Shown here: piece by piece, positions 1-37,782 of the stretch
Layout: every line of letters begins with the position of its first letter
Numbering within the stretch: the first letter of the stretch is position 1
Source: Gloeocapsa sp. UFS-A4-WI-NPMV-4B04
GTDB taxonomy: Bacteria > Cyanobacteriota > Cyanobacteriia > Cyanobacteriales > Chroococcidiopsidaceae
NCBI GenBank assembly: GCA_019359535.1
Contig: JAHHHE010000031.1
Span: 1-37,782 of the forward strand
DNA: 37,782 bases
Direction: 5' to 3'
Translations under genes and position numbers: made by a program
Notes under the pieces: generated by a model
Databases searched by the model: none
What the model saw: the letters and a program-made list of their open reading frames with translations, nothing else
What the model was told of the DNA's origin: nothing

Positions 1-1
1 A

Positions 2-91
2 AATGTTCTTGCCAAACGTTGTTGTATCCTTACCGAAATGACTAAGCAAATTCATCATTTAACTGCTTATCATTGGCTTCCTAATGCCTAA
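2..91 (+). CDS. C-terminal end of an unidentified ORF cut by the window edge
   Basis: An open frame enters from the left edge and runs 29 codons to a TAA at 89-91, ending in HHLTAYHWLPNA. I do not recognise it. It lies directly upstream of an IS982 remnant in another frame, so it may be the tail of a host gene or of another mobile element. Without the upstream sequence it cannot be judged. Confidence 0.2.
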   Translation, partial: NVLAKRCCILTEMTKQIHHLTAYHWLPNA

Positions 92-105
92 TTTATTTCC
101 AGTTC

Positions 106-530
106 TTCCTAAACGGATTTAGTATCAATGACCCAGGGGAGTTGCTCAATTTTGTGTTGACCCCAGGGAACCAGGACGACCGCACCCCCGTTCCCAAACT
201 CTTGCAACAGCTATTCGGCAAGGTCTTTGCTGGCAAAAGATTTGTTAAAAAGCAGTGGGGTACAGATCATTACCCGTCTACGGCGAAACATGAAGAATCG
301 GCTGATACCTTTGGGCGATCGCCTGTTGCTGCAAAAGCGCGCCATCATTGAAAGTGTCTTTGACCCGTTGAAGAACATTTCGCAGCCAGTCGCATTCCCG
401 CCATCGCAGCCCGGTCAATTGCTTGGTCAACATTGTTTGTGGACTAATTGCTTATTGCCACCAGCCTCAGAAGCCTTCGATGCCCTGGAGCACAACTTAC
501 TGCCTTCTCCTTAACCCGAACTCACGTTAA
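106..530 (+). pseudogene. IS982-family transposase remnant, two frameshifts
   Basis: The C-terminal part of an IS982-type DDE transposase is recognisable in three successive frames. Frame 1 (about 106-226) reads SINDPGELLNFVLTPGNQDDR. Frame 2 (about 227-386) reads VQIITRLRRNMKNRLIPLGD and continues to KRAIIESVFDPLKNISQ. Frame 3 (393-530) reads HSRHRSPVNCLVNIVCGLIAY and ends at TAA 528-530. These follow the family order: strand with catalytic Asp, basic LRRNMKNR stretch, then the Glu helix and RHRSP block. The N-terminal part is missing and two indels break the frame, so the element cannot make an active transposase. No clear terminal inverted repeat was found. Confidence 0.85.
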
Positions 531-537
531 AATAAAA

Positions 538-567
538 AAGATTTGGAGTTTCAAGGCTCCAAATCTT
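538..567 (-). terminator. Rho-independent terminator of the E2 gene
   Basis: A perfect 11-bp stem (AAGATTTGGAG / CTCCAAATCTT) with an 8-nt loop lies about 30 nt past the stop of the minus-strand E2 gene. On the minus strand it is followed by a T-rich run (complement of 531-539), as expected for intrinsic termination. Confidence 0.85.
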
Positions 568-596
568 AAATCAACTTACTTATTAATCGGTAATAG

Positions 597-1904
597 TTAT
601 AACGTCAAAGATTGAGAGTTAGTTTCAATTAACTTCGCCAAATCTTGCAAGAAAGCAGCAGCAGTAGCACCATAGATAATTCGGTGATCGCAAGTAATAT
701 TAACCTGCATTTGTTGGCGCACACCGAGCAACCCATCGGATGTTGCTACTACTTGAGGTCGGGAAGCACCGATCGCTAGGATAGATCCTTGTCCGGGCGG
801 CAAAATAGCATCAAATGTATTTACGCCAAACATCCCTAAATTTGATAGCGTAAACGTGCCACTATTGTATTCCTCTGGCTGTAACTGTTTAGCTCTAGCG
901 CGCTCTACCAAAGCCTTCCAGTTACGTGATAGAGAATAAATATCTAGTTGGTCTGCATTCTGCAATACAGGCGTAATCAGTCCTCCATCCTCCATCGCTA
1001 CCGCCACGGCAATATTAATTCCAGTACGATAAACAATTCCTTGCTCTGAATAACTAGCATTCACCAGGGGATGTTTCTGCAACGCCATTGCTACAGCTTT
1101 TGCCAATAGCGCCGTCATCGTCACGCCCTTCGACTTAATCTGCTTGTAAAGCTTGTCCAGTTCGTCAGTAGTAATTGTGTAACCCACATGGAAAATTGGC
1201 ACTTGGAGGCTAGCTACCATATTTCGCACTACTGCATTTTGCAGCGTGTTCATCGGCACTACTTGACCAGGAGTGACGGCAACAGGGGCTGGAACAGGTG
1301 CGGGAGCGCTCTTTACAATCGGTGCAGGGGGTACGGCGGGAGTTGTTGTGACTGGTGTCGTGCTGCTAGTACCTCCTTTAGCTGCTGCTTCCACATCTTC
1401 TGCCACAATACGACCGTGTGGACCGCTACCTTTCAAGGTAGTTAATTCAACTTTCAGTTCTTTGGCCAACTTGCGGGCGCGGGGTGAAACCATAATTCGG
1501 TCATTGCTGTCCGCGCCGTTTTGCGAAGTTACAGGAGTAGTTGGATCAGCAGTTGCAACTGTAGTTGCAATATCCGCAATTTGTCCTGGCGAGGTGGTAG
1601 CATCTTCTGTACCGCTTTGGGCAGCGCCACTATTTGCTTGTTGTTGGGCGGTTTCTATTTCCGCTTCTGTTTCTGCTACTAAGGCGATCGCAGATCCTAC
1701 AGAAGCGGAGTCACCAGCTGGGACAAGGATAGTGGCAATATAGCCCTCGTAAAATGACTCCACATCCATATCTGCTTTATCAGATTCGACAACCACCACT
1801 GTTTCGCCTTTTTCCACTTTTTCACCAGGCGATTTGACCCAAGAGACTATTTTGCCTTCGGTCATGGTGGAACTAAGAGCAGGCATGAAAACTTCGTGAA
1901 TCAT
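597..1904 (-). CDS. pdhC: Pyruvate dehydrogenase E2, dihydrolipoamide acetyltransferase
   Basis: This 435-aa protein is the acetyl-transfer core of the pyruvate dehydrogenase complex, which makes acetyl-CoA in the cytosol. Residues 1-78 form one lipoyl domain with the modified lysine in VESDKADMD (K43). A Ala/Thr/Gln-rich linker follows, then an E3/E1-binding domain at about 136-175 (SPRARKLAKEL, GPHGRIVAEDV). A second Pro/Ala linker leads to the catalytic domain from about 215 on, with the acyltransferase motif CDHRIIYG (H407). The Tyr where many E2s have Asp (DHRxxDG) is what I recall for cyanobacterial and plastid E2s. The single lipoyl domain and length are normal. A strong terminator follows at 538-567. 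Family assignment is firm; pdhC rather than odhB rests on cyanobacterial precedent. Confidence 0.93.
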   Translation of the reverse strand: MIHEVFMPALSSTMTEGKIVSWVKSPGEKVEKGETVVVVESDKADMDVESFYEGYIATILVPAGDSASVGSAIALVAETEAEIETAQQQANSGAAQSGTEDATTSPGQIADIATTVATADPTTPVTSQNGADSNDRIMVSPRARKLAKELKVELTTLKGSGPHGRIVAEDVEAAAKGGTSSTTPVTTTPAVPPAPIVKSAPAPVPAPVAVTPGQVVPMNTLQNAVVRNMVASLQVPIFHVGYTITTDELDKLYKQIKSKGVTMTALLAKAVAMALQKHPLVNASYSEQGIVYRTGINIAVAVAMEDGGLITPVLQNADQLDIYSLSRNWKALVERARAKQLQPEEYNSGTFTLSNLGMFGVNTFDAILPPGQGSILAIGASRPQVVATSDGLLGVRQQMQVNITCDHRIIYGATAAAFLQDLAKLIETNSQSLTL

Positions 1905-2101
1905 TGGGTGGAGTCCTGAATCAATAATCTATAACAACAAAAATTAAGCTGATCGAATTGTATCTTGAGGCACGGCTCTAGATAAGAGAAGGTAATGAAG
2001 AGATGGGGCGCAGGCAGAACTTCATCAATAGCGAAGGCATCAGGAGGTTATATTTATTATCTTGTCCCTAGCCTCTAGCACGCCAGTTGCTACAACGGGA
2101 T

Positions 2102-2141
2102 GAGAGATTTTGGGAGGAATAATTCCCCCCAAAACTCTCTC
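2102..2141. repeat. Imperfect hairpin in the 1905-2210 spacer
   Basis: GAGAG-A-TTTTGGG-A-GG pairs across an AATAATT loop with CC-C-CCCAAAA-CT-CTCTC, giving a long stem with small bulges. It sits between the stop of the ylqD-like gene and the start of the E2 gene, both on the minus strand. There is no T-run on either side, so a terminator role is uncertain. The flanking spacer also holds CCTCTAGC / CCCCTAGCC heptamer-like repeats (2070-2080, 2175-2215) of the dispersed kind seen elsewhere in this window. Confidence 0.5.
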
Positions 2142-2210
2142 GGGAAAATACGCAACGCACTGGCTCCTCTGGTTCCTCTAGCCCCTAGCCTAAGCGCCTT
2201 TGACCTCTAG

Positions 2211-2660
2211 CTAAATATCGCCGCGAATTTCTTCTACTACACCATCACGCAATAAAATTTCGACTTGCATTTTGTTAACTAGGTTATCGCCTAATCCAAC
2301 GCTGAAAAAGCCTTCAACTTGGAATTGATTAACTTCTTGGTCAAATTCTAGTAGCTGTACTTGCTGGAGATTTTGCAGGCTCTGATTTTTCTGGTCCAGC
2401 AGTTCACTTTTCTTTTCATTGACCTGTAGCTGGATACTTTCAATTTGCTGCATGGTTTGGGGGCCTGGGGGCTGAAGACTCTGCTTTTGAATTTCGGCGA
2501 TCGCTCTTTGTCCTTGACTATCTAGTTGTTGCAATTGACCGTCAATTTGATTGATTTGAGTCTGAAGTTGCTGTTGAACTTCATCCTTCCATCGGGGCGT
2601 GACAACCGCCTTAATATTAATAGCTCGCTTCAGTACCAGTTGGGATTTAGAGGAATCCAT
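2211..2660 (-). CDS. YlqD-like coiled-coil protein
   Basis: This small cytosolic protein (149 aa from the ATG at 2660) has no known reaction. The N-terminus KRAINIKAVVTPRWKDEVQ is followed by a long Gln-rich helical stretch (LQTQINQIDGQLQQLDSQ and onward, coiled coil) and a C-terminal beta-rich part with VGLGDNLVNKMQVEILLRDG. The layout matches the YlqD family (PF11068) as found in cyanobacteria. A longer reading from TTG at 2696 overlaps the end of the upstream acyl-ACP synthetase by 8 bp. I prefer the ATG at 2660 because relatives begin with a short MD-S lead-in. It lies downstream of aas on the same strand with almost no gap, so co-transcription is likely. Confidence 0.75.
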   Translation of the reverse strand: MDSSKSQLVLKRAINIKAVVTPRWKDEVQQQLQTQINQIDGQLQQLDSQGQRAIAEIQKQSLQPPGPQTMQQIESIQLQVNEKKSELLDQKNQSLQNLQQVQLLEFDQEVNQFQVEGFFSVGLGDNLVNKMQVEILLRDGVVEEIRGDI

Positions 2661-2688
2661 AAATTGTTGCACTTTGATAAGGGTTAAA

Positions 2689-4674
2689 TCAGGCAAACAT
2701 CCCGTTAATAATATCGTGATAGCGTTCCATCACAACGTTACGCCGAATCTTCAATGTTTGGGTCATCAAGCCATTCTCAATCGAAAACGGCTCCAAAATT
2801 AATTTAAACGGTCCAATGCGGTCATCAGCGCGGTAGCCTGGACGATTTCGCACTTCCCGATTCAATTCTTGCCGAAATAAGTCTTGAATCACCTTACTCT
2901 CTAGGTTAATTTCTTGGATGGATGAGGCAGTGAAAGAAGAATTACTTTCCCCTGCTCCTCCGCTCCCCTCTTCTGGTAGAGCTAATTGGAGATTCTGAGC
3001 AGCTGCCCATTGTTGTAGGGCTTCTAAATTCGGAACTATTAAAGCTCCAAGCGATCGCTGATCTTGCCCCACCAACATAATTTGATCAATGTATGGCGAC
3101 CTGAGACAAGCATCCTCAATCGGAGTAGGTTCAATATTTTCCCCATTTGTGAGAACAATTGTATCCTTCGCTCGTCCCGTTATCACTAAATCACTTTGCG
3201 GCGTAACCCAACCAATATCGCCTGTATCAAACCAGCCTTGGGGATCAATCGCCTTGGCAGTTGCTTCGGGATTTTGCCAGTAACCCCGCATAATTTGTGG
3301 TCCCCTCGCCATAACTAAGCCACGTTGTTCTATCGGCAAGGGTTGACGGGTTTCAAGATCAACAATGCGAATTTCTGTACCAGGAATTGGCTGTCCTGAT
3401 GAGCCGCGTAAGTTATGCCAAGGACGGCGAACGTTTGTCACAGGAGAAGTTTCAGTTAAGCCATAGCCTACTAATACCTCAATCCCCACAATCTCGAAGA
3501 AGTTATCTAAGTGCTTCGCTAGGGAACCACCGCCACTAATTACCCGCTTCAATTCACCGCCTGTCGCCTCACGCACTTTTTTGTAAACTAGCTTTTCGCC
3601 TAAAGCGTGGAAAGGCAAGAAAATTACTGTTTGGATGCCACTAATTAACTTTTGGGTAATTGACGGATGTAGATTTTCTAGGTTCAACCCCTGGTAAGTC
3701 CGCCGCGCTTTGATATAGCGGTGACTGCAACTTAAAAGAAAGTTAACTAGCTTTTGCTTACTAGCTGGTTGTTCGCGGAACTGCCTTTGTACTCCTTCGT
3801 AAATTGATTCCCACAGCCGAGGTACTCCAATCATTAGCTGGGGTTTAAATTCCTTCAAGTCTTGTTTGAAATAGCGGATATTCGTGTAAATCTGCGTGCA
3901 ACCTTGGGAGAGGATGAAATACTCGCAAGTGCGTTCGTAGACGTGCCAACTAGGAAGGACGCTCAGGACGCGATCGCCTGGTTTTGGCGGTAAAATTGTC
4001 CCAAAAGTTGTAACTTGATGCAGCAAGTTTCCATGCGTCAACATCACACCTTTGGGTTTGCCAGAGGTTCCCGAAGTGTAAATTAAAGTAGCCAGTGTTT
4101 CTCGATTTTGATTTACTGGCTGTAAAGGATGTTTTGAACCCAGTGCCATTAATGCCGAGAAGTTCAGCACCTTTAATGTTTCTGCTGGTGGTTCTTCATC
4201 TGACAGTAAAATTACCAGATTAATTGATAAGGATTCGCGCAGTTTTTTCAGCGTCTTAATATCTTCTACGACTAATGCTGTACTACCGCTATCTGCAAGA
4301 ATAAATACTAATTCCTCTCGCTCTGCTTGGGCGCTCCGCACTACATCAACTGCGCCAGATGCCATAATTCCTTGATCTGCAATCATCCACCGAGGGCTAT
4401 TATCAGCAATCAAAGCTACTCTTTCACCTGGTTGAACTCCCAACGCCTGCAACCCAGCTGCAAACTGCTGAATTTGCTCATACATCTGAGCGTAGGTAAT
4501 AACTACCTCTGGCTTGGCGTGAGGATCTCTAAGTGCCGGAATTTGAGCAAATCTTTTTGCCGCTAAAGACCATACTTCTGGTAGTGACTCTGAGGAGTAA
4601 TCCGCCATACACTCACTATTAAGGCGCTCTTGCTCACTCAGGGTAAAGGAATTGGATGTAGGGCGGTTCAACAT
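2689..4674 (-). CDS. aas: Long-chain fatty acyl-ACP/acyl-CoA synthetase (AMP-forming)
   Basis: This 661-aa ANL-superfamily adenylating enzyme activates free fatty acids. In cyanobacteria the family member (Aas) loads them onto acyl carrier protein to recycle lipids released from membranes. Visible motifs are the P-loop TLIYTSGTSGKPKGVMLTHG, the adenine motif YGLTETSPV, and GWFDTGDIGWV with the hinge/ligand segment ITGRAKDTIVLTNGENIEPTPIE cut short here. The C-terminal domain ends with RVNR-type basic residues and KIRRNVVMERY. Length is usual for the long-chain class. It starts with ATG at 4674 and is the first gene of a minus-strand pair with the ylqD-like gene. Acyl-ACP rather than acyl-CoA as product is inferred from cyanobacterial relatives. 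Confidence 0.9.
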   Translation of the reverse strand: MLNRPTSNSFTLSEQERLNSECMADYSSESLPEVWSLAAKRFAQIPALRDPHAKPEVVITYAQMYEQIQQFAAGLQALGVQPGERVALIADNSPRWMIADQGIMASGAVDVVRSAQAEREELVFILADSGSTALVVEDIKTLKKLRESLSINLVILLSDEEPPAETLKVLNFSALMALGSKHPLQPVNQNRETLATLIYTSGTSGKPKGVMLTHGNLLHQVTTFGTILPPKPGDRVLSVLPSWHVYERTCEYFILSQGCTQIYTNIRYFKQDLKEFKPQLMIGVPRLWESIYEGVQRQFREQPASKQKLVNFLLSCSHRYIKARRTYQGLNLENLHPSITQKLISGIQTVIFLPFHALGEKLVYKKVREATGGELKRVISGGGSLAKHLDNFFEIVGIEVLVGYGLTETSPVTNVRRPWHNLRGSSGQPIPGTEIRIVDLETRQPLPIEQRGLVMARGPQIMRGYWQNPEATAKAIDPQGWFDTGDIGWVTPQSDLVITGRAKDTIVLTNGENIEPTPIEDACLRSPYIDQIMLVGQDQRSLGALIVPNLEALQQWAAAQNLQLALPEEGSGGAGESNSSFTASSIQEINLESKVIQDLFRQELNREVRNRPGYRADDRIGPFKLILEPFSIENGLMTQTLKIRRNVVMERYHDIINGMFA

Positions 4675-4771
4675 AACTCAATCTTTGAAAAAGTCAATTA
4701 GTTGTGTTTATACATTACTCTGCTATTAGAGCGATATAAAGACCCAGCATGGACAGAATTGTTTTTGTCTG

Positions 4772-5078
4772 TTAATTAGCATAAAAGCTTACCGCTTCCA
4801 CTTGAATTTCTTGAATAATTGTCGAAATTTCTGCTTGCGATTGAATATATTGAGCTAAAACTTGAGCAGTTGTTTCAAGTACGCGATCACACGAATATTT
4901 TAGCTAAGTCTTGCCGTAATTCCTGCCCAATATACAACTTAAGCAGAGCTTCAACAGACATATCTCGACTGGCTGCAACTTTTTTGAGTGATTCGACTGT
5001 ATCTTTTGGGATTTCAATCGTTACTACTTCCTTTGTTCGCGGATGCAAATTTAGTTTTAATTCTTCAGGCTTGTTCAT
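4772..5078 (-). pseudogene. BrnA-like ribbon-helix-helix antitoxin, C-terminus frameshifted
   Basis: From ATG 5078 an open frame gives 63 aa and stops at TGA 4887-4889. It holds a ribbon-helix-helix-like core: strand VVTIEIP, then helices DTVESLKKVAASRD and SVEALLKLYIGQELRQDL. Directly past the stop, the +1 frame continues from 4888 to a TAA at 4772-4774 and reads DRVLETTAQVLAQYIQ, then SQAEISTIIQEIQVEAV. As I recall, related cyanobacterial antitoxins carry this DRVLETTAQVLA tail directly after the LRQDL segment. One extra nucleotide near GTGTGATCGC therefore truncates the protein by 38 residues. The start overlaps the toxin gene by 14 bp, the usual coupling. The DNA-binding core is intact, so autoregulation may survive; toxin neutralisation may not. 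Confidence 0.75.
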
Positions 5079-5358
5079 ATAAGTTCCTTTCAGCGCGAGT
5101 TGTAGTACGCGCAGAGATTATGCGTGTTCGTTTACCACGCTCTGTATAAACCACTAATAAAAGCCGTTGTGAGACTGAATAACCGATGATAAATTCGCGT
5201 TGCTCATCCTCAATAGAAGTGTCCCCGCTCTGATAAAAGGGATCGAGGAAAACTTCTGCGGCTTCTTCAAAAGTAACTCCATGCTTTTCAAAATTGTTTC
5301 TTGCCTTGTTTTCATCCCATTCAAACTCAAAGCCTTGTAATCGGTAAACGATATCCAT
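5065..5358 (-). CDS. brnT: BrnT-family toxin (ribonuclease-like)
   Basis: This 97-aa protein matches the BrnT/DUF497 toxin family, RelE-fold ribonucleases that halt translation and are neutralised by a co-encoded RHH antitoxin. Seen in sequence: FEWDENKARNNFEKHGVTFEEA at the N-terminus (read in two parts, FEWDENKARNN and FEKHGVTFEEA), central DEQREFIIGYS, RLLLVVYTERG, and the C-terminal RIISARTTTRAERNLYE. Length is typical. It is transcribed first, with the antitoxin start overlapping its end, and a 17-bp palindrome lies 36 nt upstream of the start. The toxin frame is intact although the antitoxin is frameshifted, which suggests a weakened toxin, a still-adequate antitoxin core, or an unlinked antitoxin. 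Confidence 0.85.
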   Translation of the reverse strand: MDIVYRLQGFEFEWDENKARNNFEKHGVTFEEAAEVFLDPFYQSGDTSIEDEQREFIIGYSVSQRLLLVVYTERGKRTRIISARTTTRAERNLYEQA

Positions 5359-5394
5359 TAGCTGATTTTATCTGGATGGAGATAAGAATTATAC

Positions 5395-5411
5395 ATTATA
5401 CTAAGTATAAT
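5395..5411 (-). promoter_or_regulatory. Palindromic operator / -10 region of the brnT operon
   Basis: ATTATACT-A-AGTATAAT is a perfect 8+1+8 palindrome centred at 5403. On the minus strand it contains a consensus TATAAT 37 nt upstream of the brnT start. A palindrome covering the -10 box is the expected target for an autoregulating RHH antitoxin. No convincing -35 was seen. Confidence 0.6.
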
Positions 5412-5493
5412 TTATGGAATTTAAAACAAATTCAAAACTACGAATAGGCTCAGGTTCGGTGATTTTGCATCACAATAAATATACAAATAATTT

Positions 5494-5709
5494 ATGCGAT
5501 CGCAACCTCAAATAAAGGCAATTAGGGATATGAGTTTTGTTGATTGTCTACTGTTAACGCTGTTTAATGCTTTGATTTGTATTAGTTTACCGAAAGTGCT
5601 ATCTTTGATTTCAACTTCAAAGCCATTTACTACAGAATTACAACCTGTGTTAGCTCCAAAAACACCAGCTAAATCTAGGGCGTATCTGCAAAGTCTGGAT
5701 ATAGTGTAA
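5494..5709 (+). CDS. Small hypothetical membrane protein
   Basis: This 71-aa ORF could start at ATG 5494 (inside a GCGATCGC octamer) or at ATG 5530, which gives MSFVDCLLLTLFNALICISL. One hydrophobic helix (about residues 16-39) is followed by a Ser/Thr/Pro-rich tail, suggesting a single-pass membrane protein. I recognise no family with certainty. The region upstream is AT-rich with no obvious ribosome binding site. It sits between the toxin-antitoxin locus and an IS graveyard, so it may be a stranded accessory gene or spurious. Confidence 0.35.
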   Translation: MRSQPQIKAIRDMSFVDCLLLTLFNALICISLPKVLSLISTSKPFTTELQPVLAPKTPAKSRAYLQSLDIV

Positions 5710-5713
5710 TCAG

Positions 5714-5866
5714 CTATTTTAACCAGATAAGAATTGCCGCAATCATCAGCATTGCTAGGTAGTTCTCGGCTCGTTTTTCATAACGAGTAGCTACGCGGTG
5801 AAACTGCTTTAGCCGATTGATTAAGCGTTCAATGCGGTTGCGCTCAAGGTATTGTCCACGGATAGT
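5714..5866 (-). pseudogene. IS5-family transposase C-terminal fragment
   Basis: The minus strand reads QYLERNRIERLINRLKQF, then HRVATRYEKRAENYLAML and IAAILIWLK, ending at TAG 5714-5716. This is the highly conserved C-terminus (catalytic-Glu helix RNRIERLINRLKQFR-VATRYEKRAENY) of IS5-family transposases. Everything upstream is missing and runs into unrelated sequence at about 5870, next to the IS1-like fragment, so it is a dead remnant. Confidence 0.85.
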
Positions 5867-5960
5867 GCATCAAATAACTGTGGGGTAGGTGACTAAATTG
5901 TCCCAAGTCCACTTATTCTCGGTCAATCCTGCCCTTTGCGCCGCCGTCGTTCCTAGCCGA

Positions 5961-6248
5961 CTATGAACCCAAATCCATTTGTGCTTTTTGACTCGCATCT
6001 CTCACCAGACAGACGACTGTCCCGTAAGCTCTGCCACTGATGCGGCTAATTCCCCGCAGATTGCTTCCTGCTGCGTGAGCTTGCAGGATAGTGTGCACTC
6101 CATCTTGGTTGAGGTGACGACCATAGTAGAGGCTGTCCAAATGCTCGGGAAAGGTTTTGCCACAGCAAGGACACTTAGATCTTTGTTGTCCTTTTTCGGT
6201 TTTCCCGTGCTTGTGGACTTGGTCATGACCGCATAATAAGCAATGCAT
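5961..6248 (-). pseudogene. IS1-family transposase N-terminal fragment (InsA-like)
   Basis: From ATG 6248 (a GTG at 6266 extends it) the protein starts MHCLLCGHDQVHKHGKTEKG and contains a CxxC...CxxC zinc ribbon (CLLC, CPCC) plus a helix-turn-helix (RGISRISGRAYGTVVCLVRDAS). This is the InsA-type DNA-binding part of IS1-family transposases. It stops after SQKAQMDLGS, where relatives continue into the DDE catalytic part. No catalytic domain is visible downstream; an IS5 tail begins about 100 bp on. It is likely truncated and inactive. Confidence 0.75.
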
Positions 6249-6318
6249 CAGATTTTTCGGAAACACTACTGCTTCTCTTATCCTATCCCACAGCTTTTTG
6301 TAGCACCACCAAGCTGCT

Positions 6319-6579
6319 AACGCCGCCAGCAGATGTAAAAACTCTTACTTTGCAGTTGTGTATCAACGTCTGAAAGCACGACGTGGTAGGAAAAGAGCTA
6401 TTGTCGCTGTGGCTCATCGAATTTTGACTGCTGTCTTTCATATGTTGTCCACAGGTCAACCCTATACAGATTTGGGAATTAATCATCTTAATCAACCTCA
6501 AAAACAGTATCTGCTCAAACAAATGCGTTCTCGATTGGCACAGCTTGGTTACAAGGTTACTCTCGAAGCACAAACCTAA
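6319..6579 (+). pseudogene. IS110-family transposase C-terminal fragment
   Basis: The frame reads NAASRCKNSYFAVVYQRL, then KARRGRKRAIVAVAHRIL and a tail YTDLGINHLNQPQKQYLLKQ, ending at TAA 6577-6579. This is the C-terminus of the Tnp20-type domain of IS110 elements (family pattern AASRTKNSYL...RRGKKRAIVAVAH). An in-frame TAG at 6301 and unrelated sequence upstream show that the DEDD catalytic part is gone. Confidence 0.8.
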
Positions 6580-6840
6580 ACAGCGCCTCATTAACACAAA
6601 AACTACTTTTCGTTGTTCTGTGGTGACATTTTTATGTTTCTGTTTGAAATTACGACAAACAGAGGATTTAACGTCGCACTATTTATTCACCGTTTTATTT
6701 TCAAGGCAGGTCTATTATCTAGCGCGGCTACACTGCAAGACCTTGTGCTACTCGCGCGTCAGTTGAGATGTTGAAGTGTTCACTCCGCTTGCTACTCCAC
6801 TACTTGAAGTATCGAGCAGTTCCTCTGTCAGCTTAGTTCA

Positions 6841-7059
6841 TTACTCTTTCAGCAACGCCGGAATTTGAATTACTGCTTTTGAACTCCTTACCAGCAATAA
6901 AACGAACAAGCACCAGAAGATTTCGTAAAACAAAGCGGCTGCATAATTATTGAACCACTCATGACCAGTGCCAGGATAGAACTTAAAAAGAAAGCCCATC
7001 GCTACAACGATGAGCAGTGAAAGAATTATTTGTAGGTGTTGGGTTGTGTTTAACAGCAT
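6841..7059 (-). CDS. Small membrane protein, DUF2809-like, probably truncated
   Basis: This 72-aa protein has two predicted membrane helices (about 8-27 and 39-58) and the sequence KFYPGTGHEWFNNYAAALFY between them. It resembles the N-terminal half of DUF2809-type membrane proteins as I recall them, whose usual length is nearer 130 aa. The frame stops after QIPALLKE and I could not find the expected C-terminal half in another frame, so it may be truncated by deletion. It lies 57 bp downstream of the DUF2231 gene on the same strand and may be co-transcribed. Function unknown. Confidence 0.55.
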   Translation of the reverse strand: MLLNTTQHLQIILSLLIVVAMGFLFKFYPGTGHEWFNNYAAALFYEIFWCLFVLLLVRSSKAVIQIPALLKE

Positions 7060-7116
7060 GACAAGGCAAAAGTAAAGACAAAGATATCTGCCACAATTAT
7101 CTTTTGCCTTGTTCAG

Positions 7117-7659
7117 TTATGGGTTACTTCGGCTACCCGCACCTACCACGCCGATTTTATGGCGATAGGACAGTTCAGCACCGTACCAACCAGAGAGGCT
7201 AGTTAGCGTACCGACAACGGTTGAAATAACCAGTCCCCAAGGTAATATTGCTCCTTCAAAATTGTTCCAACGTAGGATAAAGTTGATAGTCGTTAGGACT
7301 AGGATACTAATATTAAGAATCATGTGCGCCCAACCAGCAGTACGCTTGCGGACTCGTTCGATTCTTAAAAAGTCGCTCATACCGATGATAGCTGCGATCG
7401 CACCTCCAGCCAATCCAGCCCCGATTAGCCACATTGATGCTTCTGCCCAAAAAGGACGACGAGTTAAGAAGTAGCCAAAATCGCTTCCTAACGCTGCGGC
7501 TAAAAAGGCAATTGGGAAAATGACACTAAGCGGATGTAAGGGATGTCCAGCGATCGCAACTGTACTTGGTACACCTGTATCACGATACTCTCTATCATCA
7601 CTTTCAATAATTGGTGGAATATTGGGAAACGGTGTCCCACTTGTCTGTTGTGTTTCCAT
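7117..7659 (-). CDS. DUF2231 family membrane protein
   Basis: This 180-aa integral membrane protein has the signature IAGHPLHPLSVIFPIAFL of DUF2231 (PF09990) and four predicted membrane helices (about 42-62, 75-97, 109-127 and 138-158). The N-terminal 35 residues are polar, Pro-rich and probably cytosolic. Family function is unknown; members often occur near redox or stress genes, and here the neighbours are hemerythrin-domain proteins and short-chain dehydrogenases. It starts with ATG at 7659. It is in line with, and probably co-transcribed with, the small membrane protein downstream. Confidence 0.85.
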   Translation of the reverse strand: METQQTSGTPFPNIPPIIESDDREYRDTGVPSTVAIAGHPLHPLSVIFPIAFLAAALGSDFGYFLTRRPFWAEASMWLIGAGLAGGAIAAIIGMSDFLRIERVRKRTAGWAHMILNISILVLTTINFILRWNNFEGAILPWGLVISTVVGTLTSLSGWYGAELSYRHKIGVVGAGSRSNP

Positions 7660-7713
7660 GCATTCTCCCGCTCAATTTCGCTTAAAGGTTGTTGTTATCA
7701 GGTTATCGTGATT

Positions 7714-8460
7714 TTAAGCTGTAGGAATTTGCTCTACGTGCGCTTGGGCTTCCAGGGTTAGCTTACCTGCTTCCACTTTTAGAGCGTTAATCTTCAGCGT
7801 CATCCCTTCTAAGTCAAAATTAGTAAGATTTAAAAGTTCACTCGTCTGATCTACCAAAGCTTTTGTCAGTTCAGGTGATAACTCTTCGCCCTCTCCATAC
7901 TGGACATCTTCCAGAGTAACTGTTTGTCCACTTGTACTGACTTGAGGTACTGCCGTAAAAGCAACCTGCTTAGTCTCGCCTGTTTCGCGTAACAGTATAG
8001 TTGCATTCAGTGCTACTTTACCTTCCCCTGGTAAACGGAAATCTACCTGCTGAGGATCAATCGTCATCGGTTGCCCATTGATCTGTATCTGCTGATTTTG
8101 CAGTTTATCGCGGATAAATTCAGAGTTGAAGGCACGGTTGAGATCAGATTCTAGTAAAACAACATGAGTACTAGCATCAGTTGGTTTTGTAAGTTCAATT
8201 TTACCGAAGGCAGCGCTAAGGGAATTGATGGCGACACCACTCATGTGCATATCTAATTCTTCGATGCGGAGATCACCCTGCATCACTAGACCTTCGCCTT
8301 CAACTGTGACTTCATCCACTTGACCCTGCATTAGTTTAAAAGGGTCAGTTTTGATATCTACGTCTAAATTTTCGACTTCATCTAGTTGGCTAGATATTCC
8401 CATTTCTGCCACTTTATTTAGTGCCTGCTCTCCTAATCCCGCCTGATCTGACATAGCCAC
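7714..8460 (-). CDS. DUF2993 (LmeA-like) lipid-binding-fold protein
   Basis: This 248-aa protein belongs to DUF2993 (PF11209). Visible are the N-terminal LDVDIKTDPFKLMQGQVDEV block, ELDMHMSGVAIN, and a repeated beta-rich ending NFDLEGMTLKINALKVEAGK. The family has a tubular lipid-binding-like fold; cyanobacterial members are uncharacterised. There is no signal peptide, so it is probably cytosolic or peripheral. The first codon is GTG 8460 with AAGGA seven nt upstream; ATG 8454 (MSDQAGLGEQ) is the alternative. It is transcribed away from the hemerythrin gene, from which a 374-bp spacer separates it. Confidence 0.8.
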   Translation of the reverse strand: MAMSDQAGLGEQALNKVAEMGISSQLDEVENLDVDIKTDPFKLMQGQVDEVTVEGEGLVMQGDLRIEELDMHMSGVAINSLSAAFGKIELTKPTDASTHVVLLESDLNRAFNSEFIRDKLQNQQIQINGQPMTIDPQQVDFRLPGEGKVALNATILLRETGETKQVAFTAVPQVSTSGQTVTLEDVQYGEGEELSPELTKALVDQTSELLNLTNFDLEGMTLKINALKVEAGKLTLEAQAHVEQIPTA

Positions 8461-8834
8461 TAATATTCCTTTGTCTGCATATCCTGTTATTTTGCTAATC
8501 TAACGATTTGTATCAAGCCTTGAATCTACCGCATGGTGGAAGGAACGGTGTCATATTTGTCTATCTATTGAGCAAAGTCGGGAGCAATTATGAGAATTGA
8601 TAATTTCAGTTTTAGCAAGCAAGTTAAAGTCAAATAGTACAATTATTTTAGAAGTTACATTTACCTATAGATAGATTTTTATTAATTTTTTAACGCTTAT
8701 TTGCATATAGCTAACTTTGTAATTGTTCTGCTATTAGTCATACCTGTTAATCAGTCAGAAGAAGGAGGAAACCTACGGTTCGCTGTAGATATATTCGGAG
8801 ATAAGAACACAGGTTTATAAAGAGGAGAACAATA
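8461..8834. other. Divergent intergenic region upstream of the hemerythrin gene
   Basis: This AT-rich 374-bp spacer lies between divergent genes and must hold both promoters. A good ribosome binding site (AAGAGGAGAA, ending 6 nt before ATG 8835) is clear. I see no assured -35/-10 pair, riboswitch or ORF. Confidence 0.5.
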
Positions 8835-9878
8835 ATGGTATCAACGCTGGATGACACCAAGCGCCAAGGGATCGCCAATAAATTGGCAGACATGAAAGCG
8901 ATCCAAGAATTACTCATTTCCAACGAGGAAAAGCTCCAATCTGAAGTTAATGATGAAGATATCCGTAAAGTTATACAGGATATGCTTCAGTCGGACAAAC
9001 AGAATCTTGGTATCTTAGAGACAGTGATTATCTCGTATGGTGTTAAGGGTAAGCCAAAGCAAAGCGTCCAGCAGATAGTCGAGCAGACACAACAGATGAT
9101 GCAAGGTTCTGAACTTTCTTTGTATGACAAGATGGTTCAACACGAACTGCTCAAGCATGGACAAGCAATGACTGGGATTGTAGTTCATAAAGCTGCCCAA
9201 GTTGTTGGTGCCGATGTTGAAGTTGCAATTACTCCTCTAAATACAGTTAACTTTGAGAATCGCGGTCATCAAGAGCAGCTAAAAGGTGTTCTTGAACAGA
9301 TAGGTGTTCGCGAAATGACTGGCAAAGATGCTGACCAAGGATTCTTTGCACGTCTTCAAGACGCAGCAGCAGCAGCTACAGGTGTAATTGGTAGTGTGAT
9401 CTCCAAGACATCTGACAAAGACGACATGAACGTCCAAGATGTGATTCGCGCGGATCATAGCAAAGTAAATACTATTTTCACCCAAATTGGAGCTACTGAC
9501 GATCCTCAGAAACTTCAAGAGTATTTCGGTCAAATGTACAAAGACCTAATGGTACATTCAATCGCTGAAGAAGAAGTTGTATATCCAGCAGTTCGCCCCT
9601 TCTACGGTGAAAATGACACCAAAGAACTGTATGATGAGCAAGCTCAATTGAAGCAGATGTTGGATGCGGCTAAAGCTATCAATCCTTCTTCAACTGATCA
9701 GTTCAAGAGTAAGATCAAAGAAATTATGGACGTTGTTGGCGATCACATTCGTCAAGAAGAAAGCACCATGTTTGCTGCAATTCGCGACAACATGAACAGT
9801 GACCAGAGCGAACAACTGGCTACCAAGTTCAAAGAAGCTAAGAGCAAGCTTCAAGATAAAATGGCTTCTCAGAGCTAA
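8835..9878 (+). CDS. Hemerythrin-like HHE protein with N-terminal helical domain, one His ligand replaced
   Basis: This 347-aa cytosolic protein has two parts. Residues about 1-160 are an all-helical ferritin-like region; residues about 200-340 form a hemerythrin HHE domain, a four-helix bundle that in the family binds a di-iron centre. Ligand residues seen are H208 (RADH), H241/E245 (VHSIAEEE) and H304/E308 (DHIRQEE). Aligned with the neighbouring 150-aa protein, the third-helix His falls on Q269 (YDEQAQLKQML), so this ligand is missing. A linker with an AAAAATG stretch joins the domains. It has a strong ribosome site and its own terminator (9941-9968). Such proteins are often stress-induced in cyanobacteria; oxygen or iron sensing is possible but unproven. 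Confidence 0.85.
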   Translation: MVSTLDDTKRQGIANKLADMKAIQELLISNEEKLQSEVNDEDIRKVIQDMLQSDKQNLGILETVIISYGVKGKPKQSVQQIVEQTQQMMQGSELSLYDKMVQHELLKHGQAMTGIVVHKAAQVVGADVEVAITPLNTVNFENRGHQEQLKGVLEQIGVREMTGKDADQGFFARLQDAAAAATGVIGSVISKTSDKDDMNVQDVIRADHSKVNTIFTQIGATDDPQKLQEYFGQMYKDLMVHSIAEEEVVYPAVRPFYGENDTKELYDEQAQLKQMLDAAKAINPSSTDQFKSKIKEIMDVVGDHIRQEESTMFAAIRDNMNSDQSEQLATKFKEAKSKLQDKMASQS

Positions 9879-9940
9879 AAAATTGCAAATTAACTATAGC
9901 TGACTTGCAGCTAGAAAAACCTTGAATTAAATTTTGTTGC

Positions 9941-9968
9941 TCCTACCACATCAGTGGTAGGATTTTTT
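9941..9968 (+). terminator. Rho-independent terminator after the hemerythrin gene
   Basis: A perfect 9-bp stem TCCTACCAC / GTGGTAGGA with loop ATCA is followed by six T residues, 60 nt past the stop codon. Confidence 0.92.
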
Positions 9969-10066
9969 CTTCATAAATCTTACCCAAAACTTAATTCTGC
10001 TAACGAGCATTAGTCTTATTAGTCAGCCAAGATCAAAAGGATAAAGCTAAAATGAGGTAAAAACAC

Positions 10067-10519
10067 ATGGACGTTTTGGAGATCATAAGAGCGGATCATC
10101 GCCTGATTGAAAGTCTTTTCTCACAAATTGAGCAGACTAATGACAACTACAAACTATACGAGTGCTTCAATCAACTCTATGAAGCGCTAAACGTACACGC
10201 AGAAGTAGAAGAGCAAGTTTTTTACCCAGCAATCCGTAATTGCCAGGGTACTAACGAATTGGTAGATGATGCTCAAAAAGAACATGAAGAAGCTAGGCAG
10301 ATATTAGAAGAGCTTGGTTCTCTTAGTCCTACTAAAGATGAATTCAAACAAAAAATTGCTACCCTCAAACAAGTAATTCAGCATCATGTACAAGAAGAAG
10401 AAAATGAAGTATTTTCTAAAGTACGTGCTTGTATGAATGAGGAAGAACGTTTCCAAATTGGTAGTAAATTTGCAACTGTTAAAAGCAAGCTGCAAAGCGA
10501 AATTTCAGTTCCAAGTTAA
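10067..10519 (+). CDS. Single-domain hemerythrin HHE protein
   Basis: This 150-aa protein consists of one hemerythrin HHE domain with a full ligand set: H11 (RADH), H44/E48 (HAEVEE), H73 (KEHEE) and H107/E111 (HHVQEEE). It is clearly similar to the C-terminal domain of the 347-aa protein just upstream: shared IRADH, EE-V-YPA-R, EF/QFK-KI, and a C-terminal FATVKSKLQ versus FKEAKSKLQ. A local duplication is therefore likely. A di-iron site able to bind O2 or NO is expected from the family. A terminator separates it from the upstream gene, so it has its own promoter in 9969-10066. Confidence 0.88.
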   Translation: MDVLEIIRADHRLIESLFSQIEQTNDNYKLYECFNQLYEALNVHAEVEEQVFYPAIRNCQGTNELVDDAQKEHEEARQILEELGSLSPTKDEFKQKIATLKQVIQHHVQEEENEVFSKVRACMNEEERFQIGSKFATVKSKLQSEISVPS

Positions 10520-10747
10520 GTCAAGTAGGTACAAAATTAGCTCAAAAGCCTCCTAATTCTTGTTTTTGAGCAGGAAGGCGTAAGCGGATGTTAATTATTG
10601 TTTTGGATGTCCTATCTACTTAGATAGCATACTCAGTAGTAAACAGTGCGATCGCGTACCTAGTTAACAGCAAGACTAAAATTTGATCTATCACGCCCAG
10701 CAGCACAACGCGGAGCAAGAAATATCAAAATTTATGTATAAATATTG

Positions 10748-10779
10748 ACCCCATCCAAGCTTAACTTAGATGGGGTTTT
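10748..10779 (+). terminator. Probable terminator between convergent genes
   Basis: Stem ACCCCATC / GATGGGGT, with a 13-nt loop containing AAGCTT, is followed by TTTTC. It lies between the plus-strand HHE gene (ends 10519) and the minus-strand SDR gene (ends 10817). The short T-run favours the plus strand. The preceding spacer also holds a weaker inverted pair GCTCAAAA / TTTTGAGC near 10540-10570. Confidence 0.65.
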
Positions 10780-10816
10780 CATTTAGTTGGGAACAAACCC
10801 TAAGCCCAAGAATACT

Positions 10817-11677
10817 TTAACCGTTGACTACTTCACCACCGTTAGGATGTATAATCTGACCGGATATATAAGAAGCATCATCAGACGCTAAAAATACGTA
10901 GCTAGGTGCGACTTCTTCCGGTTGTCCGGCTCGTTTCATTGGTACTTGTTTACCAAAACTGGCAACTTTATCTTCTGGAAAAGTGGAGGGAATTAGTGGT
11001 GTCCAAATAGGGCCAGGTGCTACGCCATTGACGCGGATTCCCTTTTCGATCAAACTCTGCGACAAAGAGCGGGTAAAGGCTACGATCGCTCCCTTGGTGG
11101 ACGAATAATCAATCAGTTGCTGATTACCTTTGTAAGCTGTTACTGAAGTGGTATTAACAATAGCACTACCTTCTTTGAGGTGCTTAAGGGCCGCTTTTGT
11201 TAAGTAAAACATTGAGAAAATATTAGTGCGGAAAGTACGCTCTAGTTGTTCAGCGCTGATGTCTTCAATGCTTTCTTGAGGATGCTGTTCAGCAGCGTTG
11301 TTAATCAGAATATCGAGTTTACCAAATTCATCCACTGCTTGTTGTACAGCTTGCTGGCAAAAACTTTCATCGCCAATATCACCAGCGATCGCAACTGCAC
11401 GCTGACCTAGTTCTTCTACCATTTGTTTCGTTTGTTTAGCGTCGTCGTGTTCATTCAAGTACATGATCGCTACATCAGCGCCTTCCTTGGCAAAAGCGAT
11501 CGCTACTGCACGCCCAATACCACTATCGCCACCCGTAATTAATGCTACTTTGCCTTGCAATTTACCACTTCCCCGATATTGCGGATCGTCTGCTTTGGGT
11601 TGTGGTGTCATTTCCGATTCCCGGCCGGGTTGTTCATCCTGATGCTGTGGTGGTTGTAGTGGCTGTTCTTCTGGCAT
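10817..11677 (-). CDS. Short-chain dehydrogenase, general-stress type (YhdF/YghA-like)
   Basis: This 286-aa NAD(P)-dependent oxidoreductase belongs to the classical SDR superfamily. A polar 40-residue N-terminal extension rich in Gln, Pro and Glu precedes the Rossmann fold. Seen: cofactor motif TGGDSGIG, NNAAEQ, catalytic Ser in NTTSVTAY and YSSTK with the Tyr/Lys pair, then VAPGPIWTP. The end SYISGQIIHPNGGEVVNG is typical of this subgroup (glucose/ribitol dehydrogenase-like, general stress proteins in Bacillus). ATG at 11677 is chosen because AAGGAG lies 8 nt upstream; the longer open frame to 11743 has no such signal. The substrate is unknown. Placement beside the hemerythrin genes suggests a stress role (inference). 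Confidence 0.88.
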   Translation of the reverse strand: MPEEQPLQPPQHQDEQPGRESEMTPQPKADDPQYRGSGKLQGKVALITGGDSGIGRAVAIAFAKEGADVAIMYLNEHDDAKQTKQMVEELGQRAVAIAGDIGDESFCQQAVQQAVDEFGKLDILINNAAEQHPQESIEDISAEQLERTFRTNIFSMFYLTKAALKHLKEGSAIVNTTSVTAYKGNQQLIDYSSTKGAIVAFTRSLSQSLIEKGIRVNGVAPGPIWTPLIPSTFPEDKVASFGKQVPMKRAGQPEEVAPSYVFLASDDASYISGQIIHPNGGEVVNG

Positions 11678-12248
11678 TGAATTATCTCCTTGTATTACCT
11701 TAAGCTGGGTAAAAGACTTTAATAAAACCAAACCCTGGATCAACCATTAGACCCAAGGTTTACCTTTCCATTTGTTACAAACTGTCGGTGATAACTGTAA
11801 AGAGCTTCTTTGCAGAGTGTTGATTGTTGTGCAACTTTCATGAAAGCAAGAAAAAAGTTGACTTTACAGTTTTTATCTAAACATTAATTTAATCCTTAAA
11901 TTACTTGACTTTATCATTCTAAAGGTGGAAAGCTACTCACTTTATACCAATCTTTGGATATAAAATAAATTACTCTTTAGGGTTATTTTAGTCACTGAAA
12001 GTTCAGAAGGATCACTCTATTGAAAGCAAGCACTTCAATGTAGTTTAGATAACTTTATAACTGCGTAATTTTTTGTCAGTATCAAAGTTCCATAGCTTGC
12101 TGAAATTGGGAAGTAAATTATCAGTTTTATAAATTACACCTCCAAGAGTTTTGTAATTTGAATAGTGCAAACTAGCTGAGTATTTCCAGAATTTAGGCGG
12201 CAGCGCGATCTGGTAGCAATTAACTAGCTTTGGGAGCTAGACGCAGAT
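11678..12248. other. 571-bp AT-rich spacer
   Basis: This spacer holds the promoter region of the SDR gene on the right side of its start (ribosome site at about 11685-11691) and sequence downstream of the SDR pseudogene. A short inverted repeat CTAGCT / AGCTAG lies at about 12222-12239, without a T-run. No ORF or RNA gene is supported. Confidence 0.4.
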
Positions 12249-13266
12249 TTAGTGGATTTGGACAACGGATGTCGTAAGCAGCCAGATTGTCATGCCGAAA
12301 CCAGCTACAGCTATGGTTGTGAGAACCGGATGCTTCTCGGCTTTCACATAAAGGCTGCCTGAGCGAATCCATCCCTGGTGGGTTCCCCGCTCGTGCATAC
12401 CGTAGCCAGCTTGATAGAGCGCGTTGTCCTCCCGATCGCGCGAGGGGCGATCAGACTGCTGCGAGGGAAAAGCCCAAATCTCCATTAACTTGTCCGTCAG
12501 CCGAGGAGATATAGCACCTAGTATGGCGAGGAACTTAGCCTGGGAACCAACGAACATATCCCGTTTTGGATGTTCTGCCGCATATAAGATCGCCTCAGCT
12601 ACCGCCTGCGGTGGGTAGATCATGCCGCGATGGGCTGGTTGCTTAGGCATATAGCTGCGGGCGTGTTCGTTGTACGGAGTGTCAATCCGTCCAGGGTGAA
12701 TCAACGTCACGGAGACAGGAGCTTTTTCTTCCTCTAGCTCCATCCGCAGGGCATCCGTCCAGCCGTGCAGCGCGTGCTTGGAAGCCGAATAAGTAGACTG
12801 GACTGGCACTGCCCGATCGCCTAAAAAGCTGCCGACGTTGATCAGCGCACCTCTGCTACCGCGTTACCTAAAGTGTTTAACAGCGACACGAGAGCCATAT
12901 ACAACTCCCCAGAAGTTGGTGTCGAACATCCGTTTCATGTCTGGTATCGAAACTTCTTCACAGCGTCCGAAGATCGATACACCCGCATTGTTGACCCAGG
13001 TGTCGAAGCCTCCAAACTCAGCGATCGCCGCATCAGCAATGCGATTAACATCTTCTTCTCGCCCGACATCGGCTACTACGTAGATCGCCTGACCGCCAAG
13101 CTTACGGATCTCGTCTACAAGCTGACTCAGGGCATCCTGATTACGGGCTGCAAGGACAAGTTTCGCACCTTTGTGTGCAGCCATTCTGGCGGTTAAAGCC
13201 AATCCCGCTAGAAGCGCCCGTGATCACAATTACTTGGTCTTGGAGGGGTTTGAGTGAATTAGCCAT
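12249..13266 (-). pseudogene. SDR-family oxidoreductase with C-terminal membrane helix, frameshift and nonsense mutation
   Basis: A full-length SDR gene can be read from ATG 13266 to 12249 if two lesions are repaired. The start MANSLKPLQDQVIVITGASSG with IG breaks frame at about 13198-13204, after which the next frame gives LTARMAAHKGAKLVLAARN. Further on, HFR is followed by an in-frame TAA (12864-12866) and then RGSRGALINVGSFLGDRAVP in the same frame; one C-to-T change from CAA (Gln) would explain it. The catalytic YSASKHALHGWTDALRM and later VGSQAKF follow. The C-terminus carries a basic linker and a hydrophobic helix (TIAVAGFGMTIWLLTT). A ribosome could restart inside, but the Rossmann motif is cut off, so activity is unlikely. 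Confidence 0.88.
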
Positions 13267-14113
13267 GAATTCTCACTTTAAACAAAATCTTGCTTAGATA
13301 AGTAATTGAGTTAAATTAAATACAATAATTTCAACCCGGACCAATTTTTTCCCTTGAGTATTAACTGAAAACTATGTTCAGTCAATTTATGCTTACCTTC
13401 TGTAGCAAGTTTATTTACTTATTAATAACTAAAAGTATCTGAAGAGCGCTTTAACAAACGTCTTACCGAAGAAGTGGATTGATATTAACTTAATTTGTAA
13501 TTATAAATACAATGCAAAGTAGCATTGTTGCATAAATCCTAAAGATGCAAAGGTGTAAATACGTCCATTAGACTTTTCAAGGTGACTTACGAAGTTGATG
13601 GATTTCACAGCTACAAGCAAAAATCAAATTTACGAACAGTATTTTTTTCTAATTGAAACATCAATTGCCTAAAAGCTGAAATGCCCAATTTTTGTTCTAA
13701 GTTTCATTACCTTGAAAGGGTTGATTGCTATAACTTACTTACAAATTGCTTAAGATAGTCCAAAAATTTCAAACCTATGTAGAGAATAACCCCCTTTTTG
13801 TCTTTTGTCCCCAAAGACGGCGAGTGATAACGTTATTGTGAATCTATTTCAACCACCTTTGGGGAATTAACTGTAAACTAAAAAGGTTGCAGGCGGAGCA
13901 AAAAAGCAGATACAGAAGTTAGCCAAACACATTAGAGTCATCTGGTATTTTATTCATCATTACAACTCATCCTTACTTTTTTAGGACTAGCAATTTCTGT
14001 ATAAAGCTAGAACTGTCAAATTGATAAGATGGAGGATTGTTCCTCAAGATATATTTTGCTCAAAATGCTGCCCAGAGTAAGATTGCAGTTGTTGGGATAC
14101 GTGGGCCAGGGCG
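13267..14113. other. 847-bp non-coding spacer
   Basis: This AT-rich stretch lies between the divergent SDR pseudogene and the ATP-grasp gene. Only ORFs of about 20 codons are present. A small inverted repeat AATGC...GCATT (about 13511-13526) is followed by TTGTTGCATAAATC, which resembles ends of some insertion sequences, but no partner end or transposase was found. Its size suggests a deleted gene or mobile element. Confidence 0.4.
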
Positions 14114-15727
14114 ATGCAAACTTTAAGTGACTCTTCCTCTGAACAATTTGAACACGCAGGGGAATTTCGATATTTACAAAATCAGTTGCGCGATCGCTGG
14201 AACACTATTGAACAGTTGGATAACGGTGATGCAGATATTTTAGTCATTCCCTCCCTCAGTGTAGACCAGCGAGAACTACAAAAAATAGAGGGCTGTCATC
14301 ACTACGAAGAGCGACTGCTATTTTCCTTAATTCGCTTGCAGAATCCTCGAACTCGGCTGATTTATATCACTTCACAGCCGCTACATCCAAGCGTGATCGA
14401 TTACTATCTTCAGCTATTACCAGGGATTCCATTTTCTCATGCCCGCGATCGCTTGCTATTACTCTCTACCTACGATTCCTCTCTCAAACCGCTAACTCAA
14501 AAAATTATCGAGCGGCCGCGTTTACTTGAGCGAATTCGTCAAGCTCTACGCCTAGACAAATCATTCATGATCTGCTATAATTCTTCGACTTGGGAAGGAA
14601 AATTATCTGTGCAGCTCGGTATACCGCTATATGCTGCTGCTCCAGAACTACAAATTTGGGGAACCAAGAGTGGAAGTAGACAAATATTTGCTGAAAGCGG
14701 AGTGCCTTATCCCGACGGTAGCTTCAGCATTTGGAATGCTCAAGACTTGGCAATAGCAGCAGCTGATTTGTGGGAACGGCAACCAACGTTAAAACGGATG
14801 GTAGTCAAACTAAACGAAGGAATTTCGGGAGAGGCAAATGCACTGCTAGATTTAAGACCAATTCAGAGTGTCGCACCAGGGGAAGCCTCACACGCAGAAC
14901 GAGTAGCAGCGATCGGCGATTCCTTTCCACATTTGAGGTTTCAATCGCAATCTGAGAACTGGGCTAATTTTTCTAGCCGCTTGCCAGAACTAGGGGGAAT
15001 TGTCGAGGCATTCGTCGAAGGAGAAATAAAGCGATCGCCTAGTGTCCAAGGTCGAATTACACCTAGCGGCGACGTAGAAATACTCTCTACCCACGACCAA
15101 ATCTTAGGTGGGCCAGATGGTCAAATATATCTTGGCTGCCGCTTTCCTGCTGATGAAGCTTATCGCTTGCAGATCCAGGACTTGGGATTAAAAGTTGGCA
15201 GAAAACTGGCAGAAAAAGGAGCCTTAGAGCGATTTGGGGTTGATTTTATCGCTGTTGACCAAGGTGATGGACAGCAGTGGGATGTCCAGGCGATCGAGAT
15301 AAACCTGCGTAAAGGTGGTACTACTCACCCATTTATGACACTCAAGTTGTTAACCAATGGGCGTTATGACCTCTCTAGTGGGCTATTTTACAGTCAACAG
15401 GGACGACCAAAATATTACATTGCCACTGACAACCTGCAAAAAGATCGTTATCGGGGTCTATTGCCAAATGACTTAATGGATATTATTGCCCATCACCGAT
15501 TGCACTTTGATACGGGTACTGGAACTGGCACAGTTTTTCATCTAATGGGTTGTCTTTCGGAGTTTGGCAAGCTGGGATTGACAAGTATCGGCGATTCTCC
15601 GCAACAAGCGCAGGAAATCTACAACAAAGTTGTCAAAGTTCTAGATGAAGAAACCCGAACACAGGTCAATCATGCCTCCTGGCCTTCTGAACACAGCTTA
15701 CCCATCACCTGGAATGGACATGGATAA
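14114..15727 (+). CDS. ATP-grasp peptide ligase, PGM1 type
   Basis: This 537-aa protein looks like an ATP-grasp carboxylate-amine/peptide ligase of the PGM1-related group. The N-terminal 180 residues form a pre-ATP-grasp Rossmann-like part (LIYITSQPLHPSVIDYYLQL). The ATP-grasp core follows: RMVVKLNEGISGEAN (ATP-binding lysine), IVEAFVEGEIKRSPSVQG, and the metal-binding end FGVDFIAVDQ with VQAIEINLRKGGTTHP (E-x-N). The C-terminal part, VFHLMGCLSEFGKLGLTSIG, matches the PGM1 C-terminal domain. The family joins an amino group to a carboxylate with ATP; the actual substrates are not known. No biosynthetic partners are adjacent. ATG 14114 has only a weak ribosome site (CCAGGGCG). Confidence 0.8.
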   Translation: MQTLSDSSSEQFEHAGEFRYLQNQLRDRWNTIEQLDNGDADILVIPSLSVDQRELQKIEGCHHYEERLLFSLIRLQNPRTRLIYITSQPLHPSVIDYYLQLLPGIPFSHARDRLLLLSTYDSSLKPLTQKIIERPRLLERIRQALRLDKSFMICYNSSTWEGKLSVQLGIPLYAAAPELQIWGTKSGSRQIFAESGVPYPDGSFSIWNAQDLAIAAADLWERQPTLKRMVVKLNEGISGEANALLDLRPIQSVAPGEASHAERVAAIGDSFPHLRFQSQSENWANFSSRLPELGGIVEAFVEGEIKRSPSVQGRITPSGDVEILSTHDQILGGPDGQIYLGCRFPADEAYRLQIQDLGLKVGRKLAEKGALERFGVDFIAVDQGDGQQWDVQAIEINLRKGGTTHPFMTLKLLTNGRYDLSSGLFYSQQGRPKYYIATDNLQKDRYRGLLPNDLMDIIAHHRLHFDTGTGTGTVFHLMGCLSEFGKLGLTSIGDSPQQAQEIYNKVVKVLDEETRTQVNHASWPSEHSLPITWNGHG

Positions 15728-15814
15728 ACTTACGCAAAAGTGCGACAACCGTAGCAATAAGTGAAATAAGTTTGGTTTGGGTAGAATCTAAGGAACTTAT
15801 GTCTTAATTCTGTT

Positions 15815-17506
15815 GTGCCTCAGCCTGTTGGCAGTGCAATTCACTGTATTAACCCCAAGTGTCCCCACCCTTATCCCCATAGTTGGGGAAACAAGTTTTG
15901 CAACAGCTGTGGCGCACCGCTACAGTTGAAAAATCGCTATGTTCCCCTCCAGCAATTGGGTTCAGGAGGATTTGCCAAGATTTATACAGTTTGGGATTTG
16001 GCAGTACAAACAGAGCAAGTGCTGAAAGTATTGATAGAACCATCACCAAAAGCTCTGGAATTATTTGAGCAAGAAGCAGCCGTTTTAGCCAGTTTGCGCC
16101 ATCCAGGCGTGCCTAGAGTCGATCCAGATGGTTATTTCCAGGTGCTATTGAACAAAACACAAGAACGCCCGTTGCCTTGTCTGGTGATGGAAAAAATCAA
16201 CGGTCAGACACTAGAGGAAATTTTGGAGCAGCACCCGCAAGGATGTCCAGAGGGGTGGGTATTTAGTTGGTTCAGACAAGCGGTAGATATTTTACAAGAG
16301 TTGCACAGCCACAAAGTTATTCACCGTGACATCAAACCTTCTAACTTAATGCTGCGTGATTCAACAAGGCAGCTAGTAGTAATTGATTTGGGTGGAGCAA
16401 AACAAATCAGCCCCGCCTCATCGCGTCAGGCTAGCTCAACTAAGTTATTTTCTTCTGGTTACAGTCCACCAGAGCAAATTGCGGGGCGTGGCGTGGGACC
16501 AGCTGCCGATTTTTATGCGCTAGGTCGAACAATGATTCAATTATTAACAGGTATTTATCCGCCCGAATTAGAAGACCGAAATACTGGGGAGCTACGGTGG
16601 CGTAATGCCGTATCAGTTAGTCCAGATTTTGCAGATTTATTAGATGATTTGGTGCAAGAAGATGTCAACAAGCGACCAGCAACCGCTAGGGTAATTCAAG
16701 AGCGTCTAGCGCAGTCTCAATCTGTGGCTCAGGTGTCTTTGTTTAAGCTAATTAGCAGTCTGAGTCAAACTTTTTTGAATTGGGTGCGGCTAGTAATCTC
16801 AGCTTTTACAAAAAGTATTTCTGATATTACTCAGTTTTTAATTACAGTTATCGTTCAAATTGCACGAGCTTGTCGAGATACAATCTGGGCAATGGTACTA
16901 AGTGCGATCGCAACCTGTGTAACTACTTCAATTGGCTTTATCTTAGCCTATTGGTCGCCACTCGGTACTACAGTTGCTGCTTTTGTTGCTCAACAGTTAC
17001 CTTACCTATTTCCAAATACTCAGATTACCGTCGGCTCAGAAATTATGATGTTTACAGCTGCTGGATTAGGGACAGCATGGGGACTAACAGCTGCGGGAGG
17101 TTTTGGTCAGCGACGGCGGTATTTAGTAGCAGCGCTAATGGGGCTACTGGGTTATGGATTGAGTTGGTTAGTTTGGCGATTAGCAATGCTGTATAGTGAT
17201 GGCTTAGAGCCTGGAATCGGGTTAATTGGAGTAGCGGTAACACTTCTTACACTCGGTATCGGTCTACCAAGTCACTACTTAGTTCACGCTGTTGTTGCGT
17301 CAGCTGGCACAAGCATCCTTTTTGCAGGTATGGTTAATTTAAATTTGTTTTCAACCCCTGTATTCCAAATTATTCAACAACCTGGCTGGTTTGATTTGTG
17401 GCATTACATAGCTTTTTTTGATTTTGTCAGTATTGCTGTTAGCTTCTGGCTAGGTGTGAGCTACTACTTAATTGTGCCTTGCTTGCGCTTTCTAGGCTGG
17501 CGTTGA
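15815..17506 (+). CDS. Membrane Ser/Thr protein kinase with N-terminal four-cysteine motif
   Basis: This 563-aa Hanks-type kinase begins with a zinc-ribbon-like motif (C11, C16, C29, C32 in CINPKC...FCNSC) seen in a cyanobacterial kinase group. The kinase domain follows at about 42-300: glycine loop GSGGFA (49-54), K71 in VLKV, catalytic loop HRDIKPSNLM (D172) and VIDLGGAKQI (D191; DLG in place of DFG, common in this group). The GYSPPEQ activation segment and ADFYALGRTM complete it. After a helical linker the C-terminus has about six hydrophobic segments (roughly 350-560), so it is membrane-anchored. The start is GTG 15815; no ATG suits. Target unknown. It lies 87 bp after the ATP-grasp gene and could share its transcript. 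Confidence 0.9.
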   Translation: MPQPVGSAIHCINPKCPHPYPHSWGNKFCNSCGAPLQLKNRYVPLQQLGSGGFAKIYTVWDLAVQTEQVLKVLIEPSPKALELFEQEAAVLASLRHPGVPRVDPDGYFQVLLNKTQERPLPCLVMEKINGQTLEEILEQHPQGCPEGWVFSWFRQAVDILQELHSHKVIHRDIKPSNLMLRDSTRQLVVIDLGGAKQISPASSRQASSTKLFSSGYSPPEQIAGRGVGPAADFYALGRTMIQLLTGIYPPELEDRNTGELRWRNAVSVSPDFADLLDDLVQEDVNKRPATARVIQERLAQSQSVAQVSLFKLISSLSQTFLNWVRLVISAFTKSISDITQFLITVIVQIARACRDTIWAMVLSAIATCVTTSIGFILAYWSPLGTTVAAFVAQQLPYLFPNTQITVGSEIMMFTAAGLGTAWGLTAAGGFGQRRRYLVAALMGLLGYGLSWLVWRLAMLYSDGLEPGIGLIGVAVTLLTLGIGLPSHYLVHAVVASAGTSILFAGMVNLNLFSTPVFQIIQQPGWFDLWHYIAFFDFVSIAVSFWLGVSYYLIVPCLRFLGWR

Positions 17507-17729
17507 GTGGAACATTCCCTTAACTCCTCCGTCATTAAAAGTATAAATAACTAAGGAGAAAACCTATCTAAGAAATTTTACTTTTGCTTAAATTATAAAT
17601 AAAATTTATACAGAAGATTTAAGTATATTTCCGTATTTATATTTTCGTTTTTAGGTTTAGGCTAGTTGCAGCCTAAGACGAAAACGCTAATCCTAAAAAT
17701 TTACAGCGCGATCGCTAAAGTTAAAAATA

Positions 17730-18221
17730 ATGAAACTCCGAATTCTCGCTACTGTCGTATTAACTCAATTATGCTTAATAGCTCCCGCCAAAGCTTACCT
17801 ACCGCAAGACTTAGAACAGTTGAAGCAAACAGGCGACTGTCCTAGATGTGACTTAAGTGGCGCTCCCTTAAATGAACTTAATAATCAAGTTAATTTAGTT
17901 GGTGCAAACCTGCGAGATGCAAACCTAAATCGAGCTAATGTATCTCAGGTCAATTTGGAAGGTGCTGACCTTAGCGGTGCGAATCTAGAGATTGCAGACT
18001 TAAGTGGTGCTATTCTGACTGGCGCTAGTTTGACAGGTGTAAATTTTAAATCTGCAAATTTACAAGATGCTAACCTGACGAGGGCTGGGATGATTGCTAC
18101 CAATTTAGAGGGTGCAAACTTAAAAGGAGCCAAAATGTTGTTTACCAACTTTAGAGGTGCTAAATTCAGGCTAACAACCATGCCCAATGGTTCCGTTACA
18201 CCGGATAATCGCTATTGGTAA
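17730..18221 (+). CDS. Exported pentapeptide-repeat protein
   Basis: This 163-aa protein has a cleavable signal peptide (MKLRILATVVLTQLCLIAPA, cut near AKA-Y) followed by a conserved entry motif, LPQDLEQLKQTGDCPRCDLSG. About 13 pentapeptide repeats of the A(D/N)Lxx pattern follow (GADLSGANLEIADLSGAIL), expected to fold into a right-handed quadrilateral beta helix. The two cysteines in CPRC are typical of cyanobacterial exported members. Destination is the periplasm or thylakoid lumen. The role is unknown. The upstream region is AT-rich with a GCGATCGC octamer 20 nt before the start. Confidence 0.85.
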   Translation: MKLRILATVVLTQLCLIAPAKAYLPQDLEQLKQTGDCPRCDLSGAPLNELNNQVNLVGANLRDANLNRANVSQVNLEGADLSGANLEIADLSGAILTGASLTGVNFKSANLQDANLTRAGMIATNLEGANLKGAKMLFTNFRGAKFRLTTMPNGSVTPDNRYW

Positions 18222-18257
18222 TTAATATACTTCGCTTTTAAATAAGAGTAACTTTAG

Positions 18258-18298
18258 ATAATTTTGGCAGAAAAGCGTGATTACACTGCCTAAATTAT
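18258..18298 (+). terminator. Hairpin downstream of the pentapeptide-repeat gene
   Basis: ATAATTTTGGCAG pairs with CTGCCTAAATTAT (12 of 13 pairs) across a 15-nt loop, 37 nt after the stop codon. There is no strong T-run, so it may be a 3-prime stability element rather than a true intrinsic terminator. Confidence 0.45.
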
Positions 18299-18459
18299 TG
18301 AGATCAAGGCTTACGTATTTTCTAGCTGCACCCGCTTCTAAAATGTTTATGCACATAGCGGTTATATAGTCTAGCTGCGTAAGCCATATTTTTTATGATC
18401 TATCTGTTAGTAAGTCTCCAAAGTTGGGAATCCTAAAAAGGCAAACAACTTTAGGTGAC

Positions 18460-18927
18460 ATGATGAAATTATTACATTTAAGTGCTGTATCTGCTACTAT
18501 CATTTGTTTTGTACCAGTTTTGTACTTAAAGGCGATCGCTCAAGAACCTGATTATGCTTGTTTTATGACTACCGCATCAGGTCAGGTTATAGACTTATCA
18601 GAGTCAGTTTGCAAGATTATGAAATCTGCACCAACAGCACAGGCGGAGACTGGCAACAATGACCAAGCATTTCTTGAAGACTACAGACGCACTGTCAGTA
18701 ATTTTCCAGATGTGCGTGATAATTTGCTAGCAAGGGTTGAAAAAACCCCAGAACAAGGCATTAGTGAAGCAAAAGATGTATGTAATGAATTAAAAGAAGG
18801 GCTTTCTATAGAGGAAATTCAACAAAATCAAGTTAGTGAAAACTATGAAAAAGCAAATATATTTAATGCCTCTGTGGTCAGCACTTTAGCTACTAAATAT
18901 TATTGTCCTGAGTTTAACAATCGATAG
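18460..18927 (+). CDS. Small exported protein, DUF732-like
   Basis: From ATG 18460 this is a 155-aa protein with an N-terminal signal peptide (LLHLSAVSATIICFVPVLYL, cut near AIA-Q). The mature part is mostly helical. The segment from AFLEDYRRTV through EAKDVCNELKEGLSIEEI to TLATKYYCPEF has the spacing of DUF732 domains: leading FL, a VC in the middle, a C-terminal YCP, and two cysteines likely disulfide-bonded. DUF732 is best known from actinobacteria and also occurs in cyanobacteria; its function is unknown. A TTG at 18424 would lengthen it by 12 residues; AGGTG just before ATG 18460/18463 favours the shorter form. Confidence 0.65.
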   Translation: MMKLLHLSAVSATIICFVPVLYLKAIAQEPDYACFMTTASGQVIDLSESVCKIMKSAPTAQAETGNNDQAFLEDYRRTVSNFPDVRDNLLARVEKTPEQGISEAKDVCNELKEGLSIEEIQQNQVSENYEKANIFNASVVSTLATKYYCPEFNNR

Positions 18928-19474
18928 CCGCATCTCTTTCATTGAGAAATTACAAGTTTACTATTGCACTTGTCTTATTAATAAATATAACTTTTGGGAT
19001 AATAACTGATAAATTCTGCTTTTCTGTGAAGTTTTATTACCTTTTTAGCGGATAAACTCAGGGTTATTTGAACCTTTGTAGTTATTTTTAATACTCTCTT
19101 AGTTAGCTTGCTCTAAAAGTGAGTTTTGAAATGAGTGAATTTGCCTGTAAAACTTTTATCTATGAAACTATAAAACCAGATACTTCTAAAAATAATCACT
19201 CGCCAAATTGTAAGTGTGTCGCATTTTCAGCTTATAAGGTGCAAGTTTTTGAAGTGGAAATTTAGTTTTAGCGATCGCTACTATCCGGGAAGCTTATATA
19301 AGCCTTGTGCTTCATCTAATGTATCTATCCTTAGCCATAAACGCAACTATATGCTGATCCAACTGCCCTAGACTGTAAAGTCCTGTTGCAAATCTGTCAA
19401 AAATATTTAGAAATCGTTTACAACACAGACAGAGCTTTAATTCAAAATCTTGAAAGAATTTTGCAGGAAATGTC
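18928..19474. other. 547-bp spacer with one doubtful small ORF
   Basis: This spacer is AT-rich and mostly featureless. An ATG at 19131 opens 44 codons to TAG 19263-19265 (MSEFACKTFIYETIK..., with NCKC near the middle), but it has no ribosome site or family resemblance. A GCGATCGC octamer lies at about 19271. I do not call a gene here. Confidence 0.35.
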
Positions 19475-19786
19475 ATGAATGATATCCAAAAGTACCGCTT
19501 TGTCTGTACCCTGACCTTTGGCGATATCTATGGTCAAATCATTATTTGGCTAATCACCATTGCCTTAAGTTTGGCTTCGGCGATGGCAATGATGGGTGCA
19601 AGAAGACCTGTATATGCTTTAGCCACTGTTGGACTGATCATATTGCTGTCGCTACCTTTCTTGCTGTTTGCCTTCGTGACAACCTTATTCAATCACATAG
19701 AAGTTTCTCCTGTAGATGCACAGACAAAAATGGAAAATATGCCTGGCAATGTATCCCAACAACAGCCTGTACAAGCAACTGCTTGA
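19475..19786 (+). CDS. Conserved cyanobacterial two-helix membrane protein
   Basis: This 103-aa protein has two hydrophobic helices (about 21-40 and 47-72) and a polar Gln/Pro-rich tail. The core GQIIIWLITIALSLASAMAM and RPVYALATVGLI look like a protein I recall as conserved in cyanobacteria, without known function. A ribosome site (AGGAA, 7 nt before ATG) supports the start. It lies 158 bp upstream of sdhA on the same strand, but a strong terminator stands between them. A link to the succinate dehydrogenase membrane part is therefore only speculation. Confidence 0.65.
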   Translation: MNDIQKYRFVCTLTFGDIYGQIIIWLITIALSLASAMAMMGARRPVYALATVGLIILLSLPFLLFAFVTTLFNHIEVSPVDAQTKMENMPGNVSQQQPVQATA

Positions 19787-19863
19787 CAAAAAGGATGGAA
19801 TATGATATTTACTTCTTCGCTAGAGGTAAGATGAAGGATGATTTAGTCTTCATCCTTACAAAG

Positions 19864-19897
19864 AAACTTCCTTGCCTTCTTGGTGAGGAAGTTTTTT
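19864..19897 (+). terminator. Rho-independent terminator upstream of sdhA
   Basis: AAACTTCC pairs with GGAAGTTT, extended inward by TTGCC / GGTGA with wobble pairs around a TTCTT loop, and runs into six T residues. A second inverted pair, AAGGATGA / TCATCCTT, lies just upstream (about 19833-19857). Confidence 0.88.
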
Positions 19898-19944
19898 AGT
19901 GAACCAAGATATAACAAAAGAAATTTTAGATATCAGCTTTCCTC

Positions 19945-21672
19945 ATGTTAGAACACGACATTATTATTGTTGGGGGTGGATTGGCGGGATGTCGCGCGGC
20001 GGTCGAAATTGCCCGAACTGACCCGAATCTAAATGTTGCCTTAGTTGCCAAAACCCACCCGATTCGTTCTCACTCAGTCGCTGCCCAAGGCGGAATTGCA
20101 GCAACACTAAAAAATGTAGATTCTGCTGATAGTTGGGAAGCCCACGCATTTGATACTGTTAAAGGTTCAGACTACCTAGCAGACCAAGATGCAGTAGAAA
20201 TCCTCGCCCGCGAAGCCCCAGACGTGGTAATTGACCTAGAACACATGGGAGTGCTGTTTTCCCGCTTGCCAGATGGTCGAATTGCCCAACGTGCTTTTGG
20301 CGGACATTCCCACAACCGCACTTGCTACGCGGCAGACAAGACTGGTCATGCCATTTTACACGAACTGGTTAACAATCTGCGGCGGTATGGGGTGCAGATT
20401 TACGACGAATGGTATGTGATGCGCCTGATTTTAGAAGATGGTGGGGCGAAGGGTGTAGTCATGTACCGCATTCTGGATGGAGAGCTAGTAGTGGTACGGG
20501 CGAAGGCGGTGATGTTTGCGACTGGGGGCTATGGTCGCGTCTACAATACTACTTCAAATGACTATGCCTCGACTGGGGATGGTTTAGCGATGACAGCAAT
20601 CGCCGGATTGCCATTAGAAGATATGGAGTTTGTCCAATTTCATCCTACTGGCTTATATCCGGTTGGGGTACTAATTTCGGAAGCGGTGCGCGGCGAAGGG
20701 GCGTATCTGATTAATAGTGAGGGCGATCGCTTTATGGCTAACTATGCGCCTAGTCGCATGGAACTAGCGCCGCGTGATATCACCTCTCGTGCGATCGCGC
20801 AGGAAATTTTAGCAGGTCGTGGTATTCATCCTGATGGCAGTGCTGGTGGCTCCTTTGTCCATCTCGATTTACGTCACATGGGCAAAGAAAAAATTATGAG
20901 CCGAGTTCCCTTCTGTTGGGAAGAAGCTCATCGGCTAGTCAGCATTGACGCTGTGCATCAGCCTATCCCAGTAAGACCTACGGTTCACTATTCTATGGGG
21001 GGAATTCCCGTAAATATTGATGGTCAAGTGCGGAGTGGGCTAGATTCTCTGATTGACGGCTTCTTTGCAGCTGGGGAATGTGCCTGTGTCTCAGTACATG
21101 GAGCTAATCGGCTTGGCAGCAACTCTTTATTAGAGTGTGTAGTTTATGGACGTAAAACAGGAGCCTTCATAGCACAATTCGTTCAAAACCGCAAGCATCC
21201 GGTTGTAGATGAGCAACGCTATCTTACCGAAGCCCAACAACAAATTCAAGCGCTGCTAGAGCAGCCGGGACAGTACCGAATTGCCCAAGTTCGTGATGCT
21301 TTTCAAGATTGCATGACCAAGCATTGTGGTGTTTTTCGTACACCTGAATTAATGCGTGAAGGGTTGGAACAATTACAAAAACTACAACAGCAATACCAGC
21401 AGATATATTTAGATGATCAGGGTAGTTGCTGGAATACTGAACTGATTGAAGCCTTAGAACTACGGAGCCTAATAATTGTAGGACAGCTAATTTTGACATC
21501 AGCTCTCAATCGTCTAGAAAGTCGCGGTTCTCACTTTCGAGAGGATTACGCCCAGCGAGACGATACTAATTTTCTCAAACACACAATGGCTTACTATTCA
21601 CCTGCTGGCATTGATCTACAGTATCGACCAGTGAATATTACTTTGTTTGAGCCACAGGAGCGGAAATATTGA
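19945..21672 (+). CDS. sdhA: Succinate dehydrogenase / fumarate reductase flavoprotein subunit
   Basis: This 575-aa FAD enzyme oxidises succinate to fumarate and feeds electrons into the thylakoid respiratory chain. The Rossmann FAD motif is [11 protein letters not shown] (10-19). [10 protein letters not shown] contains H43, the histidine that covalently binds FAD in this family. The substrate region [20 protein letters not shown] and PRDITSRAI are intact, as is [11 protein letters not shown]. The C-terminal helical domain ends [14 protein letters not shown]...[15 protein letters not shown]. The covalent His and RSHS motif distinguish it from L-aspartate oxidase. The iron-sulfur subunit is not adjacent, which is usual in cyanobacteria, where sdh genes are scattered. 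Confidence 0.92.
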
Positions 21673-21725
21673 GATAAAGAGATGAAGTGATGAATTTTAT
21701 CTTCACTTGCCTTTTACTCGTTCGC

Positions 21726-21755
21726 TTGTACTCTACCTCATGACAGATGTATAAT
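21726..21755 (+). promoter_or_regulatory. Promoter of the riboswitch-controlled Mn exporter gene
   Basis: TTGTAC (21726-21731) and a perfect TATAAT (21750-21755) are 18 bp apart. Transcription would begin near 21762, only a few bases before the 5-prime strand of the aptamer P1 helix. Confidence 0.75.
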
Positions 21756-21765
21756 GACTCAGCGA

Positions 21766-21951
21766 TGAAGGGGAGTAGCTGCTGGTTTAATGATTAAGCC
21801 AGTCCGTCTGAATCAACATACTGGCAACAATAGCCTGGTTCAGATGACAAGTATCGGGTCGATTCAGTAATCAGATAAACTGGGCTGAACCGTCAACTTG
21901 GGAGTGAGACCTTCACTGAGTTCACATAAACTGTGAGCTTGGTGAGGTCTT
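21766..21951 (+). promoter_or_regulatory. yybP-ykoY manganese riboswitch
   Basis: The leader carries the conserved yybP-ykoY elements: GGGGAGTAG at 21770-21778 (loop L1) and GTGAGACCTTC at 21904-21914 (loop L3 and P1 strand). TGAAGG (21766-21771) pairs with CCTTCA (21910-21915) to close the aptamer. The family senses Mn2+ and typically turns on Mn efflux genes. Downstream, AGACCT (21907-21912) can instead pair with AGGTCT (21945-21950), extended by CACT / GGTG, forming a hairpin that hides the GAGG Shine-Dalgarno (21944-21947) just before ATG 21952. The two pairings exclude each other, so Mn binding should free the ribosome site. The aptamer call is firm from the motifs; the switching mechanism is inferred. 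Confidence 0.9.
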
Positions 21952-22626
21952 ATGGCACTTATCAAGCTCACTGAGGAAAGTTATTTAATTCTGAGGAGCT
22001 TGCTCACGTTGCTGTCAGCTTTTACTGCCGGTTTATTGCTAATTGCGGTTTCAGAGCTAGGGGATAAAACCTTTTTTATCGCCGTAATTTTGGCTATGCG
22101 CCACTCGCGACGGCTGATATTTGCAAGTGTGTTAGCGGCTCTAGCTACAATGACGGTACTTTCTGTAGCGGTGGGACAAGCAGCATCTTTATTCCCACAA
22201 GTTTATATTCATTACGCCGAAATTGTTTTGTTTATTGGCTTTGGTTTCAAGCTGCTGTATCAAGCAAGCGTAATGCCTGCTGCTTCGTGTGATGCAGAAG
22301 TGGTATTAGAAGCAACAGAAGTAGTCGAGAAAGCTGAATTTAAATTACCGGAAGAACAGACTGCAACGGCAATTTGTTTAGAAGCGTTTAGTTTGACGTT
22401 TTTGGCGGAGTGGGGCGATCGCACTCAATTTGCTACGATTGCGCTAGCAGCAGGTAATAATCCGATAGGTGTGACAACTGGTGCTATTCTTGGTCATGCG
22501 ATTTGTACGGCGATCGCTGTCATTGGTGGACGAATGCTAGCGGGGCGTATTTCTGAGCGTACACTTACAGGTGTAGGAGGCTTTCTGTTTCTCGTCTTTG
22601 GTATTGTTGCCTGGTTACAGGGTTAA
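21952..22626 (+). CDS. mnx: UPF0016/GDT1 family manganese exporter
   Basis: This 224-aa membrane protein of the GDT1/TMEM165 family has the two hallmark motifs E-x-G-D-(K/R)-(T/S): SELGDKT (E35-T40) and AEWGDRTQ (E153-T158). They lie on antiparallel repeat halves with about six membrane helices in total, separated by an acidic loop (about 110-140). Cyanobacterial members (Mnx in Synechocystis) move Mn2+ out of the cytosol, into the thylakoid lumen or periplasm, protecting the cell and supplying photosystem II. The upstream yybP-ykoY riboswitch independently supports Mn as substrate. The start ATG directly follows the switch hairpin with GAGG four nt before it. Confidence 0.92.
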   Translation: MALIKLTEESYLILRSLLTLLSAFTAGLLLIAVSELGDKTFFIAVILAMRHSRRLIFASVLAALATMTVLSVAVGQAASLFPQVYIHYAEIVLFIGFGFKLLYQASVMPAASCDAEVVLEATEVVEKAEFKLPEEQTATAICLEAFSLTFLAEWGDRTQFATIALAAGNNPIGVTTGAILGHAICTAIAVIGGRMLAGRISERTLTGVGGFLFLVFGIVAWLQG

Positions 22627-22799
22627 AACTTACGCTGATTATTACCTCTATTCACCTCATTTCTAGCACTAGAACCAGAAAATTCGGGATCAGCGCTCAT
22701 TTACGCGGGAAAATAGCCGGAATTAATCTGAAAACTACCTTGTAATCCCCTAGACTAAAAGCAGCAACCTTCATTCCACTGGTAAGAGGAGGGTAGACT

Positions 22800-24200
22800 T
22801 TGACTGAAACTAACAATTTATCCTCAACTCTCCAGGATTTCTCACGTAAAGAACTACGAGATTTAGTCCGCAATCAGCTTCAAGCACTGCTGGAACAAGG
22901 AGACTTACAGGGAGCAAAAGCAATCTTGGTTCCGGTGCAGCCTGCGGATATCGCTGAAGCAATTGAAGGCTTACCTGAAGCGATCCAAGCGCTTGCATTC
23001 CGCTTGCTATCAAAAAGTGAGGCAATTGAGGTTTATGAACATCTTGATTCTAGTGTGCAGCAAGCATTAATTGAGGAATTCAAGCGTCAGGATGTCCTCG
23101 ATATCGTAGATCAAATGTCACCCGATGACCGAGTGCGATTATTTGATGAGCTACCAGCAAAAATCGTTAATCGTCTGCTCGAACAACTTAGCCCAGATGA
23201 ACGCCAAGCAACAGCCCAATTATTGGGTTATCAACCCGATACTGCTGGGCGGATCATGACACCAGAGTTAGTTTCTCTCAAAGAAGGCTTTACTGTAACT
23301 CAAGCACTGGAGCGAATTCGCCGTTTAGCTAATGTTACAGAAACGATCTATTACCTTTATGTCACTGATGCTGCAAGGCGCTTAACTGGAACTTTGTCAC
23401 TACGCGAATTAGTCACCGCTCAACCCCAGGAAACGATTGGGGAAATTATGACGACGGAAGCTGTATTTGTTTACACAGATACAGATCAAGAAGAAGTAGC
23501 AAGGGTAATTCAGCGCTATGACTTTTTGGCTGTACCAGTAGTTGATCGGGAACAGCGTCTTGTCGGTATTGTCACAGTTGATGATGTAATTGACATCCTA
23601 GAGCAAGAAACCACAGAAGATATTTATGCAGTAGGTGGTGGTGTGCAATCTGGTGGTGACAATTATTTTCAAACTGATTTATTTACTGTTGCCCGAAAGC
23701 GTGTTGTTTGGCTGTTTGTATTACTTTTAACTAATACAGTTACAGGTACGATTATTAAGAGTCAAGAAGATATTTTAGAAAAAGTCGTTACTTTAGCCGC
23801 GTTTATTCCTTTACTTGTGGGTACTGGTGGCAATGTGGGCGCTCAGTCATCGACAGTTGTGATTAGAGGTATGAATACTGATGAAATCAGAGGAATGCAA
23901 CCAATCCAGGTAATTGTGCGCGAAGGAATCGCCGGAGCTTTACTTGGCTCAATGTTAGGCGTAGTAGCAACTGTGTGGGCTTACTTTCTTCAAAAAAATT
24001 TATCAGTGGCGATCGCTGTTGGTGTTAGTCTACTAGCAATTTCTGTTTTGGCATCTGTTTCAGGTTCAACGCTACCGTTTTTGTTTCGGCTAATGCGTTT
24101 AGATCCAGCCTTAATGTCAGCGCCATTCATCACCACAGCTGTTGATGTCTTGGGTGTCTTAATTTATTTCAACTTGGCGCGGTTAATTTTGGGATTGTAG
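22800..24200 (+). CDS. mgtE: MgtE-type magnesium transporter
   Basis: This 466-aa protein is a Mg2+ channel/transporter. Residues about 20-135 form the superhelical N domain (MSPDDRVRLFDELP), about 140-265 a CBS pair (IMTTEAVFVYTDTDQ, LVGIVTVDDVIDILE) that gates by sensing Mg2+. A plug helix and five membrane helices follow from about 295. The pore signature PLLVGTGGNVGAQSSTVVIRG and the ending DPALMSAPFITTAVDVLGV are intact. The start is TTG 22800 with GAGGAGGG 7-8 nt upstream; no ATG fits. It follows the Mn exporter on the same strand after 173 bp. I looked for an M-box Mg riboswitch in that gap and saw none. Confidence 0.92.
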   Translation: MTETNNLSSTLQDFSRKELRDLVRNQLQALLEQGDLQGAKAILVPVQPADIAEAIEGLPEAIQALAFRLLSKSEAIEVYEHLDSSVQQALIEEFKRQDVLDIVDQMSPDDRVRLFDELPAKIVNRLLEQLSPDERQATAQLLGYQPDTAGRIMTPELVSLKEGFTVTQALERIRRLANVTETIYYLYVTDAARRLTGTLSLRELVTAQPQETIGEIMTTEAVFVYTDTDQEEVARVIQRYDFLAVPVVDREQRLVGIVTVDDVIDILEQETTEDIYAVGGGVQSGGDNYFQTDLFTVARKRVVWLFVLLLTNTVTGTIIKSQEDILEKVVTLAAFIPLLVGTGGNVGAQSSTVVIRGMNTDEIRGMQPIQVIVREGIAGALLGSMLGVVATVWAYFLQKNLSVAIAVGVSLLAISVLASVSGSTLPFLFRLMRLDPALMSAPFITTAVDVLGVLIYFNLARLILGL

Positions 24201-24264
24201 ATAAAAGAAGAGTTAGAGAGTTAATAGATAAAAAATTTTTCTTCTACATATTCCATAGCTACAT

Positions 24265-24522
24265 TTAAAGTTCAGATGCTGTATCAGGTGCAACTATTTC
24301 ACCAGTACCCAGTTGAAGGAGCATCTCTTGGTCCGTAATTAACTCACTAAGTTCCTTAACTTGTAAATTCATTTGCTGACAAGCTTGCTTCAGTTGTTGT
24401 GCAAAAGTATTAAGGTCTTCACCATAACCACACTGAAGAGCAGCAGTTTCAATGCCCTGCTTGGCATTGGCTCTAGCGCAGTCAACTAAGTCAGTGCCTT
24501 GCAGTGGTGTTGGTGATGTCAT
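24265..24522 (-). CDS. Conserved hypothetical cyanobacterial protein, 85 aa
   Basis: This small soluble protein begins MTSPTPLQGTDLVDCARANA and has two helical stretches (about 8-32 and 35-64) with cysteines at C15, C31 and C47. I recall similar short proteins widely in cyanobacteria but no assigned function. It starts with ATG 24522 and ends in an acidic tail. It is convergent with mgtE and has no clear operon partner; heptamer-like CCCCTGCT repeats lie at 24640-24656 in the spacer to the next gene. Confidence 0.65.
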   Translation of the reverse strand: MTSPTPLQGTDLVDCARANAKQGIETAALQCGYGEDLNTFAQQLKQACQQMNLQVKELSELITDQEMLLQLGTGEIVAPDTASEL

Positions 24523-24658
24523 AAGTTAATTACTTGAATTGTCATTTAATAAAGTATTGGTTGTTAGAATATCAACCACTTAATACACACTGCATCCTTC
24601 TTGTGGAAGACGGTATGCGTGCTAGCGGCTAGAAATCTCCCCTGCTCCCCTGCTCCTT

Positions 24659-25834
24659 TTATTGCCAATACTTGTAAGCACTATACGCTAAAGTCACAAC
24701 ACCAGTCACAATAGCAGATTCATCCACGTCAAATTGAGGATGGTGTAGAGGGTGATTAACGGCTCGATCTTTGTATCCAACTCCTAGCCGAAACATAGCA
24801 CCAGGAGCGTGTTCTAGATATAAAGAGAAATCTTCTGCACCGAGAGAGGGTTCGGGTAACACGAGTACGCGATCGCTTCCCCAAGCTTCTTCAGCTGCTG
24901 TTTGCAACAACTGAGATAAAGCTAAATCATTTTGGACTCCTGGTGTACCAGGACGATAATTAACTTGATAACGAGCGCCGTAGCAGTCACAGATATTAGA
25001 GACAATTTGAGTAATCCAGGCGGGTAAATTTGTGCGAGTTTCGGGATGAAGAGATCGCACAGTTCCCCGCAATTTCACTTGATCTGCAATTATATTTGGC
25101 GCTCTACCACCATTAATTTGCCCAATACTCAATACTAATGGACGTAACGGGTTTTGTGTCCGGCTAATTGCTTGCTGGAGTGTAGTAATCACTTGTGCGG
25201 CAATCCAGATCGCATCAATCGCTTCATGAGGTCTAGCACCATGCCCGGATTCCCCAACAATGATAATCTCTAAATCATCCGCCGCCGCCGTCAACGCTCC
25301 ATAGCGTATTCCAACTGATCCAGCCTCAATTGAAGGAAAAACGTGCAAAGATAAAACGGACGTAACTTCTTCCATCACTCGATCTTGAATCATCCAGCTC
25401 GCTCCTACAGCAGTCTCCTCAGCTGGCTGAAACAAAAAGCGGACATTTCCTGGCAATTCATCCGCTATCTGCGACAAGATCATTGCCGTTCCTAGTCCTA
25501 CCGTCGTGTGGACATCGTGACCACAGGCGTGCATGATTCCCGCTTTTCGAGAAGCATACTCTAAATTAGTACGTTCTTGAATTGGTAAGGCATCCATATC
25601 AGTGCGAATTGCTAGCAAGCGCGAATCACTGTTAGTTCCTTGCACTTCACCAACAACGCCAGTTTTCCCTATTCCTTCTTGCACATGAACACCGTTAGCA
25701 GACAGCACACCAGCGACAAAAGCGGCTGTTTGGTACTCCTCACCACTCAACTCTGGGTGACTGTGGATATGGCGGCGAATTTCAATTAGGCGAGGTGCTA
25801 ATTTTGTTGCTAAGTCTTTAATACGGGTAAGCAT
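24659..25834 (-). CDS. M20-family amidohydrolase (N-acyl-amino-acid hydrolase type)
   Basis: This 391-aa metallo-hydrolase of the M20D group removes acyl groups from N-acyl amino acids or similar conjugates (hippurate hydrolase/IAA-conjugate hydrolase relatives). Metal ligands are visible in MHACGHDVH (C104, H106) and QPAEE (E139, E140), with the aspartate-containing RTDMDALPIQE before them. The dimerisation domain at about 180-290 contains SGHGARPHEAIDAI. Late ligand-region sequence PSLGAEDFSLYLEHAPG is intact. It starts with ATG 25834 and is complete. Substrate cannot be told from the sequence. It is divergent from the SLH protein gene. Confidence 0.9.
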   Translation of the reverse strand: MLTRIKDLATKLAPRLIEIRRHIHSHPELSGEEYQTAAFVAGVLSANGVHVQEGIGKTGVVGEVQGTNSDSRLLAIRTDMDALPIQERTNLEYASRKAGIMHACGHDVHTTVGLGTAMILSQIADELPGNVRFLFQPAEETAVGASWMIQDRVMEEVTSVLSLHVFPSIEAGSVGIRYGALTAAADDLEIIIVGESGHGARPHEAIDAIWIAAQVITTLQQAISRTQNPLRPLVLSIGQINGGRAPNIIADQVKLRGTVRSLHPETRTNLPAWITQIVSNICDCYGARYQVNYRPGTPGVQNDLALSQLLQTAAEEAWGSDRVLVLPEPSLGAEDFSLYLEHAPGAMFRLGVGYKDRAVNHPLHHPQFDVDESAIVTGVVTLAYSAYKYWQ

Positions 25835-25938
25835 TGATTCGCGTTACTGAAGGTGTAATGACAAGGATTTTAAAATGGAGAGATAAAACGTCCTTCATGT
25901 AATGCTAGCCAAATTTGGAGAAAGGTTACTAAGTAAAG

Positions 25939-25983
25939 AGAGAAGAAGTGAGTAGAGAAGAAGTGAGTAGAGAAGGAGTAAGT
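25939..25983. repeat. Three 15-bp tandem repeats plus inverted partner
   Basis: AGAGAAGAAGTGAGT occurs twice exactly (25939-25953, 25954-25968) and once degenerate (25969-25983). AAGTGAGTAG (25961-25970) has a perfect inverted copy CTACTCACTT at 26004-26013, so a hairpin enclosing AAAAAATCCC can form. It resembles short tandem repeats common in cyanobacterial spacers. Confidence 0.8.
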
Positions 25984-26072
25984 ATAAAAAATCCCACTGC
26001 TCACTACTCACTTATCACTACCCCGAAGAGGCTTTGTTAACTTTAAGAAGCGGTTTTAGAGAACTTTGAGCG

Positions 26073-26462
26073 ATGCCTAAGATTTTATCAATTATGAATT
26101 TACTTAATTTAGCTACTTTCGCAACAACCTTGGCGCTTGCGGGAATTGGCTTTTATCCATCAACAACCTTGGCACAAGAATCCCCTAATTCCAGTAATAC
26201 AACTGCTCAACGCGGCTGTCTATCTGGGTATCTCAACGGCACATACCAGGGTGAGCGATCACTGACTCGCAATGAATTCCCTGCGGGGTTAAATGCCTGT
26301 CTAGACCAAATCAATCAAATTGTCCCCAATAATAGGGCAGACTTAGCGACAAGGGCAGACTTTGAAGCTTTGATTAAGCGCCAAAGAGAGTTGAACAATC
26401 AGCTCCAAGAACTTAATTTGCGAGTGAAGATCCCTTCTACAGAAAAATCATCTGGTTTTTAG
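26073..26462 (+). CDS. Short exported SLH-domain protein with coiled coil
   Basis: This 129-aa protein has a signal peptide (about 1-35, cut near TLA-Q). One SLH-like module follows at about 48-82 (CLSGYLNGTYQGERSLTRNE, FPAGLNACLDQINQI), then a coiled-coil helix (about 93-118). This order copies the N-terminus of cyanobacterial OprB-type porins (SLH, then coiled coil), but the porin barrel is absent. It may be a free periplasmic SLH protein that binds peptidoglycan-linked polymer, or a truncated porin gene. Its ending KSSGF* is followed by non-coding sequence with no barrel-like frame. Confidence 0.7.
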   Translation: MPKILSIMNLLNLATFATTLALAGIGFYPSTTLAQESPNSSNTTAQRGCLSGYLNGTYQGERSLTRNEFPAGLNACLDQINQIVPNNRADLATRADFEALIKRQRELNNQLQELNLRVKIPSTEKSSGF

Positions 26463-26778
26463 GCGATCTCTACGGCTTTACTACACCAAGAGACATAATA
26501 CAAAGCAAAACCTACATAATGCCTTTCGGTTAAGCTTTGCAGTTGACATTACTCTTATTGAGCAGCTACAAGAATTAACCTTCTAACACTTTAAGAATCC
26601 TAATCTATAGTTAAGCGAGAAGTAGTACAGCGCTATCTGAACGTAACTCCACAAACACGCTCTGCTATTACTGTGATCGTGTTTTGATAATTTCGTGCAG
26701 TGCTAACTTTAATGATTTTTGGAGCGGTTCTAGCGATACGACAATTATGAATAATCTATAAAAGGAGTTACTTGAAAG
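26463..26778. other. 316-bp spacer before the accessory island
   Basis: A possible promoter is TTGACA (26543-26548) with TACAAG 18 bp on (26567-26572). AAAGGAG lies about 13 nt upstream of ATG 26779. No ORF or RNA structure is supported. Confidence 0.3.
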
Positions 26779-27240
26779 ATGGAATATACTTCTATATTAG
26801 ATGATATTGAAAAAGCTTTTTCTAGTTTTACAAAACCATTAATAATATATGCTGCCCCAGCAAATACAGATATCACCAAGGGTGACTATTCAGCGATTCA
26901 GCATGATTATGGTAGCATTTTGAGAGATGAAATGACTTATGAACAGTGTTCAATGATGATCATTGACGGAGCATTAATTTCGGATAAATCTTTATGTTAT
27001 TTTCTTCCCAGACTAGCAAGGGCTGTATTTCAGGAAAGCGGCAATGAATTCTTACTTTATCGCAGACTTGAATCTTTTGATAAGAATCTCCTCAGCAAAG
27101 AGCAAAAAACAATATTAGACTGTCTTATTACCAGTCTTAAAGAGCTTGAACAAGAAATAGAGATGGAAGAAAAAAAGGGAATTAGAACAAGCTCAAATGG
27201 AATGGGAGCAAGAGATATTAGGAAGCGAAAAAATAGATGA
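26779..27240 (+). CDS. DUF6714-like protein; N-terminal part of a gene split at an A7 run
   Basis: This 153-aa ORF is of uncertain family. HDYGSILRDEMTYEQCSMMI, then SLCYFLPRLARAVFQ and RLESFDKNLLSKEQKTI resemble the DUF6714 pattern (a helix with YFLPxxxxAV, then L-SxxQ), a group of small, often immunity-like proteins; this is a recollection, not a search. The helix ELEQEIEMEE runs into a seven-A run (27170-27176), after which this frame gives a short non-helical basic tail and stops. In the +1 frame the helix continues as KKRELEQAQMEWEQEILG straight into the ankyrin ORF. The two ORFs are therefore probably one gene of about 210 codons with one extra A. Confidence 0.55.
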   Translation: MEYTSILDDIEKAFSSFTKPLIIYAAPANTDITKGDYSAIQHDYGSILRDEMTYEQCSMMIIDGALISDKSLCYFLPRLARAVFQESGNEFLLYRRLESFDKNLLSKEQKTILDCLITSLKELEQEIEMEEKKGIRTSSNGMGARDIRKRKNR

Positions 27241-27412
27241 CAAATTATTGTTAGCTATAGCTAGAGGTGACATTGACAAGGTTAAAAACTTAATTGACCA
27301 GGGAGCTAACGTAAATAAAAAAGATAATCATGGTAATTCGCCATTAGATATTGCCAAGTATAGAGAACACACCGAAATATTTGAGGTGCTAAAGCAAGCA
27401 GGCGCTAGGTAA
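27197..27412 (+). CDS. Ankyrin-repeat segment, C-terminal part of the split gene
   Basis: This frame contains one and a half ankyrin repeats: LLLAIARGDIDKVKNLIDQG, ANVNKKDNHGNSPLDIAKYR, and EVLKQAGA. Coding sense extends upstream of the listed ATG, through EQAQMEWEQEIL back to about 27173, overlapping the end of the DUF6714-like ORF by one frame. It therefore reads best as the displaced C-terminus of that gene rather than an independent 71-aa protein. Ankyrin repeats mediate protein contacts. Slippage on the A7 run could restore the fusion; ATG 27197 lacks a ribosome site of its own. Confidence 0.55.
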   Translation: MEWEQEILGSEKIDDKLLLAIARGDIDKVKNLIDQGANVNKKDNHGNSPLDIAKYREHTEIFEVLKQAGAR

Positions 27413-27518
27413 TATTAACTATTTTGTTCTGTCTATACTCGAAAATACCCTCCGTTATTTAAGGGGCAATTTGATTTTATTAAAAATTTACCAAACCATA
27501 AAGAAAAGGAGATTTAAG

Positions 27519-27719
27519 ATAGAAAAACTAACCGAAACAGAGGCATTTGAAGCAATGGTGCTATTTTTGGAAGGCTTCTACGAACGCACACAGTCTGATG
27601 ATGTCGGAGCTTTGCTTAGTCAGATGATAATTTTAGAGGACGGGACAACAGCAGATCCAGCTGCTTGGGATGATTGGATGAAGAGTGTACACAGGGTACT
27701 GAACAAGGAGTATGTATAA
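27519..27719 (+). pseudogene. Small immunity-like protein whose start codon reads ATA
   Basis: A good ribosome site AGGAG (27507-27511) is followed after 7 nt by ATA GAA AAA CTA ACC, where an ATG is expected. The frame then encodes IEKLTETEAFEAMVLFLEGF, a segment with SDDVGALL, and ends TADPAAWDDWMKSVHRVLNK. I recall similar small bacterial proteins (KLTE-QAF-AM--FLE-YY with a SDD-G-LL motif) beside polymorphic-toxin immunity genes, but cannot name the family. The only other starts are ATT/TTG codons upstream without a ribosome site. Either a single G-to-A change has killed the start, or ATA is used weakly. Confidence 0.5.
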
Positions 27720-27721
27720 AT

Positions 27722-28057
27722 TACTCTGTCATAGAAAACTTGATAAGAGCGGAAGACTATAATGAAGCTTCCGCTTTATCCCGTGCAGCTTTGGCAGTTG
27801 GACTCGCTTCTTTGTTTTGGGAAACACAGCTTGGCTACACCTACCTCTTAAACGAGAAGAACACTCGCGCATAGTATGAGCAAGCGCTACTATTTTTGAG
27901 TCTTGGTTGCTAAGAATCCGGCTGATGCCAATGCTTGTTTTGGTTGGGATATGTCTATTGGATTGTTTAGGATGATATTAAGAACTCTATCCAATAACTA
28001 ACAAAAGTATTGAAAGCCCACATTCATTTAGGAATTTCTGATCCTTTTTATTGCTAA
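27722..28057 (+). pseudogene. Decayed TPR-type repeat gene
   Basis: Traces of tetratricopeptide-like helices continue through several lesions. YSVIENLIRAEDYNEASAL leads to ETQLGYTYLLNEKNTRA, then an in-frame TAG (27872-27874), then YEQALLFLS. A frame change gives AKNPADANACFGW, and a return gives LGYVYWIV-stop-DDIKNSIQ-stop-LTKVLKAHIHLGI, ending at TAA 28055-28057. The ADANACFG-LGYVYW and DDIKNSIQ-LTKVLKA pieces are classic TPR spacing. At least three stops and two frameshifts mean no functional product. The upstream limit is unclear; the frame is open from 27674. Confidence 0.65.
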
Positions 28058-28084
28058 AAAAATGACCAGCTCACCAAGCTGGTC
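28056..28084 (-). terminator. Rho-independent terminator (minus strand)
   Basis: GACCAGCT / AGCTGGTC (8 bp) around a 5-nt loop is followed on the minus strand by A and seven T residues (complement of 28056-28062). No minus-strand protein gene ends nearby; the next one upstream, rqcH, ends at 28392. Confidence 0.85.
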
Positions 28085-28188
28085 TTAAAAATTTTATTAC
28101 GTTGTTTTCTCAATTGAGGAAACCCAAACTGTGCGTTCCCAAAGCTCCAGCGGGTTACAAACCTAATTGTTCTTGTTCCCTCTTTATA
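28056..28188 (-). ncRNA. Candidate structured small RNA, about 130 nt
   Basis: On the minus strand an extended -10 box TGTTACAAT (TACAAT at 28195-28200) is followed by a region that folds well. CAATTAGG (28169-28162) pairs with CCTCAATTG (28119-28111, one bulge), then AACCC (28156-28152) pairs with GGGTT (28125-28121), enclosing a 26-nt region. An alternative helix is GAGGGAAC / GTTTCCTC (28182-28175 with 28123-28116). The unit ends in a perfect terminator hairpin with seven T residues. A 67-aa ORF here is low in protein character. I know no named RNA that matches. The -35 region is poor, so the promoter is tentative. Confidence 0.4.
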
Positions 28189-28391
28189 TCTAACATTGTA
28201 ACAGGAAAGACAGACTTTTTTATCAAACTTCACAGTTTCTTGACATAACTCTCTCAAATGGTAGATGTATTAGTCTGGAAAGAAGTCAGGGATCAGGGGC
28301 TAGGGAACGAAGGACAAGGTTTTAACCACCCTAATAATTCCAAGATATTACACTACAAAGGGCGAGGGATGGATTCTTCCTCATCCAACTC

Positions 28392-30140
28392 CTAGCCTCC
28401 AGCCTCTAATTTAGTTAAATATAGGTTTGCTCGCTGTGGCTGTCCCCAAAGAATACGCTCTTGCTTGTAAATTGCAATTCCCGGTTTAGCTCCCTTTGGC
28501 TTGTAAACGTGCTTGGGTTCGGTGTAAACAACTGGCACTTGGTCACTTTGGCGGGAGCGACTATAGTGAGCGGCAAAGTCGGCAGCAAATTGTAAATCTG
28601 CTTCATCAGCTATTGTTCCAGGTTCTAGACGCAGTAATACATGGCTACCTGGTATTTCTTGAGTATGAAACCAGAGGTCATAATCTCCAGCCACCCGGAA
28701 GGTTAGCTGATCGTTTTGGCGGTTGTTGCGACCAATTAACAATTCGTAGCCGCTAGGAGTACGGTAACGATGAAAATTTGTGCTTGCAGTTTCGGCACTG
28801 CGGTTGCGGTATTCTGGATCTTCTAGATATCGTTGCTGAATCAACTCCTCGCGGATTTCTTTGAGCGCTTCTAAATCTTCTGATATTTGGTACTTGTCTA
28901 TTTGAGCGATCGCAGCTTCGACTTGCTCTAAATACTCAAGCTCTACTTTTACCTCTGTAAGTAGTGGCTCAACAGCACTCCGAGCGCGTTTAAGCTTTTG
29001 GTGACGTTTGTAAAGTCCTTGGGCGTTCTGAACAGCATTTTTCTCTGGCTCTAAATTAATCATTACTGGTTTGCCAGTATCAAAGTCAGGCAAATTAATT
29101 AGCTTCATTCCTGGTTGCCAGTTCTGGAGATGAGCCATTAGTAAGTCAGCCTGTTTTCGGTACTCGTCGGCGCGATCAGACTGCTGCAAGCGTTCTTCAA
29201 AGGTACGAGCTTTCAGGCGCAACTTTTCTAGAATATTATTAATTTTCTGACTTAGGGCGTTTCGTAACTGAGTAAATTCCTGTTGATTTAACTGTAATGT
29301 GTAGTAGCGGTTGAGTAAGTCTTGAATGTCCCTAACTGGCTCGACTCCACCCCAACCAAGTACCGTATAACCTGGCAAAGTCGACATCGGCTGAAACTGA
29401 GTTTTATCTAAAGCTTGCAGCCATTCTTGCCAACGCTGAAACAACTTTTCCCAATTGTCTGGTTGCAATGTATCTGTAGTAGCTTCTGGATCTAGCCCTG
29501 CTACTTGCACCATTGACTGTACCAATGTTGGGCTTAAACCTCGGTAACTTTTGAGTAAAGCGCGCCGCAGTGCGAATGGTACTAAGCTTACTCTTTCTTG
29601 CCAGCGCTGTTGAGATTCGCTCAAACTTGGCACAGCACCAGTAAGACTCGGTGGCGGTTCATAAGGCTGTCCAGTTTGGATCGGGCGTACACTGGATTGC
29701 TGCTGACTGACTTGATGAGCAGCAGTAACGATCGCATTAGCTTCGTCGGTGAGGATAACATTGCTGTATTTACCCATAATTTCGACGTAAAGATGCCACA
29801 GGGCGGGTTCTCCTGGGCGACGGGCAAACTGGAGATCTACAACGCGCTCCCAAGGTGCGATCGCATTAATTTTTACTAATGCTAAACCATTCAACTGATG
29901 CAACAACTGTTGACTAAAAGTAAACGTATCCGGTATCCGGGGTGGCGGTGAGCCAATACAAATATGAGCAGCTTGGGGATGCCAGGAAATTTCTAGCCAC
30001 CCTCGCTGATCGAGCGTGCGTAACAGTAAGGCAATTGTGTAACGATCGCGCTGATAAACTTGTTCGGTACGCGCCGGTAGCCAGCGATCGCGTATTTCGC
30101 TACAAGCGGCGGTTAGTGTCGTGAAATCAACTGCTTGCAA
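28392..30140 (-). CDS. rqcH: NFACT-family protein RqcH (Rqc2 homologue)
   Basis: This 582-aa protein belongs to the NFACT/Rqc2 family, which binds stalled 50S subunits with peptidyl-tRNA and adds alanine tails to the trapped chain for degradation. Seen: the NFACT-N domain (about 1-190; DRYTIALLLRTL, EIMGKYSNVILTDEAN), helix-hairpin-helix and long coiled-coil arms (about 190-440), and the C-terminal NFACT-R domain (DLWFHTQEIPGSHVLLRL). The position corresponding to the Asp-Arg motif needed for tRNA recruitment in characterised Rqc2 proteins reads E98-R99 (APWERVVDLQF). Start ATG 30140; the gene stands alone. Older annotations call it fibronectin-binding. Confidence 0.88.
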   Translation of the reverse strand: MQAVDFTTLTAACSEIRDRWLPARTEQVYQRDRYTIALLLRTLDQRGWLEISWHPQAAHICIGSPPPRIPDTFTFSQQLLHQLNGLALVKINAIAPWERVVDLQFARRPGEPALWHLYVEIMGKYSNVILTDEANAIVTAAHQVSQQQSSVRPIQTGQPYEPPPSLTGAVPSLSESQQRWQERVSLVPFALRRALLKSYRGLSPTLVQSMVQVAGLDPEATTDTLQPDNWEKLFQRWQEWLQALDKTQFQPMSTLPGYTVLGWGGVEPVRDIQDLLNRYYTLQLNQQEFTQLRNALSQKINNILEKLRLKARTFEERLQQSDRADEYRKQADLLMAHLQNWQPGMKLINLPDFDTGKPVMINLEPEKNAVQNAQGLYKRHQKLKRARSAVEPLLTEVKVELEYLEQVEAAIAQIDKYQISEDLEALKEIREELIQQRYLEDPEYRNRSAETASTNFHRYRTPSGYELLIGRNNRQNDQLTFRVAGDYDLWFHTQEIPGSHVLLRLEPGTIADEADLQFAADFAAHYSRSRQSDQVPVVYTEPKHVYKPKGAKPGIAIYKQERILWGQPQRANLYLTKLEAGG

Positions 30141-30461
30141 AACGATTCATCTTTTATAGAAGTTAGGACAAGTTTGTTTGTGCTAGCTGGGAAAACCCGC
30201 TCTTTGCCTGCTAGGGAAGGCAATTTATTTACTAGATAACGGGGTACTGCCCTGCGCCATTTTATGTTGTGAGGTTAAGTATTTGGTTCCTGCTCTACCT
30301 TTCGAGTGATATCTAAGGGTAGATCAGGGTGAAAAACAAAGATATAAACCCTAAAAACAACTATTTTCGGTAATTTTAGCCTTGTAAGTCCAAATTTTTG
30401 TATATAACATGAAAAGTAAGTTTCTAAAAGCTTCTCACACCACGCTCTGCGTTAGATTTTC
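30141..30461. other. Divergent promoter region of rqcH and remA
   Basis: This 321-bp spacer is AT-rich near remA (about 30330-30420) and must hold promoters for both genes. I can identify no clear -35/-10 pair, operator or RNA. Confidence 0.35.
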
Positions 30462-30725
30462 ATGGACATTCAGCTAATCAACATCGGTTTTGGCAACATT
30501 GTGTCTGCCAACCGAGTAGTTGCGATCGTCAGTCCAGAGTCTGCCCCTATTAAGCGTATCATTACTGATGCACGAGATCGAGGTCAGTTGATTGATGCAA
30601 CTTACGGTCGCCGTACGAGGGCTGTAATCATTACCGATTCCAGTCATGTTATCCTCTCCGCGATTCAGCCGGAAACGGTAGCCAATCGCTTTGTCATTAG
30701 CCGAGATCATAATCTAGATAATTGA
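30462..30725 (+). CDS. remA: RemA family DNA-binding regulator (DUF370)
   Basis: This 87-aa protein is a RemA/DUF370 family member. [20 protein letters not shown], then [20 protein letters not shown] and [20 protein letters not shown] are the family blocks almost unchanged. In Bacillus RemA forms octameric rings that wrap DNA and activates matrix and osmoprotection genes; the cyanobacterial targets are unknown. It lies 64 bp upstream of gmk on the same strand, the classic remA-gmk arrangement, so the two are probably one operon. ATG 30462 is the natural start. Confidence 0.9.
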
Positions 30726-30789
30726 GCTTCCTTATTTGGTTAGGATCTGAGTTAAATTCAATAATTTATGCTGTTTAAAAGTTACTCAG

Positions 30790-31386
30790 ATGACTCAGGT
30801 TGTGCGTACTGACAGTTCTACTTCTAAAAACGATTGTCAACCAAAGGGCAAACTTATTGTTGTAACTGGTCCTAGTGGAGTTGGCAAAGGTACAATACTA
30901 GCTCGGCTACTTGAGCGTCATCCAGAATTGTACCGTTCAACTTCAGTAACTACTCGCTCACCCCGCCAAGAAGAGATACATGGCAAAGACTATTACTTTG
31001 TCAGTCGTAATCAGTTTGAACAAATGATTGCCAGGGGGGAACTACTGGAGTGGGCCGAGTTTGCTGGTAACTACTACGGCACTCCGCGCGAACCTGTGGA
31101 AAAGCAAATTTCTCTGGGCAAGTGCATTTTAATGGAAATAGAGCTACAAGGAGCTAGACAAATTTATCAAACGTTCCCTACAGCACTGCGAATATTTATT
31201 TTACCGCCATCATTAGAGGTACTAGAGCAACGTTTACGCGATCGCGCTCAAGACTCTCCAGAAGCGATCGCCCGCCGTCTGCGCCGCGCCGAAGAGGAAT
31301 TAAAGGCCGCTAGTGAATTCGATTTTCAAATTACTAATGATCATATTGAAACCGCTTTAAACCAACTAGAGGCAATTTTGTTTTGA
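30790..31386 (+). CDS. gmk: Guanylate kinase
   Basis: This 198-aa enzyme phosphorylates GMP to GDP with ATP. The P-loop VVTGPSGVGKGTI is at about 25-37, followed by the GMP-binding block SVTTRSPRQEEIHGKDYYFV and the lid region with RLRDRAQDSPEAIARRLRRA. It has a 20-residue polar N-terminal extension before the core, common in cyanobacteria. It is transcribed with remA. It points toward the psaL genes on the other strand; a 11-bp inverted repeat (31437-31447 / 31497-31507) lies in the gap. Confidence 0.95.
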   Translation: MTQVVRTDSSTSKNDCQPKGKLIVVTGPSGVGKGTILARLLERHPELYRSTSVTTRSPRQEEIHGKDYYFVSRNQFEQMIARGELLEWAEFAGNYYGTPREPVEKQISLGKCILMEIELQGARQIYQTFPTALRIFILPPSLEVLEQRLRDRAQDSPEAIARRLRRAEEELKAASEFDFQITNDHIETALNQLEAILF

Positions 31387-31436
31387 TAATGCTGCAATCA
31401 GAATGATGCCTGTGGCATCGCCCTACCTCAAATAAA

Positions 31437-31507
31437 AGACACAAAGAGTTCAAGTTTTACCTTTCTTACCTGTGAACAAAGGTTACGCCTGATTTTTCTT
31501 TGTGTCT
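31437..31507. repeat. Inverted repeat between convergent gmk and psaL
   Basis: AGACACAAAGA (31437-31447) and TCTTTGTGTCT (31497-31507) are perfect inverted copies 49 nt apart. They could form a long-loop hairpin serving both convergent transcripts. No T-run follows directly. Confidence 0.5.
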
Positions 31508-31553
31508 TTGTAGTTATTCACACCCGCTATTTGGCAACGGGTATTTAACACAA

Positions 31554-32084
31554 CTATTTGGCCAAATTAGGAATCAGTCCCTGGATCACCTCTATATTGT
31601 TAAGCAAGAAGTATGCAACTAACGCACCACCAATGCCACCAATTAAGAACCCACTAGCATAACTATTCCAGCCTTCCGATGATCTAAAAGCATCTGGAGG
31701 ATTGGGTGTCGTAACTGTGACGTGAGGTTGAGGTGGATTGCTATTGCCATAAAGGGATATGGCCAAGGTTGAGATAGTAACCAAACTAAGCGTTGAGAGT
31801 AACCCAGCTATATTGGCAGTATCTGTGTCACGCAGTGGCCCCAATTTTGCAAATGGGCCAATTAGCCAATAACCATGAGCCATGCCAGCCTCCAACCCTC
31901 GTCTTAAGGGAGTTATGCCCTTACGATAGGCAGGCAAAGCATTAATGTACCACTTGACGAGACTAGAATTATTAATTGGAGTTTCCAGGTTTCCGCGCTG
32001 CGGATCGCGCGCTGCTGGAAAGACAACCTCTCGATTTCTGGGGTCACTAGGGCGATCTTTTGATCTACTTATCGCTTCCACCAT
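31554..32084 (-). CDS. psaL: Photosystem I subunit XI PsaL, copy with NPPQP/PNPP motifs
   Basis: This 176-aa thylakoid membrane protein forms the contact core of photosystem I oligomers. The family N-terminus SDPRNREVVFPA and TPINNSSLVKWYINALPAYR, then RGLEAGMAHGYWLIGPFAKLG with LRDTD, are intact, as is GFLIGGIGGALVAYFLL near the end. Between the second and third membrane helices it has NPPQP (116-120) and PNPP (127-130), a proline-rich loop that I recall being linked to tetrameric photosystem I. Relative to the other copy it has two extra residues near position 25 and a longer C-terminus (LIPNLAK). It is the last gene of the psaF-psaJ-psaL-psaL series; a 292-bp spacer suggests its own promoter. 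Confidence 0.92.
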   Translation of the reverse strand: MVEAISRSKDRPSDPRNREVVFPAARDPQRGNLETPINNSSLVKWYINALPAYRKGITPLRRGLEAGMAHGYWLIGPFAKLGPLRDTDTANIAGLLSTLSLVTISTLAISLYGNSNPPQPHVTVTTPNPPDAFRSSEGWNSYASGFLIGGIGGALVAYFLLNNIEVIQGLIPNLAK

Positions 32085-32376
32085 ATTTTTTTGGGATCTA
32101 AATGAAGTAGTGGGATCATTTTATGTGAATAGCTGACCTTAACTATCCAGTATTGAACCGAAGTTTAAAAAAATTAACGTGATTACTGATAGCTAATAAA
32201 AAATAAACTTATATCTAAAATGCCTCGGAAATAGCTATTGTTTGACTCAAAACATAAAGAATAAAGCCTAATTTTATCCTCAGACTTTACTCTTTATCAA
32301 TACACACTAGCGCCAATCACTAATTGCGTCTTAATTGTTCTTAATACTCTTTAACCACAATAGTTATCACGACGAA

Positions 32377-32895
32377 CTATCTACTAAACAAACCTTGGAT
32401 TACTTCAACGTTGGCAAGCACTAAGTAACCTAATACAGCACCGCCAATACCACCAATCAGAAAGCCTTTGGCATATTCGTTCCAGCCCGCTCCTGTCTTC
32501 AAATCGTCTGGAGGTTCAGGTGTACCCACGGCTACAAAAGGCTCTTTTGGTCTGCTATTAGCGTAAACGTAGATTGCTCCCGATGAAATTAAAACCATAC
32601 CAAGTGTTGCCAGTAACCCCGCTCTATCAGCAATATCTGTATCCCGCAGTGGCCCTAGTTTAGCAAATGGATTAATTAGCCAATAACCATGAGCAATACC
32701 AGCTTCTACCCCTCGTCTCAAGGAAGATATACCTTTGCGGTAAGCAGGCAAGATACTAAGATACCACTTAACAATGGCAGAATTGTTGATCGGTGTTAAC
32801 AGATTCCCATCTTGGGGATCGCCAGCTGGAAAGACAACCTCTCGATTTCTAGGATCGCTCGGACGATTCTTGGAGGCATCTACTGCTTGTACCAT
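32377..32895 (-). CDS. psaL: Photosystem I subunit XI PsaL, second tandem copy
   Basis: This 172-aa PsaL paralogue has the same framework: SDPRNREVVFPAGDP, TPINNSAIVKWYLSILPAYR, RGVEAGIAHGYWLINPFAKL, and GFLIGGIGGAVLGYLVL. The inter-helix loop differs, with RPKEP (115-119) and PEPP (126-129) in place of NPPQP and PNPP. The two proteins are clearly divergent paralogues rather than a recent duplication. Both retain chlorophyll- and trimer/tetramer-contact regions as far as I can see. Upstream, 47-bp repeats (32941-33060) and a 14-bp-stem hairpin separate it from psaJ, implying separate control. Confidence 0.92.
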   Translation of the reverse strand: MVQAVDASKNRPSDPRNREVVFPAGDPQDGNLLTPINNSAIVKWYLSILPAYRKGISSLRRGVEAGIAHGYWLINPFAKLGPLRDTDIADRAGLLATLGMVLISSGAIYVYANSRPKEPFVAVGTPEPPDDLKTGAGWNEYAKGFLIGGIGGAVLGYLVLANVEVIQGLFSR

Positions 32896-32940
32896 GTCTT
32901 ATCTTCAAGCTTTAGAGAAACTATGTGATTATCTTATGTG

Positions 32941-33060
32941 AATAAATAAGAGTGAATTTCAGTCTTTAGAGTGAATTTTAGAAGAATTCCTAGATAGGTA
33001 ATTATTTTATCCAAATAAATAAGACTGAATTTCAATCTTTGGAGTAAATTTTAGGAGAAT
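32941..33060. repeat. Pair of 47-bp direct repeats upstream of psaL
   Basis: Copy A (32941-32987) and copy B (33014-33060) match at 42 of 47 positions, period 73. Each begins AATAAATAAG and contains TGAATTTC and TTTTAG. They lie 46-165 nt upstream of the psaL start at 32895, so they could be promoter duplication or binding sites for a light-response regulator. Confidence 0.8.
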
Positions 33061-33093
33061 TTGCTCAGTTAATTGTTTATTTATAAATAACGA

Positions 33094-33131
33094 TTGAAAC
33101 TCGCGATTTATAAAAATATCGCGAGTTTCAA
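33094..33131 (-). terminator. Strong hairpin between psaJ and psaL
   Basis: TTGAAACTCGCGAT and ATCGCGAGTTTCAA form a perfect 14-bp stem around a 10-nt loop. There is no long T-run on the minus strand, so it may be a partial terminator or an RNA-processing/stability element separating psaFJ from the psaL genes. Confidence 0.6.
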
Positions 33132-33267
33132 AATAATATTTCTCCGGCTTAATAATACGGCAGTTTTTAGATTATGCTGTTACATCTACAGTTCATATCT
33201 CAAAAATGCTGAATAAGCTTAAGTAAAAGACAACCCTCATACTTAGGTTTTTAAGCCGTTTTTTGGA

Positions 33268-33417
33268 TTAGGGATTTGGAAACATGAGAATGTCTGGGAA
33301 GTAATAATTAATTAAAGCCCAGGTAACGAATGAGACTACTACGGAAATAACGGCTAGAACTGGGGCGAGGGAAAGATACTGAAGGAAATATGTTTTTGAG
33401 TCGTTTTTATTCGCCAT
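33268..33417 (-). CDS. psaJ: Photosystem I subunit IX PsaJ
   Basis: A 49-aa protein is encoded from ATG 33417 to TAA 33268-33270. It reads MANKNDSKTYFLQYLSLAP, then a single membrane helix (VLAVISVVVSFVTWALINYY) and FPDILMFPNP. This matches PsaJ (family pattern KYLSTAPVLA...FPDLLFHP). PsaJ lies at the edge of photosystem I beside PsaF and helps hold it. It follows psaF by 38 bp, the usual psaFJ operon. A ribosome site GGAGATTG lies just upstream of the start. Confidence 0.93.
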   Translation of the reverse strand: MANKNDSKTYFLQYLSLAPVLAVISVVVSFVTWALINYYFPDILMFPNP

Positions 33418-33455
33418 GAATCAATCTCCAAAATAAGTTGATCAGTTAAGCTAAA

Positions 33456-33959
33456 CTAACGCGGAGAAATAGGTATTTCATCATCTTTGGCAACTAATTC
33501 ACCTGACAGGAATTCTTTGATAGCTCCTACAGGCCAAGTAGCACCGCCTAACCCACATTTGACAGCTAAAGGAACATCGATAACAAGTTCTTTGCTTTCA
33601 GGGGCTGCACCATCCATCTTTTTAACTGCTCGGATATAAGAGCGACCCATCCAGCCAATCCAGCCAGCTATATAGAGAAAGGCAAGACCCGGAAGGGTGA
33701 TATCACCCAAGTGTCCAGGGCGACCATCTACAATTAGACGAGGCAGACCCTCTGGGCCGCAGAGAGCATTATTATCAACATAGTATTGAAATCGATCTTT
33801 TGCTGATCTTGTATCGGTAGACGCACGGGCAGTTTGGGCCCGTTGAAGAAACTCAGGCGATTCACCACAAGGTACAAGACCAGCCCCTATTGCTTTTGCT
33901 GGTGGGGCAAAATTCATCCATAGCCCAATCACAAGAATTAGAGCCAACAATCGTCGCAT
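33456..33959 (-). CDS. psaF: Photosystem I subunit III PsaF
   Basis: This 167-aa photosystem I protein lies on the lumenal side, the docking region for plastocyanin or cytochrome c6. A signal peptide ([20 protein letters not shown], cut near AKA-I) precedes the lumenal domain with paired cysteines ([29 protein letters not shown]). A membrane helix ([20 protein letters not shown]) and the C-terminal [17 protein letters not shown] complete it. All family features are present. It is the first gene of psaFJ; the start ATG 33959 is preceded by a 268-bp region shared with divergent tsaD. Confidence 0.95.
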
Positions 33960-34227
33960 GGAATTGTTTCCCTTTATTACAAAACAAAAAGTTTGGTGTA
34001 CAAGCGGAAAGTTTACGGTTAACTTAAGATTCCCGCAAAAATTTCCAAGACACGAAGCGGACTGTTTTTAGAGACAAAGTATTTGCCCAGAAAAACAGCA
34101 CTTGTACAGGCTTTTTTACAGAACTTGGAAGTTATCATACTCTTGAAGCGCGATCGCCGAAAGTTGAAGTAAATAAAAGTTTAAACTTCAAAAGCCAAGT
34201 CCATTCATTTTTGAGATTAAGTCTTCA

Positions 34228-35307
34228 ATGTCAACCGTTTTAGCGATTGAAACTAGCTGTGACGAAACTGCCGTAGCGGTTGTTAAAAATCGTCAAGTTT
34301 GTAGTAGTATTATTAACTCTCAAATTCCAGTCCATCGTCAGTATGGTGGGGTAGTGCCGGAGGTAGCATCGCGCCAGCACTTAGAAAGTATTAATCAAGG
34401 AATCGCAGAGGCACTAAAACAAGCCCAGCTTGACTGGACAGCAATTGATGGTATTGCTGCAACTTGTGCGCCGGGACTTGTAGGGGCGCTGTTGGTAGGA
34501 ATAACTGCCGCAAAAACTTTAGCATTATTACATCAAAAGCCGTTTTTGGGAGTTCATCACCTCGAAGGTCACATTTACGCTAACTGTTTGAGTGAACCAA
34601 GTTTAGAACCGCCTTTCCTAAGTTTGCTAGTTTCTGGCGGCCACACAAGCTTGATTTATGTCAAAGATTGTGGTGTCTATGAAACACTAGGAGAAACTCG
34701 TGATGATGCAGCAGGTGAAGCATTTGATAAAGTGGCGCGGTTATTAAAGTTGGGCTATCCGGGTGGTCCAATAATTGATCAACTAGCACAAGAAGGCACA
34801 CAAACTTTTGATCTACCAGAAGGTAAGGTTTCATTACCACAAGGAGGTTATCACCGTTATGATTCGAGTTTTAGTGGATTAAAAACGGCGGTACTACGGC
34901 TAGTACAACAATTAGAGCGAGATTCACAGCCGTTACCGATCAAAGACGTGGCTGCTAGTTTTCAAAACACAGTGGCGCGAGCGCTTACCAAACGTGCGAT
35001 CGCCTGCGCCCTCGATTATGGACTAAATACAATTGCTGTCGGTGGAGGTGTAGCAGCTAACAGTGGATTGCGATCGCACCTTTTTTCTGCCGCTAGTCAG
35101 CACAACTTAAAAGTGCTATTCCCCCCGCTCAAATTCTGTACTGATAATGCCGCAATGATTGGCTGTGCAGCTGCCGACCATCTTAATCGAGGTCATACTT
35201 CGCCTTTAACTCTGGGTGTTCACTCACGGCTATCAGTTACCGAAGTTATGCAGCTGTATCAACATCAGGGGTCAGGGGTCAGGGATCAGATGAATAAAAA
35301 GATTTAG
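34228..35307 (+). CDS. tsaD: tRNA threonylcarbamoyladenosine synthase subunit TsaD
   Basis: This 359-aa ASKHA-fold enzyme, with TsaB/TsaE, transfers threonylcarbamoyl to A37 of tRNAs that read ANN codons. [14 protein letters not shown] opens the nucleotide fold. The metal-binding HHLEGHIYA contains H111 and H115. Further: [38 protein letters not shown] and the late ATP-site CTDNAAMIG. The last 20 residues ([14 protein letters not shown]) are coded by a run of TCAGGGG heptamers, so the natural C-terminus seems to have been extended by an invading repeat. Divergent from psaF. ATG 34228. Confidence 0.95.
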
Positions 35308-35410
35308 TATGGAAAGCCAGACGCGCAGCGCGCAAGCAATAAGCCGCGCTCATAAGAAGCTCTAATCTTATCCTCTCTTCCCTAACCCCTGCTCCCTGAT
35401 CCCTAACCCC
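35265..35410. repeat. TCAGGGG heptamer repeats with inverted partner
   Basis: Units TCAGGGG (35265-35271), TCAGGGG (35272-35278) and TCAGGGA (35279-35285) overlap the end of tsaD. The complementary set CCCTGATCCCTAACCCC lies at about 35394-35410. AGGGATCAG (35281-35289) pairs perfectly with CTGATCCCT (35396-35404), which can fold into a terminator-like structure between the convergent genes. Related copies occur at about 28289-28306 and 24640-24656, and CTAGCC variants near 2070 and 2180. Confidence 0.8.
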
Positions 35411-36367
35411 TTAATTATGCTGGTCAAGAATAGAGCGGATTAGGCTGGAAACCACATCCGGCTGTTCTAACATTGCTAAGTGACCACAATCGGGAATTTC
35501 AACAACATTATCTCCACAAGCTTGAAATAGCGGGTGAAAGCTTGCCAAATGACGGACATACTTTGGTTCCATAATCTTGTCTTTAGCTCCAGCAAGAAAA
35601 TAAACTGGCTGCCTCAATTGAGAAACTAGCTGAGGTAAACGGTTAATTTCTTCTTCTGTTGTAGAGTTCAGTAATGTTCCTACAGCAGCTTCTGGGTGCG
35701 CCATGACAAAATCAATTACTCGTTGACGACCCCAAGAACGAGCTAGAGCCTGCGCTACGTTTGCTCGCGTAAACAACAAATCAATTAAAGGTAGTTGGCA
35801 AAGCCAATAAGGGCGAAATTTCAATAGTTGCTGACCAGAGGAGCGAAACTGCTCAAAAGCTTCCTTAAGATAAACGCCACCACCCGCGTTGATACATATT
35901 ACTCCCTTAATACATTCAGGCAATTGATCTGCTGCCCAAAGCGCAATACTGCCTCCCAAGGAGTGACCAATCAACCAAGCATTGGTAATATTTAGTTTTT
36001 GCAACAGAATTGCCAAATCCTGGGCATAGGCAGCTGGAGTATAGCAATTAGACGATTGCCCAAGATTTTTGTCTTGAGGAGATTCAAGCAGAGGCATGAC
36101 CGTTAACGGTTTAGCGCTCGTAGTACCCACTGCCGGACTTAAAAAATTTTGCTGACCCACTTCGGCTTCTAGACTACTCTGCGACTGACCAAAACCGCGT
36201 AAATCATAAGTTAGGCATTGGTAATCTGATGCCAACCGCTCAATTAGTGGTTGCCAGTATTCACGACTTAGAAGCCAACCGTGAATAAAAACTAAAGCAT
36301 GGGGAGTTGTCGTGGGGTTCGTTAGCTCGTAAGCGTGCTGAACTCCCAGGATTTCAATAGTTGCCAT
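35411..36367 (-). CDS. Alpha/beta hydrolase
   Basis: This 318-aa protein has the alpha/beta-hydrolase fold. It shows the oxyanion HG motif (ALVFIHGWLLSREYW), DLRGFGQS, the nucleophile elbow LIGHSLGG (S136), a likely acid in FLAGAKDKIMEP, and the base His in DCGHLAMLEQPD. A 45-residue polar insert (about 68-110) sits between strand DLRGFG and the helix that precedes the elbow. No signal peptide. Substrate unknown; the family includes esterases, lipases and dehalogenases. Start ATG 36367. Convergent with tsaD. Confidence 0.88.
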   Translation of the reverse strand: MATIEILGVQHAYELTNPTTTPHALVFIHGWLLSREYWQPLIERLASDYQCLTYDLRGFGQSQSSLEAEVGQQNFLSPAVGTTSAKPLTVMPLLESPQDKNLGQSSNCYTPAAYAQDLAILLQKLNITNAWLIGHSLGGSIALWAADQLPECIKGVICINAGGGVYLKEAFEQFRSSGQQLLKFRPYWLCQLPLIDLLFTRANVAQALARSWGRQRVIDFVMAHPEAAVGTLLNSTTEEEINRLPQLVSQLRQPVYFLAGAKDKIMEPKYVRHLASFHPLFQACGDNVVEIPDCGHLAMLEQPDVVSSLIRSILDQHN

Positions 36368-37297
<930 letters not shown>

Positions 37298-37323
37298 AAA
37301 AGTTCCTGACAGCAAGGTAGAAA

Positions 37324-37370
37324 GAAGAGCGATCGCCCTTTGAAAAAATATTACTCATTTTTCGCTCTTC
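37324..37370 (+). terminator. Hairpin after the GNAT gene
   Basis: GAAGAGCGA (37324-37332) pairs with TCGCTCTTC (37362-37370); inside, GAAAAAATA faces CATTTTT and may extend the stem. It lies between the acetyltransferase stop and the tRNA. There is no clear T-run after the outer stem. Confidence 0.5.
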
Positions 37371-37404
37371 CGTGTTAGAGTAATAAGCGAATCCAGATCC
37401 GCGT

Positions 37405-37478
37405 CGGGATGTAGCGCAGCTTGGTAGCGCGCCTGCTTTGGGAGCAGGATGTCGCAGGTTCAAATCCTGTCATCCCGA
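37405..37478 (+). tRNA. tRNA-Pro(UGG)
   Basis: This 74-nt cloverleaf has acceptor strands CGGGATG / CATCCCG with discriminator A (37478). The D arm is GCGCAGCTTGGTAGCGC. The anticodon stem-loop is CCTGC-TTTGGGA-GCAGG, placing TGG at the anticodon. The T arm is GCAGGTTCAAATCCTGT. No CCA is encoded. A strong terminator follows. Confidence 0.96.
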
Positions 37479-37493
37479 TTTAAAAAAATATCG

Positions 37494-37532
37494 AAAAAGC
37501 CTTGAGAATAATATAGTTTCAAGGCTTTTTTT
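37494..37532 (+). terminator. Rho-independent terminator of tRNA-Pro
   Basis: A perfect 12-bp stem AAAAAGCCTTGA / TCAAGGCTTTTT with a 13-nt loop runs into T residues, 16 nt after the tRNA. Confidence 0.9.
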
Positions 37533-37719
37533 GGACAGTGTTGCTAATGTGTAGTGCAAATGTAATAGCAAGAATTCGTTTGGCTCTAGAACACCTCAAG
37601 CTTGCTGATATTTAAGATACATAACCTAATCAAACGTCTGAACATTGGTAGAAAGGCTAGTAGGCTAAGGCGTAAATTGATATACCATTGAGTCAAGCAG
37701 AACGAATGGAGAGAAAGGC

Positions 37720-37782
37720 TTGCCCCGACTTGCACCAAAACCTCTAAAGTTAGAAGCCGATGAGCGTGAGGAACTACAACAC
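37720..37782 (+). CDS. Start of an IS630-type transposase, cut by the window edge
   Basis: The frame starting at TTG 37720 reads LPRLAPKPLKLEADEREELQ and runs off the right edge. This matches the N-terminal helix-turn-helix entry of IS630-family transposases (family pattern M-RxAPKPLxLxxxERxxLxxL). AGAAAGG lies just upstream. Whether it is intact cannot be seen. Confidence 0.6.
   Translation, partial: MPRLAPKPLKLEADEREELQH

Follow-up and report, generated by a model that had tools for sequence, protein, structure and literature searches.

In E. coli, mntP and alx carry translational Mn2+ riboswitches, in which Mn exposes the ribosome-binding site. The yybP-ykoY aptamer class, its Mn specificity and its link to UPF0016 genes are already known (PMC11087558, PMC6754395, PMC7380456), and P1.1 has been recognized as the switch helix of the class (PMC11087558). 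According to a 2020 review, yybP-ykoY precedes most bacterial UPF0016 genes (PMC7380456). In cyanobacteria, Mn transport is a known activity of MNX (PMC8236900), and a 2024 study of Synechocystis described ManSR as the sole known regulator of Mn homeostasis in these organisms (PMC11649195).

We analyzed a 37,782-nt stretch of DNA from Gloeocapsa sp. (hereafter, the window), in which an earlier note had placed a promoter, a yybP-ykoY aptamer and a GDT1-type gene within 235 bp. The sensor and the gene are as first read, the ribosome site lies elsewhere, and within its known riboswitch class the leader represents a variant with a platform of its own. We consider it likely that this leader, as a member of the yybP-ykoY class, switches translation of a GDT1 Mn exporter on in response to Mn2+, through an exchange among three helices, named A:B, B:C and C:D after the strands that form them. 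The leader resembles the RF00080 class in its L1 and L3 motifs, its four-way arrangement of P1-P4, its short P1.1 switch helix and the Mn-homeostasis gene downstream (PMC6754395, PMC11087558), but it differs in that the window and 59 genomes of its taxonomic class stay under the gathering score, and in its own conserved platform. Its likeness to the L. lactis yybP-ykoY riboswitch is that P1.1 is set against a downstream hairpin and that Mn is expected to favor P1.1, with the gene on (PMC11087558); here, however, a consistent U-tract is lacking, and the effect would be relayed through two more helices to the Shine-Dalgarno sequence. The proposed opening of the ribosome-binding site by Mn in the window is what it would share with E. 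coli mntP and alx. We found no description of the cyanobacterial A-D platform in the open literature; cyanobacterial members may have been mentioned before.

The aptamer, its promoter and the downstream gene

The search with the RF00080 covariance model, which had been suggested as a check, gave a divided answer: the alignment covers the whole model at 21758-21864 with E=2e-5, but its 26.1 bits fall below the gathering score of 45 bits. This is the one convincing RF00080 match in the source genome. The leader also folds much better than shuffled versions of itself (z = -4.9). All features described here lie on the forward strand, and the letters on which the two competing pairings had been built, namely TGAAGG (21766-21771), CCTTCA (21910-21915), AGACCT (21907-21912) and AGGTCT (21945-21950), were verified.

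We compared the parts of the aptamer among 184 distinct leaders. The 5' strand of P1.1, GAAGG at 21767-21771, pairs with 21910-21914 to give five pairs (GAAGG/CCUUC); it is paired in 184 of 184 leaders and near-invariant, and an extra outermost pair, U21766-A21915, is retained in only 89 of them. The L1 motif (GGGGAGUAGC, 21770-21779) fits the RF00080 consensus and is identical in 179 of the 184. P1.2 joins 21778-21780 with 21903-21905. In the P2 hairpin (21781-21803), double changes occur at all six of six consensus pairs, in 11-33 sequences each (n=175), and P3 (21805-21846), which carries the L3 motif UCAACAUACU at 21813-21822, has eight variable pairs with 5-48 double changes. L3, like L1, hardly varies, and its A21818 is invariant (184/184); when the AUACU of L3 is matched with A48-U52 in the X. 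oryzae structure (PMC6754395), A21818 becomes the putative Mn2+-coordinating adenosine. P4 (21848-21900) is a variable arm with a predicted fold, whose length differs among relatives. The arrangement of P1-P4 around a four-way junction closed by P1.1 was predicted with P1.1 forced; within it P2 and P3 covary, and P4 is a prediction only.

Both motifs of the RF00080 class, L1 and L3, are therefore present in the window leader, including the invariant adenosine. Judged by this computed identity, with RF00080 aligned and both motifs intact, the earlier note was right to place a genuine yybP-ykoY (Mn2+) aptamer ahead of a GDT1/UPF0016 gene, and this aptamer would be expected to bind Mn.

Upstream, a -10 box TATAAT (21750-21755) matches the consensus at six of six positions and starts 20 bases 5' of the first G in the L1 motif. 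Among relatives, 147 of 184 have a -10 box with a match of at least 5/6, mostly 19-22 nt before GGGG. A promoter directly upstream of the aptamer, as described in the earlier note, is supported; the -35-like TTGTAC (21726-21731; 18 nt from the -10 box) matches at three of six positions, and several relatives have TTGACT at the -35 position. Given that TATAAT is placed 20 bases before L1 and that this position is conserved in relatives, the RNA probably begins just 5' of P1.1, with transcription starting near 21762. We also considered a longer P1.1, in which CUCAG (21758-21762) would pair with CUGAG (21916-21920), and rejected it; this extension is absent in the relatives read, and its 5' strand would fall at the probable start of transcription or upstream of it.

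The GDT1/UPF0016 (Mnx-like) coding sequence occupies 22009-22626 and encodes 205 aa from a TTG start at 22009, which aligns with the GTG or ATG of relatives. The earlier assignment to a GDT1-type transporter was borne out, since PF01169 matches the protein in two stretches with 155.2 bits against a cut-off of 27, and two EXGD(K/R)T motifs, SELGDKT and AEWGDRT, are present. Searches by sequence gave no relative of the window protein with a solved structure, and no NCBIfam model matched it. In its PF01169 match, its length of 205 aa and its two EXGD(K/R)T motifs, the protein resembles cyanobacterial Mnx of the UPF0016/GDT1 family (PMC8236900, PMC11649195, PMC7380456), and by this analogy it may transport and export Mn. 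Downstream of GDT1, and in the same orientation, the window carries a gene for an MgtE-type transporter of divalent cations (22800-24200, forward strand); it has a TTG start with AGAGGAGGG immediately 5' of it.

The start codon and the platform strands

The earlier note had taken ATG 21952-21954 as the start codon and GAGG 21944-21947 as its Shine-Dalgarno sequence. In the 184 distinct leaders, however, a start codon is found about 14 codons 5' of SELGDKT (118 GTG, 62 ATG and 4 TTG), and computation places the homologous start of the window gene at TTG 22009-22011, 57 bases downstream of ATG 21952. AGGAG precedes the conserved start in 148/184 leaders, most commonly at a spacing of 9 nt, and in the window this family site is AGGAG 21994-21998. 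The combination of GAGG with ATG 21952 is not conserved: of the 184 leaders, just the window and three others have an open, in-frame ATG at that place, 164 lack an ATG at this position altogether, and in 121 an in-frame stop codon separates the hairpin from the conserved start. In a same-genus relative (L019), an ATG occurs at the equivalent place but out of frame. Comparison of the leaders thus indicates that ATG 21952 is probably not the start codon. This upstream ATG could be usable in the window genome alone, but regulation that is conserved cannot hinge on it. With the start moved downstream, the span of 235 bp proves too short for the complete unit, because the platform extends to about 22011.

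The platform consists of four strands. Strand A (21904-21926) holds the 3' strand of P1.1 (21910-21914) together with the 5' arm of A:B. Strand B (21932-21953) is the 3' arm of A:B, with the core GUGAGCUUGGUGAGG at 21933-21947, which includes the GAGG mentioned above, and it pairs with A or with C. Strand C (CUUAUCAAGCUCACU, 21958-21972) pairs either with B (21933-21946) or with D (21994-22002), and D contains the Shine-Dalgarno AGGAG. In one group of leaders (family f27: L195, L199, L209 and relatives), we noticed by eye that strand C can pair with the start codon region (UCAUGC/GCAUGA) in addition to the Shine-Dalgarno region.

We calculated covariation in 85 non-redundant leaders and compared it with 300 shuffles, which ignore sequence relatedness. 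On this basis, A:B is 90.9% paired with 44 double-change cells (shuffle maximum, 23), B:C is 87.7% paired with 63 (maximum, 41), and C:D is 82.6% paired with 15, a narrow excess over the maximum of 13. When the registers of the platform helices were slid, pairing fell to 35-60%. Three sequence-unlike groups keep A:B, B:C and C:D, and strands bind their own partners better on average than partners from another group. All three helices are thus conserved and covary by computation. As for the covariation that the earlier note had wished to see in both competing helices, its hairpin, A:B, covaries above the shuffles, but there is almost no such support for P1.1, because the pairs of this near-invariant helix hardly vary.

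Strand exchange and its alternatives

The mechanism that we propose is as follows. When Mn is absent, the 5' strand of P1.1 would be free and A and B would form the long hairpin, so that C would be left to pair with D and hide the true Shine-Dalgarno sequence of TTG 22009. When Mn is present, docking of L1 and L3 would stabilize P1.1, so that A is occupied at its base. This would expose B in its lower part, and B would capture C during transcription of C and displace the remainder of A. With C captured by B, and thus unavailable as D emerges, the ribosome site would remain open.

We folded RNA of nascent length, its 3' end 24 nt upstream of the start, with the five pairs of P1.1 either forced or barred. 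With P1.1 forced, B:C replaces A:B in 179 of 184 leaders; with P1.1 barred, it does so in seven, and A:B forms in nearly all. After shuffling of strand C, the flip to B:C is seen in 17 of 368 cases. The flip of nascent RNA is therefore a direct outcome of the computation. In full-length RNA at equilibrium with P1.1 forced, B:C is restored in 45/184 leaders, the window among them; most leaders go back to A:B plus C:D once D is present. The ON state is less stable by about 10 kcal/mol in the window and by a median of 14.5 overall, in energies that exclude Mn and tertiary terms. Since equilibrium folding disfavors the ON state, the proposed switch must be kinetic, with B taking up C ahead of the synthesis of D. 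The unpaired probability of the Shine-Dalgarno sequence in the window rises from 0.004 with A:B fixed to 0.30 with P1.1 and B:C fixed; the median over the leaders rises from 0.21 to 0.37, a modest opening. Our model is least secure where strand exchange has to lead to a change in translation. We infer the direction of control, the kinetic timing and the size of the change in translation.

These results also bear on other ways of reading the same leader. In the earlier model, the hairpin at 21907-21950 hides the GAGG of ATG 21952, and P1.1 opens it directly. The mutual exclusion that it assumed is real, since the hairpin and P1.1 have bases in common, and the window does have an open, in-frame ATG with GAGG 4 nt upstream of it. 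Nevertheless, we regard this model as very improbable: the ATG is usable in so few leaders, stops intervene in so many, and a conserved AGGAG and start lie downstream, where another helix, C:D, covers the ribosome site, whereas the GAGG stays paired, with C, in the modelled ON state. The same hairpin could instead be an intrinsic terminator, with P1.1 as the antiterminator. The L. lactis riboswitch operates in this manner (PMC11087558), and A:B in the window is stable (about -28 kcal/mol) and competes with P1.1. A terminator would call for a U-tract, however, and none follows A:B consistently in the 184 leaders; at least five T within 7 nt are found in only 44 of them, with at most three in the window. 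As attenuation would also leave the conserved strands C and D without explanation, we think it unlikely.

It is also conceivable that the same three helices act at equilibrium, with Mn shifting the thermodynamic balance, or that P1.1 acts together with a protein or with RNA polymerase pausing. Covariation of the platform helices also speaks for such a scheme, and RNA polymerase and NusA stabilize P1.1 in L. lactis (PMC11087558). The calculated full-length energies, however, strongly favor A:B plus C:D, which makes this variant, like attenuation, a doubtful one. We therefore prefer co-transcriptional exchange, in which B captures C before D is available.

Distribution in cyanobacteria and significance

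The aptamer core reads GGGGAGTA(G/A)C and, after it, TCAACA(T/C)(A/G)CT. In a species-genome collection, the core lies upstream of 80 of the 80 closest GDT1 homologues, with both motifs, and among 390 sampled genomes of the class Cyanobacteriia, 140 contain the exact core (reversed-pattern control, 0). No exact core was found in the sampled genomes of families such as f16, f37 and f34; the f16 genomes are small (1.6-3.7 Mb). As a matter of position, GDT1 lies downstream of the aptamer here and in the 184 distinct leaders. The RF00080 model gave matches in 17 of 19 genomes of the window's family, none past the gathering score, and in 29 of 59 genomes of the class at E up to 0.1, where again 0 of 59 exceeded it. 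Given these sub-threshold scores across family and class, the low RF00080 score is a property of the cyanobacterial branch, and we read it as a cut-off unsuited to the phylum rather than as a missing aptamer.

We also observed several unusual copies. In one genome, an intact riboswitch leader (L163, G083:C84) stands before an ORF that by eye resembles an alcohol dehydrogenase/quinone oxidoreductase and not GDT1, and a second copy (L164) precedes GDT1. Another leader (L140, G278:C87) keeps the aptamer core but has lost the 3' strand of P1.1 and the platform, and GDT1 is not downstream; it is probably a decayed copy, with another core in the same genome. In a third case (L189, G112:C105), the riboswitch is ahead of a divergent UPF0016 protein in which AELPDKT replaces SELGDKT.

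On a broader view, which we hold with evenly balanced confidence, these leaders would represent a cyanobacteria-wide Mn2+ riboswitch missed at the Rfam cut-off, in which a co-transcriptional toehold exchange controls translation of the exporter: by taking the base of the hairpin, P1.1 would decide whether the Shine-Dalgarno-like B captures the anti-Shine-Dalgarno C before D, the real Shine-Dalgarno sequence, has been transcribed, and in one clade C would also mask the start codon. Cyanobacteria need Mn for oxygen evolution, and Mn regulation has been little described beyond ManSR (PMC11649195). The leader offers a concrete route by which internal Mn could control an exporter. In addition, the expected start codon of the GDT1 gene is corrected, and the leaders provide a naturally varied set for studying co-transcriptional strand exchange.
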